Positions 1 to 53,736 of a stretch of 53,736 bases of DNA are shown here, one piece after another. The stretch spans positions 1 through 53,736 of the forward strand of contig DATKKJ010000021.1 in the NCBI GenBank assembly GCA_035543055.1, in the 5' to 3' direction. The translations under genes and the position numbers were made by a program. A model generated the notes under the pieces. The model ran no database searches. It saw nothing but the letters and a program-made list of their open reading frames with translations, and was not told where the DNA came from. The DNA comes from Terriglobales bacterium. Its GTDB lineage: Bacteria > Acidobacteriota > Terriglobia > Terriglobales > Acidobacteriaceae. Position 1 is the stretch's first letter. Each line of letters starts with the position of its first letter.

Positions 1-111
1 GTTCTGGAAACCGCTGTTCAGCAGGTAGTCGGAGAGAGCGTTGAGCAGGTCCTCCATGCTCATCTCGGAGGCGGGGTCGCCGACGTACTTGCTGTATTTG
101 ACGAACTTCAT
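1..111 (-). CDS. VWA-domain-type protein, N-terminal fragment (runs off window)
   Basis: The first 37 codons of a minus-strand gene lie here; the rest is beyond position 1. The start is the ATG read from 111. The visible peptide begins MKFVKYSKY and continues with an acidic, amphipathic stretch (SEMSMEDLLNALSDYLLNSGF). A MoxR-like ATPase gene lies 54 nt upstream on the same strand. MoxR/BchI-type ATPases are commonly paired with von Willebrand factor A proteins, and a short helical lead-in such as this is typical of the VWA partner. The VWA fold itself is outside the window, so the assignment rests on context. Confidence 0.5.
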   Translation of the reverse strand, partial: MKFVKYSKYVGDPASEMSMEDLLNALSDYLLNSGFQN

Positions 112-115
112 CTTG

Positions 116-143
116 GTCGACCGTCGACCGTCGACCGTCGACG
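116..143. repeat. Heptanucleotide array (GTCGACC x4)
   Basis: Four consecutive 7-bp units, GTCGACC three times and then GTCGACG, lie between the MoxR-like ATPase stop and the next start codon. This is one of a set of arrays in the window with period exactly 7 and locus-specific units. Confidence 0.85.
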
Positions 144-165
144 GCCGATCAAATGCCGAGAGTCG

Positions 166-1662
166 CTAATTGTATGGACGCCGATTTCTAAACGGCTTTT
201 CTTCGTCGCGCTCTCGGACCGGCCGCGATTCGGCGCGGTTCGCGTGTCTCTCGCCGGCACTGAACACGCGTTCTTCGCTGCGTCCGATGCGCTTGTGGGC
301 GTAGAGCCCTTCCAGCAGGAACTCGGCGGCCGACACTAGCACCTCCGGGCGGTCTTTCGCTTTGACCCCGAGCGGTTCCAGCCGATCGACGACGCCTTGA
401 ATCTTTCGCAGGTTGGCGAGCGCTTCCTCGGCGGGCACGGAGTCACTCATCTTGATGTCGCCGCCCAGGTCGAACCACTGCACCACCTGGGTGAGGTCGC
501 CGTTGGCGAAGTAGGCGTCGAAGGTCTTGGCCACCGCGGCGCGGATGAGCTCGCGGGCGACATTGTCGGCGCCCTTCATCTCGCCCTCGTACTCCAGCTC
601 GAGCTTGCCGGTGATGGCCGGCATGGCGGAGTAGATATCGCCGACCCGCGGCACCACCATCTGCTCATTGTGGCGGATGGCGCGCCGCTCGGCGTTGGAT
701 ATCACGTTTTCCATGCAGGTGATGGGCAGCCGCTGGCTCACGCCGGAGCGCTTGTCGATGCGCTTGTCCTCGCGCGCGGCGAAGGCGATGCGCTCGATGA
801 TCTCTTGCACGTACTTGGGCACCACCAGCTTGTGACCGTTGCGGTCCGCCCAGGCCTCCTGCGTGGTGATGGCGATACCTTCCTCGACGGTCACCGGGTA
901 GTGGGTGCGGACCTCGGAGCCAATGCGGTCCTTGAGCGGGGTGATGATCTTGCCGCGGGCGGTGTAGTCCTCGGGATTGGCGCTGAAGACCAGGGCCACG
1001 TCGAGCGGCAGGCGGACGGGGTAGCCTTTAATCTGCACGTCCCCTTCCTGCATGATGTTGAACAAGCCGACCTGGATCTTGCCGGCCAGGTCCGGCAGCT
1101 CGTTGATGGCGAAGATGCCGCGATTGGCGCGCGGCAGCAGTCCGTAATGCACGGTCAGCTCGCTGGAGAGCTCGTGCCCGCCCTTGGCCGCCTTGATGGG
1201 GTCGATGTCGCCGATGAGGTCGGCGATGGTGACGTCGGGGGTGGCCAGTTTCTCGACGTAGCGCTCGTCGGGCGTCAGGTAGGCGATGGGCGTCCGGTCG
1301 CCCTCGCGCGCCACCAGCTCGCGGCAGCGCTTGCAGATGGGGGCATACGGGTCGTCGTGGATCTCGCAGCCGGCGACGTACGGCAGCTGCGGGTCGAGCA
1401 GCGAGGTCAAGGCGCGCAGGATGCGGCTCTTGGCCTGCCCGCGCAACCCGAGCAGGATGAAATTGTGCCGCGAGAGCACCGCGTTCACGATCTGCGGCAC
1501 GACCGTGTCGTCGTAGCCGACGATGCCGGGGAAGATCGCTTCCTTGCGCCGCAGCCGGCAGATCAGGTTCTCGCGCAGCTCGTCTTTGACGCGGCGCGCG
1601 TGCAGACGTTCTTCAGTGAAATCACTCCGGCGTAGTTCGCCCAGGGAACGGGGAAGATTCAT
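166..1662 (-). CDS. MoxR/magnesium-chelatase-like AAA+ ATPase
   Basis: 498-aa AAA+ ATPase of the MoxR/ChlI group. The Walker A motif is GLRGQAKS (about residues 72-79) and the Walker B region is RGIFAINELPDL (about 181-192). It is followed by NPEDYTARGKIITPLKDRIG, typical of the sensor/arginine-finger region. Between Walker A and B there is an insert with C99, H102, C110 and C113 (CKRC) that could bind zinc. I chose the ATG at 1662 rather than the upstream TTG, because the TTG adds six residues with no support. A TATAAT hexamer lies 33-38 nt upstream. The 3' neighbour is a probable VWA protein, and such pairs act as chaperone-like remodelers in known systems. The substrate is unknown. Confidence 0.9.
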   Translation of the reverse strand: MNLPRSLGELRRSDFTEERLHARRVKDELRENLICRLRRKEAIFPGIVGYDDTVVPQIVNAVLSRHNFILLGLRGQAKSRILRALTSLLDPQLPYVAGCEIHDDPYAPICKRCRELVAREGDRTPIAYLTPDERYVEKLATPDVTIADLIGDIDPIKAAKGGHELSSELTVHYGLLPRANRGIFAINELPDLAGKIQVGLFNIMQEGDVQIKGYPVRLPLDVALVFSANPEDYTARGKIITPLKDRIGSEVRTHYPVTVEEGIAITTQEAWADRNGHKLVVPKYVQEIIERIAFAAREDKRIDKRSGVSQRLPITCMENVISNAERRAIRHNEQMVVPRVGDIYSAMPAITGKLELEYEGEMKGADNVARELIRAAVAKTFDAYFANGDLTQVVQWFDLGGDIKMSDSVPAEEALANLRKIQGVVDRLEPLGVKAKDRPEVLVSAAEFLLEGLYAHKRIGRSEERVFSAGERHANRAESRPVRERDEEKPFRNRRPYN

Positions 1663-1695
1663 TGCGTGGGACGCCCCCAACCATCCATTGAGCCG

Positions 1696-1701
1696 ATTAT
1701 A
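1696..1701 (-). promoter_or_regulatory. -10 hexamer TATAAT upstream of the MoxR-like gene
   Basis: On the minus strand the perfect -10 consensus TATAAT lies 33-38 nt before the ATG at 1662. No good -35 is visible at 17 nt. Confidence 0.5.
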
Positions 1702-1809
1702 CGCCGCGCTGCAACCGGGGAAATCGCAGCGTGGACGCAGGTTTTCGATGCGGGCGATCGGCTGCTCTGCAGGTAAGATGCTGGAGGGGTCAGTTCCGTT
1801 TCGGGAAAC

Positions 1810-2418
1810 CTACAAGCCGTGGCCGTTGCCGCCGGCCTTCTCCCGCGCTTTGAGGGCGCGTTTCATGCGGGGAAGGACGGCAGTCAGGTATTCAGCGGTC
1901 ATGGCGATGCGCTTGGCCTCGGAGCGCGAAGCCAGCAGCGTCTGCTTGAAGTCGAGGTCCACGGGCAGGGGCGCCACCAGGTGGAAGGAGAGCTGGGGAT
2001 CGTCGGGCTCCGGCGTCTCGGCCTCGGTCTCCACTAGCGCCATCAGTTCGTTGTAGGACTCGATGGCTTTGCTGGTGTGCTCGGCCAGGGAAGCCTCGGG
2101 CTCGTCCTCGATGAAATTGACTTCGGCGCGCAGGAAGCTGCGCTCCTCGTCGAGCCGCACGACCTCGAAGCGCTGCCGCCCCTCGCAGACGATGTCGATG
2201 CGGCCGTCCTCGTACTTCTTGGCGACTTCGATGATCTCGGCGGTGCAACCGACTTCGGCTACGGCCTGGGCCATGGCCCGCACCACCCCGAACGGGCGCT
2301 TGCGCTCCAGGCACTCACCGATCATCTCCTTGTAGCGCTCTTCGAAGACATGCAGCGGCAGGGGCGTGCCGGGAAAGAGCACCAGCTCCAGCGGGAAGAT
2401 GGGCAGCAGGTCAGGCAT
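1810..2418 (-). CDS. LON peptidase N-terminal (substrate-binding) domain protein
   Basis: 202-aa stand-alone LON_substr_bdg-type protein. The N-terminus MPDLLPIFPLELVLFPGTPL is the hallmark of the family: a beta strand, then PL.LVLFPG..LPLH.FE.RY. The ATPase and protease domains of full Lon are absent, so it is not a peptidase. The domain binds unfolded protein in Lon; the role of free copies is unknown. The start is the ATG at 2418, since the longer reading would add 26 Arg-rich residues unlike the family. It is divergently oriented to the SDR gene. Confidence 0.85.
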   Translation of the reverse strand: MPDLLPIFPLELVLFPGTPLPLHVFEERYKEMIGECLERKRPFGVVRAMAQAVAEVGCTAEIIEVAKKYEDGRIDIVCEGRQRFEVVRLDEERSFLRAEVNFIEDEPEASLAEHTSKAIESYNELMALVETEAETPEPDDPQLSFHLVAPLPVDLDFKQTLLASRSEAKRIAMTAEYLTAVLPRMKRALKAREKAGGNGHGL

Positions 2419-2505
2419 GCGAGTCCACAAGGATACATGGTTGTACCGATGGCGTCTCGCGGCGGCGGGACGCCTCTGCGCGCGGCAGCGGTGCATCAGT
2501 GCGGG

Positions 2506-2511
2506 TAGAAT
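2506..2511 (+). promoter_or_regulatory. -10-like TAGAAT 8 nt before the SDR start
   Basis: TAGAAT ends 8 nt before the ATG at 2520. Initiation about 7 nt after a -10 would place +1 at or next to the start codon, giving a leaderless mRNA. No Shine-Dalgarno is present. Confidence 0.45.
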
Positions 2512-2519
2512 TGTCTTCT

Positions 2520-3350
2520 ATGCGACTCCAGGGGAAAGTTGCCGTCATCACCGGGGCCTCGATGGGGATCGGCGAGGCGATCGCCAAGCTGTTTGCCGAA
2601 GAAGGCGCCAACGTCGTGCTCTCATCGCGGGACCTCGGCCGGGCCGAAGCCGCCCGCGAGCGTATCGGCCACACCGACCAGACCCGCGCCGTGGCTTGCG
2701 ACGTCCGCAAGCGCAGCGACATCGACTCGCTGGTCCTGGCCGCGCTCGACCGCTATGGCCGCATCGATATCTGGGTGAACAACGCCGGGTACGGGATGCA
2801 GGACTCGACCACAGCCATGAGCATGAAGGCCTGCCGCGACCTGTTCGAAACCAATCTTTTCGGGGCCATCGAGTGCATGCAGGCGGTGGCACCCTTGATG
2901 CGGCAGGAGGGCTCGGGCAGCATCATCAACATCTCCAGCGTGGTCGGGTACATCGCGCTGCCCTACCAGGGGGCGTACAGCGCCTCCAAGCACGCCATCA
3001 ATGCCATCAGCCACGCGGCCCGGGTGGAGCTGCAAAAGGACGGCATTCACGTGATGAACGTGTGCCCCGGCTACATCCCCACCCACTTCCAGGAGAGCAT
3101 CGTCCTGGGGAAGGAGGCCCTGAAGTTCGCGGGGGCGCGCAAGGCCGATGCCACGGCCGAGGACGTGGCCCGCGCCACGCTGGAGGGATACCTGAAACGG
3201 AAGCGCGACGTGATCGTGCCCGCCAAACACCGCCTCAACGTGAAGATGTACCAGCTTTTCCCCACACTGATCGAGTGGGTGGTGGGGCGCAACCTGCGCC
3301 CGGCGCAGGAAGTGATCGCGGAGATGGCCGCACGCTCGAAGAAGAATTAA
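2520..3350 (+). CDS. Short-chain dehydrogenase/reductase
   Basis: 276-aa classical SDR, an NAD(P)-dependent oxidoreductase. The cofactor loop is TGASMGIG (residues 11-18), NNAG is at 87-90, the catalytic Ser lies in the ISS segment near 139, and Y153-S-A-S-K157 completes the triad. The C-terminal part (KRDVIVPAKHRLNVKMYQLF) is helical and may contact membrane, as in SDRs acting on lipid-like substrates. The substrate cannot be read from sequence. The start is the ATG at 2520, with a -10-like TAGAAT immediately upstream. Confidence 0.9.
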   Translation: MRLQGKVAVITGASMGIGEAIAKLFAEEGANVVLSSRDLGRAEAARERIGHTDQTRAVACDVRKRSDIDSLVLAALDRYGRIDIWVNNAGYGMQDSTTAMSMKACRDLFETNLFGAIECMQAVAPLMRQEGSGSIINISSVVGYIALPYQGAYSASKHAINAISHAARVELQKDGIHVMNVCPGYIPTHFQESIVLGKEALKFAGARKADATAEDVARATLEGYLKRKRDVIVPAKHRLNVKMYQLFPTLIEWVVGRNLRPAQEVIAEMAARSKKN

Positions 3351-3355
3351 GTGGC

Positions 3356-3451
3356 GTCATGCTGAGCGGCTTCAGCCGCGAAGCATCTCGCGTGCAGGAT
3401 TCGCGGATCCAGGGCGCAAGATCCTTCGGGCCTAAAGGCCCTCAGGATGAC
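3356..3451. repeat. Dispersed palindromic intergenic repeat (GTCATGCTGAGC...CAGGATGAC)
   Basis: A 96-bp element between convergent genes. It starts GTCATGCTGAGC and ends CTCAGGATGAC, so its termini are imperfect inverted repeats. It contains inner hairpins (CGGCTTCAGCCG and GGGCCTAAAGGCCC). Related pieces (GTCATCCTGAGCG...GAAGGACCCC) occur at 51640-51680 and 52185-52275. Confidence 0.7.
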
Positions 3452-3469
3452 GCCGACGTGGAATGCCTT

Positions 3470-3964
3470 CTACGCGGCCGCGGAGCCCGCGACGATCTTC
3501 TCCAACTGCCCCAGGTGGTTCAGGGTATGTCCGGCGAGGATACGGATGACCGTGGCCGCCTTTTCCGGCCCGCGCACCGGATGTTGCGACGCCCGCTCCA
3601 GCTCCTCCCTGGTCAGCCTCCGGAAGAGAGCAAGGTTCCAGCCGCGCACTGCCTTAAAGGTCTGGGCCGCCTGGGCGCCGTCGACCCGGTCGTAGTGCTT
3701 CGCCCACAGATTCTCGTCGAAGGGTTGGATCGGCAGCGCCGGCTCGGCGACGATCTGCCGCACACGATGGCCGAAGGCGATCTCGCAATCGGCGAGGTGC
3801 GCCAGCACCTGCGCTCCTGTCCATTTACCCGGGCCATAGCTGCGCTGCAAGCCTTCGGCGCCAAGCTTCTGGGCGATAGCGGGAATCTTCTCCTGAGTCT
3901 CGGCAAGGACCGCGAGCGGATCGCGGTCGCCGAGGAATTGCGCATAAGGATGCGTGGCGGTCAT
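3470..3964 (-). CDS. DinB-family putative metal-dependent protein
   Basis: 164-aa DinB/YfiT-like four-helix protein. The family motifs are the N-terminal helix with KWTGAQVLAHLADCE (metal His) and the C-terminal HTLNHLGQLEKI, which supplies two more His ligands. DinB-like proteins are often thiol-dependent transferases or uncharacterised; no substrate can be assigned. The ATG at 3964 overlaps the TGA of the upstream TPR gene (TCAT on the + strand), so the two are probably translationally coupled. Confidence 0.85.
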   Translation of the reverse strand: MTATHPYAQFLGDRDPLAVLAETQEKIPAIAQKLGAEGLQRSYGPGKWTGAQVLAHLADCEIAFGHRVRQIVAEPALPIQPFDENLWAKHYDRVDGAQAAQTFKAVRGWNLALFRRLTREELERASQHPVRGPEKAATVIRILAGHTLNHLGQLEKIVAGSAAA

Positions 3965-4275
3965 GGCTTCAGCTCCTGTAACAGCGATTCCATCTCCGAC
4001 ATGGCATGGTTGTTGCCGGTGCGGCGCGCGCAGGCGATGCCGTCGGAGAGCATCTTGATGGCCTCCTCGGTACGGCCGGCGCTCGCCAGCGTCTGTCCCG
4101 CCATTTGATACCCCGCGGTGTAATCGGGGTTCTTTTCCAGCAGCGTCTTGAATTCGCGGAGCCCGGCTTCGATGTCGCCGTCCTTCACATGCTCCAGCGC
4201 CAGGCCGTAGCGCGCGAAGGCGTCGTTCGGGTTGTCCTTGAGGAACTCCTCCAGCATTGCCTTGCGGTCGACCAC
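3961..4275 (-). CDS. TPR-repeat protein
   Basis: 104-aa small tetratricopeptide protein. Three helical-pair repeats are visible: DAFARYGLALEHVKDGDIEAG, YTAGYQMAGQTLASAGRTEEA, and a C-terminal capping helix. It probably acts as a scaffold for protein contacts. I took the GTG at 4275 (VVDRKAMLEEFL) because a -10-like TAAATT lies 8 nt upstream and the peptide matches the usual opening of this type of protein. The ATG at 4257 is the alternative and gives 98 aa. The stop overlaps the DinB start. Confidence 0.75.
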   Translation of the reverse strand: MVDRKAMLEEFLKDNPNDAFARYGLALEHVKDGDIEAGLREFKTLLEKNPDYTAGYQMAGQTLASAGRTEEAIKMLSDGIACARRTGNNHAMSEMESLLQELKP

Positions 4276-4318
4276 GGATAGCGAATTTACCACAGGCCTG
4301 GTGCGCCCGAGGGTGCGA

Positions 4319-4324
4319 TAGAAT
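4319..4324 (+). promoter_or_regulatory. -10-like TAGAAT 8 nt before the start at 4333
   Basis: TAGAAT is followed by 8 nt and then ATG, with no Shine-Dalgarno. This is the same leaderless arrangement as upstream of the SDR. Confidence 0.45.
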
Positions 4325-4332
4325 GCCCACCC

Positions 4333-4749
4333 ATGGCGTGCCCCTTTTTCCTTCCCAGTGAACGTCTGGAATCGGACCTGTGGCCGCATCGCGGGCGCCT
4401 GCCACTGGGGGATGGCTATCGCGGCGTATGCACGGCTCCGGGCCAGGACCAAGCGGCGCTCACCGACGACGAGTTGAAGGATTTCTGCAACCTGGGATAC
4501 GCGAAGGCTTGCCAGCGGCTGCCGCGGGAGCGGCACGCTGATGCGGTCCGCTTCATCATCACTGAGGACCGCGATCAGCAGGTCGGGCTTTACTTCACCT
4601 CGGAGCGCGACCATGCTCCGCACGAGCATGGGCCGCTGATGTTCGACCGTGCGCAGCAGCGCTGGCTGGCGCCGCACCCGGACCCGCGCGTCCAGCGCAT
4701 GGCCGAGTGTTATCTGCAGTCCTATCTTTCCCGAAGCAGTGCCGGGTAG
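4333..4749 (+). CDS. Conserved hypothetical protein with patterned cysteines
   Basis: 138-aa soluble protein with no recognised domain. Cysteines occur at 3, 33, 52 and 60 (C-x29-C-x18-C-x7-C), with one more at 125. They sit in well-structured contexts (MACPFFLP; CTAPG; CNLGYAKAC), which suggests a metal or Fe-S site or disulfides. W17-P18-H19-R20 and RFIITEDRDQQVGLYF look conserved in style. It is divergent from the TPR gene and lies just upstream of a thioesterase. The function is unknown. Confidence 0.7.
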   Translation: MACPFFLPSERLESDLWPHRGRLPLGDGYRGVCTAPGQDQAALTDDELKDFCNLGYAKACQRLPRERHADAVRFIITEDRDQQVGLYFTSERDHAPHEHGPLMFDRAQQRWLAPHPDPRVQRMAECYLQSYLSRSSAG

Positions 4750-4780
4750 AGGCGGCCAGGCCGTCCACACATTGCGTCGC

Positions 4781-4804
4781 AGACGCCCTGACGGGCGTCT
4801 CTAC
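4781..4804. repeat. 24-bp palindromic repeat, intergenic copy (GACGCCCTGACGGGCGTC core)
   Basis: A hairpin of AGACGCCC, loop TGAC and GGGCGTCT, ending CTAC. Its reverse complement is present base for base at 17139-17162 inside the ketosynthase gene. A diverged copy is at 26550-26573. Confidence 0.85.
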
Positions 4805-4813
4805 GGTAAGAGC

Positions 4814-5305
4814 ATGGAAGACAAGAGCATGACCGGCAGAACAGTGCGTGAGTCGCAGTCGGAGATGGCGGAGGTTGTCCTGCCCAACGACGCCAACCCG
4901 CTCGGCTCCTTGTTGGGCGGGCGGTTAATGCACTTCATCGACATCGCCGGCGCCATGGCCGCCCATCGCCACGCCCGCAGCTACGTGGTCACCGCCTCGA
5001 TGGACCACATCGATTTCCTTGCGCCCGTCCACGTCGGCGACCTTTTGATCTTGAGGTCCTCGGTGAACCGCGCCTTCCGCACTTCGATGGAGGTGGGCGT
5101 GAAATGCTTTGTGGAGAACTACATCGCGGGCACGACGCGCCACATCGCTACCGCCTTCCTGACCTTCGTGGCGGTGGACCGCCAGGGGCATCCTATCCCG
5201 GTGCCTCCATTGATCCCGGAGACGGACGAGGAGAAGCGCCGCTACGAAGACGCCCTGCGCCGCCGCCAGATCCGCGAACAGGAGCGCAACCGCCAGAAAG
5301 TCTAG
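4814..5305 (+). CDS. Acyl-CoA thioesterase (hotdog fold, YciA/BACH family)
   Basis: 163-aa single-hotdog acyl-CoA hydrolase. Family features are the N-terminal MAEVVLPNDANPLGSLLGGRLMHFIDIAGAMAA with the active-site Asn/Asp pair and the central helix, then VTASMDHIDFLAPVHVGDLL. The C-terminus is a charged helix (EEKRRYEDALRRRQIREQERNR), common in these hexameric enzymes. It probably hydrolyses acyl-CoA to free acid and CoA in the cytoplasm. The start is the ATG at 4814; the ATG at 4829 is possible. Confidence 0.88.
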   Translation: MEDKSMTGRTVRESQSEMAEVVLPNDANPLGSLLGGRLMHFIDIAGAMAAHRHARSYVVTASMDHIDFLAPVHVGDLLILRSSVNRAFRTSMEVGVKCFVENYIAGTTRHIATAFLTFVAVDRQGHPIPVPPLIPETDEEKRRYEDALRRRQIREQERNRQKV

Positions 5306-5375
5306 AGGCAGGAGGCAGGACGGAGGACGCAGGCTGCGGGTTCCTGCTTCCTGCCTCCCGCGCCCTGCCTCCTGA
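5306..5375. repeat. Ten-unit heptanucleotide array with dyad symmetry
   Basis: Exactly ten 7-bp units follow the thioesterase stop. The first five are AGGCAGG, AGGCAGG, ACGGAGG, ACGCAGG and CTGCGGG. The next five are TTCCTGC, TTCCTGC, CTCCCGC, GCCCTGC and CTCCTGA. The second five are roughly the reverse complement of the first five, so the array can fold into a long imperfect hairpin. Confidence 0.85.
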
Positions 5376-5384
5376 GTCCACGCG

Positions 5385-5390
5385 TATAAT
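5385..5390 (+). promoter_or_regulatory. -10 hexamer TATAAT upstream of mrp
   Basis: A perfect TATAAT ends 33 nt before the GTG start of the Mrp gene and directly follows the ten-unit array. The -35 position would fall inside the array. Confidence 0.5.
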
Positions 5391-5423
5391 CGGAAGTTTG
5401 ACACTCCGTTGTGAGGTCGATTC

Positions 5424-6263
5424 GTGAGTCACATGCACATGCCGGCACAAGCGGGGCCGCAGGCCCTGCCCGGTGTCAAGAACATCGTCGCCATCGGTTC
5501 CGGCAAGGGCGGAGTCGGGAAGACCACCATCTCTGTGAACCTGGCGGTGGCGCTGGGCAAGCTCGGTCACAAGGTGGGATTGCTCGACGGCGACGTCTAC
5601 GGGCCCAATGTCCCGCTGATGATGGGCACCAGCGCCCAGCCCAAGCTGGTGGGCGAGAACCGCATCGAGCCGCTGGAGGCCTTCGGCGTGAAGGTGTTGT
5701 CGGTCGGGTTCCTCAACCCCGGGGACAAGCCGCTGATCTGGCGCGGGCCCATGCTGCACTCGCTCATCCGCCAATTTCTGCAGCAGGTGGAGTGGGGCGA
5801 ACTCGATTACCTGGTCATCGACCTGCCTCCGGGCACCGGCGACGTGGCCATCTCGCTCATGCAGACGGTGCCGCTGACCGGCGCCATCGTGGTCTCGACG
5901 CCGTCCGATGTCTCTTTGCAGGACGCGCGCAAGGCCATCGAGATGTTCCGCCAGGTGAAGGTGGATATCTTGGGGATCGTGGAGAACATGAGCCACTTCG
6001 TCTGTCCGCATTGCCATCACGAGATCGACATCTTCTCCACCGGCGGGGGCGAGCGCACCGCCAAACAGTTCGGGGTGCCCTTCCTGGGCAAGGTGGAGCT
6101 CGATCCCGACATCCGCCGCGGCGGGGACACAGGTCATCCCGTGGTGCTAGCCGGGGAAAAAGGCGAGCACGCCAAGTCGTTCTTCGCGCTGGCCAAGGCG
6201 GTGGCGGCCCGGGTGGAAGAGCAAAACGCCGCCGCCCCCCAAGACTTCCTCAGGATCCAATGA
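5424..6263 (+). CDS. apbC: Mrp/NBP35-family P-loop ATPase, Fe-S cluster carrier
   Basis: 279-aa cytosolic Fe-S carrier ATPase. It has the deviant Walker A GKGGVGKT (residues 27-34), DGDVYGPNVP, IDLPPGTGD (switch II), and CPHC at C194/C197, the pair that bridges the cluster between two subunits. Mrp proteins hold a transient 4Fe-4S cluster for delivery to apo-targets. The N-terminal DUF59/MIP18 domain of longer Mrp proteins is absent. The start is the GTG at 5424, following a TATAAT-bearing upstream region. Confidence 0.93.
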   Translation: MSHMHMPAQAGPQALPGVKNIVAIGSGKGGVGKTTISVNLAVALGKLGHKVGLLDGDVYGPNVPLMMGTSAQPKLVGENRIEPLEAFGVKVLSVGFLNPGDKPLIWRGPMLHSLIRQFLQQVEWGELDYLVIDLPPGTGDVAISLMQTVPLTGAIVVSTPSDVSLQDARKAIEMFRQVKVDILGIVENMSHFVCPHCHHEIDIFSTGGGERTAKQFGVPFLGKVELDPDIRRGGDTGHPVVLAGEKGEHAKSFFALAKAVAARVEEQNAAAPQDFLRIQ

Positions 6264-6271
6264 TGGCGAAG

Positions 6272-6300
6272 TTTGGCACTCTGAGTCCAGGAGTGCCAAA
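6272..6300. promoter_or_regulatory. CIRCE-type operator (HrcA binding site)
   Basis: A perfect 10-bp inverted repeat, TTTGGCACTC-N9-GAGTGCCAAA. The CIRCE consensus is TTAGCACTC-N9-GAGTGCTAA, so this is the same element with an A-to-G change mirrored in both arms. It lies just upstream of the -35 of the hrcA promoter. By analogy HrcA binds here and represses the operon until heat titrates it. Confidence 0.93.
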
Positions 6301-6302
6301 CC

Positions 6303-6331
6303 TTGACTGTCCGCCGCTGCAGCCCTAGAAT
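6303..6331 (+). promoter_or_regulatory. Sigma70-type promoter of hrcA-grpE-dnaJ
   Basis: TTGACT (6303-6308), a 17-bp spacer, then TAGAAT (6326-6331). It is directly downstream of the CIRCE element and gives a leader of about 60 nt before the hrcA ATG at 6398. Confidence 0.8.
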
Positions 6332-6397
6332 TCAATCAGACGGCAGGCCGAATCGTTGGCGTAAGTTTTTGCATCTAAAGCCTTTATCTGGACAAAT

Positions 6398-7447
6398 ATG
6401 GGTTCGTCAGGCCAGATCGGTACGCGTGAGCGGGAGATTCTGACGGCCATCGTGGAGACCTACATCGCCACGGGGGAGCCGGTCGGATCGCGCACGCTGT
6501 CGCGCAGCAATGTCGACGGGCTGAGCCCGGCGACCATCCGCAACGTCATGGCCGATCTGTCCGACGCCGGCTACCTGGAACAGCCGCACACCTCGGCCGG
6601 CCGGATCCCGACCGCTAAGGCGTACCGTTATTTCGTCGAGCACATCACCGGACAGACGCACCTGTCGCCGGCGGACGAGGGGCTGATCCGGCAATCGCTG
6701 TCGGGGATCAGCGACCCGCAGGAATTCCTGGAGCGGACCTCGCACGTGCTCTCGTTGATCTCGAGCTGCGTGGGAGTGACCATCGCCACCACCGGCTCGC
6801 ACAACGCTCTCGATCACGTTTATTTCTCGCGCCTGGCCGAGAGGAAGGTTCTGGCCGTCGTAGTGACGCGCTCAGGCGTGGTGCGCGACCGCGTGCTGCG
6901 GGTGACGCGCGATCTGCCGCAGCAGGACCTGGACACCGCGGCCCGTTACATCAACGAAAATTTCCGCGGCTGGACCATCGAGGAGATGAAGGGCGAGATC
7001 GCCCGCCGCCTGGAGCAGATGCGCAGCGAGTACGACCGTCTGCGGGCCTCGCTGGAGGAGCTTTACCGCGGGGGCGCGCTGGGCGAGGCCTTGCCGGCGC
7101 CGCAGAGCGTCTTCGTGGAAGGCGTCGCCAACCTGGTGGTCAGCGAGGCCGACAAGGAACGGCTGAAGGAGCTGCTGCGGGCGCTGGAGGAGAAGGAGCG
7201 CATCGTCGAGCTGCTCAGCGCCTACTTGAGCACGCGGCAGGAGGCGGTGCGGGTGGTGATCGGGCTGGAGGAAGCGATGCCGCAGATGCGCAACCTGGTG
7301 CTCATCGGCGCTCCCGCCCGGGTGGGGGAAGAGGTGGTGGGCTCGCTGGCGGTGATCGGTCCCACGCGCATGGACTACCAGCACACCATCACCGCGGTTT
7401 CGTACATCGCGAAAATGTTCGACAGCATCCTGAACGAGAATCGTTGA
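6398..7447 (+). CDS. hrcA: Heat-inducible transcription repressor HrcA
   Basis: 349-aa HrcA. The N-terminal winged helix carries REILTAIVETYIATGEPVGS and SPATIRNVMADLSDAGYLEQPHTSAGRIPT, a signature of the family. It is followed by a GAF-like dimerisation and inserted domain. HrcA represses chaperone genes at CIRCE and needs GroEL for folding. The CIRCE operator lies about 100 nt upstream, consistent with autoregulation. First gene of hrcA-grpE-dnaJ. Confidence 0.96.
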   Translation: MGSSGQIGTREREILTAIVETYIATGEPVGSRTLSRSNVDGLSPATIRNVMADLSDAGYLEQPHTSAGRIPTAKAYRYFVEHITGQTHLSPADEGLIRQSLSGISDPQEFLERTSHVLSLISSCVGVTIATTGSHNALDHVYFSRLAERKVLAVVVTRSGVVRDRVLRVTRDLPQQDLDTAARYINENFRGWTIEEMKGEIARRLEQMRSEYDRLRASLEELYRGGALGEALPAPQSVFVEGVANLVVSEADKERLKELLRALEEKERIVELLSAYLSTRQEAVRVVIGLEEAMPQMRNLVLIGAPARVGEEVVGSLAVIGPTRMDYQHTITAVSYIAKMFDSILNENR

Positions 7448-7459
7448 GTCTGATCCTGT

Positions 7460-8047
7460 ATGGCAAAAGGGAACGGAAAACCGGACCTGGATCTGGAGCA
7501 CGAGCTGCCTCCAGCTGAGAACGAAGACGAAACTGCGCCGAAAGCAGGCGCGTCCCAGGCGCAACCTCCGGCCGCTGAGGCCGGCCCGCAGGACGAGCTG
7601 CGCCAGTTGAAGGTCGAGCGTGACATGCTGTACGACCGCCTGGCACGGCTGCAGGCCGACTTCGAGAACCAGCGCAAGCGCCTGGCCAAGGAGCAGGCCG
7701 ATTACAAGGAGTACGCTCTGGCGGACGCGATCAAGGAGCTGTTGCCCATCGTGGACAGCTTCGATCGGGCGATCAAGCACGAAGGCGGCGAAGACAAAGA
7801 CTTTCGCTCCGGCGTCGAGCTCATCAACCGCCAGTTGCACGATGCCCTGGCCAAGCTCGGGGTGCGGCCCATCCCGGCGCAAGGCGAGCCGTTCGACCCC
7901 CACCTCCACCAGGCGGTCCAGATCGTGGACACCGACGAGGTGCCGGACCACCACGTCCTGGAAGAGCTGCAACGGGGATACAAACTGAAGGACCGGTTGC
8001 TGCGCCCGGCCATGGTCCGGGTCGCGCGCAACCCGAAGAAGCCATAA
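7460..8047 (+). CDS. grpE: GrpE nucleotide-exchange factor
   Basis: 195-aa GrpE. A charged, disordered N-terminus leads into the long dimerising helix (ERDMLYDRLARLQADFENQRKRLAKEQAD). The beta-wing follows with LGVRPIPAQGEPFDPHLHQAVQIVDTDEVPDHHVLEELQRGYKLKDRLLRPAMVRVA. GrpE releases ADP from DnaK. The gene begins 12 nt after hrcA and its TAA is in the same frame as the following dnaJ. Confidence 0.96.
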   Translation: MAKGNGKPDLDLEHELPPAENEDETAPKAGASQAQPPAAEAGPQDELRQLKVERDMLYDRLARLQADFENQRKRLAKEQADYKEYALADAIKELLPIVDSFDRAIKHEGGEDKDFRSGVELINRQLHDALAKLGVRPIPAQGEPFDPHLHQAVQIVDTDEVPDHHVLEELQRGYKLKDRLLRPAMVRVARNPKKP

Positions 8048-8056
8048 GGCGGACAT

Positions 8057-9187
8057 CTGGCCACGCAAGCAAAACGCGACTATTACGAGGTCCTGGGTGT
8101 AGGCCGCAGTGCGGGCGACCAGGAGATCAAGAGCGCTTACCGCAAGCTCGCCATGCAGTATCACCCAGACCGCAACCCGGGAAACCCGGAGGCGGAGGAA
8201 CGCTTCAAGGAGTGCAGCGAAGCCTATGCCGTGCTCTCCGACGCCAACAAGCGCGCCCAGTACGACCAGTTCGGTCATGCCGGGGTGAATGGCGGCGCGG
8301 TGCAGTTCGATCCATCGATCTTCAACGACATCCTGAGCGACCTGTTCGGGGGGTCGGACTTCTTTGGGTTCGGCGATCTGTTCGGCGGCGGAGGCCGCCG
8401 CCGCAGCCGTGCCCAGCGCGGCGCCGACCTGCGGGAGGACATCACCCTCGAATTCGAAGAGGCGGTGTTCGGGGTCAAGAAGGAGATCACCTACCGCCGC
8501 CACGAGATCTGCGAGCAATGCCACGGTTCGGGCGCGGCGCCCGGAAAGGCCCCGACCACCTGCCAGCAGTGCGGCGGGCGCGGCCAGGTCCGCTACCAGC
8601 AGGGGTTCTTCAGCGTGTCGCGTACCTGCCCGGCCTGCGGCGGCGTGGGCAGCGTGATCACCGATCCCTGCAAGAGCTGCAAGGGGCAGGGGCGGGTCCA
8701 GAAGCAGCGCACGAAGGAGATCGAGATTCCCGCCGGTGTCGAGGACGGCATGCGCGTCCGGCTGGCCGATGCCGGAGAGGCCGGCACGCACGGCGGCCCG
8801 CAGGGCGACCTCTATGTTGTCCTGCACGTGAAGGAGCACCCATTCTTCGCCCGCGAGGGCAACGACCTGCATTGCGTGCTGCCGATCTCCTACCCCCAGG
8901 CCGCCCTAGGGACGGAGCTGAAGGTGCCCACCCTGGACGGCGAGCACGCGCTGAAGGTGCCGGACGGCACCCAGAGCGGCACCGTCTTTCGGTTGAAAGG
9001 GAAGGGCGTCCCGCTGCTGAACGGCCGCGGAAAAGGCGACCTGTTCGTCGAAGTCCGAGTGCAGACCCCGAGCAAGCTCAGCAAGCGCGAGAAGGAGCTC
9101 CTGCAAGAGCTCGATTCCTTGCGCCGGGTGGATAACAAACCGGAACAACGGACGCTCTTCAGCAAAGTGAAGGACATCTTTCAGTAG
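8057..9187 (+). CDS. dnaJ: Chaperone DnaJ (apparent CTG start)
   Basis: 376-aa Hsp40. The J domain has HPD at 36-38. It is followed by a G/F-rich stretch, four CxxCxGxG zinc repeats (C152/C155, C169/C172, C191/C194, C205/C208) and the C-terminal substrate-binding domains. The J domain demands a start near 8057, where the codon is CTG. The only in-frame codons between the grpE TAA and this point are GGC, GGA and CAT, so no ATG, GTG or TTG is available. AAGGCGG (8046-8052) is a fair Shine-Dalgarno at correct spacing. The first in-frame ATG (8153) would delete half of the J domain. Either non-AUG initiation or a base error is possible. Confidence 0.93.
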   Translation: MATQAKRDYYEVLGVGRSAGDQEIKSAYRKLAMQYHPDRNPGNPEAEERFKECSEAYAVLSDANKRAQYDQFGHAGVNGGAVQFDPSIFNDILSDLFGGSDFFGFGDLFGGGGRRRSRAQRGADLREDITLEFEEAVFGVKKEITYRRHEICEQCHGSGAAPGKAPTTCQQCGGRGQVRYQQGFFSVSRTCPACGGVGSVITDPCKSCKGQGRVQKQRTKEIEIPAGVEDGMRVRLADAGEAGTHGGPQGDLYVVLHVKEHPFFAREGNDLHCVLPISYPQAALGTELKVPTLDGEHALKVPDGTQSGTVFRLKGKGVPLLNGRGKGDLFVEVRVQTPSKLSKREKELLQELDSLRRVDNKPEQRTLFSKVKDIFQ

Positions 9188-9188
9188 C

Positions 9189-9209
9189 GTCGTCGGTCGT
9201 CGGCCGTCA
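9189..9209. repeat. Heptanucleotide array (GTCGTCG)
   Basis: GTCGTCG, GTCGTCG and GCCGTCA immediately follow the dnaJ stop. Period 7. Confidence 0.7.
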
Positions 9210-9240
9210 GAGTCCTGTAGCGTTCCTCCTTAGCCCTCAT

Positions 9241-9268
9241 GACCAACGACCGAGGACCGAGGACTGAC
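9241..9268. repeat. Heptanucleotide array (GACCGAG)
   Basis: GACCAAC, GACCGAG, GACCGAG and GACTGAC end 10 nt before the rsmE start. This is the second of two arrays in one 91-bp gap. Confidence 0.75.
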
Positions 9269-9278
9269 AACTCTTCTC

Positions 9279-9995
9279 ATGACCCGCCGCCGATGGATCG
9301 CGGACGAAGTCTCCGGCGACCGCGCCACGCTGTTGGGCGAACACGCCGAGCATCTGGCGCGCGTGCTGCGCGCCCGGGTGGGCCAGGAGTTCGACATCGC
9401 GGGGGGCGGGCGCGTGCGCCGCGGGCGGATCATCAGCATCAGCCCTGAGCGCGTTGACTTCGAGCTGGCGGAAGACGTCCCTGCTTCTGATCTGCCAAAG
9501 ATCCATCTTGTGCTCGCCATCTTCAAGTTCGACCGCTTCGAATGGGCCATCGAGAAGGCGACCGAGCTGGGGGTGGCGCGGGTCACGCCTGTGATCGCCC
9601 GCAGGACCGACGCCCATCTGGCGGCGTCGGCCGGCAAGCGAGTGGAGCGCTGGAAGCGCATCGCCCGCGAAGCGGCGGAGCAGTCGCGCCGGGCGTTGCC
9701 GCCGGAAGTGGCTGATCCCGTGAAGCTGGCGAGTGTCCTGAGCGTCGCCGGCGGCACGCGCATCGTCCTGGCCGAGTCCGAGACGGGCGTCACGCTCAAG
9801 CAGGCGCTTGCTTCGACGACCGAGCCTGTGACATTGGCCATCGGCCCGGAAGGTGGCTGGACCGACGACGAATCGAAGCGATTCGTTGAGCACGGATGGG
9901 TCGCCGCCTCGCTGGGCACGACCATCCTGCGGGCCGAGACGGCCGCCATCGCGGCGCTCGCTGTCGCCCTGGCGGAACTCATGGCGGGCGACTAG
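9279..9995 (+). CDS. rsmE: 16S rRNA m3U1498 methyltransferase RsmE
   Basis: 238-aa SPOUT-class methyltransferase. The N-terminal PUA-like part is RWIADEVSGDRATLLGEHAEHLARVLR. The trefoil-knot SAM site has KATELGVARVTPVIARRT, IGPEGGWTDDE and LGTTILRAETAAIAAL, all standard RsmE motifs. It methylates N3 of U1498 in 16S rRNA in the assembled 30S subunit. A divergent-unit heptamer array fills its upstream region. Confidence 0.95.
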   Translation: MTRRRWIADEVSGDRATLLGEHAEHLARVLRARVGQEFDIAGGGRVRRGRIISISPERVDFELAEDVPASDLPKIHLVLAIFKFDRFEWAIEKATELGVARVTPVIARRTDAHLAASAGKRVERWKRIAREAAEQSRRALPPEVADPVKLASVLSVAGGTRIVLAESETGVTLKQALASTTEPVTLAIGPEGGWTDDESKRFVEHGWVAASLGTTILRAETAAIAALAVALAELMAGD

Positions 9996-10083
9996 AGCCT
10001 TTTTCCACATTCCGGTTGTTTTCCTCATTGCTGTGGGGGCCTGAGTCTCACATAATGGCCTGCTCCCAGGCGTTCCGCGCGCA

Positions 10084-13065
10084 GTGTCCGTATCCCGCAA
10101 AAACGTCGAGCTCAACGACGCACAGCGACGAGCTGTGGAGCACGTGCACGGCCCCATGCTGGTGGTGGCCGGTGCGGGTACCGGCAAGACGACCGTGCTC
10201 ACCGAGCGCATCGCGCGCCTTATCGCGCAGCGGCACGCCCGTGCCGATGAGATCCTGGCGGTCACATACGGGGACGAGGCGGCTCGGGAGATGCGCGAGC
10301 GCGTAGCCGCCAAACTCGGCATCGATTCCGCCGACCTCCAGGCCCACACCTTCCATGGCTACTGCTTCGGGTTGCTGAAGCGTGCGCGCAAGGAATTCGA
10401 AGTCCTCGACGAGCAGGACCTCTGGATCTACCTGCGGCGTCGCGTTTCGGAACTCGGCCTGAAGCATTTCATCAAGGCGGCGAATGTCGGAGAGTTCCTC
10501 GGCGACCTGCTGCAGTTCTTCAGCCGCTGCCACGACGAGCTGAAGACGACGGAAGATTTTCGCCGCTACATCGAATCGGCGATCGCAGAGAACCGCCCGC
10601 TGCCGCGGGTGGTGCGTTCGAAGGTCCTGGAGCAGACGCCACGCGAGGAGATGATCGCCCGCTGCCGCGAGATCGCGAGCGTGTACGAAAAGGTGGAGCG
10701 CATGCTGGCGGCCGACAATTTCGGCACCTTCGACCACATGATCACCGGCGCGGTCCGATTGCTGCGCAGCGATCCGCAGCGCCTGCAAGAGGAGCGGGCG
10801 CGCGCCCGCTTCATCCTGATCGACGAATTCCAGGACGCCAACCTGGCGCAGATCGAGCTGGTACACCTGCTGGGAGGCGAAAGCGCCAACGTGTTCGCGG
10901 TGGGAGATCCCGATCAGGCCATCTACCGCTTCCGCGGCGCTACCGCCGGGGCGTTCGAGCAGTTCCTGGCGCGCTTTTCCGCAACCAAGGGCGTGACCCT
11001 GGAAGAGAACCAGCGCTCCACCTCCGGGATCCTCCGTGGCGCTTTCACCGTGATCTCGAAGAACCCGAAGATCACGCGCCCGGGTGGAGCCATCGCCGCC
11101 GAGTTCGAACGGCATCCGCTCCGCTCGGCCCGCGAGGAGCGCGCTCGCGACGACGGTGAGCCGATCCTTCCCGAGACCATTCACGTCGTGTACGCGCCGC
11201 CGCAGGCGCAGGAGCGCGGGCGGAACATCGAGACCTCGCAGGTGCAGGCGGCGGAAGTGGCTTCGTGCATCGCCGACCTCCACGATGCCAGCGGCGCGCC
11301 TTGGTCTGATTTCGCGGTGCTGTACCGCATCAACACCCACCGCGACGACCTGGCGGAGGAACTGGCCGCTCGCGACATCCCGTTCATCGTGCGCAGCTTG
11401 GACGTGTTGGATGTTCCGCAGGTGCGCGACCTGCTCGCCATCCTGCGCGCCGCGGTGAACCCGGGCGACAGCATCAGCGTGCTGCGCGTGTCGGCACTGT
11501 CGCAGTTCCGCATCGACCCTTACGAGCTGCGGCGCTGTCTTCTCGCTACCGGACGGGATGGCTCGATGACCGAGGTCTTGCGCAGCGTCCCCGGCGGTGT
11601 GGAAGTCCTGGCTGCGCTCGACCAGGCGCGCACCACCGCAGCAGCGAAGAAATGGAAGCTGCTGGACGCGCTCTCGCCGCTGATCCGCCAGTTCCGGTTG
11701 CGGAAGACATCGCAGGCCATGTCGGCGCTGATGCAATTCGCCCACAAGTGGACCGAGAAGCCGATCACCAAAGAGCCGACGATCGCCGGCTTCATCCAAT
11801 ACCTGGATTACTTCGTCGAGGCGCGCGGATCGGTACCGCTGCCGATGTCCGAGGGAGAGAATGCGGTGCAATTGATGACCGCGCACACCGCCAAGGGTCT
11901 GGAGTTCCGCAATGTGTTCATCATCCGCGCGAACTCCGGCTCGTTCCCACTCAATCACCGCGAGCCGCTGTTCGAATTTCCCGCAGGGCTCCGGGACGTG
12001 CGGGTGAGCGGCGACGCCGACCCTAAGCAGTTGCACAACGAGGAGGAGCGGCGCCTTTTCTACGTGGCCATGACGCGCGCCCAGGACAACCTGACCATCT
12101 GTGCCCGGCCGACCTCGAAGGGGGAGCCGCCCGGCGTCTTCGTCCGCGAGTTGATGTCGGACCGTTCGATCAAAGATGTGCTGGTCACCCGGCAGGCGCG
12201 CCCCTATCGGCTCACTCTGGCGGCCGGTGCGGCGGCGGTGGCGGCCTCGTCGGCAGCTTCGTGGATGCAGCTGGAACCGCGTCCCGAGCTGTTGCAGGAA
12301 GCGTTGAGCGCGTCGGCCATCGAGACTTACAACACCTGTCCGCTGAAGTTCAAGATCCAGCGCGACTGGCGACTGCCGGAGGAACCGGTCGCCACCATGC
12401 AGTTCGGCTCGGTGATGCACAGCGTCCTGCGCAACCATTACGAGGCGCAACGTACCGGACGCCCACAAAGCGACGACGAGGTCATTGCAGTGTTTTGTAC
12501 GCTGCTCGAGCAGGCGAAGATCGCGGACCGGGATCAGCGCGAGCTTTACGAGATGCAGGGTATCCGCGAACTGCGCGAGTTCCTGGCGTTGCGGCGCGCA
12601 GAGCCGGCGGTGGACGTCCTGGCGACGGAGAAGTCGTTCCAGATCGAGCTCGGCGGGGCAAAAGTCGTCGGCCGAATGGACCGCATCGACCGGCTTGCCG
12701 GCGGCCGCGTCGCCATCATCGACTACAAGAGTGGGCGACCGAAGGACCAGGAGGCCGCCGATGAAAGCCTTCAGCTATCGATCTACGCGATCGCGGCGGA
12801 GCGTGGCCTGAAACTTGCTCCGGAACGGCTGGTGCTCTACAACCTGGAGACCAATCAGGCGGTGGAGACGCGGCGCACAGAGGCCGAACTGCTGAAAGCG
12901 GAGCAAAGGGTCCGCGAAGTCGCCGGGCGTATCGCCGCTGGAGACTTTGCGCCGGATCCCAAGGTGCACGTCTGCAAGCGCTGCACCTACCGCGAGGTTT
13001 GTCCGGCCACCGAGGAGCGGCTGTTCGAGCTCCAGGAACTTGCCAAGCCCGCAGGAGTGAACTGA
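10084..13065 (+). CDS. UvrD/PcrA-like helicase fused to a RecB-family PD-(D/E)XK nuclease
   Basis: 993-aa two-module protein. The SF1A helicase has Walker A GAGTGKTT (about 30-37), DEFQD (about 248), GDPDQAIYRFRGA, EENQRST, MTAHTAKGLEFRNVF and ERRLFYVAMTRAQ. From about 740 there is a RecB/AddB-type nuclease: GRMDRID (about 862) and IIDYKSG (about 880) provide metal-binding residues. Cysteines in TCPLKFK (about 750) and CKRCTYREVC (about 963) match the Fe-S pattern of AddB/Cas4-type nucleases. It probably processes DNA ends during recombination. The start is GTG; the stop overlaps the rmuC start by 1 nt. Confidence 0.9.
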   Translation: MSVSRKNVELNDAQRRAVEHVHGPMLVVAGAGTGKTTVLTERIARLIAQRHARADEILAVTYGDEAAREMRERVAAKLGIDSADLQAHTFHGYCFGLLKRARKEFEVLDEQDLWIYLRRRVSELGLKHFIKAANVGEFLGDLLQFFSRCHDELKTTEDFRRYIESAIAENRPLPRVVRSKVLEQTPREEMIARCREIASVYEKVERMLAADNFGTFDHMITGAVRLLRSDPQRLQEERARARFILIDEFQDANLAQIELVHLLGGESANVFAVGDPDQAIYRFRGATAGAFEQFLARFSATKGVTLEENQRSTSGILRGAFTVISKNPKITRPGGAIAAEFERHPLRSAREERARDDGEPILPETIHVVYAPPQAQERGRNIETSQVQAAEVASCIADLHDASGAPWSDFAVLYRINTHRDDLAEELAARDIPFIVRSLDVLDVPQVRDLLAILRAAVNPGDSISVLRVSALSQFRIDPYELRRCLLATGRDGSMTEVLRSVPGGVEVLAALDQARTTAAAKKWKLLDALSPLIRQFRLRKTSQAMSALMQFAHKWTEKPITKEPTIAGFIQYLDYFVEARGSVPLPMSEGENAVQLMTAHTAKGLEFRNVFIIRANSGSFPLNHREPLFEFPAGLRDVRVSGDADPKQLHNEEERRLFYVAMTRAQDNLTICARPTSKGEPPGVFVRELMSDRSIKDVLVTRQARPYRLTLAAGAAAVAASSAASWMQLEPRPELLQEALSASAIETYNTCPLKFKIQRDWRLPEEPVATMQFGSVMHSVLRNHYEAQRTGRPQSDDEVIAVFCTLLEQAKIADRDQRELYEMQGIRELREFLALRRAEPAVDVLATEKSFQIELGGAKVVGRMDRIDRLAGGRVAIIDYKSGRPKDQEAADESLQLSIYAIAAERGLKLAPERLVLYNLETNQAVETRRTEAELLKAEQRVREVAGRIAAGDFAPDPKVHVCKRCTYREVCPATEERLFELQELAKPAGVN

Positions 13066-14189
13066 TGCTCGACATCGTGCTGGCCGTGGTCGCGATCGTC
13101 GTTGCCGGGGCCGCGCTCTACATGGCGTCGCGCCGGCCGCCCGCCGACGACCAGACGCTGCAGGCGGTCCGCAACGACCTCAGCCTGCTGCGCGAGACCA
13201 CCGACCGCTCCATCAAGCAGATCACCGACGTCTTCGCGCAGCAGTTGCAGGGGATCGGCTCCAACGTGCAGACCGCGCTGGCGGCCGTAAACTCAGATGT
13301 CTCGCGCTCGATGTCCGACACCACCAGGGCGGTGAACGACCGCATCGCCAATGTGCAGGCCACCTTCGGCGCGCTGCAGAAGCAGGTCGGCGAGATGACC
13401 GAGCAGGCCCGCAGCCTGGCCGAGATCTCGAAGTCGATCTCATCACTCGAACACATCCTGAGCGCGCCGAAACTACGCGGCGGCTTCGGCGAGGCCCAGC
13501 TCGAGAACCTGCTCGCCATGGTCTTCCCCCGCGAGCACTTCGAGGTGCAGTACCGCTTCGAGGGAGCCGGAGAGGTCGCCGACGCCGTGATCAGGTTCCC
13601 CCAGGGCATGGTCGCCATCGATTCCAAGTTCCCGCTGGAGAATTTCCGGCGCATGGCAGAAGCGAACAACGACGGCGATCGGAAGAGCGCACGCCGTGAG
13701 TTCCTGAAGGACACCAAGAAGCGGATCGACGAGATCGCGACCAAGTACATCCGCCCCGCCGACGGCACGCTGCCCTTCGCGCTCATGTACGTGCCGGCGG
13801 AGAACGTCTATTACGAAGCGATCATTCGCGACGAGGAAGGCAACGATCTTTACAACTACTGCACGCAGAAACGGGTGATGCCGGTGTCGCCCAATTCCTT
13901 GTACGCGTACCTGCAGACCATTGTCGTCGGGATGAAGAGCCTGTCGGTGAGCCAGCGCGCGGAAACCATCCTGCACGAGATCGAGTCGCTGCACCTCGAG
14001 CTCGTCAAGTTCACCCGGACGTACGGAGTCCTGGGCACGCATCTGAGGAATGCAGAAAAGAGCTACGACGACAGCCAGCGCGCGCTCGACAAGGTACAGG
14101 ACCGACTCGATCGCCTGGCCGGAGCCGGCGCCGAACAGCCGGAGCTGCCGCTGGAAGGGAAGCACGCGCTCGGCGCGGGCGGGAATTGA
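13065..14189 (+). CDS. rmuC: RmuC-family DNA recombination protein
   Basis: 374-aa RmuC. An N-terminal membrane anchor (MLDIVLAVVAIVVAGAALYMA) is followed by a long coiled coil (about 30-130). The PD-(D/E)XK-like RmuC domain contains LRGGFGEAQLENLLAMVFPREHFEVQYRF and VAIDSKFPLENFRRM. RmuC limits inversions and rearrangement at repeats in E. coli. Translation is coupled to the helicase-nuclease through the TGATG overlap, so the two probably act together in DNA repair. In a genome with so many short repeats such a function may matter. Confidence 0.93.
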   Translation: MLDIVLAVVAIVVAGAALYMASRRPPADDQTLQAVRNDLSLLRETTDRSIKQITDVFAQQLQGIGSNVQTALAAVNSDVSRSMSDTTRAVNDRIANVQATFGALQKQVGEMTEQARSLAEISKSISSLEHILSAPKLRGGFGEAQLENLLAMVFPREHFEVQYRFEGAGEVADAVIRFPQGMVAIDSKFPLENFRRMAEANNDGDRKSARREFLKDTKKRIDEIATKYIRPADGTLPFALMYVPAENVYYEAIIRDEEGNDLYNYCTQKRVMPVSPNSLYAYLQTIVVGMKSLSVSQRAETILHEIESLHLELVKFTRTYGVLGTHLRNAEKSYDDSQRALDKVQDRLDRLAGAGAEQPELPLEGKHALGAGGN

Positions 14190-14192
14190 GCG

Positions 14193-14223
14193 CAAAAACT
14201 CTGGGGACGCTCGTCGCGTCCCC
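14193..14223 (-). terminator. Rho-independent terminator of the micro-ORF transcript (possibly bidirectional)
   Basis: Minus-strand hairpin GGGGACGC-GACGA-GCGTCCCC followed by AGAGTTTTT. On the plus strand the same stem lies just after the rmuC stop with a weaker tail (AACTTTG), so it may end both transcripts. Confidence 0.75.
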
Positions 14224-14246
14224 AACTTTGCCTTTCGGCAACTAGC

Positions 14247-14288
14247 TTAGTGTTTCTTCTTCTTTGCTTTCTTTTTCTTCGTTGCCAT
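14247..14288 (-). CDS. 13-aa lysine-rich micropeptide
   Basis: Tiny ORF MATKKKKAKKKKH (9 of 13 residues are Lys). The ATG at 14288 is preceded by GGAAGGGAGAATAGGAACC, which offers two Shine-Dalgarno-like sequences. It has its own near-consensus promoter and an intrinsic terminator, giving a predicted transcript of about 150 nt. Poly-Lys peptides bind nucleic acid or ribosomes in general, but no function is known here. Alternatively the transcript is a small RNA and the ORF is incidental, or the peptide is an attenuator-type leader without a downstream gene. The isolated transcription unit is what supports it. Confidence 0.6.
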   Translation of the reverse strand: MATKKKKAKKKKH

Positions 14289-14351
14289 GGTTCCTATTCT
14301 CCCTTCCATTCTTCATGGATGTGCAACCTGACTACTGTTGCGACTGATGAA

Positions 14352-14380
14352 TGTATAGAGTCAATGAATTTTGATGTCAA
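14352..14380 (-). promoter_or_regulatory. Strong sigma70-type promoter for the micropeptide
   Basis: On the minus strand TTGACA (14380-14375), a 17-bp spacer and TATACA (14357-14352). The -35 is perfect and the -10 matches 5 of 6. It is AT-rich against a GC-rich background. Predicted +1 is near 14345, giving a leader of about 57 nt. Confidence 0.8.
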
Positions 14381-14479
14381 GCGAAAAATCGAATCAAGGT
14401 AGTTACTTCAAGGAACGCACTTCGCGTGCTTCACGATGTTCCGACGAAGAAATTCTTCCGCGCGCGTCGTGCTCGATCG

Positions 14480-16165
14480 CTAGCGCGCAGACCCCATCTC
14501 CAGGATGGCTCGCTTCAATCGCTCGTGACTTTGCAGCCCGCGCAGATATGCGGTCTCCTCATCCGCGGCTTTCGAGCGGATGATATTCGCCAGCGATATC
14601 TTCTCGTCCTCGCTCCAGCGAGCGATGTCGGGGACCAGCGACAGCGCCGCCGTCCAATCGTCGAGCGCTTTCCGTTCGAGTTCGGTCCAGCCCGCGACGT
14701 TGACGCCGAGCGTGCGCGAAAGGTCTTTGCGCGTCTCGCGGCGCATCGCTTCCGGATCGCCGCCGAACCTCTTCGCCATGTGCCGCTGCACGGCGATCCC
14801 GAGCGACCGAGTGGAGAAGCGGTCCCACAAGCCGCGCACGGTCCCGCGCATCTCGTAGAACACGTGCCCGGCGGCGAGCTTTCGCAGCGTCCTCGCTGAT
14901 GTGCGGTGGCTGGGATCGGCTGCGATCTTGCGCTCCTCACGTTGCGCGAGCGCGAGCAAGGCAGGGCGTCCGGGCCGGAAGCCCAGTTTGCGATAGAACC
15001 AGAACGCGCCCGACTTGATCGCCTCCTCGTTGCCGGCGCCGAGCTGGTACGGATAGACCGAGAAGCAGGTGTATCCATACAACTGGCGGAACAGGTGGAG
15101 GATCTTGGAGTAGATCCAGGCGCTCTCGCCGTCGCGGTAGGCGTAAAAGGTGTTGAAGCCGATCTCCACCCATTCGAACAGCCCGATGTCCTCGATGTAG
15201 CCGATGGGAACGCCGTTCTTCACTGTCAGTCCGGCGTGGTAGGCGCGCAACGGCAGGCGCCGGCCAGGCGGCAGCCCCCAGAGGAAGATGCTGATGCCGC
15301 GGCCGGGCCGCGCCTCGACCACCTGGGTAGGATCGCCGCGCGTGGTGCCCCACAGCTCGCGGTAGCGGATGGTGACCGCGGTCTGCTCCATGTCCAGAAC
15401 CTTCTCGCCTTCGGCGCGGGAGAGCCGGCGGACGGGAATGTCCGGTGAAGCGAGCTCCTCCTCGATCGACACCTGGCGGCGTTGGATGAATCCGGCGCGA
15501 TGGAAGAAATGCCTCTTCACCGGCCAGCGAAAATTGGTCCGCGAGGCCGGCGCATCACCCAAATCCCAGTTCAGCGTGACGCCCAGCGCGTCGTAGATCT
15601 CGGTCTTGTGGGCGATGGGGAGCTGCAATCGCTCGAAGCGCTCCATCAGCCAGGGAAAATCGTTCCCTCGATTGGCGGAATGTAGCCATTCCAAATACGG
15701 GACATCGGCTTCGACCAGCGAATCGTCTTCGAGAAGGGGGAGAAAGCGCGGCAGGGTCGCCGCCATGCGCGACGACTGCTCCTCTGTGTCCCACTCGGCC
15801 GTGACTTGCTCGCCGTACTTCCTCCAGAGCCAGCGCGCGACTTCATAGGTGAATGTGTCGGAGAGAACGGTACCAGCGATGCCCGAGACATCCTCCGGGT
15901 CGAAGGTTGTCATGTCGGCGCCTGACTGGCGCAGCCGCTGGACGCGGTCACCGATCGTCGCCAGGAGTTCGTCACTCAACGACAGAACGCGCGCGCTCGG
16001 CGGGAACGCGCGCAGGAACAGGAGCACATCGTGGACCCTGATGAGGGTTGCGGGATCGTCGAGCCGTGCGCGGCGTAGGGAACGCAGCAGCGGCTCGAAC
16101 GCGACCCGCTCGCCGCGGACGTAGCGGCTGCGTGCCTGTTCCAGGCGGGCCAGCATCGTTGCCAT
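14480..16165 (-). CDS. 561-aa conserved hypothetical protein with acyltransferase-like C-terminal region
   Basis: Large soluble protein without an obvious named domain. The N-terminal half is helical. The second half contains RAYHAGLTVKNGVPIGYIED, a run of aromatic strands, QLGAGNEEAIKSGAFWFYRK and then KLGFRPGRP. The order of a glycine-rich acyl-CoA-loop-like QLGAGNEEA and a terminal FYRKLGF resembles GNAT acetyltransferases, which is my inference. It is the third gene of an ACP-ketosynthase operon on the minus strand, 27 nt after the ketosynthase stop. It could transfer or release an acyl chain from the carrier protein. Confidence 0.6.
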   Translation of the reverse strand: MATMLARLEQARSRYVRGERVAFEPLLRSLRRARLDDPATLIRVHDVLLFLRAFPPSARVLSLSDELLATIGDRVQRLRQSGADMTTFDPEDVSGIAGTVLSDTFTYEVARWLWRKYGEQVTAEWDTEEQSSRMAATLPRFLPLLEDDSLVEADVPYLEWLHSANRGNDFPWLMERFERLQLPIAHKTEIYDALGVTLNWDLGDAPASRTNFRWPVKRHFFHRAGFIQRRQVSIEEELASPDIPVRRLSRAEGEKVLDMEQTAVTIRYRELWGTTRGDPTQVVEARPGRGISIFLWGLPPGRRLPLRAYHAGLTVKNGVPIGYIEDIGLFEWVEIGFNTFYAYRDGESAWIYSKILHLFRQLYGYTCFSVYPYQLGAGNEEAIKSGAFWFYRKLGFRPGRPALLALAQREERKIAADPSHRTSARTLRKLAAGHVFYEMRGTVRGLWDRFSTRSLGIAVQRHMAKRFGGDPEAMRRETRKDLSRTLGVNVAGWTELERKALDDWTAALSLVPDIARWSEDEKISLANIIRSKAADEETAYLRGLQSHERLKRAILEMGSAR

Positions 16166-16192
16166 AGTGTCTCGGATGTTCGCGCAAGTGTA

Positions 16193-17431
16193 TTAGCTCG
16201 ACCGGCGGAATGCGAGGACGGCGTTCAGTCCGCCGAAGGCGAACGAATTCGACAGCGCGTATTCGAGCGGCACGGACCGGCCGTGGTTGGGGACGACGTC
16301 GAGGTCGCACTGCGGGTCGGGCGTGTTGTAGTTCGCCGTGGGAGGCAGGAAGCCTTCGCGGAGGGCAAGCAACGTCGCCACCGCTTCCAGCGCTCCCGCA
16401 GCGCCCAGCGCGTGTCCGTGCATGGACTTTGTGGAACTCACCGCGAGATGGCCCGCGCGGCCGAAGACCTGGTGGGTGGCCTCGCTTTCTGTAGCATCGT
16501 TCTGCGGCGTGCCGGTGCCGTGGGCATTGATGTATCCGATGGCAGCTGGGTCGATGCCCGCATCCTCCAGCGCCGCTCTCATCGCCCGGGCCGCGCCTTC
16601 GGCGGAAGGCCGCGTGAGGTGGAAGGCATCGGACGACATGCCGAATCCGACGATCTCCCCATGCACCTTCGCGCCGCGGGCTTTCGCCGCCTCCAGCGGT
16701 TCCAGCGCCAGCATGGCGGCGCCTTCGCCGAGGATCATCCCCTGGCGGTCCTTGGAGAACGGCCGGCAGGTGTCGGGCGCGACCACCCGCATCGCCTCCC
16801 ACGCTTTCAACATGCCCAGGCTGAAGGGTGCTTCGCTACCGCCGGCGATCGCCATCTCGGCGCGGCCGTCGCGCACCATGCAGAAGGCTTCGCCGATGGC
16901 ATGGTTAGCCGACGAGCAGGCGGTTGAGATGGTGAACGCCGGGCCAGTGATGCCGAATTCCATCGAGATGTGGCTGGCGGCGGCGTTGGCCATGGTGCGC
17001 GGGATGGTGAGCGGATGCACGCGTCCGCTCTTCTTGCCGTACAGTTCGACGAATTGCTGGTCCTCCGACGTTTGTCCGCCGGTGCAGGAGCCGGTGATGA
17101 TCGCGGTTTGCTCAGCCAGCGCCGGATCAAGCCTTCGGGTAGAGACGCCCGTCAGGGCGTCTCCAAGCCCGGCGTCGCGAATCGCCTCGCGCGCCGCGAC
17201 CAGCGCGAACTGGGTGAAGCGGTCGAGCTGCACGCACTTGTCCTCGGCAAAATGCTGTGTGGGCAGGAAGCCGCGCACCTCGGCGGCATTCTGGAAGCGG
17301 AGGAGGGAAGCGTCCACCAATTCCATGCGCTGGATGGCGCTCCGTCCGTCGCGCAACGCGCTCCAGCACTCGGAAACGTCGTTGCCGAGGGCGCAGATCA
17401 TGCCCATGCCAGTGACCGCGACGCGCCGCAT
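16193..17431 (-). CDS. Beta-ketoacyl-ACP synthase II-like (KAS), with an in-frame palindromic repeat insertion
   Basis: 412-aa FabF-like condensing enzyme. The nucleophile is C172 in STACSSA, with H304 in NAHGTGT and K335/H340 in STKSMHGHALG. The opening MRRVAVTGMGMICALG is standard. Residues 90-101 (GDALTGVSTRRL) have no counterpart in typical KAS. They are encoded by a 36-bp segment holding a 24-bp palindrome found elsewhere in the window; removing it gives DAGLDPALAEQTAIITGS, the expected join. The ACP gene is 2 nt upstream and the 561-aa gene is downstream. A lone ACP-KAS pair outside a fab cluster suggests a specialised fatty-acid or polyketide-like product. Confidence 0.93.
   Translation of the reverse strand: MRRVAVTGMGMICALGNDVSECWSALRDGRSAIQRMELVDASLLRFQNAAEVRGFLPTQHFAEDKCVQLDRFTQFALVAAREAIRDAGLGDALTGVSTRRLDPALAEQTAIITGSCTGGQTSEDQQFVELYGKKSGRVHPLTIPRTMANAAASHISMEFGITGPAFTISTACSSANHAIGEAFCMVRDGRAEMAIAGGSEAPFSLGMLKAWEAMRVVAPDTCRPFSKDRQGMILGEGAAMLALEPLEAAKARGAKVHGEIVGFGMSSDAFHLTRPSAEGAARAMRAALEDAGIDPAAIGYINAHGTGTPQNDATESEATHQVFGRAGHLAVSSTKSMHGHALGAAGALEAVATLLALREGFLPPTANYNTPDPQCDLDVVPNHGRSVPLEYALSNSFAFGGLNAVLAFRRSS
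17139..17162. repeat. 24-bp palindromic repeat inside the KAS coding sequence
   Basis: Reverse complement of the intergenic copy at 4781-4804, identical over all 24 bases. A direct repeat CAAGCC flanks the insertion (17128-17133 and 17164-17169, 36 bp apart) like a target-site duplication. The 36-bp insert keeps frame. Confidence 0.9.
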
Positions 17432-17433
17432 AG

Positions 17434-17706
17434 TCAGCGAGGTCCAGCGGCGGCCAGCAGCGCCTTCACCCCTTCGATCATCTGGCGCACGCTGCGGATG
17501 GAGCGCGCCTGCTCGTCGGGGACGGAGATGTCGAACGCCCCTTCGACTTCGAACAACAGGGTAGTGGCGTCAAGGGAGTCGATGCCCAGTTCCTCGAAGG
17601 AGCTGTCGGCCCGCACCTGCTCACGCGGCAGACGCTTGATGGCGGCCACCAGGGCAAGGACTTGCTCGGTGACCGGATCGGGGAGCGGTTCGGGCATGGC
17701 GCTCAT
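17434..17706 (-). CDS. Acyl carrier protein
   Basis: 90-aa ACP. The phosphopantetheine site is GIDSLDATTLLFEVE, with the modified Ser in DSL, preceded by the acidic helix-II lead-in RADSSFEELGIDS. It carries acyl intermediates for the ketosynthase encoded 2 nt downstream. It differs from housekeeping AcpP by a longer N-terminus (MSAMPEPLPDPVTEQVLALVAAIKR), which suggests a dedicated carrier. The start is the ATG at 17706; the ATG at 17697 is equally possible. Confidence 0.88.
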   Translation of the reverse strand: MSAMPEPLPDPVTEQVLALVAAIKRLPREQVRADSSFEELGIDSLDATTLLFEVEGAFDISVPDEQARSIRSVRQMIEGVKALLAAAGPR

Positions 17707-17821
17707 AGTCGAATAGATGGCGCAGAAGGCCTGAAAGTATCGCATACCGCGGCGCTCACACGTAGGTGTGAGCGCGGTCATAGATAGCGGTTCCGCCGCG
17801 GGTCTAGAGTCTGCTGTTCGG

Positions 17822-19369
17822 ATGCTCTTCAAGACCCTGAGCGCCGCGGTCTATGGCATCGATGCGCACATCATCGATGTCGAGGTGGACGTGTCGGCGA
17901 TGGCGGCGATGCAGGACAATTTCACCACCGTCGGCCTGCCTGACGCCGCTGTCCGCGAGAGCCGGGAGCGCGTCCGCTCGGCGCTGCGCAATTGCGGATA
18001 CGAAGTCCCACCCACGCGGATCACGGTGAACCTGGCGCCCGCCGACATCAAGAAAGAAGGCTCGGGCTTCGACCTGCCCATGGCACTCGGCATCCTGGGA
18101 GCGTACGGCGCGCTCACCCGCAAGGAGATCCCCGACCACGTCTTCGTCGGGGAGCTTTCGCTCGATGGCGGGGTGCGCGCCATCCGGGGCGCGCTGCCGG
18201 TCGCGGTCGCGGCCCGCGCCCGCAAGATCCGCGGTCTCATCGTTCCCGAGGCCAATGCCCGCGAAGCCGCGGTGGTCAGCGACGTCGACGTCTATCCCGT
18301 GCGCTCGCTGATCGACGTGGTCAACCTGCTCAACGGGCGGAATGGGATCCAGCCGGTGAAAGTGGACCCACAGGCGGTGCTGAACGAGTCGCGGCGCTTC
18401 CTGGTCGACTTCCGCGACGTGCGCGGGCAACAGACCGCGAAGCGCGCCCTGGAGGTCGCCTGCGCCGGCGGCCACAACATCCTGATGATCGGCCCGCCGG
18501 GCTCGGGCAAGACCATGCTCGCCAAGCGCGTGCCCACCATCCTGCCGCCCCTGACCTTCGATGAGGCCCTGGAGACCACCAAGATCCACTCCGTCGCCGG
18601 GGTACTCGACAGCGGCACGGGGCTGGTGGCAGTGCGGCCGTTCCGCGCGCCCCATCACACCATCTCCGACGCCGGGCTGATCGGCGGCGGCGTCATCCCG
18701 CGGCCGGGGGAAGTCTCCCTGGCGCACAACGGCGTGCTCTTCCTCGACGAATTGCCGGAGTTCCCGCGCAACGTGCTTGAGGTAATGCGGCAACCTTTGG
18801 AAGATGGGACGGTCTGTATCGCGCGCGCCTCCATGTCGCTGACCTTCCCGGCGCGCTTCATGCTGGCGGCGGCGATGAACCCGTGCGCCTGTGGCTTCCA
18901 CAATGATTTGACCCGCGAGTGCCATTGCACGCCACCGATGATCCAGCGCTACCTGTCGAAGATCTCGGGACCGCTGATGGACCGCATCGACATCCACATC
19001 GACGTCCCGGCAGTGAAGTACAAGGAGCTGCGCAGCGGAGCGGCGCCCGAAGGCTCGGACCACATCCGCGAGCGGGTCATCGGTGCCCGCCAGGTGCAGT
19101 TGCAACGCTTCGCCGGAGCCGGGGAGCGGATCTACTGCAACGCCCAGATGCAGTCACGCCAGATCCGTACTTTTTGCGAGTTATCAGCGGACTGCGAGCG
19201 CCTGCTGGAGCGGGCGATGCAGCAGCAGGGGCTGAGCGCCCGCGCCCACGACCGCATTTTGAAGGTGGCGCGCACCGTCGCGGATCTGGAGGGCACGCCG
19301 GCCATTGATCCCAAGCACATCGCCGAAGCCATCCAGTATCGGACGCTCGACCGCACCTATTGGGCCTAG
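17822..19369 (+). CDS. comM: ComM/YifB-family Mg-chelatase-like AAA+ ATPase
   Basis: 515-aa YifB/ComM. The N-terminal Lon-protease-like (ChlI) domain opens [24 protein letters not shown] and includes [18 protein letters not shown]. It is followed by an AAA+ module with Walker A GPPGSGKT (about 223-230) and Walker [12 protein letters not shown]. The C-terminal Mg-chelatase lid has the CACGF/CHCTP cysteine cluster typical of the family. ComM is a hexameric helicase promoting branch migration in natural transformation. The start is the ATG at 17822. Confidence 0.94.
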
Positions 19370-19701
19370 GCCTCTAAGTCTTTGAAAATATTGTCAGTTG
19401 TACGATTCTTCTTGACCTGTGGGTGAGCAATCACTAAGGTAAAGGAGGTTTGGTAGTGGCCGTTGTTTCCGAAGAGAGAAAATCCCCTCAAAAAGAGCAA
19501 CTTAGGATAGGGCTCCGGCATCTATGAGATTGTCCCGTGCCCGATTCTTCGGAAGCCCAACAGCAGCAACAACTTAGCCGTGTCCAGGCGCAACTTGCCG
19601 GATGTCGGCGGGTTCCAAAGGACGGCCTTCAAGCCATCGCCGGAGTTGGAGTCCAAGGGGCTCCGGGGACTGGGCGATCCGAACCTCGGTAGGAGAAAAA
19701 C
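19370..19701 (+). other. 332-bp gap upstream of the omega-like gene
   Basis: This gap contains a promoter-like TTGACC-N17-TAAGGT (19412-19440), then AAAGGAGG (19441-19448) with a short GTG-initiated ORF (listed separately). It ends in a 170-nt stretch leading to a second Shine-Dalgarno (AGGAG, 19691-19695). The 170-nt stretch has several GC-rich inverted segments around GGGGCTCCGGGGACTGGG, but I recognise no known riboswitch or RNA family. Confidence 0.4.
19456..19527 (+). CDS. Possible 23-aa leader peptide
   Basis: A GTG-started ORF of 23 codons (peptide opens MAVVSEERKSPQKEQLR). It is preceded at 7-nt spacing by AAAGGAGG, the best Shine-Dalgarno in the neighbourhood. It lies in the leader of the omega-like gene. 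However, a promoter-like TTGACC-N17-TAAGGT ends directly before the Shine-Dalgarno. If that promoter is used, the Shine-Dalgarno would be largely untranscribed. The ORF is therefore uncertain. Confidence 0.3.
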   Translation: MAVVSEERKSPQKEQLRIGLRHL

Positions 19702-19929
19702 ATGGAAATGCGTTCTGATCTGATCCACGAAGCGTTGCGCACCGTCAGCAACCGTTACACGCTGTGCCAGCTGGCGTCGAAGGCGACGCGCAAGTTTCAC
19801 AAGCCGAACACCCGCATCCAGGACACGATGAACGAGATCCTGGAGAAGTTCGGTGAGGCATCGGGCGATGCTTCTCGAGTAGTGTCGACCGGCGCAGGGG
19901 TTGCCGAAAGCCGCCGACGCGCTGCATAA
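19702..19929 (+). CDS. Small RNA-polymerase-omega-like protein
   Basis: 75-aa basic protein with a good Shine-Dalgarno (AGGAG, 6 nt before the ATG). The segment LIHEALRTVSNRYTLCQLASKATRKF resembles the conserved omega (RpoZ) core, where a helix ending in NRY.L is followed by ..A.KATRK or AAKRAR. It continues HKPNTRIQDTMNEIL, where the family usually has a second helix. If correct, it helps RNA polymerase assembly by binding beta-prime. The match is partial, and the neighbour (rho) is only thematically consistent. Confidence 0.5.
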   Translation: MEMRSDLIHEALRTVSNRYTLCQLASKATRKFHKPNTRIQDTMNEILEKFGEASGDASRVVSTGAGVAESRRRAA

Positions 19930-19935
19930 TAGGAC

Positions 19936-19967
19936 TTCGCGGCGCGCCCGCGCCGCGAACTGGTTTT
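19936..19967 (+). terminator. Hairpin after the omega-like gene
   Basis: A 10-bp perfect stem, TTCGCGGCGC-gccc-GCGCCGCGAA, is followed by CTGGTTTT. It lies 6 nt after the stop. A short T run with two preceding G makes it a moderate intrinsic terminator. Confidence 0.6.
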
Positions 19968-20041
19968 CAAATTTCAATTTCCGTTTGATCGACCCGGTCG
20001 TTTCCGACCCCCCTCAATCCGGACAATCCCAGTAGGTGGTT

Positions 20042-21292
20042 ATGACCATAGCCGAACTGAAAGAAAAGAACATCACGGAGCTGACCCGCATCGCGCGCAC
20101 CCTCGACCTGCCTGGCGCCAGCGGCCTCCGCAAGCAGGACCTGATCTTCAAGATCCTCCAGGCGCAATCGGAAAAGGAAGGGCACATCTTCGCCGAAGGC
20201 GTGCTGGAGATCCTCCCCGACGGATACGGCTTCCTGCGCTCTCCCGACTACAACTACCTGCCCGGTCCGGACGACATCTACGTTTCGCCCTCGCAGATCC
20301 GCAAGTTCGACCTCAAGACCGGCGACACGGTCAGCGGCCAGGTGCGCCCGCCGCACGAGGGAGAGAAATATTTCGCGCTGGTGAAGATCGAGGCGGTGAA
20401 CTTCGAATCACCCGACGAAGCGCGCAACAAGATCCTGTTCGACAACCTGACGCCGCTCTACCCGCAGGAGCGCATCAAGCTGGAGACCCTGAAGGAGAAC
20501 ATCGGCGCCCGGGTCATGGACCTGCTGACGCCGCTGGGCAAGGGGCAGCGCGCCCTGATCGTCAGCCCGCCGCGCGCCGGCAAGACGATGATCCTGCAGA
20601 ACATCGCCAACTCCATCACCACCAACCACCCTGAGGTCGTGCTCATCGTGCTGCTGATCGACGAGCGCCCGGAAGAAGTCACCGACATGCAGCGCTCGGT
20701 CAAGGGCGAGGTCATCAGTTCGACCTTCGACGAGCCCGCAGCGCGTCACGTGCAGGTGGCGGAGATGGTGATCGAGAAGGCCAAGCGCCTGGTAGAGCAC
20801 AAGCGCGACGTGGTGATCCTGCTGGATTCGATCACGCGCCTGGCACGCGCCTACAACACCATCGTGCCGCCGTCGGGCAAGGTGCTGTCGGGCGGCGTGG
20901 ATTCCAACGCCCTGCAGCGCCCGAAGCGCTTCTTCGGCGCGGCCCGCAACATCGAGGAAGGGGGTTCGCTGAGCATCATCGCCACCGCCCTGATCGAGAC
21001 CGGCAGCCGCATGGACGACGTGATCTTCGAAGAATTCAAGGGGACCGGCAACTCGGAGGTGATCCTGGACCGGAAGCTGAGCGACAAGCGCGTGTTCCCG
21101 GCCATCGACATCCAGCGCTCGGGCACCCGCAAAGAAGAGCTCATCATCCCCAAGGACGACCTGGCGCGCATCTGGGTGCTGCGCAAGGTGCTGACCCCGC
21201 TCTCCCCCGTCGAGGCCATGGAGCTGCTCATCGACAAGCTGAGCAAGACCAAAACCAACGGCGAGTTTCTCAGCAACATGAGTTCCTTGTAG
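20042..21292 (+). CDS. rho: Transcription termination factor Rho
   Basis: 416-aa Rho. The N-terminal SAP-like helix bundle is [37 protein letters not shown]. The primary RNA-binding cold-shock domain has [35 protein letters not shown]. The ATPase has a P-loop in PPRAGKT and [10 protein letters not shown], plus the Q-loop [11 protein letters not shown]. It is the hexameric RNA-dependent helicase that ends transcription. The start is the ATG at 20042; a GTG two codons upstream is possible. An intrinsic terminator follows the gene. Confidence 0.97.
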
Positions 21293-21319
21293 CGCATAGT
21301 CCAAAGTGCATAGCAACAA
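21292..21319. repeat. Degenerate heptanucleotide array (GYGCATA-type)
   Basis: GCGCATA, GTCCAAA, GTGCATA and GCAACAA follow the rho stop. Only the first and third units are clearly alike. Included because the spacing is again 7. Confidence 0.45.
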
Positions 21320-21321
21320 AG

Positions 21322-21350
21322 AGCCCGGCTGATGCCGGGCTTTCTGTTTT
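21322..21350 (+). terminator. Intrinsic terminator of rho
   Basis: AGCCCGGC-TGAT-GCCGGGCT followed by TTCTGTTTT, 30 nt after the rho stop: an 8-bp GC-rich stem with a U-rich tail. Confidence 0.85.
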
Positions 21351-21376
21351 GGGACGAGCTCTCTTTCGGAACAGGC

Positions 21377-21541
21377 TTAGGAAGTTTTCTTCACGTGTTG
21401 GCACCCGGACGAGGTGGGGCCGGTCTTCCCGCAGGCCAAGGCCATAGTCTCGAAGACCTTCTCGTGCTTGAAGGAAGGCTTGCGGTAAGGCTTCTTGCCC
21501 GATTTCGGCGGCTTGGTGTGCGCTGATTTCTCGTTACTCAT
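21377..21541 (-). CDS. RiPP-precursor-like small peptide
   Basis: 54-aa peptide opening MSNEKSAHTKPP. A Lys-rich N-terminus leads to KPYRKPSFKHEKVFETMALACGKT and ends with GPTSSGCQHVKKTS. Y19-x-x-P22-x-F24 matches the YxxPx[L/F] leader motif bound by RRE/PqqD-type domains in lasso-peptide and related RiPP systems. The tail is small, with Cys at 37 and 47 and Thr/Ser-Gly between them. It lies 94 nt downstream of an ABC-2 exporter on the same strand. No modification enzyme is visible in the window. The peptide could instead be a small conserved structural protein. Confidence 0.55.
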   Translation of the reverse strand: MSNEKSAHTKPPKSGKKPYRKPSFKHEKVFETMALACGKTGPTSSGCQHVKKTS

Positions 21542-21634
21542 GTGGATGAGCGGCAAAGCACGACCGCGGTAGCTGAGCCCTGCTTGCCGAGACGCCACAT
21601 CATAACCCGAAAGCGACGGCGACTCCAACAACCG

Positions 21635-22438
21635 TTAGTAATAGGAAAGACTGCCCTCGCGACGGGCATAGCGCAGGGCACGTCCGAACAGCCAGACGCT
21701 AAGCGGCAAAAGGACGAGGGTGTAGACCGCCAGGACGGCCAGGGGCCGGGCTAGTGTCCCCCAATCAGCATCGTGGAGGAGCGCCAGGCGCAGGCCGTCG
21801 AGGGAATGAGTGATGGGGATGAGTTCCCCCACCTGGCGCAGGGGTGAGGGCAGCGCCGAGACCGGGAAGGTGGCCCCCGTGAGCAACCAGAGCAGCGAGC
21901 CGAGCAGCCACACCATTCCGGCGCCTCGCTGGAGGGCGACTTGTACAGCCGCAATGGCGATGCCGGCCGCTACGGCGATGGCCATCGAGAGGACGAAGAC
22001 GGCCAACGCGCCCGCGATGTTCGGGTGGGCCAGTTCCACGCGAAATACGACCACCCCGACCACCAGGTAGAACGCCAGGTGCAAGGTGCGGGTAAAGAAG
22101 GCCGATGCGGCGGTCAGGAACACCAGTTCCGGCTCCGGCGTGGAGGTGGTCATCAGGACTTCCATCGTCCCGGTCAGCTGGGCTTCATGGATGCTGTTGA
22201 CGAAGGAGGCGACCCCGGCCACGAAGAATCCGTAAAGGCCGGTCCCCAGCAGCAGGAAGGGGAAATAGTCCACGCCGTCCGGCCGGAAGCCGGGGCCGAC
22301 GGCGCGGGCCAGATAGTAGAAGGCCGCGAGTTCCGCCAGCATGCCGGCAACGTACGTTCCGGAAGCGGCGCGGTAGCGCAGCGCGGTCAGGATGTCGCGG
22401 CGGAGGATGACGGAAAGTCTGTCGAGGAGCCCGCTCAT
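21635..22438 (-). CDS. ABC-2 type transporter permease
   Basis: 267-aa integral membrane protein with about six hydrophobic segments (around residues 27-45, 62-82, 110-133, 140-168, 173-195 and 234-253). It has the ABC-2 permease look: RDILTALRYRAAS at the cytoplasmic start and ELIPITHSLDGLRLALLHD before the last helix. Such permeases export polysaccharides, drugs or peptides. Its ATG overlaps the TGA of the ATPase gene by 4 nt (22435-22438). The small RiPP-like peptide gene follows, so the exporter may handle that peptide. Confidence 0.88.
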   Translation of the reverse strand: MSGLLDRLSVILRRDILTALRYRAASGTYVAGMLAELAAFYYLARAVGPGFRPDGVDYFPFLLLGTGLYGFFVAGVASFVNSIHEAQLTGTMEVLMTTSTPEPELVFLTAASAFFTRTLHLAFYLVVGVVVFRVELAHPNIAGALAVFVLSMAIAVAAGIAIAAVQVALQRGAGMVWLLGSLLWLLTGATFPVSALPSPLRQVGELIPITHSLDGLRLALLHDADWGTLARPLAVLAVYTLVLLPLSVWLFGRALRYARREGSLSYY

Positions 22439-23226
22439 CCAACCTCCCCCGGGACTTCGGCGCCCTCGGGCTCGATCTCGCGGAAATAGAACGAACGCAA
22501 GTCCTCGATCGAGGTCTGGTGGCCGACGCGACGCTCGGCGGCCACTTCCCCGTGGCGCAGCACGACGACGTGCTGTCCGATGGTCGCTGCTTCCTCGAAA
22601 TTGTGGGTGGCGAGCAGGATGGTGGTGCCGAGCTCAGAGGTGCGGCGCAGGAGCTGCCACAGGCGCCAGGTGCCGCCGGGGTCGAGGCTGCGCGTCGGCT
22701 CGTCGAGCAGGAGCACCGCGGGCCGCTTCAGGAGAGCGCGCGCGATCCCCAAGCGCTGGTACATGCCGCTGGAGAATTTCATCACCAGGGTGTCGCCGAC
22801 CTCGGCGAGCAGGGAGGCCTCGAGGGCTTGCTGGATGGTCGCCGGGCGCTCTTCGCGCGAGACCTGCTCCAGCGCGGCGAAGAAATCGAGATTCTCGCGG
22901 GCGGTCAGCCGGGGAAAGAAGGAGCGCTCGGAGGCCACGGCGAAGCCCACGGAGCGGCGGGCGCGGCGGGCGTCGTCTGCGGTGTCGGCATCGCAGACCA
23001 GGACGCGCCCTTCGTCGGGCAGCAGCATGGTGGAGACCAGCTTGAGCAGTGTGGTCTTGCCGCTGCCATTCGGCCCCAGGATCACCAGCACGTCGCCTTC
23101 GGCCGCGCGCAGGGAGATCCGTGACAAGGCGCGGGTCACGCCGCGCCGCTCCGCGCCCAACCAGTTCCACAAGGCAGGCCGGTGGCGGAAGAACTTGCTC
23201 ACGGATTCCAGGGTGACTGTGTCCAT
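22435..23226 (-). CDS. ABC transporter ATP-binding protein
   Basis: 263-aa ABC ATPase. Walker A is GPNGSGKTT (51-59), the signature is FSSGMYQRL (151-159, a variant of LSGGQ), Walker B is VLLLDEP (171-177), and the switch His is in LATHNFEEA. The TRALSRISLRAAEGDVLVILGPNG opening is typical of ABC-2 exporters. The start is the ATG at 23226. It is coupled to the permease and shares an approximately 90-bp divergent promoter region with the glycosyltransferase. Confidence 0.93.
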   Translation of the reverse strand: MDTVTLESVSKFFRHRPALWNWLGAERRGVTRALSRISLRAAEGDVLVILGPNGSGKTTLLKLVSTMLLPDEGRVLVCDADTADDARRARRSVGFAVASERSFFPRLTARENLDFFAALEQVSREERPATIQQALEASLLAEVGDTLVMKFSSGMYQRLGIARALLKRPAVLLLDEPTRSLDPGGTWRLWQLLRRTSELGTTILLATHNFEEAATIGQHVVVLRHGEVAAERRVGHQTSIEDLRSFYFREIEPEGAEVPGEVG

Positions 23227-23316
23227 GGAAGAGAGAACCGCGGTTGCCGACAGCATACATTCTTCGCCAGCCGATTGCTGCGCCAAACCGGCGCCTGTGG
23301 TAGTACTCAGTACTCC

Positions 23317-24198
23317 GTGACTCCCCTGTTCACCATCGGCTTGCCCGTCTATAACGCGGGGCCATTCCTAGAAGATGCGTTGCGAAGCATCTTTGCGCAG
23401 ACCTTCTCTGATTGGGAATTGATTGCCGTAGATGATGGCTCGCGAGACGGCAGCGTCGAGGTGTTGCGCCAGCTGAAAGATCCACGAGTGCGGGTGCTGG
23501 TGGATGGCGAGCACCGCGGGCTGGGGGCGCGTCTGAATCAGATCGTCTTACAGGCGGCGGGCCGGTACATCGCCCGCATGGACGCGGACGACATGATGCA
23601 CCCCGAGCGCCTGGTCCGCCAGTTCGCGTTCCTGGATGACCATCCCGAGGTGGACGTCGCCGGGTGCGGGCTGATCAGCTTCGACGCGCACTGCCGGCCG
23701 ACCAGTGCGCGCCGCCTGCCGGCCGGTCACGCCGAAATCATCGCTGATCCCCTCACCGGGTTCCGCATCGCCCACGCCTCGACCGTCGGCCGGACCGACT
23801 GGTGGAGAGAGCATCCGTATAACGAGCGCAATCGCGGCTGCGAGGATTGGGAACTGTGGTTCGGCAGCCGGGGTGACAGCCGCTTTGCCAATCTTGCCGA
23901 CCCGCTCTACTTCTACCGCGAGGAGCAGGCGTTCTCCTTCGGCGGGTACGCACGCGACAAGGCTGAACTTGCCGCCTTGTTGTGGAGCGATCGTGCAGAG
24001 CTAGGTACATTGAATGCGGCTGCGGCGGCCACGGCACACTGGGTGCGGATCGGCGTCTACGGCTTGGCACATGTCATTGGCTTGGAGCAGAGACTGGTAC
24101 GGAGAAGGGGAGAACCAGTCACCGACGCCGAGGCCGCCGTCTTTCACCAAGCTCTCGAGCGCATCCGCGCCACAGAGCTTCCGCTGACGGGCCGCTAA
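23317..24198 (+). CDS. Family 2 glycosyltransferase
   Basis: 293-aa GT-A fold glycosyltransferase. The N-terminus PLFTIGLPVYNAGPFLEDALRSI and VDDGSRDGS (DDG at 39-41) form the nucleotide site. MDADDMMHPERL (89-100) carries the DxD-type metal motif. The acceptor-side segment has NRGCEDWELWF with the ED general-base motif. It transfers a sugar from NDP-sugar to an unknown acceptor such as cell-surface glycan. It is divergent from the ABC exporter, so joint surface-glycan export is a possibility. The start is the GTG at 23317. Confidence 0.9.
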   Translation: MTPLFTIGLPVYNAGPFLEDALRSIFAQTFSDWELIAVDDGSRDGSVEVLRQLKDPRVRVLVDGEHRGLGARLNQIVLQAAGRYIARMDADDMMHPERLVRQFAFLDDHPEVDVAGCGLISFDAHCRPTSARRLPAGHAEIIADPLTGFRIAHASTVGRTDWWREHPYNERNRGCEDWELWFGSRGDSRFANLADPLYFYREEQAFSFGGYARDKAELAALLWSDRAELGTLNAAAAATAHWVRIGVYGLAHVIGLEQRLVRRRGEPVTDAEAAVFHQALERIRATELPLTGR

Positions 24199-24202
24199 AG
24201 GG

Positions 24203-25228
24203 CTATTGCTGCGACGGCGCAGGGTTGCCCGCGTTCCGGTCCACAATGTATTCCTCCACCAGCACTGCGACCCAGGCGGCGGTCGGGACCGCCACCAGCG
24301 CCCCCAGGATCCCGGCCAGCGCTCCGCCGACGCTCAAGGCGATGATGACCGCCAGCGCCGGCAGATCCACACTGGCGCGCATGATGCGGGGCGTCAGGTA
24401 GGCATTCTCGATCTGCTGGTACACGGCGTAGAACACGAGCACGCCAAGCAGCTTCGGCCAGGAATCGAGTCCTGCCACCAGCGCCGCCAGGACCACCGAC
24501 ACCAGCGGACCTACGATGGGAACGATGTTCAGCAACCCAGCCAGGAATCCGAGGGCCGAGGAATACTTGATCTGTAGCGCCGCGAAGGTGATGGTGCTGA
24601 GAACGCCCAGGATCAGCATCAACGCCGCCTGTCCCACGAGCCAATGCCGGACCCGCCCCTGGGCCCGGATCAGGGTCGATTGCAGGCGAGCGCGGCGACC
24701 GGCCGGAAACAGCGACATCACCCAGTGGAAGGCGCGCTCGCCATCCAGGATGAAGTATGCGGTCAGGATCACCCCGCTGAAGAACGTAAGCAGGCCGCCG
24801 GTGACCTTCTTGAACAAGCCGAGCACGCCCCCCACCGCGCCCGCCAGGGTCTGCTGCAGGGTCTGCACGTCAAGGTGCCCAGCCAGCGGCAGTCGCTGGA
24901 TCCTCTCGGTGATCTGAGCCGCACGGGTGGGCCACTCGGCGATGAGGGACCGAGCGTCGCGCACGATGGGCGGCAGCATGAAGGCGAAGGCCAGTGCGAG
25001 CAGGGCCAGCACGCCGATGAGGAGGATGAAGATGGCCAGCCCGCGTCCCGGGTGCCAGCCGCCGATACGGATCCTGCGGATGCCTTCGATCATGGGCGAG
25101 AGCACGACCGCAAAGAGGGCGCTCACGTAGGTGAGCAGCAAGACGTCTCGTTCCAGGTAAGCGAAGCACAGCAGGAGAGCGACGCCGAAGGCAAAGAGGA
25201 TGTCGGAGCGATGATGGGACTCTGCCAT
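24203..25228 (-). CDS. AI-2E family (UPF0118) membrane transporter
   Basis: 341-aa membrane protein with about seven to eight segments. Family traits include the paired N-terminal helices (DILFAFGVALLLCFAYL and VLLLTYVSALFAVVLSPMIEGI), the large loop and the C-terminal NIVPIVGPLVSVVLAALVAG, followed by YQQIENAYLTPRIMRASVDLPALAVIIALSVGGALAGILGALVAVPTAA. Members include E. coli TqsA/YdgG and Na+/H+ antiporters, so the transported solute is open. It is convergent with the glycosyltransferase (4-nt gap). Confidence 0.9.
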   Translation of the reverse strand: MAESHHRSDILFAFGVALLLCFAYLERDVLLLTYVSALFAVVLSPMIEGIRRIRIGGWHPGRGLAIFILLIGVLALLALAFAFMLPPIVRDARSLIAEWPTRAAQITERIQRLPLAGHLDVQTLQQTLAGAVGGVLGLFKKVTGGLLTFFSGVILTAYFILDGERAFHWVMSLFPAGRRARLQSTLIRAQGRVRHWLVGQAALMLILGVLSTITFAALQIKYSSALGFLAGLLNIVPIVGPLVSVVLAALVAGLDSWPKLLGVLVFYAVYQQIENAYLTPRIMRASVDLPALAVIIALSVGGALAGILGALVAVPTAAWVAVLVEEYIVDRNAGNPAPSQQ

Positions 25229-25252
25229 AGGGTGCGCGGCCGTACCGGCAGT

Positions 25253-26005
25253 CTAGTCGCGGAGGATCTCGGTCTTCTCGCTGCTGACCAGGATGCGCTG
25301 CAGCTTGTAGCTATCCGCCCAGTCCACCCAGAAGGACCACTGCAATCCCTCGGCGGTCATGTCGAAACGCTCGAGTTCGCGTTCGGTGCCGCGGATGAGC
25401 ACCTTCTCCCGGCCTTTGTATTCCAACGAGACGTTCGCGGGGGCGTGCTGCCGCGGAACGAAGATACCGAACTGCAGCTTGTCCATGCGGCAGCGGTTAT
25501 TCTCCGCAGGCTGGCCGCAGGCAGTGGCGATGTAGCGCCACAGCAGGATCTCCCGGTGACTGAAAAAGTAATCGTCCACCACCAGGGTCGAGGGCGGGAG
25601 GATGAAAGCCAGCTCCGAGGTCTTCTCTCCCGGCTGGGGCGTGACCTTCTCGATGAGGAAAGTGTCGGACGGCTGCAGGGTGGCCCGCGCCTTTCCCGGG
25701 TTCAGCTCCCGCCATTCGTACTTGCGGAGATCGCCGTTCGACATCAACTCCAGCTCCGCCTGCTGCGCCGCCTTCGAGCCGTCCTCCATCTTCAGCTCCG
25801 ACGTGGTGACGCTGTATCCGGTCTTCTGCTGGATCTGGAAGCTCTCGGTGGCGACCCGCTGCCCGTTCACGAAGACGCCGAAAGAACCGGAATCCACGAC
25901 CTGGCTCGATTCACCCTTCTTGGCTTCGTTCTTCTTGGGCTTGTCGGCGCAGAGCTGAAGGCTGAACAGCAGGACGAGAACCACGACCGTAGCGGACCGC
26001 TTCAC
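25253..26005 (-). CDS. Secreted hypothetical protein
   Basis: 250-aa protein with a signal peptide (MKRSATVVVLVLLFSLQLCA, cleavage before DKP) and a Lys-rich linker, then a mostly beta-strand domain. That domain reads SGSFGVFVNGQRVATESFQIQQK followed by ELKMEDGSKAAQQAELEL, resembling a lipid- or polymer-facing DUF3108-like antiparallel sheet; this is only a resemblance. GTG start at 26005 with GGGAGG 5 nt upstream. It follows aroK with a 1-nt gap, so they are co-transcribed. Confidence 0.75.
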   Translation of the reverse strand: MKRSATVVVLVLLFSLQLCADKPKKNEAKKGESSQVVDSGSFGVFVNGQRVATESFQIQQKTGYSVTTSELKMEDGSKAAQQAELELMSNGDLRKYEWRELNPGKARATLQPSDTFLIEKVTPQPGEKTSELAFILPPSTLVVDDYFFSHREILLWRYIATACGQPAENNRCRMDKLQFGIFVPRQHAPANVSLEYKGREKVLIRGTERELERFDMTAEGLQWSFWVDWADSYKLQRILVSSEKTEILRD

Positions 26006-26006
26006 A

Positions 26007-26534
26007 TTACCTCCCGAGCTGCAAGCGCTCGATGATCTCGGCCGCGACTTGCGCGACCGTGTGTTGGGTTGTGTCGACGCGCACCTGGGCGCGCAGATAG
26101 TGGGGCCGGCGGGTCTCGTAGAGCTCACGGAACCGCGCCTCGTCCTGGAAGAGCGGACGCGAGGTTCCCTGGGGACCGCAGCGCTGGTGGAGCACTTCGT
26201 AAGGGGCATCGAGGAAGACCATGGGGTCGCCCGCCTCCGCCAGCAACCAGGCGTTCTCGTCCTGCACGAATGCCCCGCCCCCGAGGGCGGCCACAGTGGG
26301 CCGCTCGTGATCGAGTTCGTCGAGCAGTTCGCGCAAAGCCACGGTTTCTGCCTTTCGGAACGCCGCCTCGCCGGAGTCGCGGAAGATCTCGGCCACCGAC
26401 CGCCTCTCCCGGGCCTCGACGCGGTCATCCAAGTCCACGAACCGCCATCCCAGGCGGGCCGCAAGCTCCCGCCCGACAGTGGTCTTGCCGGCGCCCATGA
26501 AGCCGACGAGGAACACCGCGCGATGGCTGGCCAT
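26007..26534 (-). CDS. aroK: Shikimate kinase
   Basis: 175-aa NMP-kinase fold enzyme that phosphorylates the 3-OH of shikimate. Walker A is GFMGAGKTT (11-19), the shikimate-binding DLDD is at 34-37, and there are a GGGAF glycine motif (LGGGAF) and the LID-region Arg (RCGPQGTSRPLF). The start is the ATG at 26534. The longer reading upstream is repeat-derived (the palindrome at 26550-26573) and is unlikely to be translated. Confidence 0.95.
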   Translation of the reverse strand: MASHRAVFLVGFMGAGKTTVGRELAARLGWRFVDLDDRVEARERRSVAEIFRDSGEAAFRKAETVALRELLDELDHERPTVAALGGGAFVQDENAWLLAEAGDPMVFLDAPYEVLHQRCGPQGTSRPLFQDEARFRELYETRRPHYLRAQVRVDTTQHTVAQVAAEIIERLQLGR

Positions 26535-26549
26535 AGGACCGTTCGCTAG

Positions 26550-26573
26550 AGACGCCTGTGAAGGCGTCTCTAC
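26550..26573. repeat. Palindromic repeat, diverged copy upstream of aroK
   Basis: AGACGCCT, TGTGA, AGGCGTCT, then CTAC. Same architecture and terminal CTCTAC as the copies at 4781-4804 and 17139-17162, with changes in the loop and inner stem. Confidence 0.8.
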
Positions 26574-26591
26574 AAGAATTTTCAATGAGAG

Positions 26592-27446
26592 CTACTGCTT
26601 CTTGACGCGGATTTTACCACTGAAGCTGCGGAGCTGGACCGACGACGCCCCCGTATTCGAGGTGCCTGCGAAGGAACGTCCCGGAGTCGGTTGAAATCCG
26701 AGGCGGGACTTCTGCTGCAGGGGGAAGTCCTGCTCGACGCTGCCGGAGACCGAGCGGGCAGTCAAGTCAACTGACGCGGTCGTCGGCAGGACCACGTCAA
26801 TGTCACCCGAGTGGCTGCTAAGAAAATAATCTCCGCCTCCGCTAAAGTTGCCCGCGTAGCGAATGGCCCCCTTAGTAGTGTTGATGGAAACCTTCGGGCC
26901 GGTGACTGAATTCAGCTGAACATCGCCTTTGACACTGGTGATCTCCACGTGTCCATTGCTCACGTTGCTGACGGTGACCGGACCTTTGATGGCGTGGATG
27001 TGGACATGGGAATTGTTGCAATCCTGGACGGTGATGGCAGCGGCGCTACCCTCCAGGGTCATGTCGCTGCGCACCTTTTCGACGCGGATGGGACCGCCAT
27101 CGGCGCGCACCGAGAGCATGACGTCGGCGGGGACCTGGATGTCGTAGTCCACCCGGGCTTCGTCCCCGGCGGCCTTTCCGAGGAGTCGGGTCTCGGCTTC
27201 GATGCGGTTGCCGGTCTGGCTGGAATCGATTTCGACCTTGTCGGAATGCGCGGTGGTGCTGATGAGGACTTGGCGCGAGCCGGAGGGACGGATGGTGACC
27301 GAGCCCGACTCGTTCACCACGTTCAGGGTCGCACCCGAGCCCACGGTATAGCGGAATTCCTTGTGCGCGTCGGCAGCGAACGCGGCGCAGGCAGCCAGGG
27401 CGGCGGCCCAGCCCAGATGCTTCAAACAGGTTGATGTCCTACTCAT
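26592..27446 (-). CDS. DUF4097-like secreted beta-helix/adhesin-like protein
   Basis: 284-aa exported protein: signal peptide (CLKHLGWAAALAACAAFAADA), then a repetitive parallel-beta region. The region has short repeating strands such as VTVSNVSNGHVEITSVKGDVQLNSVTG and GDIDVVLPTTASVDLTARSVSG, as in DUF4097/DUF2807 proteins. Such proteins are often encoded beside ECF sigma and anti-sigma genes. Here it is 58 nt downstream of the anti-sigma gene on the same strand, suggesting a regulon member. The start is the ATG at 27446 with CAGGAGAG upstream. The biochemical role is unknown. Confidence 0.75.
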   Translation of the reverse strand: MSRTSTCLKHLGWAAALAACAAFAADAHKEFRYTVGSGATLNVVNESGSVTIRPSGSRQVLISTTAHSDKVEIDSSQTGNRIEAETRLLGKAAGDEARVDYDIQVPADVMLSVRADGGPIRVEKVRSDMTLEGSAAAITVQDCNNSHVHIHAIKGPVTVSNVSNGHVEITSVKGDVQLNSVTGPKVSINTTKGAIRYAGNFSGGGDYFLSSHSGDIDVVLPTTASVDLTARSVSGSVEQDFPLQQKSRLGFQPTPGRSFAGTSNTGASSVQLRSFSGKIRVKKQ

Positions 27447-27504
27447 GCCACTCTCTCCTGCCCCGTTCCGGCATTCTACCCCTTGGGGCGCGCCGGTCTC
27501 CGGC

Positions 27505-28146
27505 TTAGTGCAATGAACTCGATACGGCCATCTGATAGAGCATGGCTTTCTGGTCATAGGCGTACATCAGATGGTCTCGAGCCTCCTGGCTCTCCGGATG
27601 TTCCGCCAGCCTCTTCTCGGCATCCGCGATGTAGGAATTCACGCTCTTCAGGCTGTCTTCGTACGTTGTCCGCTCGGCGGGAACCAGCTGGGAAACCAGC
27701 TGGAGCAACTGAGCGTCTTCGGCATCGACGGCCGCAAGCGAGACCTCGGGAGCGGCAACCGGCTGTAAAGCGACTTCGCTTCCAGGCTGGTTGCGGCGCA
27801 CGTTGTAAGTGACAACCGCAAACGCGATGAGAACCACCGCGGCCACCGCGACCAGACTCTTGCCGGGGGCCCAGCGGGCCGGTATCACTGCGACTGGGGA
27901 CGGAAATCGGCCCGTCCCAGCGGGACGCACCAGCCCTTCCCGCTCGAGCGCAGCCTGGATGCCGGTCCACACCTTGGGGCTGGGGTCCACCATCGGCACC
28001 AACAGTTTGGCCTGCTCGGCGATGTATTTGAGGTCCGCCACCAGGTCGGAACAGACAGGACAGCTCTCCTGATGAGCTTGCTCCTCGGCGTTACCGCCGC
28101 TCTCGATGATGAAGGGAAGCACCTTCTGGAATTCGGCGCATGTCAT
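27505..28146 (-). CDS. Anti-sigma factor (zinc-binding ZAS type)
   Basis: 213-aa single-pass membrane protein. The N-terminus has C3 and the H25-x3-C29-x2-C32 motif of zinc-containing anti-sigma domains. A transmembrane helix spans about 97-116 (SLVAVAAVVLIAFAVVTYNV). The C-terminal part is periplasmic and helical (SLKSVNSYIADAEKRLAEHPES). It would hold the sigma factor encoded 46 nt upstream at the membrane until an envelope or redox signal releases it. Confidence 0.85.
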   Translation of the reverse strand: MTCAEFQKVLPFIIESGGNAEEQAHQESCPVCSDLVADLKYIAEQAKLLVPMVDPSPKVWTGIQAALEREGLVRPAGTGRFPSPVAVIPARWAPGKSLVAVAAVVLIAFAVVTYNVRRNQPGSEVALQPVAAPEVSLAAVDAEDAQLLQLVSQLVPAERTTYEDSLKSVNSYIADAEKRLAEHPESQEARDHLMYAYDQKAMLYQMAVSSSLH

Positions 28147-28192
28147 GACTACATCCTCTCCCCGAGAAAACTCGCCCGTGTCATGGCTCCTC

Positions 28193-28798
28193 TCATCGGC
28201 GTGGGGCCTTTTCGGCTCTGCTCAACTTGAGGAGGTCGCGCAGCTTCATTCTCGCCTTGTGGAGCTGCGATTTGCTGTTGCCGATCGAGCACCCCAGCAT
28301 CTCGGCGATCTCGTTGTGCTCGTAGCCTTCGATATCGTGCAGCACGAAGATGATGCGATAGCCGGGAGGCAGGCTCTCGATGGCCCGCTCCAGATTGATC
28401 CGGTCGATGGAGCCGGCCAGCACGGTGTCCCGCGTCCCGATATCCCTCTTCGGCCCGTCATCCTGCTGAGGCTCCAAGGTCGCTTCCAGCGAAACCTCAG
28501 GCAGGCCCTTCTTGCGCAGGTGCATCAGCACCACGTTCACGGCCAGCCGGTGCAACCAGGTGGAGAAGGCGGACTCACCCCGGAACGTCGCGATCTTGCG
28601 GTACAGCTGCAGGAACGCCTCCTGGGTCAGGTCTTCGGCCTCGGCCGTGTTGCCGGTCATGCGGAGACACAGCGAATAGACACGGCGTTTGTGGAGACCA
28701 TACAGGGCCTCGAACGATTCCGCGTCTCCCCGCTTGGCTCGGTCAATCGCCTCTGCCTCTGAGAGCCCGGGAGCTATGATTTTCTTAGCTTGGGTCAA
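28193..28798 (-). CDS. ECF RNA polymerase sigma factor (RpoE/SigW-like)
   Basis: 201-aa extracytoplasmic-function sigma factor. Region 2 is [68 protein letters not shown]. Region 4 runs [50 protein letters not shown], with an HTH recognition helix. It directs RNA polymerase to a stress regulon, probably including itself and the downstream anti-sigma and DUF4097 genes. The start is a TTG at 28798; no in-frame ATG lies upstream. Confidence 0.94.
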
Positions 28799-28905
28799 TG
28801 CCTTCTTCAGGCCGCACTTGTAAGATGCGGCTAAGTACCTGCCCGTTGTACGTGTTGCCGAACGCCTGGGAAACTAGGGCCGCTGTGGAAGGGGCCGAAA
28901 CCGAT

Positions 28906-28926
28906 GCCGCCCGCTAACCGGGCGGC
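28906..28926 (-). terminator. Hairpin downstream of the MFS gene
   Basis: GCCGCCCG-ctaac-CGGGCGGC, an 8-bp stem 50 nt beyond the MFS stop. The minus-strand tail (ATCGGTTTCGG) lacks a real U tract, so it is only a candidate. Confidence 0.4.
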
Positions 28927-28975
28927 TCCTCCAAATGACTCGTTTGGTTACCGTTTGGCTACCTGAACAGTCCGA

Positions 28976-30310
28976 TCAGACACCTGTTTTTGTCGTGATC
29001 GTCTCGAGCGCATGGGCCTCCGGCCCCTGCCCGGCTCGCCATAGGAGGAAGGCGAAGACGATCCCCAACAGGCTGACTCCAGTCAGGATCCAAAGCATAG
29101 GCAGATAGCCCGCCGGATGCGCTGGCGTCGCCCGGAACCGGTCCTGGCTGTAGCCAATGGCCTGGTTCATGATAAGCCAGCCGACCTGCTGGCAGAGCGT
29201 CATCAGGGCATAGGCACTGCCCAACCGCCGCTGCTCCACCAGGTAGGCGACCGAGGGCCACATGATCGCGGGGATCAAAGAGAAGGCTACCCCCAGCATT
29301 CCCACGGGCAGCCAGAGGGAAGCCTGGGAATAGCCCATCAGCAGGAACACCAGCGGCATCGCTCCCGACCCGATCAACATGAAGGTGGCCCGCTTGCCGA
29401 CCCGGTCGGCGATCAGGCCGAACACCGGAGTGGCCCACATCGCCATCAGCGGGAGGAAACCGTTCAAGCGGCCGGCCGCTTCCCGCGACCGGCCGTGCGC
29501 GCTGATGAAGTAGTCGATGCCGAACAGACGGAACGAGAACACCACTGCGTAGAAGGTGACACACAGGGCGACGATGTACCAGAAGGTCCGCCCGAAGAGG
29601 AACGCGTCCCGCACCCTGAGTTTGTCGGTGGCTGCGGCTTCTCCGACCGTGTACAGCCTTTCGCCGCGCGCCTCCAGGACCCAGTAGATGAGTGCAGCCA
29701 CCACGCAGATCAATCCCGCTGCAATGCCGATATGCAGCGGCCGATACCAGGTGCCGTCGAACGCCCACGATGCCCACGTCGGTGAGTTGTCAGCCAGCCA
29801 CGAGGCGGCCCGAGCGATCAGCAGATTGACCCCGAAGGCGAAGCTCAGTTCCTTGCCTTTGAACCACTTGGCGATCGCCGTGGTCACGGCGACGATCAGC
29901 GGCTCGGCCCCCAGGCCGAGCACAAAACGGGCCGCCAGCATCGACCATGCGTGGCCGCTGATGACCATCCATGCGGACGCGATCAAGCACAGGATGGAGA
30001 AGAACGTGATGGATCTCTTCGTTCCGAAGCGGTCGACGATGATCCCACCCACCGCGAGGGCCAGGATCGCGGCGCCGTTGTAAGCGCTGTTCAGGTAGCC
30101 GATGACGGAGGCGGAGAAACCGAGCTGGCTCCTGAAAATATCGACCAGTGGATTGATGCTGTCGAAGATGTAGTAATTGCCGAACATAGTCAGGCTGACG
30201 AAGATCAGCACCAACCAGCGGTACGCCTTCGGCGGCTGGGGCTTGGGGCCGCCGCTGCGGGGCAGATCAGGGCTGGGACGGTTGTCGCTCGGGGTCTTGG
30301 GGTCGTTCAT
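28976..30310 (-). CDS. MFS transporter, MFSD1-like
   Basis: 444-aa major facilitator with 12 hydrophobic segments and a Pro-rich N-terminal tail. Motif A is GGIIVDRFGTKR. The stretch AKWFKGKELSFAFGVNLLIARAASWL resembles the WFKGKELN.VFG..L..AR segment I remember from the eukaryotic lysosomal dipeptide carrier MFSD1 and its bacterial relatives. The likely substrate is therefore small peptides or amino-acid derivatives, by family inference. It stands alone, divergent from nothing obvious. Confidence 0.85.
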   Translation of the reverse strand: MNDPKTPSDNRPSPDLPRSGGPKPQPPKAYRWLVLIFVSLTMFGNYYIFDSINPLVDIFRSQLGFSASVIGYLNSAYNGAAILALAVGGIIVDRFGTKRSITFFSILCLIASAWMVISGHAWSMLAARFVLGLGAEPLIVAVTTAIAKWFKGKELSFAFGVNLLIARAASWLADNSPTWASWAFDGTWYRPLHIGIAAGLICVVAALIYWVLEARGERLYTVGEAAATDKLRVRDAFLFGRTFWYIVALCVTFYAVVFSFRLFGIDYFISAHGRSREAAGRLNGFLPLMAMWATPVFGLIADRVGKRATFMLIGSGAMPLVFLLMGYSQASLWLPVGMLGVAFSLIPAIMWPSVAYLVEQRRLGSAYALMTLCQQVGWLIMNQAIGYSQDRFRATPAHPAGYLPMLWILTGVSLLGIVFAFLLWRAGQGPEAHALETITTKTGV

Positions 30311-30449
30311 GAAGGGATCGGTCGGGGGCGTCTTCTAGTCAACACGACAATAGAGGACGACCAACTAAGATAACAGAAGTCGGCCCGACTGTCGTGAGAC
30401 GACTCAAGAACAACCTTCCCAGCCGGGCCACCGCACGGTGCTGGGCCTG

Positions 30450-31466
30450 CTAGCTCCCGATGTAGCGGGCGTACAGGCTGCGCGCCACCGCGGTGTCGGT
30501 GGTCCCCTTGATGATGGCGCGGCCGTCCGGGAACAGCGTCATCTCGTAAGGCTCGTGCCAGAACTTGAGCACGAATTGGTTGTGCTTGACGGTGCCGTGA
30601 GGGGCCAGGCGGTTGTTCATCTCGCGGAAATCGATGGGCCGGTGGCGCTCGTGGATCTGCACCGAGTTGCGCCCGCACAGCGTGACGTGCGGGCGGCCCT
30701 CCCCGGACAGGTACGGGAACTGGCGGGCGCTGCAGGTGTGGCAATCGCTGCGCGGCCGAGCCGTGGAGATCTCCGAGTGCTCATTCGCCCAGGCATCGAA
30801 GGAGAGCAGGGTACGCCGCACCCTGTCGCGGGCGCCGACCAGCAGCTTGATGGCTTCGGTGGCTTCGATGGATGCGACCTGGTTCACCACCGAGTTCAGG
30901 ATGCCGGAAGTATCGCAGGTTTCGACGGTTCCCTGGGGAGCGGCTGGGAAGATACACGACAGGCATGCCGTCTCTCCGGGCAGGATGTTCATCGTGACCC
31001 CATAACTGCCGACCGCGGCGGCGTAGATCCAGGGCAGGGAATTCTTCACGCAGAAGTCGTTCACCAGGTAGCGGGTCTCGAAGTTGTCGGTGCCGTCCGC
31101 CACGAGCTGCTCTGTGCCGAGAAGTTCCTCGACATTCTCCGGACGCAGGTCCGCAACTTCTCCCCGAACCTCGAGTTCGGAATTGAAGGTAGCGATCCGG
31201 CGCTGGGCCGCGATGGCCTTGGGCAGGGATTCGGCGGCATCGGCCTCGTCGAACAGCGACTGGCGTTGCAGGTTGCTGGGCTCGACGTAATCGCGGTCGA
31301 GGATGGTCAGGCGCCCGACGCCGGCGCGGGCGAGCAGCGCGGCGACGGCCGATCCCGTGGCGCCGCAGCCGACCACCGCGACCCGAGACGAGCGCAGGCG
31401 GCGCTGACCTTCCGCGCCGATGCCGGAGAACAGCACCTGGCGGGAGTAACGATCTTCAATCGGCAT
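30450..31466 (-). CDS. ThiF/MoeB-family (E1-like) adenylyltransferase
   Basis: 338-aa E1-like enzyme. The nucleotide loop is GCGATGS (33-39), followed by LDRDYVEPSNLQRQSLF (56-72), the ATP-binding Arg and DGTDNFETR (124-132). Zinc pairs are C168/C171 (CLSC) and C242/C245 (CHTC), and the thiolating Cys candidate is C184 (ETCDTSG). It adenylates the C-terminus of a ubiquitin-like sulfur carrier (ThiS/MoaD). The extended C-terminus (EMTLFPDGRAIIKGT) is also seen in such homologues. No ThiS or MoaD gene lies next to it. The promoter TATAAT lies at 31484-31489. Confidence 0.9.
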   Translation of the reverse strand: MPIEDRYSRQVLFSGIGAEGQRRLRSSRVAVVGCGATGSAVAALLARAGVGRLTILDRDYVEPSNLQRQSLFDEADAAESLPKAIAAQRRIATFNSELEVRGEVADLRPENVEELLGTEQLVADGTDNFETRYLVNDFCVKNSLPWIYAAAVGSYGVTMNILPGETACLSCIFPAAPQGTVETCDTSGILNSVVNQVASIEATEAIKLLVGARDRVRRTLLSFDAWANEHSEISTARPRSDCHTCSARQFPYLSGEGRPHVTLCGRNSVQIHERHRPIDFREMNNRLAPHGTVKHNQFVLKFWHEPYEMTLFPDGRAIIKGTTDTAVARSLYARYIGS

Positions 31467-31483
31467 TCGGGGTCCTAACCGTT

Positions 31484-31489
31484 ATTATA
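31484..31489 (-). promoter_or_regulatory. -10 hexamer of the ThiF/MoeB-like gene
   Basis: TATAAT on the minus strand, 17 nt before the ATG at 31466. Confidence 0.5.
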
Positions 31490-31621
31490 AGTGCCGCGAT
31501 ACCCGTGAATTAACCCCGGGCGCTGCTGGTTGCGCGTGCAACGAAAGTTCAGCGGCTGCTCATCTGATAGCTGATCAGCATTGCCGGCGATCGGGCCGGG
31601 CACTTGAGGAGAGCTGTCTTT

Positions 31622-34600
31622 TTGGGATTTCGGTCAGCGCTACAGGCATGGCTGATAGCAGGGGTGTGGTGTGCCCTGGCGGTGGCGGGTGCCGCGCAGA
31701 CGGGGGCCGGGGTGGCAAATGCCCGCCGTCCGGCGCCGGCGGAAGCCGCCGCGCCGGATCCTGCTCTCACTCAAAGCTCGAATCTGAACCGCCTGGCCGG
31801 GTTGCGGGTGCGCGCCATCGAGTTTCGCGGCACCACTCCCCAGGAGAACGCCCACCTGCTGGAGTTGCTCGCCCAGAAGACCGACGAGCCGCTCGACAAG
31901 CAGAAGCTCCGCCGCAGCATCCAGAGCCTCTATGCCACCGGCCGGTTCGCCGATCTCCAGGTCGAGGCCGACCGCACACCGCAGAATGAACTCACGCTGG
32001 TGTTCATTGCGGAAGAAAATCTGTTCTTCGGGCGCATGCTGGTGATCGGGGCGCCCCGCAAGGGCCCCAACGGCCATCAACTGCTGAACAGCAGCAAGCT
32101 GGTGCTGGGAGAGCTTTACACGCGGGAGAAGGTGCAGCGTGGTCTGGAGGGGATGCTGCGCGCCCTGAAGAACAACGGTTTCTACCAGGCGACCATCGTG
32201 CCCGAGTACACGAAACATCCGGAGACCCGGCAGATCGATGTCCACTTCCGGGTAAACCCGGGAGAGCAGGCGAAGGTAGGCAAGATCACCATCGACGCAG
32301 CGCCGGGAGTGACGGTCGAGCAGGTGATGCAGATCGCGCATCTCCACCCTGGGGACGACGCGTCGTCAAGCCGCTCCGACAGCGCGCTGCAGCGCCTGCG
32401 CAAGCACTTTCAGAAGCAGGAACATCTGGAGGCGCAGGTCGCGCTCACCGACCGCACTTACCACCCGGAGAACAACACCTTGGACTACGGTTTCGTCCTC
32501 CGGCCCGGGCCGGAAGTGGACATCCGCGTTGAAGGAGCCAGCATCCCCCGCGGCGCGCTCAAGAAGTACATCCCGGTGTACGAGGAAAACGCGGTTGACG
32601 ATGACCTCTTGAACGAGGGCCGCCGTAATCTACGCGACTACTTCCAGAGTCGTGGATACTTTGATGTGAAGATCGACTACACCGAGAAGGACGAGGCGGA
32701 CCGCCGCCTGGTGGTCTATGACGTGAACCGCGGGATGCGTCACAAACTGGTCAAGGTGGATGTGGACTGGAGCGATGTCGTCACCCGGCCCCACGGCGAA
32801 CCCTACTTCAAGACGGACGTGATCCGCGAGCGCATGCTGGTGCAGCCGGCAGGACGCGTGCTCTCCCAAGGGCTGTTCAGCCAGTCGTTGCTGGCTCGCG
32901 ACCAGCAAGCCATCGAGTACCTTTACAAGTCCAACGGGTTCCTTCAGGTGAAAGTCACCGCGGACGTGCAGGACGACTACCAAGGAGACCCCGGGCGGAT
33001 GCGGATCGTGGTGCACATCGCCGAAGGTCCGCAGACCCGCGTGGCGTCCCTCACCCTGACCGGCAACGAGCACATCTCTGCCGAGGAGATCAGGGGGCTC
33101 ATCAGCACGCTGGAGGGACAACCCTGGTCCGAGACCAACATCGCCGGCGACCGGGAAGCGATCATGAACCACTACTTCAATCATGGCTTCCCGGACGTAG
33201 AACTCGAAGCGACATCCGCGCCGATTTCCGACGATTCTACCCGCATGGAGGTTACCTTCAAGGTATCGGAGGGCAGGCAGGTATTCGTGAGTCAGGTGCT
33301 GGTCACCGGACTGCAGGCTACGCACCCGTTCGTGGTGGACCGCGAGATCACGGTGAAGCCCGGCGATCCCTTGAACCAGAGCGCCATGTTCGACAGCCAG
33401 CGCAACCTCTACGACCTGGGTATCTTCAACGAGGTGGACGTCGCCGTCCAGAACCCGGAGGGCGATGATACGCGCAAGAACATGCTCTTCGACATCAAGG
33501 AAGCGCGGCGCTGGACTTTCAACTACGGCCTCGGCCTCGAGGTGCAGACAGGGAGCGAGCCCAACAGCAACCTGCCGCAGGGGCGCACCGGGGTCAGCCC
33601 GCGCGTCTCCTTCGACCTGACGCGGATCAATTTCCGCGGGCGCAATCACACCCTGTTATTCAAGAGCCACGTCGGACGCCTGGAACAGCGTGCGCTCTTT
33701 ACCTACCAGGCCCCACGCTGGTTCGACCACAAGAACCTTACCTTCAGCTTCATCAGTTTCTACGACAACACCAACGATATCCGCACCTTCACCTCCCAGC
33801 GCCTGGAGGGAGCCTTGCAGTTGGAGCATCGCTGGAGCCGGGCGACGACCTTCCTCTACCGCTTCAGCTACCGCGAGGTGAAGGCCACCAACCTGGTCAT
33901 CGATCCCGACCTGGTACCGCTGTACTCCAAGCCGGTCCGGATCGGGATGCCCAGCTTCACCTTCATCCGCGACACCCGCGACAACCCCCTCGACTCCCGG
34001 CGGGGCCTGTACACGACACTGGACATGGGCATCTCCAGCCGCGTCTTCGGTTCGCAGGCGGGTTTCGTGCGGTTTCTGGGCCAGAACTCGACCTATCATT
34101 CCTTCAACAAGGGACGCATCATCCTGGCGCGCTCTACCCGGCTAGGCATCGAACACCCAACCGCCTCCTCCACCTTGCCGGAAGGGGTGATCCCCCTGCC
34201 TGAACTGCTGTTCGCGGGCGGCGGGAACTCGCATCGCGGCTTCTCCATCAACCAAGCGGGGCCGCGCGACCTTGATACCGGCTTCCCCCTGGGAGGCCAG
34301 GCCTTGTTCGTCAACAATCTCGAGCTGCGGCTGCCGCCTCCGTGGCTGCCCTGGCTCGAGAACAAGGTCAGTCCCGTGTTGTTCTACGACATGGGCAATG
34401 TCTTCGCCTCTCCCAGCGACATGTTCCACAGCTTCCTCAAAACGGGGCAGAACAATCTGCAGGAATGCCGCCCGATCAAGCCCACCGATCCGCCCGATTT
34501 CAAGCCATTCTGCGATTTCAGCTTCATGTCGCATGCGATCGGCGGCGGCGTCCGCTATAACACTCCTATCGGACCGGTGCGCCTGGACTTCGGCTATAAC

Positions 34601-34693
34601 CTGAATCCGCCGACCTTCCTGGTGGGCCGGGAGAACTCGGTGCAGCAACTCCGGCGGTTCAATTTCTTCTTCAGCATCGGGCAGACCTTCTGA
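31622..34693 (+). CDS. Omp85 outer-membrane assembly protein (BamA/TamA) with about seven POTRA domains
   Basis: 1023-aa outer-membrane protein. A signal peptide is followed by about seven POTRA repeats of roughly 80 residues between positions 50 and 640, then a 16-strand Omp85 barrel ending in F (SIGQTF). Each POTRA shows the pattern V..I.i.G, ..L..G..y...., D..v.....G (for example DVDWSDV, ASLTLTGNEHIS, SQVLVTGLQAT). BamA has five and TamA three, so the count is unusual. I chose the TTG at 31622, 8 nt after AGGAGA; the TTG at 31604 has no Shine-Dalgarno. It overlaps the next gene by 1 nt and leads a TamA/SurA-N/TamB-like operon. Confidence 0.9.
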   Translation: MGFRSALQAWLIAGVWCALAVAGAAQTGAGVANARRPAPAEAAAPDPALTQSSNLNRLAGLRVRAIEFRGTTPQENAHLLELLAQKTDEPLDKQKLRRSIQSLYATGRFADLQVEADRTPQNELTLVFIAEENLFFGRMLVIGAPRKGPNGHQLLNSSKLVLGELYTREKVQRGLEGMLRALKNNGFYQATIVPEYTKHPETRQIDVHFRVNPGEQAKVGKITIDAAPGVTVEQVMQIAHLHPGDDASSSRSDSALQRLRKHFQKQEHLEAQVALTDRTYHPENNTLDYGFVLRPGPEVDIRVEGASIPRGALKKYIPVYEENAVDDDLLNEGRRNLRDYFQSRGYFDVKIDYTEKDEADRRLVVYDVNRGMRHKLVKVDVDWSDVVTRPHGEPYFKTDVIRERMLVQPAGRVLSQGLFSQSLLARDQQAIEYLYKSNGFLQVKVTADVQDDYQGDPGRMRIVVHIAEGPQTRVASLTLTGNEHISAEEIRGLISTLEGQPWSETNIAGDREAIMNHYFNHGFPDVELEATSAPISDDSTRMEVTFKVSEGRQVFVSQVLVTGLQATHPFVVDREITVKPGDPLNQSAMFDSQRNLYDLGIFNEVDVAVQNPEGDDTRKNMLFDIKEARRWTFNYGLGLEVQTGSEPNSNLPQGRTGVSPRVSFDLTRINFRGRNHTLLFKSHVGRLEQRALFTYQAPRWFDHKNLTFSFISFYDNTNDIRTFTSQRLEGALQLEHRWSRATTFLYRFSYREVKATNLVIDPDLVPLYSKPVRIGMPSFTFIRDTRDNPLDSRRGLYTTLDMGISSRVFGSQAGFVRFLGQNSTYHSFNKGRIILARSTRLGIEHPTASSTLPEGVIPLPELLFAGGGNSHRGFSINQAGPRDLDTGFPLGGQALFVNNLELRLPPPWLPWLENKVSPVLFYDMGNVFASPSDMFHSFLKTGQNNLQECRPIKPTDPPDFKPFCDFSFMSHAIGGGVRYNTPIGPVRLDFGYNLNPPTFLVGRENSVQQLRRFNFFFSIGQTF

Positions 34694-35343
34694 TGAGGAT
34701 CTGGCGACAACTCGCGTTCCTGCTTGCCGTGCTGGCCCCGCTGGCCGCGGCCGGAGAGATGGTGGACCGCATCGTTGCGCGGGTGAATCGCCGCGTCATC
34801 CTGGAAAGCGAGGTGGAGGACTCCTTGCGCTACCAGGCCATGGCCGCGGGACGCGATCCGGCGCGCTTCAGCGCGGAGGAGCGCAAGCGGGCCATCGACC
34901 AGCTCGTGGACCAGGCGCTGATCGAGGCGCAGATCGACAGAGCGACCCTCGTGCGCGCGTCGAAGGAGGACGTAGAGCGGCAGATCGCGACCATGCGGCG
35001 CCAGATCCCCGGCGCTTCCGATGACCAGGGTTGGCGCGCGCTGCTGGCCAGGTACGGGCTCACCGAGAACGACATTGCCCAGCTCGTGGCCGAGCAGCTG
35101 AACATCATCCGCTACGTGGACGCCCGCTTCCGTCCCAACATTCACATCGACCAGCGCAGCATCGAGAACTACTACCTGGAGCAGCTGATCCCGCAGCTGC
35201 ACCGGGACGGCGCGCACGAAGTGCCGCTGGGCGAGGTCTCCGGCAAGATCGAGGAGATCCTGGTCGAGCAACGTATCAACGACCTGATGACGCTTTGGTT
35301 GCAGAGCCTCCGCGGGCAGGAGGAGGTGCAGGAACTGCGATGA
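34693..35343 (+). CDS. SurA N-terminal-domain-like periplasmic chaperone, no PPIase domain
   Basis: 216-aa exported protein. A signal peptide (WRQLAFLLAVLAPLAAAG) is followed by EMVDRIVARVNRRVILESEVE, the classic SurA/PpiD opening, and the helical core KRAIDQLVDQALIEAQI. No parvulin (rotamase) domain is present. It ends with a helical C-terminus (GEVSGKIEEILVEQRINDLMTLWL), matching the terminal helix of the SurA chaperone module. It probably chaperones outer-membrane proteins or precursors for the adjacent Omp85 and TamB proteins. ATG 34693 overlaps the upstream TGA; the stop overlaps the TamB start. Confidence 0.85.
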   Translation: MRIWRQLAFLLAVLAPLAAAGEMVDRIVARVNRRVILESEVEDSLRYQAMAAGRDPARFSAEERKRAIDQLVDQALIEAQIDRATLVRASKEDVERQIATMRRQIPGASDDQGWRALLARYGLTENDIAQLVAEQLNIIRYVDARFRPNIHIDQRSIENYYLEQLIPQLHRDGAHEVPLGEVSGKIEEILVEQRINDLMTLWLQSLRGQEEVQELR

Positions 35344-38300
35344 GCCGCCCGCGCAAACTCGTGTGGGGGACGATCGTGCTCCTTATCGTCGTGGCGCTCT
35401 TCGCCGTCTGGTATCTGCGCAGCGACGCGTTACGGGAGAGGGTCGGCGCGGAGGTGATCGCGAGCCTCGAAGCGGCCACCGGCGGCAAGGTGGAAATGGG
35501 CTCGTTCCAGTGGAGCCTGTCCCATCTAAGCTTCGAGATCCACGATCTGACGATCCACGGTTTGGAGCCTCCGGGAGAAGCGCCCTTCGTGCACGTCGAA
35601 CGCGCCGATATCCGAGCCGAGGTGCTCTCCTTGGTCAGCCGCCGAATCGTGCTGCGGCATGTCGCGCTGAAGCGTCCCGTCATCCACGTGATCGTCCATC
35701 CGGACGATTCGACCAACACTCCGGTCCCTCTTGCCGAAAAAGGCAGAGCGGAGGCGCTCATTGAGCTGTCGGTCGGGCACATGCAGACCAGCGATGGCCA
35801 GCTGCTGCTGAATGCCCAGGCGATCCCACTCGATGTGAACGCCTCGGATGTGACCGCCGAACTTGGGTACCACCCCAAGGACCGGCGCTACGACGTGGAG
35901 TTCCACTCGCGAAGCGTGCAGATCGACCATCCGGGCTGGGTGCCGATCAAGGGACAGGCAGACGCCCGCTTGAACATGTGGCCGGGCAGGATCGAGGTGA
36001 AGGCATTCCAGCTCACGTCGGGGCGCTCGCATCTCGAGTTCACCGGAAGTGCGGCCAATCTCGCGAACCCGGAAGCCGACATCATCTACAAGGCTTCTCT
36101 CGATGCGGGCGAGGCGGCCGCGATCGTCCAGGTGCCCGGCCTTCGTTCCGGCAGCATCGAGGTGAGCGGGCAGGCGGCGTACGCAGCGCGTGCACTCTCC
36201 TCCGTCGGGAAGGTGATCGTGAAGAACGGGGAGTGGCGAGACTCCCATGCGCAGGCCTTCGTGCATGGGGGCGCGCAATTCACCGCCAACCGCGATCGCA
36301 TCATCCTCTCCAGCATCTTCGCGACCGCGCTCGGCGGAACCGTGAACGGCGCCGGCGAGATCCGAGGCTGGAGCTCCGGCAATCGGCCCGCAGGTGCCGG
36401 GGCCAAGGAGCCGGCCGCATCCGGGGTGCTGAACCTGCGCGTGAACGGCCTCCAGCTACACCAGTTGGTTGACGTCCTGGGGGCGCGGTCGGCCACGCTC
36501 CGAAGGGTCGCCCCCGCCGGCAGCATCGCGGGCACGCTCCGCGCTCAGTGGACGGGATCGTTGTACAACCTGCAGACGGCGATGGATCTCGACGTGGTCC
36601 CGCCGGCGGCTCCCACTCCCGATCAGCTTCCCGTGACCGCCCGGGTGAAAGCGACCTATCATCGCGGGACGCAAACGATCGATGTGCCGCAGCTCAACCT
36701 GGCGACGCGCACGACGCGGGTGGACGCCACCGGCGTCCTGGGCTCGACCACTGCCGATCTGCGCGTCGCCGTGAACTCTACCGACCTTTCTGATCTCGCT
36801 CCGGTGCTGGCGCTGGTCGGGTCCGATGCGCTGCCCGCCTACATCCACGGGCGTGCGTCGTTCACCGGCACGATCGCGGGAAAACTCGCCGCTCCGGTGG
36901 TAAGCGGCCACCTGGAGGCGACGGACTTTGATTCCGTCACCAGCTTGCCGCCCGGATTGGCGCTCCCGCCCTCCCCCAAAGCGCCGGAAGAGCCGGTGCG
37001 CATGCATTGGGACCTGCTGCGCGTCGACATCCTGCATTCCTCGACCCAGTCGGCGGCACGCCACGGCCTCCTGCGGCGCGGGCCGGCGAACATCGAATTC
37101 GATGGGACCGCCAACAGCGCCAACGGCAAGCTGGACGCCAACACTCCCTTCACCCTACGGTCGCGGATGGCCAACCTGGAGATCTCCGACCTGCAGGCGC
37201 TCTTACGGCAGCATTACCCGGTCACCAGCAGGCTGTCGGTGGATGTGAACCTGACCGGGACGGTCAACGACCTGCGCGGCAGCGGCCACCTGCAAGCCAC
37301 CGACCTCACCATCGCCGGGGAGCCGTTCTCCAGTCTCCGCGCCAACCTCGGCTTTGCCGGGCGCGAGGCGCAGCTCAATAACCTGGTCCTGGCCCACGAT
37401 GGAGTCCAGTTCACCGGCGCGGTCGCTTACGCTGCCTCCACTCATGCATTCCGCTTCGGCTTGCGTGGCAACGCCTTCGAACTGGCGAAGTTGCAGCGGC
37501 TCCAGTCAGCCAGATACCAGGTGAACGGCGTCGCAGACTTGGACATATCGGGGTCCGGGACCCTGGAAGAACCGGTCCTCAACGGTGCGCTGCGGGTCAC
37601 GCGCCTGGTGGTGAATGGCGAGCAAGTGGGCGACGTCACCGCCGACGCCGTCACCCGCGGCGCCGACCTCCAGATCAATGCCCGCGTGCACAGTCCGAAC
37701 GCCGACCTCGCAGTCGAGGGCAGCGCGCGCATGAGGGAGGATTGGCCCGCGAACTTGCGCGTGCACTTCGAGCGCTCCGATATCGATCCCCTGCTCCTGG
37801 CCTACCTTCAGGGGCAGGTCACCGGCCATTCCGCGATGACCGGTTTCGTGTACGTGAAAGGCCCGCTGCGACGCCCGCGGGACCTCAACATCAACGGCAC
37901 CATCGACGAGTTCTCGGCCGAGATCTCGAAGATGCGCATCGGCAGCAGCGGTCCCATCCGCTTCAGCATGGCCAACGAGGTGTTCACGCTCGAACGTTTT
38001 CACCTGGTCGCGGAGGGCACCGACCTGACCGCTTCCGGGACCGTCCGCCTGGGCGGGACGCGCGAGATGAACCTGCGGGCGGACGGACGCCTCAACATGA
38101 GGATGCTGCAGACGTTCGATTCCGACCTGACTTCTTACGGGACCACCGACCTGGCCGTCGGCATCGGAGGCTCGCTCTCCCGTCCCGACGTGACCGGCCA
38201 AATCACCATCCACGACGCCGGCATCTCCTTCATCGATCTCGCCAACGGTCTCAGCCACGTGAACGGCACCCTGGTGTTCAACGAAAACCGGCTGCGGGTG

Positions 38301-39344
38301 CGCTCTCTGACCGCGCAGACCGGCGGAGGCACCCTCGATATCGGCGGCTTCATCAGCTACGCCAAGGGACTGCTGTTCAATCTCACCGCCAAGAGCAGCG
38401 ACATCCGCCTGCGCTATCCCGCCGGCGTGAGCTCGGTGGCCAAAGTGGACCTGCGCTACGTCGGCTCGCCGCAGAACTCACGCTTGAGCGGCGATGTGGA
38501 GATCACGCGGTTCTCGCTGAACTCGCGCTTCGATCTCGCCCAGTACCTGGAGCGGTTCAAGCAGGCGCCCGCCATGCCGGTACTGAGCGCGCCGCTCAAC
38601 AATCTCCACCTCGATGTGCACATCACTTCCAGCCCGGAGGTCCAGGTGCAGACCGCGTCGGCAAAGCTCTCCGGGACGATGGACCTGCGGCTGCGGGGCA
38701 CCGCCACACGTCCGGTTCTGCTCGGCCGGGTGAACGTGCTGGAAGGCAATGTCGCGATCAATGGCACCAAGTACCATATCGAGCGCGGCGACGTGACCTT
38801 CTCCAACCCCACCCACATCCAGCCCGTGATCAATGTGGAAGCCACCGCCCGCATCCGCGATTACGACATCAGCCTGGGGGTTCACGGCGAGCCGCCGCCC
38901 GGCCGGCTGGTTTCCACCTACCGTTCCGACCCGCCGCTGCCCACCGCGGACATCATCGCCTTGCTCGCGCTCGGACGCACCAAGGAAGAGTCCGTGCTGG
39001 TCGCCTCGCCCACCCAGAACTACACCGAGAGCGCCTCCAGCGCCATCCTGGAGGAGGCGCTGAGCGCCACCGTCAGCAGCCGCTCGCAGAAGCTGTTCGG
39101 CCTGAACCGGATCAAGATCGACCCCCAGGCGGGCGGCCCGGAGAGCAACCCCAACGCCCGCGCCACCATCGAGCAGCAGGTTTCCGACAAGGTGACACTC
39201 ACCTTCATCACCAACCTCTCGCAATCGTCGCAACAGATCGTGCAGGTGGAGTACCAGGTGAACCGCAACCTGACCGTCATCGCTGTCCGCGACCAGAACG
39301 GGGTGGTAAGCTTCGACGTGCGCTATCGCCAGCGCAAGCGCTAG
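35340..39344 (+). CDS. tamB: TamB/YtfN-like translocation and assembly module protein (AsmA-like, DUF490)
   Basis: 1334-aa protein. An N-terminal membrane anchor (RKLVWGTIVLLIVVALFAVWYL) is followed by a very long repetitive beta region typical of AsmA/TamB bridges. The C-terminal DUF490 has GTATRPVLLGRVNVLEGNVAINGTKYHIERGDVTFSNP and PPLPTADIIALLALGRTKE, ending with FDVRYRQRKR. Such bridge proteins span the periplasm as hydrophobic grooves and carry lipids or help assembly together with Omp85 partners. ATGA overlap (35340-35343) with the SurA-like gene shows one operon. Confidence 0.92.
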   Translation: MSRPRKLVWGTIVLLIVVALFAVWYLRSDALRERVGAEVIASLEAATGGKVEMGSFQWSLSHLSFEIHDLTIHGLEPPGEAPFVHVERADIRAEVLSLVSRRIVLRHVALKRPVIHVIVHPDDSTNTPVPLAEKGRAEALIELSVGHMQTSDGQLLLNAQAIPLDVNASDVTAELGYHPKDRRYDVEFHSRSVQIDHPGWVPIKGQADARLNMWPGRIEVKAFQLTSGRSHLEFTGSAANLANPEADIIYKASLDAGEAAAIVQVPGLRSGSIEVSGQAAYAARALSSVGKVIVKNGEWRDSHAQAFVHGGAQFTANRDRIILSSIFATALGGTVNGAGEIRGWSSGNRPAGAGAKEPAASGVLNLRVNGLQLHQLVDVLGARSATLRRVAPAGSIAGTLRAQWTGSLYNLQTAMDLDVVPPAAPTPDQLPVTARVKATYHRGTQTIDVPQLNLATRTTRVDATGVLGSTTADLRVAVNSTDLSDLAPVLALVGSDALPAYIHGRASFTGTIAGKLAAPVVSGHLEATDFDSVTSLPPGLALPPSPKAPEEPVRMHWDLLRVDILHSSTQSAARHGLLRRGPANIEFDGTANSANGKLDANTPFTLRSRMANLEISDLQALLRQHYPVTSRLSVDVNLTGTVNDLRGSGHLQATDLTIAGEPFSSLRANLGFAGREAQLNNLVLAHDGVQFTGAVAYAASTHAFRFGLRGNAFELAKLQRLQSARYQVNGVADLDISGSGTLEEPVLNGALRVTRLVVNGEQVGDVTADAVTRGADLQINARVHSPNADLAVEGSARMREDWPANLRVHFERSDIDPLLLAYLQGQVTGHSAMTGFVYVKGPLRRPRDLNINGTIDEFSAEISKMRIGSSGPIRFSMANEVFTLERFHLVAEGTDLTASGTVRLGGTREMNLRADGRLNMRMLQTFDSDLTSYGTTDLAVGIGGSLSRPDVTGQITIHDAGISFIDLANGLSHVNGTLVFNENRLRVRSLTAQTGGGTLDIGGFISYAKGLLFNLTAKSSDIRLRYPAGVSSVAKVDLRYVGSPQNSRLSGDVEITRFSLNSRFDLAQYLERFKQAPAMPVLSAPLNNLHLDVHITSSPEVQVQTASAKLSGTMDLRLRGTATRPVLLGRVNVLEGNVAINGTKYHIERGDVTFSNPTHIQPVINVEATARIRDYDISLGVHGEPPPGRLVSTYRSDPPLPTADIIALLALGRTKEESVLVASPTQNYTESASSAILEEALSATVSSRSQKLFGLNRIKIDPQAGGPESNPNARATIEQQVSDKVTLTFITNLSQSSQQIVQVEYQVNRNLTVIAVRDQNGVVSFDVRYRQRKR

Positions 39345-39346
39345 TC

Positions 39347-40015
39347 ATGTCGGCGGCAAGCGGGAACGATGCTTTCGAACCCATGCGGCTGCGCATGGTC
39401 GCGACCCAGATCTGCGAACGCGGGGTCCGCGATCCACGGGTGCTCGATGCCATGCGGCGCGTGCCCCGGCATCTGTTTGTGCCCCGCGGCCATGAGCGCG
39501 ACGCCTACGAAGACCACCCCATCCCCATCGGCGAAGGCCAGACGATCTCGCAGCCGTATGTGGTCGCCGCCATGACCGAGGCGTTGGCGCCTCAACCGGA
39601 AGACACCGTGCTCGAGATCGGCACCGGATCGGGGTATCAGACCGCGGTGCTGGCCGAGCTGGTGAGCCGGGTGTACTCCATCGAGCGTATCGCCTCACTG
39701 GCCAACCGGGGCCGGGAAGCCCTGGAGCGCGCCGGCTACCGGAACGTCTCGGTCGTCGTGGGAGACGGTAGCGAGGGCCTGCCGGGCGCCGCTCCCTTCG
39801 ACGCCATCCTGGTCACGGCCGCGGCCCCGGCGCTTCCCCAAGCCCTGTTCGACCAGTTGCGCGAGGGTGGGCGCATGGTCGTCCCCATCGGCACCTACGC
39901 CGGCCAGCAGCTCTGGCTGGTGCGCAAGGCAGAGGGCAAGCCGGTGAGCACCGGGCTCGACCTTGTCCGTTTTGTCCCCTTGATCGGGGCTCAGGGGTAC
40001 GACGAAAGCTGGTGA
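39347..40015 (+). CDS. pcm: Protein-L-isoaspartate O-methyltransferase
   Basis: 222-aa SAM-dependent PIMT that repairs isoaspartyl residues. Motif I is VLEIGTGSGYQTAVLAEL, and IPIGEGQTISQPYVVAAMTEAL is the substrate/cofactor signature. The start ATG is 2 nt after the TamB stop, so it is the last gene of that operon. N-terminal helix: MRLRMVATQICERGVRDPRVLDAMRRVPRHLFVP. Confidence 0.94.
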   Translation: MSAASGNDAFEPMRLRMVATQICERGVRDPRVLDAMRRVPRHLFVPRGHERDAYEDHPIPIGEGQTISQPYVVAAMTEALAPQPEDTVLEIGTGSGYQTAVLAELVSRVYSIERIASLANRGREALERAGYRNVSVVVGDGSEGLPGAAPFDAILVTAAAPALPQALFDQLREGGRMVVPIGTYAGQQLWLVRKAEGKPVSTGLDLVRFVPLIGAQGYDESW

Positions 40016-40031
40016 CCGGCCGCGCATCCGA

Positions 40032-40037
40032 TAGAAT
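40032..40037 (+). promoter_or_regulatory. -10-like TAGAAT 6 nt before the ubiA-type start
   Basis: TAGAAT, 6 nt, then GTG: +1 would be the start codon itself. No Shine-Dalgarno is present. Confidence 0.45.
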
Positions 40038-40043
40038 CGTGCT

Positions 40044-40910
40044 GTGGGACTGGTCCGCAACTTCCGCATCACCCTGGAGATGATCAAGTGGGAGCACTCG
40101 GTCTTCGCACTCCCCTTCGCCTTGTGCGGGGCCATGCTGGCGGCGCGGGGCCTGCCGCGCTGGAGCCAGCTCGCTTGGATCATTGTCGCCATGGTTGCGG
40201 CGCGCTCCGCTGCCATGGCCTTCAACCGCCTGGCCGACGCCGACTTGGACGCCGCCAATCCCCGCACCGCCTCCCGTGCCCTGCCCGCCGGCCTGCTCTC
40301 CCGACGCTTCGTCGGCCTGTTCGTGGTCACCTCAGCGGCAGTGCTAGTGTTCGCCGCCTGGCGCCTCAACCGACTGGCCCTGTATCTGTCTCCTGTGGCT
40401 CTGGCCATCCTGCTGCTGTACTCGTACACCAAGCGCTTCACCCGCTGGTCTCACCTGATGCTGGGATTCGCGTTGGGAGCGGCTCCGGCCGCCGCCTGGA
40501 TCGCGGTCCGCGGCGCCCTCGATCCCCGCATCCTGATCCTCACCGCGGCGGTCACCTTCTGGGTCGGCGGCTTCGATGTCCTCTATGCCTGCCAGGATTA
40601 TGAGTTCGACCGCCGGGCCGGGCTGCATTCGGTGCCCCGTTATCTGGGCATCGCTCGCGCTCTCCTGCTCGCCCGCCTCCTTCACCTGCTGATGCTGGCG
40701 CTGCTGGTCGTGCTGGTACTGGTTTTTCAGCTCGGCGGGATCGCGATCGCGGGTGTGCTGGCGGTGGCCATTCTGCTGGCCTACGAGCATTCCCTGGTCC
40801 GCTCGGGGGACCTCAGCCGGCTGAACGCCGCTTTTTTCACCATGAACGGCGTGATCTCGGTGGTGTTCTTCCTCTTCGTGGCTGGTGACCTTCTGCTCCG
40901 CACCCGCTGA
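40044..40910 (+). CDS. mqnP: UbiA-family polyprenyltransferase (probable futalosine-pathway MqnP)
   Basis: 288-aa integral membrane prenyltransferase with about eight helices. The first Asp-rich site is NRLADADLDAANPRT (N61, D65, D69), and the second is YACQDYEFDRRAGLHSVPRYLG. It attaches a polyprenyl chain to an aromatic acid. The nearby mqnE makes this a futalosine-route enzyme for menaquinone rather than UbiA or MenA proper. That choice is inference from context. The start is the GTG at 40044; a -10-like TAGAAT ends 6 nt before it. Confidence 0.88.
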   Translation: MGLVRNFRITLEMIKWEHSVFALPFALCGAMLAARGLPRWSQLAWIIVAMVAARSAAMAFNRLADADLDAANPRTASRALPAGLLSRRFVGLFVVTSAAVLVFAAWRLNRLALYLSPVALAILLLYSYTKRFTRWSHLMLGFALGAAPAAAWIAVRGALDPRILILTAAVTFWVGGFDVLYACQDYEFDRRAGLHSVPRYLGIARALLLARLLHLLMLALLVVLVLVFQLGGIAIAGVLAVAILLAYEHSLVRSGDLSRLNAAFFTMNGVISVVFFLFVAGDLLLRTR

Positions 40911-41117
40911 AATTTTGTTACTTTTTTCTGGCACTCTCTCGTATATCGACATATATTTGTCCTGTTTTGGGACGTGGAAGGTGATTTGCCAAGTTGACGC
41001 GGTCTCTGCCGGCTCTGCCGGTGGAGGCCTTTGTCTTTTTTGTGCGCTTCACCCGCCCCCATCACCCGCCTGACCGGTCAGAACGAGGAACCAGCGGTGG
41101 ACGAAAGGAATGTTTCA

Positions 41118-41324
41118 ATGGCCAAAGAACGTGGGACCGTAAAGTGGTTCAACGCCAGCAAAGGGTATGGGTTCATCCAGCGCGAGCAGGGTGGAGACAT
41201 TTTTGTGCACCACACCGCCATCCAGGCGGAGGGGTTCCGGACCCTCAATGAAGGCGACGCCGTAGAATTCGAAGTCACCCAGGGACCTAAAGGACTGCAA
41301 GCTTCTAACGTGAACCGTTTGTAG
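41118..41324 (+). CDS. Cold-shock domain protein
   Basis: 68-aa CspA-type OB fold. RNP1 is KGYGFI and RNP2 is DIFVHHTAI; it opens [21 protein letters not shown]. It binds single-stranded RNA/DNA as an RNA chaperone. AAAGGA lies 8 nt before the ATG. A 207-nt AT-containing leader (after the ubiA-type stop) is typical of csp mRNAs, which use long 5' UTRs for temperature control. The longer reading upstream is not supported. Confidence 0.95.
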
Positions 41325-41332
41325 CCGCCGAA

Positions 41333-41360
41333 GGCGGGCGCCGTGGCGCCCGCCTCTTCC
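41333..41360 (+). terminator. Hairpin after the cold-shock gene
   Basis: GGCGGGCGC-cgtg-GCGCCCGCC, a 9-bp GC stem followed by TCTTCC. The tail is poor in U, so it is a moderate candidate. Confidence 0.5.
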
Positions 41361-41405
41361 GCTCAGCTCCTGCCGCCCGGGCTGACCTGCGGCGCGCCCG
41401 TAGGG

Positions 41406-41411
41406 TAATAT
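41406..41411 (+). promoter_or_regulatory. -10-like TAATAT 7 nt before mqnE
   Basis: TAATAT, 7 nt, then GTG. Leaderless arrangement again; no Shine-Dalgarno. Confidence 0.45.
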
Positions 41412-41418
41412 CGAGCTA

Positions 41419-42543
41419 GTGCTCCACGCCTTCCAGACCGACGATGCCGCACTGCGTCCGGTGGCCGAAAAGGTCCTGGCCGGCGCCCGCTTGGACGCCG
41501 ACGACGCCCGGGCGCTGTACCGGTCAGGAGACGTTCTGGCCGTCGGCTGGCTGGCCAACCACGTTCGCGAGCGACTGCACGGCAACCGCGCTTACTTCAA
41601 CGTAAACCGTCACATCAATCCCACCAACGTCTGCGTCGCCGCCTGCCGCCTGTGCGCCTTCGGACGCAAGAAAGACGCACCCGGCGCCTACACCATGGCC
41701 CTGGAAGAAGCCTGGCAGACCGCGGCCAGCGGCTACTCCGAGGCCATCACCGAGTTCCACATCGTCGGCGGCCTCCACCCCGACCTGCCCTTCGAGTACT
41801 TCCTCGATCTCATCCGCGGCCTGAAGCAGCGCTTCCCCCAGGTCCACTTGAAGGCCTTCACCATGGTCGAGATCGCGTACCTCGCCAAGCGGGCCAAGCT
41901 GACCACCGGCCAGACCCTGGAGAAACTGAAGGAAGCGGGGGTGGACTCTCTACCCGGGGGCGGGGCCGAGATCTTCGCCGACCGCGTCCGCCATATCATC
42001 TGCGACCACAAGATCGACGGTGACCAGTGGCTGGAGACCGCCCGCCTGGCCCACCAGATCGGCCTGAAGTCCAACGCCACCATGCTCTACGGCCACGTGG
42101 AGAACGACGACGACCGCATCGACCACCTGCTCAAGCTGCGGGCACTACAGGACGAGACCGGCGGCTTCCAGACTTACATCCCGCTGGCCTTTCACCCGGC
42201 CAATACCCCCTTGCAGCACCTGCACACCACCACCGGTCTGCGCGATATCAAGGAGGTGGCCATCGGCCGCCTGCTGCTCGACAACTTTCCCCACGTGAAG
42301 TCGTATTGGCAGATGGTCTCGCCCAAGATCGCGCAGATCGCGCTGCGCTTCGGCGCCGACGACATCGACGGCACCGTGGTAGAAGAAAAGATCTACCACG
42401 ATGCCGGCGCCACCACTCCGCAGGGGCTGCGCCGCCAGGACCTCATCCGCCTCATCAAGGAAGCAGGCCGGGAGCCCATCGAGCGCGACACCCTCTACCG
42501 CCCGGTCACCCGCAACGAGACCTCGTTCACCGTATCGGTGTAG
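41419..42543 (+). CDS. mqnE: Aminofutalosine synthase MqnE (radical SAM)
   Basis: 374-aa radical SAM enzyme of the futalosine menaquinone route. It joins 3-[(1-carboxyvinyl)oxy]benzoate to the adenosyl radical to give aminofutalosine. The cluster motif is C72-x3-C76-x2-C79 (CVAACRLC), in the MqnE-type context YFNVNRHINPTNVCVAACRLCAFGR. EFHIVGGLHPDLPFEYF and SLPGGGAEIFADRVRHIICD are family marks. The start is the GTG at 41419. Confidence 0.95.
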   Translation: MLHAFQTDDAALRPVAEKVLAGARLDADDARALYRSGDVLAVGWLANHVRERLHGNRAYFNVNRHINPTNVCVAACRLCAFGRKKDAPGAYTMALEEAWQTAASGYSEAITEFHIVGGLHPDLPFEYFLDLIRGLKQRFPQVHLKAFTMVEIAYLAKRAKLTTGQTLEKLKEAGVDSLPGGGAEIFADRVRHIICDHKIDGDQWLETARLAHQIGLKSNATMLYGHVENDDDRIDHLLKLRALQDETGGFQTYIPLAFHPANTPLQHLHTTTGLRDIKEVAIGRLLLDNFPHVKSYWQMVSPKIAQIALRFGADDIDGTVVEEKIYHDAGATTPQGLRRQDLIRLIKEAGREPIERDTLYRPVTRNETSFTVSV

Positions 42544-42562
42544 CCGCGGTACTGCGGCTTCT
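42542..42562 (+). terminator. Weak hairpin overlapping the mqnE stop
   Basis: AGCCGC-ggtact-GCGGCT then TCTC, beginning at base two of the TAG stop. Short stem and weak tail. Confidence 0.35.
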
Positions 42563-42658
42563 CACCCTGAGTCGAGCAATCGCTCCAGTTTCCGCCCCTA
42601 GCACCTCAACTGCCGCCAATCCTGACCCGCAAGTGCAACTTCTCATTTTTGCCTTGCG

Positions 42659-42679
42659 TTACACAGGCAGGTGTAAAAT
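42659..42679 (+). promoter_or_regulatory. Inverted repeat over the -10 of the HPF-sigma operon
   Basis: TTACAC-N6-GTGTAA (42659-42676) is a perfect 6-bp dyad. TAAAAT (42674-42679) is the -10 candidate and shares its last arm. A possible -35 is TTGCCT at 42649-42654, but the spacer (19 nt) is long. The dyad is placed to act as an operator for the sigma/HPF operon. The leader to the ATG at 42749 is about 65 nt. Confidence 0.5.
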
Positions 42680-42748
42680 TCTCTCCGGAGCAAGTGCAGC
42701 AGCCGCAAGGAACGGCCAGTGGGGTTCCAGCCGCGTCCCGAGGTAGCC

Positions 42749-43792
42749 ATGAACGTCCATATCTCCTACAAGGCCGCAAGAGCTCCCGAGATCGAAAAGG
42801 AATTCCACCAACAGATCGAGAAGCTGGGCCGGAGGCTGGCGGTCTTCCGCCCCGACCTGGTGCACTTGAAGGCCATTGTCGAGGAGAATCACCCGCGGGA
42901 GGGAACAGCCGTCTCTCTGAACCTGCGCCTGCCCTCCGGGCAGATGGCGGCACAGAAAACCAACCACACCGCCGTCTCTGCGGTCAAAGCAGCCTTTGCT
43001 GACCTTGTTTCCCAGCTTACGAAACACAAAGAGCAGCTTCGCGGCCACAAACGGCCCCCGATGCGCCGGCGCACCCAGCGCGACGAATTGCGCAACGCCG
43101 TCCCCTTTGAGAGGACCTTCGCCGCCATTCATCCGCCGAAGGTCTCCGACACCGATATTTCCACCTGGATCAACGCCAACCTCGCCCGCCTGAACGCCTT
43201 TGTGGAGCGTGAAATTGCCTACCGCGAAGCCAACGGCATGCTGGAAGAAGGCGCCGTGACCCGGGAAGAGGTCGTCAACGAAGCCATCGCTACGGCTTTA
43301 GGCGACGAAGAGAAGCCGGAGCTGCTGACCCTGGAGCGCTGGCTCTATCGCCTGGCGCTTCGCTCCATCCACCACATCGTCGCCAACGACACCGAGGCCG
43401 TCACCGCCGTCCCCCTGGAGGATTCCGCCCGCAAGCAGAACGTCCGCGGCAGCGACGAGCCCGAACTGCAGTTCCATCAGCCCGACGAGATGCTGCACCG
43501 CTCCGACGTCATCCCCGATCGGCGGACCTCGGACCCCGAGCAAGCCGCCTCCTCGGTCGAGATGGTGAACCTGGTGGAGAGCTCGCTGCGCGGCGCCGCC
43601 CGCGAAGACCGTGAAGCTTTCATTCTCTTCGCGATCGAGGGCTTCACGCTGGACGAGATTGCGGCCACCACCGACCGCAAGCTCGATCAGGTCCACGCCT
43701 CCATCGCCACTGCCCGCGAGCTCGTCCGGCAGAAGATGCCGCCCTCCAGCTTGTGGCGCGAAAAGCTTTTGCGACACACCAAGATCGCCTGA
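42749..43792 (+). CDS. HPF/RaiA ribosome-hibernation domain fused to an ECF-type sigma factor
   Basis: 347-aa two-domain protein. Residues 1-105 are an HPF/RaiA domain (beta-alpha-beta-beta-beta-alpha), with LRLPSGQMAAQKTNHTAVSAVKAA and the diagnostic LTKHKEQLRGHKRP end. Residues about 135-215 look like sigma region 2 (VTREEVVNEAIATALG, then LERWLYRLALRS). Residues 276-330 look like region 4 (LRGAAREDREAFILFAIEGFTLDEIAATTDRKLDQVHASIATARELVR, the HTH). HPF domains silence ribosomes; ECF factors recruit RNA polymerase. The aRF1-like gene follows after 22 nt. The start is the ATG at 42749; the longer reading adds ten residues with no support. The fusion is the most unusual gene in the window. 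Confidence 0.87.
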   Translation: MNVHISYKAARAPEIEKEFHQQIEKLGRRLAVFRPDLVHLKAIVEENHPREGTAVSLNLRLPSGQMAAQKTNHTAVSAVKAAFADLVSQLTKHKEQLRGHKRPPMRRRTQRDELRNAVPFERTFAAIHPPKVSDTDISTWINANLARLNAFVEREIAYREANGMLEEGAVTREEVVNEAIATALGDEEKPELLTLERWLYRLALRSIHHIVANDTEAVTAVPLEDSARKQNVRGSDEPELQFHQPDEMLHRSDVIPDRRTSDPEQAASSVEMVNLVESSLRGAAREDREAFILFAIEGFTLDEIAATTDRKLDQVHASIATARELVRQKMPPSSLWREKLLRHTKIA

Positions 43793-43814
43793 ACCCGTTT
43801 TTCAGGAGAACGCG

Positions 43815-44978
43815 ATGATCACGCGTGAGGAACTCCGTTATCTGGCAGAGATCGACAACACCGGTGATTCCGCTATCAGCTTCTATTTCCAACCCGAGAC
43901 TCCGAAGGACCGTTCGCACCGCGAGGAGACCATCCTGCTCAAGGACATGGTCCGCGACGCGCTCCGCCATGCCGGGCGCAGCCCCGGGCACGGCGACAGG
44001 AAGAAGGATCTGCACCGCATCCTGGAGAAGGCGGAGCAGTGGAAGGGCGGCTCCAAGGCCAAGGTGATCTTCGCCTGCGGCGCCCGCGGCATCTGGCGGG
44101 AATACGAAGTCCCACCCCGCCTCCAGAAGTCACAACTCGTCGTCAATGATCGCTTCCATCTCAAGCCGCTGGCGCGGCTGGTCGAGGCGTTTCCCCGTGC
44201 CTGCGTCCTGCTGACCGACCGGGAGCACGCCCGCTTCTTCACCATCCGCGCCGGCGAGATCCAGGAGGCGGGCGAGATCCGGACCCAGACGCCGCGCAAG
44301 GCGCGCAGCGACGGCTTCGCCGGCTACGACGCCGGCCACGCCGAGCGCCACGTCGAGAACGAGGCGATGAAGCACTTCAAAGCCGTATCGGACCGCCTGC
44401 AGGGCCTGCATCAGTCCGCCGGCTGCGGTTCCTTCCTGGTCGGGTGTCGCGAGGACACCTGGCCTGACATCGAACCGCATTTGCATCCCTATGTGCGCCA
44501 GTGCCTCATCGGGCACTTCAATGTTGACCCGGGACTTGCCACCAAGGAGCAGGTGCTGGAGCACGCCAGCCGGCGCCTCCGGGAGCATGAGCAGTCACAG
44601 CGCCAGGGGATGGTGCGCGAGGTGCTCGGCGAAGCTCATCGCAACGGGCGCGGCGCAGTCGGCCTGCGCCACGTCCTGATGTCCCTGGAGAAAGGCGAAG
44701 TGCAGAGCCTCTTGCTGAGCGACCGCTTCTCCGCCGCCGCCAGCCGCTGCCAGCATTGCGGGCATATGGATATCCGCATGGTCCGCCACTGCGCCGTCTG
44801 CGGCCAGAAGACCCGGGAGATCGACGATGTCGCCGATGCCCTCATCGGCATCGCCATTCGCAAGGGCATCTCCGTGGTGTACGTGCGCGACGAGCCGGAG
44901 TTCGAGAAGGCCGGCAACATCGGCGCGCTACTTCGCTTCCGTGCCGACCAGAGCACACCCAAGAAACTCGCCGTCTGA
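43815..44978 (+). CDS. Bacterial aeRF1-like (baeRF) protein with zinc ribbon
   Basis: 387-aa homologue of archaeal/eukaryotic release factor 1. Residues about 105-200 match the domain-2 fold (CVLLTDREHARFFTIRAGEIQ). From about 280 the domain-3 pattern follows: ALGLRHVLMSLEKGEVQSLLLSDRF in style, a zinc ribbon CQHC-x10-CAVC (C312/C315/C326/C329) and VVYV...GNIGALLRFR. Where eRF1 has GGQ, this protein has GFAGYDAGH (168-176), so peptidyl-tRNA hydrolysis by the usual mechanism is doubtful. A strong Shine-Dalgarno (AGGAG) precedes the ATG at 43815. It follows the HPF-sigma gene by 22 nt, so the pair is an operon. Likely role: ribosome binding, rescue or hibernation, by inference. Confidence 0.78.
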   Translation: MITREELRYLAEIDNTGDSAISFYFQPETPKDRSHREETILLKDMVRDALRHAGRSPGHGDRKKDLHRILEKAEQWKGGSKAKVIFACGARGIWREYEVPPRLQKSQLVVNDRFHLKPLARLVEAFPRACVLLTDREHARFFTIRAGEIQEAGEIRTQTPRKARSDGFAGYDAGHAERHVENEAMKHFKAVSDRLQGLHQSAGCGSFLVGCREDTWPDIEPHLHPYVRQCLIGHFNVDPGLATKEQVLEHASRRLREHEQSQRQGMVREVLGEAHRNGRGAVGLRHVLMSLEKGEVQSLLLSDRFSAAASRCQHCGHMDIRMVRHCAVCGQKTREIDDVADALIGIAIRKGISVVYVRDEPEFEKAGNIGALLRFRADQSTPKKLAV

Positions 44979-44989
44979 CCGCGGTCGTC

Positions 44990-45010
44990 CTTGGCTCTTA
45001 GCTCTTGGCT
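44990..45010. repeat. Heptanucleotide array (CTTGGCT)
   Basis: CTTGGCT, CTTAGCT and CTTGGCT follow the baeRF stop. Confidence 0.7.
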
Positions 45011-45039
45011 GCCAGACCCTCGGCAGCCTTTGTTTTGCC

Positions 45040-45067
45040 GACGACCCACGACCGACGACCCACGACC
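45040..45067. repeat. Heptanucleotide array (GACGACC/CACGACC)
   Basis: GACGACC, CACGACC, GACGACC and CACGACC alternate over four units, 33 bp before the glycosylasparaginase start. Confidence 0.85.
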
Positions 45068-45100
45068 CGCGTGTTATCCTGCTCCGTTTTCGGAGGCCTC

Positions 45101-46327
45101 ATGTCCACTCGTCGTGATTTCATCGCCGGCGCCGCTTTGGGCGCCGCTTCGCTCGCACTCCAGGCTCAGGAAACCAAGCCCGCCGGCCAGGGGCAGGACA
45201 TCAGCAAGCTCGCTCCCCCCAAGAAGCCGGTCATCGTCTGCAAGAATACCGGCATGGCGCAGCTCGATGGCGCCTATGAGCTGCTCTTGCGCGGCCACGA
45301 TACGCTCGATGCCTGCCTGTTCATCACCAGGGGCAGGGAGGACGATCCCAACGACACCTCGGTTGGTCTTGGTGGGCTGCCGAACGAAGAAGGGGTCGTC
45401 GAGCTGGACGCTTGCGTGATGCATGGCCCCACTCGCCGCGCCGGCGCCGTCGGCGGTGTCCGTAACATCAAGAACGTCTCCGCACTGGCCCGCGTCGTGA
45501 TGGAGCGCACCGACCATATCTTCCTCGTCGGCGAAGGCGCCGAACGCTTCGCGGTCGCCCAAGGTTTTCAGCGCGAGAACCTGCTCACCGAGCGCGCCCG
45601 CAAGACCTGGCTCCTCTGGAAGGAGAGCATGTCCAACCAGGACGACTGGGGGCCCGGACTTTCGTCTCCGGAATGGAAGCCGCCGGCGCCGGTCCCAGCT
45701 CCGCCGCAGGGCACGCCCCAGTCGCTGGAGCTGAAGGTCAAGCGCATGGAGCAGGTCGCGTCCGACCTGGGCATCGAGCCCAAATACCGCATGAAGGCGA
45801 TCCACGACTGCCTTTATCCGCCCAAGGGGACGGTCCACGTCTCCGTAGTCAACGAAAAGGGGGAGATGTCGGGTTCCACCAGCACCAGCGGTCTGGCCTG
45901 GAAGCTCCCGGGCCGCGTCGGCGATTCCCCTATCATCGGCGCCGGCTGCTACACCGATCAGGATATCGGTTCAGCGGGCGCGGTGGGCCGCGGGGAAGAG
46001 AACATCCGCATCGCCGGCGCCCATGCCATCGTCGAGAACATGCGCCACGGGATGTCGCCGCAGGAGGCGGGCATGGACGCGCTCAAGCGCATCGCACGCA
46101 ATTTCAACAACGACATGACCCGCCTGCGCTTCGTGGACATGTTCTTTTTCGTCCTGCGCAAGGACGGCGCCTATGCCGGTGTCGGTCTATGGAGCCAGGT
46201 CCGTGGCAAGCCCTACAACTTTGCCGTCCACGACGGTGCCGGCAGCCGCATGGAACCCTGCGTCGGCCTCTTCCAGGGCGAAGCCATCTCCTGGCCGCCG
46301 GCGCACGCGCCTGCAGCGGGGAAGTAG
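45101..46327 (+). CDS. Tat-exported N4-(beta-N-acetylglucosaminyl)-L-asparaginase (glycosylasparaginase)
   Basis: 408-aa Ntn-hydrolase precursor. The N-terminus is a Tat signal, STRRDFIAGAALGAASLALQAQ. The autoprocessing Thr is T244 (KGTVHVSVV), the new N-terminus of the beta chain after self-cleavage. It is followed by GSTSTSGLAWKLPGRVGDSPIIGAG, the substrate-binding signature. It cleaves the GlcNAc-Asn bond of N-glycopeptides outside the cytoplasm. The Shine-Dalgarno CGGAGG precedes the ATG at 45101. Export suggests degradation of glycoprotein debris. Confidence 0.93.
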   Translation: MSTRRDFIAGAALGAASLALQAQETKPAGQGQDISKLAPPKKPVIVCKNTGMAQLDGAYELLLRGHDTLDACLFITRGREDDPNDTSVGLGGLPNEEGVVELDACVMHGPTRRAGAVGGVRNIKNVSALARVVMERTDHIFLVGEGAERFAVAQGFQRENLLTERARKTWLLWKESMSNQDDWGPGLSSPEWKPPAPVPAPPQGTPQSLELKVKRMEQVASDLGIEPKYRMKAIHDCLYPPKGTVHVSVVNEKGEMSGSTSTSGLAWKLPGRVGDSPIIGAGCYTDQDIGSAGAVGRGEENIRIAGAHAIVENMRHGMSPQEAGMDALKRIARNFNNDMTRLRFVDMFFFVLRKDGAYAGVGLWSQVRGKPYNFAVHDGAGSRMEPCVGLFQGEAISWPPAHAPAAGK

Positions 46328-46423
46328 TACCAAGTACCAGGAGTACCAAGTAAAAGGCCTCCAGCAACAGGAGGCCTCTGTCGCTTCTCGCTTGATACTT
46401 GGTACTGGGTACTTGGTACTGCT
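46327..46423. repeat. Composite palindrome with heptanucleotide arms between convergent genes
   Basis: Left arm: GTACCAA, GTACCAG, (GA) and GTACCAA (46327-46350). Centre: hairpin AGGCCTCC-agcaaca-GGAGGCCT (46355-46377). Right arm: TACTTGG, TACTGGG, TACTTGG and TACTGCT (46396-46423). The right arm is the reverse complement type of the left, so the whole 97 bp can fold. It overlaps the glpX terminus (stop at 46423) and may terminate both genes. Confidence 0.75.
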
Positions 46424-47457
46424 TACGCGAACCTCACCTTCACATCGTCCCTCTTCTCCAGGTGGATGCTGTCGATGAACCGCACCTTGCCGGTCTGCAG
46501 CGTCAGGATGATGGACGACGTTCGTATGCCTTCGCCGAAGAAGCGCACCGGCTTGAGCAACGCTCCCTCGGTCACGCCGGTGGCGGCGAAAATGATCTGC
46601 TTGCCCGGCGCCAAGTCGTCCGCAGTGTAGATGTGCTTGACGTCCTTGATGCCCATGGCCGCCATGCGCTCTTCTTGGCCCGGCTTGGTCATCACCAATC
46701 GGCCGACCATGTATCCGTTGAGGCAGCGGATCGCGGCCGCGGTCAGCACGCCCTCCGGCGCCCCGCCCGTGCCCATGACCGCGTGCACGCCGGTGCCGAT
46801 GACGGCCGCGGCGATGCCCGGTGACAGGTCGCCGTCGGTGATCAGCTTGATGCGCGCGCCCGCGGCGCGAATGTCGTTGATCAATTTCTCATGGCGCGGC
46901 CGGTCGAGGATCACCACCACCAGGTCTTCCACGTCGCGCGAGAGCGCCTTGGCGATCTGGCGCAGGTTGTGGGCCACGGGTGCATCCAGGTCCACGGCCC
47001 CTTTGCACGACGGCCCGACCACGATCTTCTCCATGTAGCAGTCCGGCGCGTGCAGCAGGCCGCCGCTCTCCGACGCCGCCAGCACCGTAATTGAGCCCGG
47101 CGACCCAGTCGCGCACAGGTTGGTGCCCTCCAGCGGATCGACCGCGATGTCGATCTCCGGCACCTGGGTGCCGTCGGGGAACTCGGCGCCGACCCTCTCG
47201 CCGATATAGAGCATGGGCGCCTCGTCGCGCTCGCCCTCGCCGATCACGATGCGCCCGCGCATCGGCACCGTGTCCATGGTCTTGCGCATGGCCTCCACCG
47301 CCACGTGGTCGGCGAACTTGCGGTCGCCCTGGCCCATGGTCTTGGCCGCCGCGATAGCCGCGTTCTCCACCACCCGCAGGAATTCCAGCGCCAGGTCGCT
47401 CTCCATGTTCTTGCCGAAACTCTTGGCCAGCGCCTTCACTTCCGGACTAGTCGCCAT
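46423..47457 (-). CDS. glpX: Class II fructose-1,6-bisphosphatase
   Basis: 344-aa GlpX-type phosphatase of gluconeogenesis. The metal site is [19 protein letters not shown], and [28 protein letters not shown] is the catalytic DPLEGT segment. Further marks are [21 protein letters not shown] and [17 protein letters not shown]. The start is the ATG at 47457, behind a GGAGG; an ATG six codons upstream is possible but would place the GGAGG inside the gene. Confidence 0.95.
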
Positions 47458-47546
47458 AGATGAATTTGCCTCCATGCGCCGCGCCCACTCGGCGTTTCTT
47501 GGGGACGAGAATGATGCTCCCGCACAGCGCCATCGGTCAACAACGC

Positions 47547-47574
47547 GAAACGTGCAACGTGAAACGCGAAACGT
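47547..47574. repeat. Heptanucleotide array (GAAACGY)
   Basis: GAAACGT, GCAACGT, GAAACGC and GAAACGT, 28 bp, just before the acyl-CoA dehydrogenase end. The same unit type recurs inside guaA (50970-50996). Confidence 0.85.
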
Positions 47575-47577
47575 GCT

Positions 47578-48759
47578 TCAGATCGCGTCCACGCCCGTGA
47601 TCGCCTGCCCGATGATCAGGGTGTGGATGTCGTGCGTGCCCTCGTAGGTCTTTACCGATTCCAGGTTCATCATGTGGCGCATGATGGGGTAATCGTCGGT
47701 GATGCCGTTGGCGCCCAGCACGTCACGAGCCAGCCGCGCGCACTCCAGCGCCATCCACACGTTGTTCCGCTTGGCCATGGAGATGTGGTACGGCTTGGCT
47801 TTCTGCGCGTCCTTCAGCCGTCCGACCTGCAGCACCAGCAACTGCGCCTTGGTGATCTCGGAGATCATCCACACCAGCTTCTCCTGCACCAGCTGGTGCG
47901 AGGCTATGGGCTGGTCGCGCCACTGCTTGCGGATCTGCGAGTATTGCAGCGCGGTGTCGTAGCACGACATGGCCGCACCCACCGCGCCCCACGCGATCCC
48001 GTAGCGCGCCTGGTTCAAGCACATCAGCGGCGACTTCAGCCCGCCCGACTTCGGCAGCAGGCTCGAGGCCGGCACCCGCACGTCCTGCAGCGACAGCCCG
48101 CTGGTCACCGAGGCCCGCAACGACCACTTGCCGTGCACGTCGTCGGCCTTGAAGCCCTTGCGGTCGGTCTCCACGATGAACCCGCGGATCTTGTTGTCCT
48201 CGTCCTTCACCTTGGCCCAGATGATGGCGATATTGGCGATCGTCCCCGAGGTGATCCACATCTTCTCGCCGTTCAGGATGTAATCGCTGCCGTCCTTCAC
48301 CGCATGGGTGGTCATTCCGCCGGGATTGGAGCCGAAGCCCGGCTCGGTCAGCCCGAAGCAGCCGAGGATCTCGCCCTTCTGCATCCCCGGCAGCCACTTC
48401 TGCTTCTGCTCGTCGCTGCCGAACTCGTGGATGGGATACATGCAGAGGCCCGACTGCACGCTGACGAAGGAGCGCACGCCGCTGTCGCCGCGCTCCAGTT
48501 CCTGCGTCATCAGGCCGTATTCGACATTCGACATTCCCGCACAGCCATAGCCTTGCAGGCTGGCGCCGAAGAAGCCCAGCTCCGCCATCGGCTTCACCAG
48601 TTCCTTGGGAAAGCGGCCTTCGCGGTTACACGGCTCGATGATGGGGATGAGGTTCTCTTCGATGAACTTGCGCGTGTTGTCGCGCACCAGGCGCTCATCG
48701 TCCGAGAGCAGCGTGTCGAACTCGATGAAGTCCACTCCCTTGAACTTGATCGCGGGCAT
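47578..48759 (-). CDS. gcdH: Acyl-CoA dehydrogenase, glutaryl-CoA dehydrogenase type
   Basis: 393-aa FAD enzyme. [13 protein letters not shown] and [16 protein letters not shown] form the FAD/substrate site, and the catalytic base is E373 in [12 protein letters not shown]. The N-terminal opening [28 protein letters not shown] and the [35 protein letters not shown] block are typical of glutaryl-CoA dehydrogenase, which decarboxylates glutaryl-CoA to crotonyl-CoA. It stands alone here, so the exact substrate remains open. Confidence 0.88.
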
Positions 48760-48893
48760 GGGGCTCCTTGCTTGTCTTCCTTATGATTGCGCAGCGCAGG
48801 AAGGAACCCACAAACCTACCAGACGCCAAATCCGAGGGTCAAACCGGATCTCTGCGTACTCCGCGGTCAAATCGCGTATGCTGGGCCCGTAAC

Positions 48894-49904
48894 GTGCCCC
48901 AATCCTCTCCCATCGCCGCCGGCTTCCGTACCGCTATCCGCCGGCCGGCGGTATTTTTCGGCGAGATCGCCTGGCGCTGGGCCTTCGGAGCTGCGGCCTG
49001 GGGCCTTCTGCTCCTCACCCTCTTTGCTTACCTCGAGAGCCTGACCATCACCGACGCCGACTGGCTCCTGCTGCGCACCAAGGCCCCGCCGCTGATGGCC
49101 GAAGCCGTGCGCCACATCCTTAGCGGCAGTGGGCCGCGCCTGTTGCGCGCTGCCGCCATCCTGCTGCCTGCCCTGGCAGCGATGTGGATCGTCGCCGCGT
49201 CGTTTGCCCGTTGGGCGAGCCTGCGCGCGCTGATCGAACAACCTCGCGGACGCTTCCGCACCGTGCTTGGGCTGCATTTTCTGCGCGCCGCCGGCGGGCT
49301 CGCCGCCTGGATCGGATATCTGGGCGCGCTGCTCATCGCCGGCTTTGCCGCCAGCCGCGACGCCGAAGACCATCCTGGTCTCTTTCTGCTCATTTTCTTT
49401 GTGCTCGCCGCGGTCGTCGGGTTCTTCCACGGATGGCTCCGCTGGTACCTGTTCCTGGCCAATATCCTGGCAGTGCGCGACGGCTCCGACGCCTTCTCCG
49501 CCATCGCCGCCGCCTTCGACACCTACCGCCGGCGCCGTGCGCGCTTCCTTGCCCTCGCCGCTGCCATGGGCGGCATTCGCCTTTTCCTGCTGATCGGCGT
49601 CACCATCGTCAGCCTGGTGCCGGTCTCAGTAGTCGGCTCGGCCTGGAAACTGCTGGCCATCTTGCTGGTCCTCATCACGCTGGCTTATTTCCTGATCGCA
49701 GACTTCCTGTTCGTCGCCCGCCTCGCCGCCTACATCGACATCCTGCGCGACGAGCCGGAACCCGAGCCGGCGAGCACAGTTCCGGCCCCTTCCCGGCCGT
49801 CGCCGGAATCTGTGTTGGCCTCGACCCACGATCCGCAGCCCATGGCCTCGGGACCGACGACCGACGACCGAGAGCCGACGACCGCGCTCGAGGCCAGTAG
49901 CTAG
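48894..49904 (+). CDS. Polytopic membrane protein, unknown function, repeat-derived C-terminus
   Basis: 336-aa protein with about five to six hydrophobic segments (AAWGLLLLTLFAYL, LLRAAAILLPALAAMWIVAA, AWIGYLGALLIAGFAA, LFLLIFFVLAAVVGFF, LFLLIGVTIVSLVPVSVV, LLAILLVLITLAYFLIADF). No recognised domain. The tail after about residue 285 (DEPEPEPAS...) is Pro/Glu-rich and its end is translated from a GACCGAC heptamer array (49852-49886, peptide GPTTDDREPTT). The start is the GTG at 48894. It precedes guaA by 48 nt on the same strand. Confidence 0.7.
   Translation: MPQSSPIAAGFRTAIRRPAVFFGEIAWRWAFGAAAWGLLLLTLFAYLESLTITDADWLLLRTKAPPLMAEAVRHILSGSGPRLLRAAAILLPALAAMWIVAASFARWASLRALIEQPRGRFRTVLGLHFLRAAGGLAAWIGYLGALLIAGFAASRDAEDHPGLFLLIFFVLAAVVGFFHGWLRWYLFLANILAVRDGSDAFSAIAAAFDTYRRRRARFLALAAAMGGIRLFLLIGVTIVSLVPVSVVGSAWKLLAILLVLITLAYFLIADFLFVARLAAYIDILRDEPEPEPASTVPAPSRPSPESVLASTHDPQPMASGPTTDDREPTTALEASS
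49852..49886. repeat. Heptanucleotide array inside the coding 3' end (GACCGAC)
   Basis: GACCGAC, GACCGAC, GACCGAG, AGCCGAC and GACCGCG, five units, read in frame as the C-terminus of the membrane protein at 48894-49904. Confidence 0.85.
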
Positions 49905-49952
49905 TTCTCGGTCACCCCTTTACACTTATTCTGACATCTGTCACACTCGACC

Positions 49953-51587
49953 GTGGAACACCGATCTATCGTCATCCTCGACTTCGGCGCGCAGTACAGC
50001 CAGCTCATCGCGCGCCGCATCCGCGAACAAAAGGTCTTCTCCGTCCTGGTCCCCTGCACCGCCTCGGTGGACGAGGTGCGTGCCTACAATCCCGCGGGCA
50101 TCATCTTCTCCGGCGGCCCGTCTTCGGTCTACGACAAGGACGCGCCCACCATGGACGACCGCGTCTTTTCCCTGGGCGTGCCCATCCTCGGCATCTGCTA
50201 CGGTCTCCAGGTGATGGCGCACAAGCTTGGCGGCCGGGTCAACGCCGGCAAGAAGCGCGAGTTCGGCCACGCCGACATCGCCATCACCGATAAGTCTCCC
50301 CTCTTCGATTCGCTACCCGAGCGTATCTCGGTCTGGATGTCGCACGGCGACGAAGCCACCCAGCTGCCCACCGGCTTCCACCTGGTGGCCAAGTCGGAGA
50401 ACGCGGTCGCCGCCATCGAGAATCCGCAGACCCGCATGTACGCCGTCCAGTTCCATCCTGAAGTTCGGCATACGCCGCTCGGCACCGAGATCCTGAAGAA
50501 CTTCGTCTTCAAGATCTGTGGCGCGCGCGGGGACTGGACCCCGCAGCGTTTTATCGACGACACCGTTGAGCAGATCAAGCGCCAGGTCGGCGACGGACAC
50601 GCCATCTGCGCTCTCTCCGGCGGGGTGGATTCCTCGGTGGCCGCCACGCTGGTGCACCGCGCCATCGGCGACCGCCTGACCTGCGTGTTCGTCAACAACG
50701 GCGTGCTGCGCCTCAACGAGTTCGAGAAGGTGCAGCAGAACCTGCGCCAGCGCCTGGGGCTCAACGTCGTCGCCGTGGACGCCGGCGAGCGCTTCCTCAA
50801 GAAGCTGAAGGGCGTCACCGAGCCGGAGAAGAAGCGCAAGATCATCGGCAACGAATTCATCGCCGTATTCGACGACGCGGTCAAACACCTGCTCAAGGGC
50901 GACATCGCGCATAACGCCACGGTTGACGCGAATTACGTAGCGACGGGCGTCCCCGCCCGTCGAAAGCGTGAAACGCGAAACGTGAAACGCGAAACCATCG
51001 ACTTCCTCGTCCAAGGCACTCTCTACCCCGACGTGATCGAATCCCGCTCCGTGCGCGGTCCCTCGCAGACCATCAAGACCCACCACAACGTCGGCGGCCT
51101 GCCCAAGAAGATGAAGCTCAAGCTCATCGAGCCGCTCAAGGACTTGTTCAAGGACGAAGTCCGCCGCATCGGCCGCGACCTGGGGGTGCCGGAAGAATTG
51201 CTCGCCCGCCAGCCATTCCCAGGGCCGGGGCTGGCGGTGCGCATCCTGGGCGAGGTCACGCCGGAGCGTATTGCGCTCTTGCAGCAGGCCGACGATATCG
51301 TGGTCAGCGAGATCAAGGGCGCGGGACTCTACACCAAGATCTGGCAGTCGTTCGCCGTGCTGCTGCCGGTGATGTCGGTGGGGGTGATGGGCGACGCCCG
51401 CACCTACGCTTACACCTGCGCCATCCGCGCCGTGCACTCCGAGGACGGCATGACCGCCGACGTGGTCGAGCTGCCCTGGGAGGTGCTGAAACGCATCTCC
51501 ACCCGCATCGTGAACGAGGTGAAGGGCATCAACCGCGTGGTGTACGACACGACCTCCAAGCCGCCGGGAACGATCGAGTGGGAGTAA
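49953..51587 (+). CDS. guaA: GMP synthase (glutamine-hydrolysing) with a 31-codon repeat insertion
   Basis: 544-aa GuaA that amidates XMP to GMP. The glutaminase triad is C82 (GICYG), H168 and E170 (FHPEV). The ATP-PPase P-loop is SGGVDSS (222-228), and the dimerisation domain ends [17 protein letters not shown]. Normal GuaA is about 510-525 aa. Residues 319-349 are an extra 31 residues encoded by a palindrome plus a GAAACGY array (about 50908-51000). Removing them restores [19 protein letters not shown], the expected join. The extra segment lies on the substrate-domain side and is basic ([16 protein letters not shown]), probably a surface loop. GTG start. Confidence 0.95.
50936..50962. repeat. 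Palindromic repeat inside guaA
   Basis: CGACGGGCG-tcc-CCGCCCGTCG within a longer CGTAG...CG. Related to the GACGGGCGTC palindromes elsewhere, in frame with guaA. Confidence 0.8.
50970..50996. repeat. Heptanucleotide array inside guaA (GAAACGY)
   Basis: GAAACGC, GAAACGT, GAAACGC, GAAACC(A), translated as [10 protein letters not shown]. Same unit type as 47547-47574. Confidence 0.85.
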
Positions 51588-52302
51588 AGACCCCTTGTCA
51601 CCGCCGAGAACGCAGAGATCGCCGGGAAATCTCACTTCTGTCATCCTGAGCGAGGGCGAACGCCCGAGTGAAGGACCCCTACCGGTACCGGGTCGCAGCA
51701 TGCCGCCTACAGGCACCTCGGCCCGGCCCCCTACCCCTCGGGGTCATCAGTTCAAACAAAGGATTTAGCTACTGATATCAATGGCATCAGTAGGGACCCT
51801 TCGGAAGCCTCAGGGTCTCGGCGTCGGGCTCCCGCTTCGCTCACGCCCGCCAAGCGCCTCGAGATTCACACCCCTCCCCCCTCCCCCTCGATATGTCGAT
51901 CCAAAGGACTTAGGGGTGAAAGTATGTCGGATATGTCAAAGAGCGAATTCGGCGCGAGCGGTGGGCCCGCTACATCCAGAGTAGCAAATCGGAAGTTGTG
52001 GACTTGGCGGTGAAGAATCGGTTCTGGCGTCGAATCAATAAGTTGCAGGGCTGAAAATAAAGTTCTTGACAATAGCTGTTGGCTATACAAATCGAGATTC
52101 CGTGATAAACGTATTTTGTTGAACTTAGACGGATGCGACGGCCCGCGCGAGGACGCGCGGGCTACTTTGTGGAGATCTGGATTCCGGGTGGGGCTTCCTC
52201 GACTCGGGCTGAAGCCCTCCCTCGGGGTGACAAGAACAGCAGGTCCCTCACGGCTGAAGCCGTTCGGGATGACACCCTCTTTTTCTCGGCGATCTCGGCG
52301 GT
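51588..52302. other. Gene-poor, repeat-rich gap between guaA and the aldolase
   Basis: About 715 bp with no convincing gene, leading to the aldolase terminator. It holds a CACCGCCGAGAACGC-type element (51597-51632) whose inverted partner is at 52281-52306, and the GTCATCCTGAGC repeat (51640-51680). Also present are a dyad CTACTGAT-N9-ATCAGTAG (51769-51793), a GC hairpin GCCCGCGC-GAGGAC-GCGCGGGC (52141-52162), and further CTGAAGCC/GGATGAC pieces (52185-52275). A 29-codon ATG ORF (about 51921-52010, opens MSDMSKSEFGASGG) is present. It has no clear promoter, so I leave it uncalled. Confidence 0.6.
51769..51793. repeat. Dyad CTACTGAT-N9-ATCAGTAG
   Basis: Perfect 8-bp inverted repeat with a 9-nt spacer in the guaA-aldolase gap. 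It could be a hairpin or an operator; neither adjacent gene starts next to it. Confidence 0.5.
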
Positions 52303-52334
52303 CAAGAAATAAAGGCGGGTCCGAAAGCCCGCCT
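52303..52334 (-). terminator. Intrinsic terminator of the LacD-like aldolase gene
   Basis: Read on the minus strand: AGGCGGG, loop CTTTCGGA, CCCGCCT, then TTATTTCTT. It is 29 nt beyond the aldolase stop. Confidence 0.8.
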
Positions 52335-52369
52335 CTATGCGCTATGTCCTATGTGCTCTGGACTATCTT
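52335..52369. repeat. Heptanucleotide array (CTATGYG)
   Basis: CTATGCG, CTATGTC, CTATGTG, CTCTGGA and CTATCTT: five units, the last entering the aldolase stop region. Confidence 0.7.
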
Positions 52370-53361
52370 CCCGCCATGGCCGGCTCGGGGACTTCGTACT
52401 TGGAGAACCACGAGGTCGCGGCCTTCAGCCGCTCGTTGACGTTGTTGATGTTCTTCACGCCCTCGGTCTCCAGCCAGTGGCGGAAGGCCTGCGGGCCCTG
52501 GTTGGCGTACACCGGGATGCCGTCTTTCCAAGTGGCGCGGCCGCAGAGCACGCCGTTGAACTTCACCCCGGACTCCGCCGCCAGCTCCAGCGACTCGGTG
52601 AACTCGGCGTTCGACACGCCCGCCGACAGGTAGATGAAGGGCCTGGTGGCGACCGCGGCAGCGTCGCGGAACAGCTTCATGGCTTCCTGCTTGGTGTAGG
52701 CCTTCTCGCCCTTGTAGGCCTTGGCGCCCTCGACGAACTTCATGTTGATGGGCACTTCGACCTTGAGCACATCCACGCCGTAACGGTCCTTGCTGAACTC
52801 GCGCATGGACTCGGTGACGATGCGGGGCTTTTTCTTGGAGTACTCCAGGCCCTTCTCGTCGGCGCCCTCTTCGTAGCCAACGAACTCCAGGAAGAAGGGG
52901 ACATCGTTGGCGCGGCACTCGTCGCCGATGCGCTCCACCCAGGCATGCTTCTGGTCGTTGACGTCCTTGGGGTCGTCGGGGGTGTAGTAGAGCAGGATCT
53001 TGACCGCGTCGGCCCCGGCTTCCTTCAGCCGTTTCGCCGACCAGTGGTTGAGAAGGTCGCCCAGGCGGCCCGGACCGGTCTTGTCGTATCCGGTCTTCTC
53101 GTAGGCCAGCAGCAGGCCGGCGTTCTTGGCGCGCCGCTTCGACGCCGGCAGGCCCCACTCGGGGTCGAGCAGGATGGCCGAGGCGTGCGGCGTCAGCACT
53201 TCGGTGACCAGCGACTTGAATTCCTCAAGCTGCTTCTCGGTGGCATTGGCGCCCAGCGCTTTTTTCAGCGAGCCGCGCTGGTCCATGGCGGCGGCGGCGA
53301 TCACGCCCCGCTCGTTCGATACTTTCTTGAGACCGGCAAGCTTTCCAGGGGTCAGTTTCAC
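52363..53361 (-). CDS. LacD-like tagatose/fructose-bisphosphate aldolase (class I)
   Basis: 332-aa TIM-barrel aldolase. MDQRGSLKKAL (26-36) and the Schiff-base Lys K200 in VDVLKVEVPIN mark the LacD/tagatose-1,6-bisphosphate aldolase group. K121 (VKILLYY) is also conserved. It cleaves ketose-1,6-bisphosphate to DHAP and glyceraldehyde-3-phosphate. A perfect Shine-Dalgarno AGGAGG lies 9 nt before the GTG at 53361. With GlpX 5 kb away, this suggests sugar-phosphate interconversion. Confidence 0.92.
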   Translation of the reverse strand: MKLTPGKLAGLKKVSNERGVIAAAAMDQRGSLKKALGANATEKQLEEFKSLVTEVLTPHASAILLDPEWGLPASKRRAKNAGLLLAYEKTGYDKTGPGRLGDLLNHWSAKRLKEAGADAVKILLYYTPDDPKDVNDQKHAWVERIGDECRANDVPFFLEFVGYEEGADEKGLEYSKKKPRIVTESMREFSKDRYGVDVLKVEVPINMKFVEGAKAYKGEKAYTKQEAMKLFRDAAAVATRPFIYLSAGVSNAEFTESLELAAESGVKFNGVLCGRATWKDGIPVYANQGPQAFRHWLETEGVKNINNVNERLKAATSWFSKYEVPEPAMAGR

Positions 53362-53444
53362 GGGAGATTCCTCCTAAGCGCGCTGGAAATGATTGGCTGG
53401 AGCTCCTGATGGGCCGCGCGCGGGATAACAGGCGACCATTGTAC

Positions 53445-53472
53445 AGCCCTCAGCCCTCAGCCGTCAGCCCTC
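53445..53472. repeat. Heptanucleotide array (AGCCCTC)
   Basis: AGCCCTC, AGCCCTC, AGCCGTC and AGCCCTC, between the rph stop and the aldolase start. Confidence 0.85.
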
Positions 53473-53492
53473 AGGAAGAGCCGGCACAAAGA

Positions 53493-53736
53493 CTACTGCC
53501 TCAACAGGAGGGAACTGAGCACCGCCTGCTGCTTGGCGATCAAGTTTTCCACGCCCTTACGCGCAAGGTCGGTCATCTTCTTGAGCTGGGCGTCATCGAA
53601 GGGCTTCTGCTCGGCGGTGGCCTGCATCTCGACGAACTTCTTGCCGCCGGTCATGACGAAGTTCATGTCCACCTCGGCGCGAGAGTCCTCCTCATAGCTG
53701 AGGTCGAGCATGATCTCGCCGTCCACGATGCCCACG
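53493..53736 (-). CDS. rph: RNase PH, C-terminal fragment (5' end outside window)
   Basis: The last 80 or so residues of a phosphate-dependent 3'-exoribonuclease that trims tRNA precursors. The visible segment opens VGIVDGEIMLDLSYEEDSRAEVDMNFVMTGGKKFVEMQ, a signature of RNase PH (the DxD catalytic region EDSRAEVDMN). It ends VENLIAKQQAVLSSLLLRQ. The gene runs off the right edge. Confidence 0.9.
   Translation of the reverse strand, partial: VGIVDGEIMLDLSYEEDSRAEVDMNFVMTGGKKFVEMQATAEQKPFDDAQLKKMTDLARKGVENLIAKQQAVLSSLLLRQ

Follow-up and report, generated by a model that had tools for sequence, protein, structure and literature searches.

The window, by which we mean the whole 53,736-nt stretch of DNA analyzed, carries a small transcription unit on the minus strand, located between rmuC (12999-14189, plus strand) and a 561-aa ORF (14480-16165, minus strand). 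In order, the unit comprises TTGACA-N17-TATACA, a two-hairpin leader, AAGGGAGAATAG, an ATG...TAA frame encoding MATKKKKAKKKKH, a GC-rich hairpin, and finally TTTTT. The promoter (14352-14380, preceded by a T-rich stretch) was read from the sequence, with TTGACA as the -35 element (14380-14375) and TATACA as the -10 element (14357-14352); the 17-nt spacer between them is found in 20 of 20 aligned relatives and in 151 of 157 units. We infer from the promoter that transcription starts at an A (14345), and from promoter and terminator together we predict a transcript of about 153 nt (14193-14345). The predicted leader contains hairpin 1 (14323-14341, arms GCAAC/GTTGC), supported by covariation, and hairpin 2 (14305-14319, arms TCCAT/ATGGA), supported by a compensatory C-G to G-C change in five relatives. 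The segment AAGGGAGAATAG (14294-14305) is both a Shine-Dalgarno sequence and a conserved RNA motif: AAGGGAGAA is invariant in 20 units, and GGGAGAATAG or GGGAGCGCAGG occupies this position in genera that lack the ORF. The ORF has 13 codons (14247-14288; ATG at 14288, TAA at 14249-14247) and is under coding selection in relatives, as described below. The intrinsic terminator (14194-14225), read from the sequence and supported by covariation in genus g35, consists of a hairpin GGGGACGC...GCGTCCCC (14225-14201) and a U-tract (14198-14194), and it may double as the terminator of the convergent rmuC.

The initial annotation had proposed that a near-consensus promoter, a good Shine-Dalgarno sequence, an ORF and an intrinsic terminator form a unit of about 150 nt, without stating the strand, and that such complete signals are rarely accidental. 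Both claims held. The pattern TTGACA-N15-19-TATA occurs once in the window, at the unit's promoter, and in none of 100 shuffles; a generic promoter scan overlooked this promoter because it requires the -10 element to end in T. The unit RNA folds 4.3 standard deviations better than shuffled sequences (z -4.3), beating all 200 shuffles, and the unit is single-copy in its own genome. We conclude that the unit is real and not a product of chance, mainly on the ground of its conservation in relatives, which keep the unit whole.

A DNA search located the unit in the majority of its family's members, and promoter, spacer length, leader hairpins, Shine-Dalgarno sequence, ORF, and terminator are all retained. 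The 20 units that we aligned have in common a T-rich stretch, TTGAC, the 17-nt spacer, TATA, AAGGGAGAA, and ATGGCA. Within the leader hairpins 96.8% of cells are paired and four pairs are changed on both sides; none of 500 shuffles equaled either score (paired cells or covariation), and the signal collapses once the partner is slid by one base. A covariance model spanning promoter to start codon (R1) matched 256 of the order's 298 genomes, with rarely more than one match in each; the single matches in other families of the class were weaker. Read individually, the weak matches in families f2, f3, f5, f6, f8, f10, f14, and f15 proved genuine, with the parts in the same order; peptides in these eight families include MPTKKAPAKKKPAAKKKK, MKSATKKPAKKKAAPKKKK, MAAKKKAKKKR, and MAKKPAKKAAKKKK, and the leader sequences differ. 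Outside the class, two genomes of family f83 carry MAAKKAAKKAPAKKAAKPAKKAAKKK or a close relative of it 3' of TTGACA-N17-TATAA. Matches elsewhere in the phylum, in families f62 and f64, had no such ORF and were probably due to chance. A separate scan of named genomes with the pattern AAGGGAGAATAG-N2-5-ATGGCANC returned at least 116 stretches; 79 of 80 among them belong to Acidobacteriota, mostly to Acidobacteriaceae and other Terriglobales, which places the window in class Terriglobia. Occallatibacter savannae AB23 carries MATKKAAKKAPAKKAAKKTAKKK. The sole non-acidobacterial match, in Helcobacillus, is probably a chance occurrence.

The ORF is under selection at the protein level across the class, as comparative sequence evidence shows. 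A script found the ORF in 163 of 192 distinct units, with ATG as the start in every case; the remaining 29 were four units at contig ends or with N, two in which the ORF was recognized by eye, and otherwise units of the ORF-less genera. The 163 ORFs encode 96 different peptides of 11-30 aa, composed of 55% Lys, 29% Ala, 7% Thr, 3% Pro, and 2.6% His; MATKK is the start in 134 cases and KKKH the end in 58. Mismatch rates at codon positions 1, 2, and 3 were 0.165, 0.139, and 0.401, and in 74 units that had not been chosen by pattern pN/pS was 0.25 in frame but 0.68 and 1.9 when the frame was shifted. Among purine-only codons, AAG occurs 1038 times and AAA 373 times, and all others together occur twice. 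Codon 2 is GCA in 65 of 66 ORF-bearing units, compared to 105 of 239 (44%) other Ala codons, indicating that the start region is constrained beyond the peptide and serves the RNA or initiation too. The codon 2 and Shine-Dalgarno statistics exclude pattern-selected loci because the pattern search had fixed those bases. In other orders the K/A-rich ORF is kept despite the differing leader sequences. The composition is nearly all K, A, T, P, H, S, and G, with no hydrophobic membrane-spanning peptide of the kind found in type I toxins. Models of histone H1-like proteins scored below threshold, and for one of the longest peptides only (PF07382 HC2, best 15.2 bits against a cut-off of 40; NF038052 and NF038053, best 15.3 against 80). 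We consider it likely that the peptide binds nucleic acid or another polyanion electrostatically, although binding is inferred from composition only.

The usual neighbors among relatives are a thiolase upstream and rsmE, dnaJ, or a UvrD-like helicase downstream; the suggestion that synteny with rmuC be used to trace the unit holds only locally. In the window the next gene downstream, rmuC, is convergent with the unit. A convergent UvrD-like helicase lies downstream in 72 units, rsmE itself is convergent in 18, and in many relatives rsmE lies downstream on the same strand. The convergent helicase is also found in other orders (f5, f10, f15), and this, together with the recurring neighbors, is as expected of vertical inheritance. 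On balance we favor the view, held jointly with the dual-function reading below, that this single-copy gene is ancient within Acidobacteriota, class Terriglobia, and has been passed on vertically. As side observations, rmuC in the window adjoins a gene (10084-13065, plus strand) whose 993-aa product joins a UvrD-type helicase to a PD-(D/E)XK nuclease domain; relatives of it are arranged convergently to the micro-gene in many genomes, including some of other orders. The 561-aa ORF on the other side has no Pfam match and a blast match in just one other fetched locus, and it adjoins a beta-ketoacyl synthase and an ACP-like ORF.

In three genera (g35, g37, and g39) the RNA is kept without the peptide. 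All 25 units found there lack both an ATG and a Lys frame, and their indels do not come in threes. These units retain TTGAC-N17-(T)ATA, hairpin 1, GGCAA motifs, and the terminator, and the conserved motif reads GGGAGAATAG with small variations in g37 and g39 and GGGAGCGCAGG in g35. Across 12 g35 genomes, pairwise identity was 0.57-0.94 in most 20-column blocks of the unit (0.23 in one indel-rich hairpin block), compared to 0.13-0.42 in flanking intergenic DNA and 0.63-0.73 at the start of rsmE; the DNA between terminator and rsmE is unconserved. RNAalifold assigned 34 pairs to the g35 units, 10 of them with double changes, including an extended terminator stem AACAC-CTC/GAG-GTGTT. In a tree of RsmE the ORF-less genomes form two groups, one of 20 rows and one of 3, and its well-supported branches cannot be reconciled with fewer than two changes. 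Two independent ORF losses with the RNA retained are therefore the probable history, a count that rests on this one gene. In all 23 ORF-less units with a recognized rsmE, that gene lies downstream on the same strand, so that retention of the RNA there could be a cis effect; such a role cannot hold for the window because rmuC is convergent. Selection on the RNA independently of the ORF is likely, with a cis role in the rsmE context not excluded.

Thirteen genomes gave no match, which is not proof of absence. In seven genomes of the ORF-less genera (five in g39 and two in g37) the unit was not found even by a relaxed search, and complete loss or divergence is possible. An exact-pattern search for a relocated peptide gene in ORF-less genomes, which can miss copies, returned only longer proteins with Lys-rich starts or unrelated ORFs. 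Separately, we observed at five loci of ORF-less genomes proteins of 79-140 aa with MATKKAAKK-like N-terminal tails, which share a C-terminal stretch TRKYSP..GK.V..EM...K.GKLKSG..GKKVTNPKQAIAIGLSEARK and point to a possible wider use of the tail.

The initial annotation had offered a DNA/RNA-binding or ribosome-modulating micropeptide and an sRNA as alternatives; the relatives support peptide and RNA at once, with binding only inferred. Loss of the frame with hairpins kept, which it had named as the sign of an sRNA, is seen in two lineages. Its proposal that poly-Lys codons slow ribosomes found no support because lineages without those Lys codons still keep the RNA.

We therefore lean toward reading the unit as an ancient dual-function RNA, at once the mRNA of a polycationic micropeptide and an RNA that probably has a regulatory task of its own. 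The sequence comparison shows how the unit is built, that it is conserved, and that its ORF is under coding selection; it also shows covariation in the RNA, two losses of the ORF in which the RNA stayed, and an Hfq gene in the genome. Transcription, translation, polyanion binding, and base pairing are inferred. An own promoter and terminator on a short RNA, as a dual-function sRNA should have, are present as sequence signals, not as transcripts, and the two further expectations, an ORF selected as protein and an RNA selected apart from that ORF, both find support, the latter with a cis role next to rsmE not excluded. In the working that we propose, a strong sigma-70-type promoter would yield a stable RNA, about 150 nt long, that bears two hairpins near its 5' end and closes with a strong terminator. 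Ribosomes would load at the open AAGGGAGAAUAG motif and make a polycationic micropeptide, 11-30 aa long and composed of Lys and Ala with some Thr/Pro and often a final His. Such a peptide is in effect the tail of histone H1 on its own, and it would bind DNA, RNA, ribosomes, or polyphosphate. The RNA may also act alone, most likely as an sRNA through an exposed GGGAG/AGGCAA stretch, for which target pairing is inferred. The U-tailed terminator is a possible Hfq site, and an Hfq gene is present, with three Hfq-domain loci over the Pfam cut-off (one strong and two divergent). Given the conserved open stretch, the U-tailed terminator, and Hfq in the genome, a regulatory role for the RNA half is likely, with no target identified. 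A bolder reading, for which we think the present evidence falls a little short, is that of a class-wide riboregulator, perhaps reaching deeper into the phylum, coupled to a polylysine micropeptide that resembles a histone tail and stands alone, the two functions being able to part in the course of evolution.

The unit lies outside every Rfam, Pfam, and NCBIfam family tested, and it works, by analogy, like the class of dual-function sRNAs. At the gathering score Rfam gave no match to the unit in the window or in 38 relative loci (one tRNA was found elsewhere in one locus), and at E-value level it gave nothing on the unit. RF02278, the Betaproteobacteria toxic small RNA, is a short terminator-ended family of unknown function (PMC4603805) from another phylum; its covariance model had no match at the unit and none over the cut-off in the genome. 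Predictions indicate that sRNAs commonly contain coding ORFs (PMC5521070). Like SgrS/SgrT, the unit is a small, terminator-ended RNA with its own promoter and a short ORF that can be lost while the RNA is kept; some enterobacterial relatives retain SgrS RNA without the ORF, which in one case was lost through mutation of the start codon (PMC4021124). SgrT, however, is a protein of about 40 aa that targets a sugar transporter, whereas the peptide here is of 11-30 aa, polycationic, from another phylum, and without a known target. VcdRP of Vibrio cholerae is also a dual-function RNA and encodes a small protein of 29 aa (PMC8672173), but VcdP binds citrate synthase, while the peptide described here is almost only Lys and Ala. 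The peptide resembles H1-like proteins (Hc2, AlgP, and the Burkholderia type) in Lys/Ala/Pro/Thr composition and in a length that changes with the number of repeats, as has been reported for Hc2 (PMC2848022), and longer acidobacterial proteins start with a similar tail. The H1-like proteins are far longer, whereas here the tail alone is the product of a structured RNA. Searching the literature on sRNAs of Acidobacteria, and with the peptide sequence, turned up nothing specific to the unit.

The rival explanation that survives best, and remains possible, is a plain small mRNA in which the micropeptide is the sole product of importance, leader hairpins and Shine-Dalgarno sequence aid stability or translation, and the remnant in g35, g37, and g39 is a decaying or co-opted relic. 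Coding selection is clear, the peptide is the most widely shared part, including in orders with differing leaders, and the g37 and g39 genomes without a detectable unit are as in ongoing loss. Against this, promoter, GGGAG motif, hairpins, and terminator are much better conserved than the flanks in the ORF-less units, with compensatory changes, in two separate losses; a relic would be expected to decay evenly, and this uneven conservation speaks against one. Less likely is control in cis, with the unit as leader or attenuator of the gene that follows it (rsmE where present) and the Lys-rich ORF as leader peptide. The same-strand rsmE in many relatives and in all ORF-less units with a recognized rsmE fits this view, as does the terminator at the unit's end, but the convergent helicase (in 72 units, and in other orders), the convergent rsmE in 18, and the unconserved DNA between terminator and rsmE do not; for the window it is rejected because the next gene, rmuC, is convergent. 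A noncoding sRNA only, with the ORF an accident of a purine-rich (ARN-like) Hfq-binding tract, is very improbable. AAG/AAA runs do resemble the ARN repeats of Hfq distal-face motifs, the RNA is kept without the ORF, and Hfq is present, but the near absence of purine-only codons besides AAA and AAG, the uniform ATG starts, and the frame-specific substitution bias lead us to reject a pure purine-tract sRNA. Finally, a chance arrangement of promoter-, Shine-Dalgarno-, and terminator-like sequences is ruled out for practical purposes by class-wide conservation as a unit, and nothing speaks in its favor after comparison with relatives.

Acidobacteria are abundant in soil, and we found no described RNA or micropeptide of such a kind there. 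A single-copy gene retained class-wide, whose tiny ORF has this degree of comparative support, would count as a core element, one that annotation overlooks on account of its shortness. The two lineages in which the ORF was lost naturally can be compared with the others to tell RNA function from peptide function, and the peptide raises the question of what a histone-like tail does alone.

Follow-up and report, generated by a model that had tools for sequence, protein, structure and literature searches.

A conserved acidobacterial fusion of an HPF domain and a sigma-like module, encoded beside a Balon-family gene and akin to orf11 of heat-tolerance islands

A single open reading frame in a Terriglobales genome joins an N-terminal HPF/RaiA ribosome-hibernation fold to a module shaped like sigma-factor regions 2 and 4, and it is followed by a gene of the Balon family of hibernation factors. 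We hold this architecture, its conservation and its kinship to be well supported, with high confidence. On sequence profiles, the fusion is kin, end to end, to orf11 of the mobile island known as tLST or LHR. Our preferred reading, to which we assign a probability of roughly 0.45, is that of a hibernation factor with a module that binds RNA polymerase or an anti-sigma factor, made together with Balon in Acidobacteriota; both the ribosome binding and the partner are predicted.

Results

Domain architecture of the fusion

We examined the operon within a window of 53,736 nucleotides (the whole stretch of DNA that was analysed; contig DATKKJ010000021.1), and its features are collected in Table 1.

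Table 1 Features of the fusion-Balon operon in window coordinates
Feature	Position	Strand	Details	Remarks
HPF-sigma-like fusion gene	42749..43792	+	347 aa; ATG 42749, stop 43790-43792	single ORF
HPF/RaiA domain, residues 1-100	42749..43048	+	Pfam match and model	beta-alpha-beta-beta-beta-alpha
Variable linker, residues 101-133	43049..43147	+		model confidence low in part
Sigma region 2-like three-helix domain, residues 134-217	43148..43399	+		region 2.2 Gln and -10 Asn positions altered
F-H-Q-P-D-E linker motif and region 3.2-like stretch, residues 239-266	43463..43546	+		best-conserved segment in the family
Sigma region 4-like helix-turn-helix, residues 267-330	43547..43738	+		DNA-contact positions mostly altered
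GAGG ribosome-binding site of the fusion gene	42740..42743	+		GAGG invariant in 27 aligned leaders
Promoter-like box AGGTGTAAAAT	42669..42679	+	consensus GG[TA]GTAN[AG]AT	box end to fusion ATG, 69 nt
Balon-family gene, GGQ-less	43815..44978	+	387 aa; ATG 43815, stop 44976-44978	zinc ribbon C312/C315/C326/C329

Pfam places the Ribosomal_S30AE match at residues 14-98 of the fusion protein. When the window protein was searched alone, this model (PF02482) scored 22.7 bits against a cut-off of 23.7 in hmmscan and 25.4 bits in the genome search. The ECF superfamily model TIGR02937 matched within residues 154-330 at 31.6 bits (cut-off 42.9) and Sigma70_r4_2 reached 20.7 bits (cut-off 25.7); Sigma70_r2 was not among the matches. 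Because the window protein alone missed curated cut-offs, relatives were added to the domain tests in an alignment, A4, of 68 members (the window protein and 67 of 76 usable loci, nine being excluded). At E ≤ 0.01, Sigma70_r4_2 matched all 68 members, S30AE 67 and Sigma70_r2 one. The A4 profile retrieved both sigmaE-type factors and HPF proteins from the PDB, and the basic residues of HPF helix 2 are present throughout the alignment (K94 in 68/68, K or R at position 92 in 68/68).

An earlier note, made from the letters of the DNA, had read the chain as an HPF/RaiA domain (residues 1-105) fused to ECF-type sigma regions 2 and 4, had suggested structure prediction as a check, and had named the lack of a sigma fold as an outcome that would speak against it. 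The predicted model (mean pLDDT 77.9, pTM 0.47) returned both kinds of fold: an HPF fold at residues 2-99, three helices at 134-217, a stretch of low confidence, and four helices at 263-329. The HPF half superimposes on V. cholerae HPF (4hei) with Z 15.5 and an rmsd of 1.4 over 91 residues, and on the RaiA of the Balon-bound Psychrobacter ribosome with Z 15.1. Residues 133-338 match the sigma factor RpoE/EcfG (5uxx) with Z 13.1 and an rmsd of 4.1 over 148 residues, a score that helical bundles may reach by chance, although here the sequence profile agrees with the sigma assignment; SigG1 follows at Z 11.1. The note's sigma regions hold as folds.

The same residues also match the PhyR sigma-like domain (Z 11.1), and the EcfG matched with Z 13.1 is bound to NepR. 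Since the matches include true ECF factors as well as the PhyR mimic, the fold does not separate a sigma factor from a mimic. A protein of the PhyR kind would titrate an anti-sigma factor, and its release from (or binding to) the ribosome would thereby set a stress sigma factor free; the PhyR_sigma-like model does match all 68 members of A4 at E ≤ 0.01. We nevertheless think such an anti-anti-sigma role very unlikely: the window protein scores 21.6 bits with that model (PF22233) against a cut-off of 27, no receiver-domain model of Pfam matches it at E ≤ 1, and the best E-value in A4 is 7.1e-11 for Sigma70_r4_2 as against 1.7e-8 for PhyR_sigma-like.

As a sign of a possible RNA switch in the leader, hairpins that pair the Shine-Dalgarno sequence were predicted in two sets of 15 leaders, with two-sided changes in 0 of 10 and 1 of 8 pairs.

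The fusion is conserved as one chain

With the window fusion as query (E ≤ 1e-6), matches were obtained in 21 of 297 genomes sampled across the phylum. Seven of these, including the window protein itself, belong to its own family (the others at 46-79% identity) and 14 to other families (25-31%). Of 120 genomes of its own family, sampled across genera, 68 contain a match, mostly of full length; several of the 68 hold fragments only, and two (G389 and G398) carry the halves side by side in different frames, through either a broken copy or a sequencing error. A scan of the genomes of 84,980 species with an alignment, A2, yielded 130 pattern matches and 99 relatives. The best 80 of these 99 are all, judging by title, acidobacterial records, 72 close (41-57% identity to the window protein) and eight distant, in a scan whose patterns were drawn from acidobacterial members and barely test phyla beyond.

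At 74 of the 80 loci the match to the window protein runs from residue 1-3 to at least residue 300. The six exceptions lie at contig ends (L052, L107), have undetermined bases near the start (L111, L119) or show a later start of the local alignment (L049, L114). Frame breaks in G389 and G398 aside, the two halves were never seen as separate genes at the 80 loci or in the 120 family and 297 phylum genomes. Homologues split near residue 110 into separate genes, which the earlier note had named as the result that would undo the fusion, did not turn up in the loci examined, and we reject that possibility on the strength of the 74 loci that span both halves. A chance open reading frame or an assembly chimera is also rejected, because the single frame recurs in many independent genomes. 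The fusion is fixed, a point that the note had left open. In a tree of 51 rows the close group is monophyletic, with support of 100/100; alignment A1 was made without L016, which has a stop in the chosen stretch, and L021, which is incomplete.

The adjacent gene encodes a Balon-family protein

The downstream gene had been described in the earlier note as coding, 22 nt after the fusion gene, for an eRF1-like protein with a zinc ribbon and no GGQ, and this description was borne out. The two genes are separated by 22 nt, and AGGAG stands 6 nt ahead of the second ATG. The protein scores 65.2 bits with Pfam baeRF_family10, above the cut-off, and its four zinc-ribbon cysteines are invariant across 41 sequences. 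Neither a GGQ nor a NIKS string occurs in its sequence, and the GGQ stretch of aRF1 falls on a poorly aligned region, GFAGYDAGH. The closest PDB match of its predicted model (pLDDT 83.3) is the Balon Msmeg1130 (8v9j; TM 0.74/0.79, E 7.6e-23), and the next nearest is archaeal aRF1. Three NCBIfam hibernation-factor models gave 44.7, 41.6 and 34.9 bits, under their equivalog cut-offs of 480, 320 and 330. The protein is a member of the Balon family without being an equivalog of the three named NCBIfam families, and hence a new member of a family of hibernation factors that has already been described.

Balon was reported in 2024 as a hibernation factor encoded in operons with RaiA, Hsp20, HdeD and sigma70 genes, and Balon and RaiA were shown on one ribosome in Psychrobacter (PMC10901736); neighbourhoods of baeRF and HPF genes had been noted in 2019 (PMC6514570). 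As far as Balon, MSMEG_1130 and Rv2629 are described there (PMC10901736), the second protein shares with them the fold, the lack of GGQ and a stress operon beside an HPF domain; it differs in falling below the equivalog cut-offs, in its combination of baeRF family 10 with a zinc ribbon, and in being known here from sequence and model. The word 'zinc' occurs 0 times in the main text of the Balon paper (PMC10901736).

Among the best 80 of the 99 relatives, a Balon match lies directly downstream at 63 of the 72 close fusion loci, 21-154 nt after the fusion match, and the gap between the genes is 12-84 nt in the 56 loci with both gene ends read. The nine close loci without such a match comprise two at a contig edge (L079, L118), one broken remnant (L070) and six with none. 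At the eight distant loci, no Balon was found beside the fusion (0/8). The neighbourhood that the earlier note had proposed to look for thus recurs among close relatives and not among distant ones. Across the phylum sample, Balon is present in 64 of 297 genomes and in 10 of the 21 with a fusion (Fisher p 0.005, relatedness ignored); four of the 14 distant fusion genomes have a Balon, in no case adjacent. Since the close group is monophyletic, a single origin of the operon is probable, and some members would have lost Balon afterwards. A search of the window's own genome found no further Balon at E ≤ 0.001. That genome also has a stand-alone HPF gene, located behind an rpoN-like gene.

Promoter contacts are mostly altered and a linker motif is kept

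We compared the fusions with ECF factors of the same genome at five positions of sigmaE, R149, R171, R173, R176 and N80, which we take to contact the -35 and -10 promoter DNA. The reference set holds ten ECF proteins (three of 13 matches were dropped as not sigma-like, and L140 stands outside the N80 comparison), and 78 of the 80 fusion sequences were counted, two without a recognisable sigma4 anchor being excluded. Lys or Arg occupies the R149 position in 6/10 ECF factors and 0/78 fusions, R171 in 9/10 and 30/78, R173 in 5/10 and 0/78, and R176 in 9/10 and 14/78; Asn is found at the N80 position in 8/9 ECF factors and 2/68 fusions. The window protein has F, H, S, T and R, respectively. The Gln of region 2.2 occurs in none of 68 fusions, all of which have D, N or G instead, and the mean net charge of the recognition helix falls from +2.45 in ECF factors (sigmaE included) to +0.70 in close and -1.80 in distant fusions.

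The QPD motif of the linker, by comparison, is present in 67 of the 68 members of A4, and in a comparison of 34 diverse members no block is better conserved than residues 239-266; the motif is missing from one of the 34. In a profile of proteobacterial relatives, the stretch right after QPD lines up with the part of WhiG that precedes region 4, which we take to be region 3.2. Promoter contacts that are mostly altered and a QPD motif that is near-invariant make a sigma mimic likelier than a promoter-choosing sigma factor, and we infer from these residues that the sigma-shaped module may keep partner contacts while having given up promoter reading. The coupling of ribosomes to transcription that the earlier note had suggested fits this evidence; its promoter choice is weakened by the altered -35 and -10 contacts.

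In long HPF, a dimerisation domain follows the HPF domain and a linker. The fusion, too, has a module after its HPF domain and a low-confidence linker, and it could be a plain hibernation factor whose sigma-like fold is a relic reused structurally, for example in the place of that dimerisation domain, with no contact to transcription. Altered DNA-contact residues and a partner gene for the ribosome factor Balon would agree with this. We judge it unlikely, given that a near-invariant QPDE and a 3.2-like linker within a low-confidence stretch of the model would be expected of a docking motif more than of a structural core, and that V175, E178 and W198 of region 2 are retained in 61, 66 and 68 of 68 members.

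A promoter-like box marks the operon

Of 70 upstream regions, taken from close relatives and the window, 69 carry the box GG[TA]GTAN[AG]AT, at a distance of 58-103 nt from the ATG; in a test on 68 upstream regions it was found in 67, where 0.095 would be expected from shuffled sequences. In the window's own genome, RGGTGTANAAT gave five matches and the reversed pattern one; the four outside the operon share no theme. Across the 120 family genomes a longer form of the box matched 68 times, compared with 21 for the reversed control, at 0-3 per genome. By hand count, 21 of these matches precede a fusion gene and 47 lie elsewhere, about 0.4 per genome. The matches elsewhere amount to about twice the reversed control. 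A large regulon is not visible, because the longer form occurs 0-3 times per genome; we do not claim a box regulon, of which the weak excess elsewhere is what remains. We read the box as a mark of this operon, with a few further targets possible.

These data bear on the view, in essence that of the earlier note, that the fusion is a working ECF-type sigma factor set by ribosome occupancy. Such a factor would be stored (or delivered) on idle ribosomes and, once free, would transcribe the operon that encodes it, perhaps along with a few more. Autoregulation would predict the box upstream of nearly every fusion gene, and the 47 matches elsewhere would allow a small regulon. The A4 profile runs in register with sigmaE over regions 2.2-2.4 (about 5 bits) and region 4 (about 39 bits), two alphaproteobacterial members pass the TIGR02937 cut-off of 42.9 (47.1 and 44.3 bits), the R171 position keeps its basic character in the 30 fusions given above, and no anti-sigma gene was noticed beside the fusion in the loci listed. 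We still regard a working sigma factor as rather unlikely, in view of the altered promoter contacts and a box too rare for a large regulon; moreover, the TANAAT inside the GGTGTANAAT promoter box could be read as a -10 element by the housekeeping holoenzyme. The mimic that docks on a partner remains our preferred reading.

Relatives on plasmids include orf11 of the heat-tolerance island

Searching plasmids with the window protein (tblastn) revealed near-full-length matches in Alpha-, Beta- and Gammaproteobacteria. The 1505 plasmid records were taken at E ≤ 1, weak matches included, and our counts rest on an orf11-type query, P0003 (298 records). On an E. coli IncHI1A plasmid, the match falls on the heat-tolerance island gene flanked by hdeD-GI and trx-GI, which is where the published gene order puts orf11 (PMC8290217). 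Copies in Paracoccus and Roseomonas sit among Hsp20, FtsH, AAA ATPase and HdeD genes; that of Agrobacterium lies between ATPase and HdeD genes, and that of Paraburkholderia before groES-groEL-dnaK. The relatives in stress islands are accompanied variously by Hsp20, ClpK or AAA ATPase, FtsH, HdeD and Trx. Of 5426 complete E. coli genomes, 152 match orf11, and in 144 the match covers 80% of the gene or more; the same coverage is reached in 265 of the 298 plasmid records.

A profile of ten plasmid proteins aligned end to end with the acidobacterial profile over 330 columns (hhalign probability 100, E 5.8e-43), and its PDB matches included sigma factors as well as HPF proteins. P0003 alone gave no S30AE match, and the three plasmid relatives checked have F or V in place of K at HPF position 94. 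The island protein and the window fusion thus have in common a full-length profile match and the layout HPF-sigma-QPD; orf11 differs in its low identity (22-25%), a longer tail and the absence of an annotated Balon from the stretches examined.

The literature describes orf11 as 'hypothetical' or as less than 30% identical to known proteins (PMC5383660, PMC8290217), and the available portions of published accounts of the island did not tie it to HPF or sigma. As far as one such study reports, the deletions that reduced resistance to heat or chlorine did not include that of orf11 (PMC8407380), which argues against a large role for orf11 in acute stress survival.

Discussion

The fusion shares with short HPF/RaiA (YfiA) and long HPF (PF02482) the N-terminal fold, the basic helix 2 and presumably the site in the 30S channel, and differs from long HPF in having a sigma2-sigma4-like module where the latter has its dimerisation domain. 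With ECF sigma factors and the PhyR sigma-like domain it has in common the sigma2 and sigma4 folds and regions 2.2-2.4 and 4 that can be aligned to sigmaE; unlike them, it has an N-terminal HPF domain, a QPDE linker and mostly altered promoter contacts, and no receiver domain. HibA, as far as its description goes, also combines an HPF domain and a second module in one hibernation factor, but it is archaeal, its module is of the CBS type, its HPF domain is C-terminal, and no sigma fusion is named in that account (PMC13324472). No HPF-sigma fusion was found in the parts of published work that we searched.

A role of the fusion in ribosome hibernation is likely. By analogy with the families, the operon would yield two hibernation proteins, the fusion and Balon; the HPF half would occupy the mRNA and tRNA channel of idle 30S subunits, and Balon would fill the A site of those same ribosomes. 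In the sigma-like half the fold is retained, along with a near-invariant 3.2-like linker and part of the region 2.2 helix, and most residues that read promoters are lost; this half would most likely dock on core RNA polymerase or on an anti-sigma factor without choosing promoters. One chain would thus link the parking of ribosomes to transcription, in whichever direction the signal may run.

A bolder form of this proposal is a promoter-blind dual factor whose HPF domain would park idle ribosomes and whose region 2.2 helix, together with a QPDE/3.2-like finger, would do the same for idle RNA polymerase, the two machines being stored and released together. We consider it doubtful at present; if true, such a factor would act beside Balon in Acidobacteriota, and as orf11 in mobile heat-tolerance islands of Proteobacteria.

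Transcription and translation fall together in dormancy, for which E. coli is reported to use separate proteins (PMC6904343). According to the same account, Rsd and RMF/HPF of E. coli bring about a joint stationary-phase shutdown of both processes, as proposed here; Rsd holds the sigma factor RpoD, whereas the sigma-like module of the fusion would bind the other side. A conserved chain that joins both machines, if this is what the fusion is, makes their coupling directly testable. The kinship supplies a domain assignment and a hypothesis for orf11, hitherto unexplained in the mobile island of heat and chlorine tolerance, and it draws attention to proteins annotated as sigma-70, sigma-28 or FliA, which may not be promoter-reading sigma factors.

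Leader and promoter of the operon

Away from the operon of the HPF–sigma-like fusion and its Balon-family partner, the promoter box matched 0–3 times per genome, with a summed total about twice that of the reversed-pattern control. The 5′ leaders of close relatives are of two types and show little covariation, and their GAGG ribosome-binding site is pairable within predicted hairpins.

Features in the window and on contig C20 of its source genome
Feature	Position	Strand	Remark
5′ leader of fusion operon	42683-42748		GAGG-pairing hairpins possible in close relatives
Promoter box	42669-42679		upstream of operon, strongly conserved
ECF sigma factor, ordinary type	28193-28798	-	
Gene after ECF sigma factor	27505-28146	-	HxxxCxxC-type start, by eye
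HPF gene and second HPF piece (loci L001, L002)	C20:18573-18842 and C20:21835-22038		

The gene after the ordinary ECF factor resembles zinc anti-sigma factors at its start. On C20, the separate HPF gene is preceded by an rpoN-like gene; the second HPF piece lies 3 kb further on, inside a 96-residue open frame, and the two are near-identical across ~67 residues.

Distant relatives and possible broken copies

Downstream of the fusion, 6 of the 8 distant loci (L045–L047, L049–L051) carry a presumably aspartate-aminotransferase-like gene, and four of these (L045–L047, L050) have a presumably YhaM exonuclease-like gene upstream. The orf11 product of the mobile tLST/LHR island (L144:9001-10146 and relatives) is also an HPF–sigma-like protein. 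Among the proteins of this type seen, those of Gammaproteobacteria are labelled 'hypothetical' and those of Alpha- and Betaproteobacteria sigma-70, sigma-28 or FliA. In Paraburkholderia (L154:4887-8275), groES-groEL-dnaK immediately follows the fusion copy.

Two incomplete genomes (G389, contig C444; G398, contig C63) hold adjacent fusion halves in different frames, which are either broken copies or sequencing errors. At locus L070, a frame-broken Balon remnant (8045-8360) lies downstream of an intact fusion, indicating that the fusion can outlast its Balon partner.
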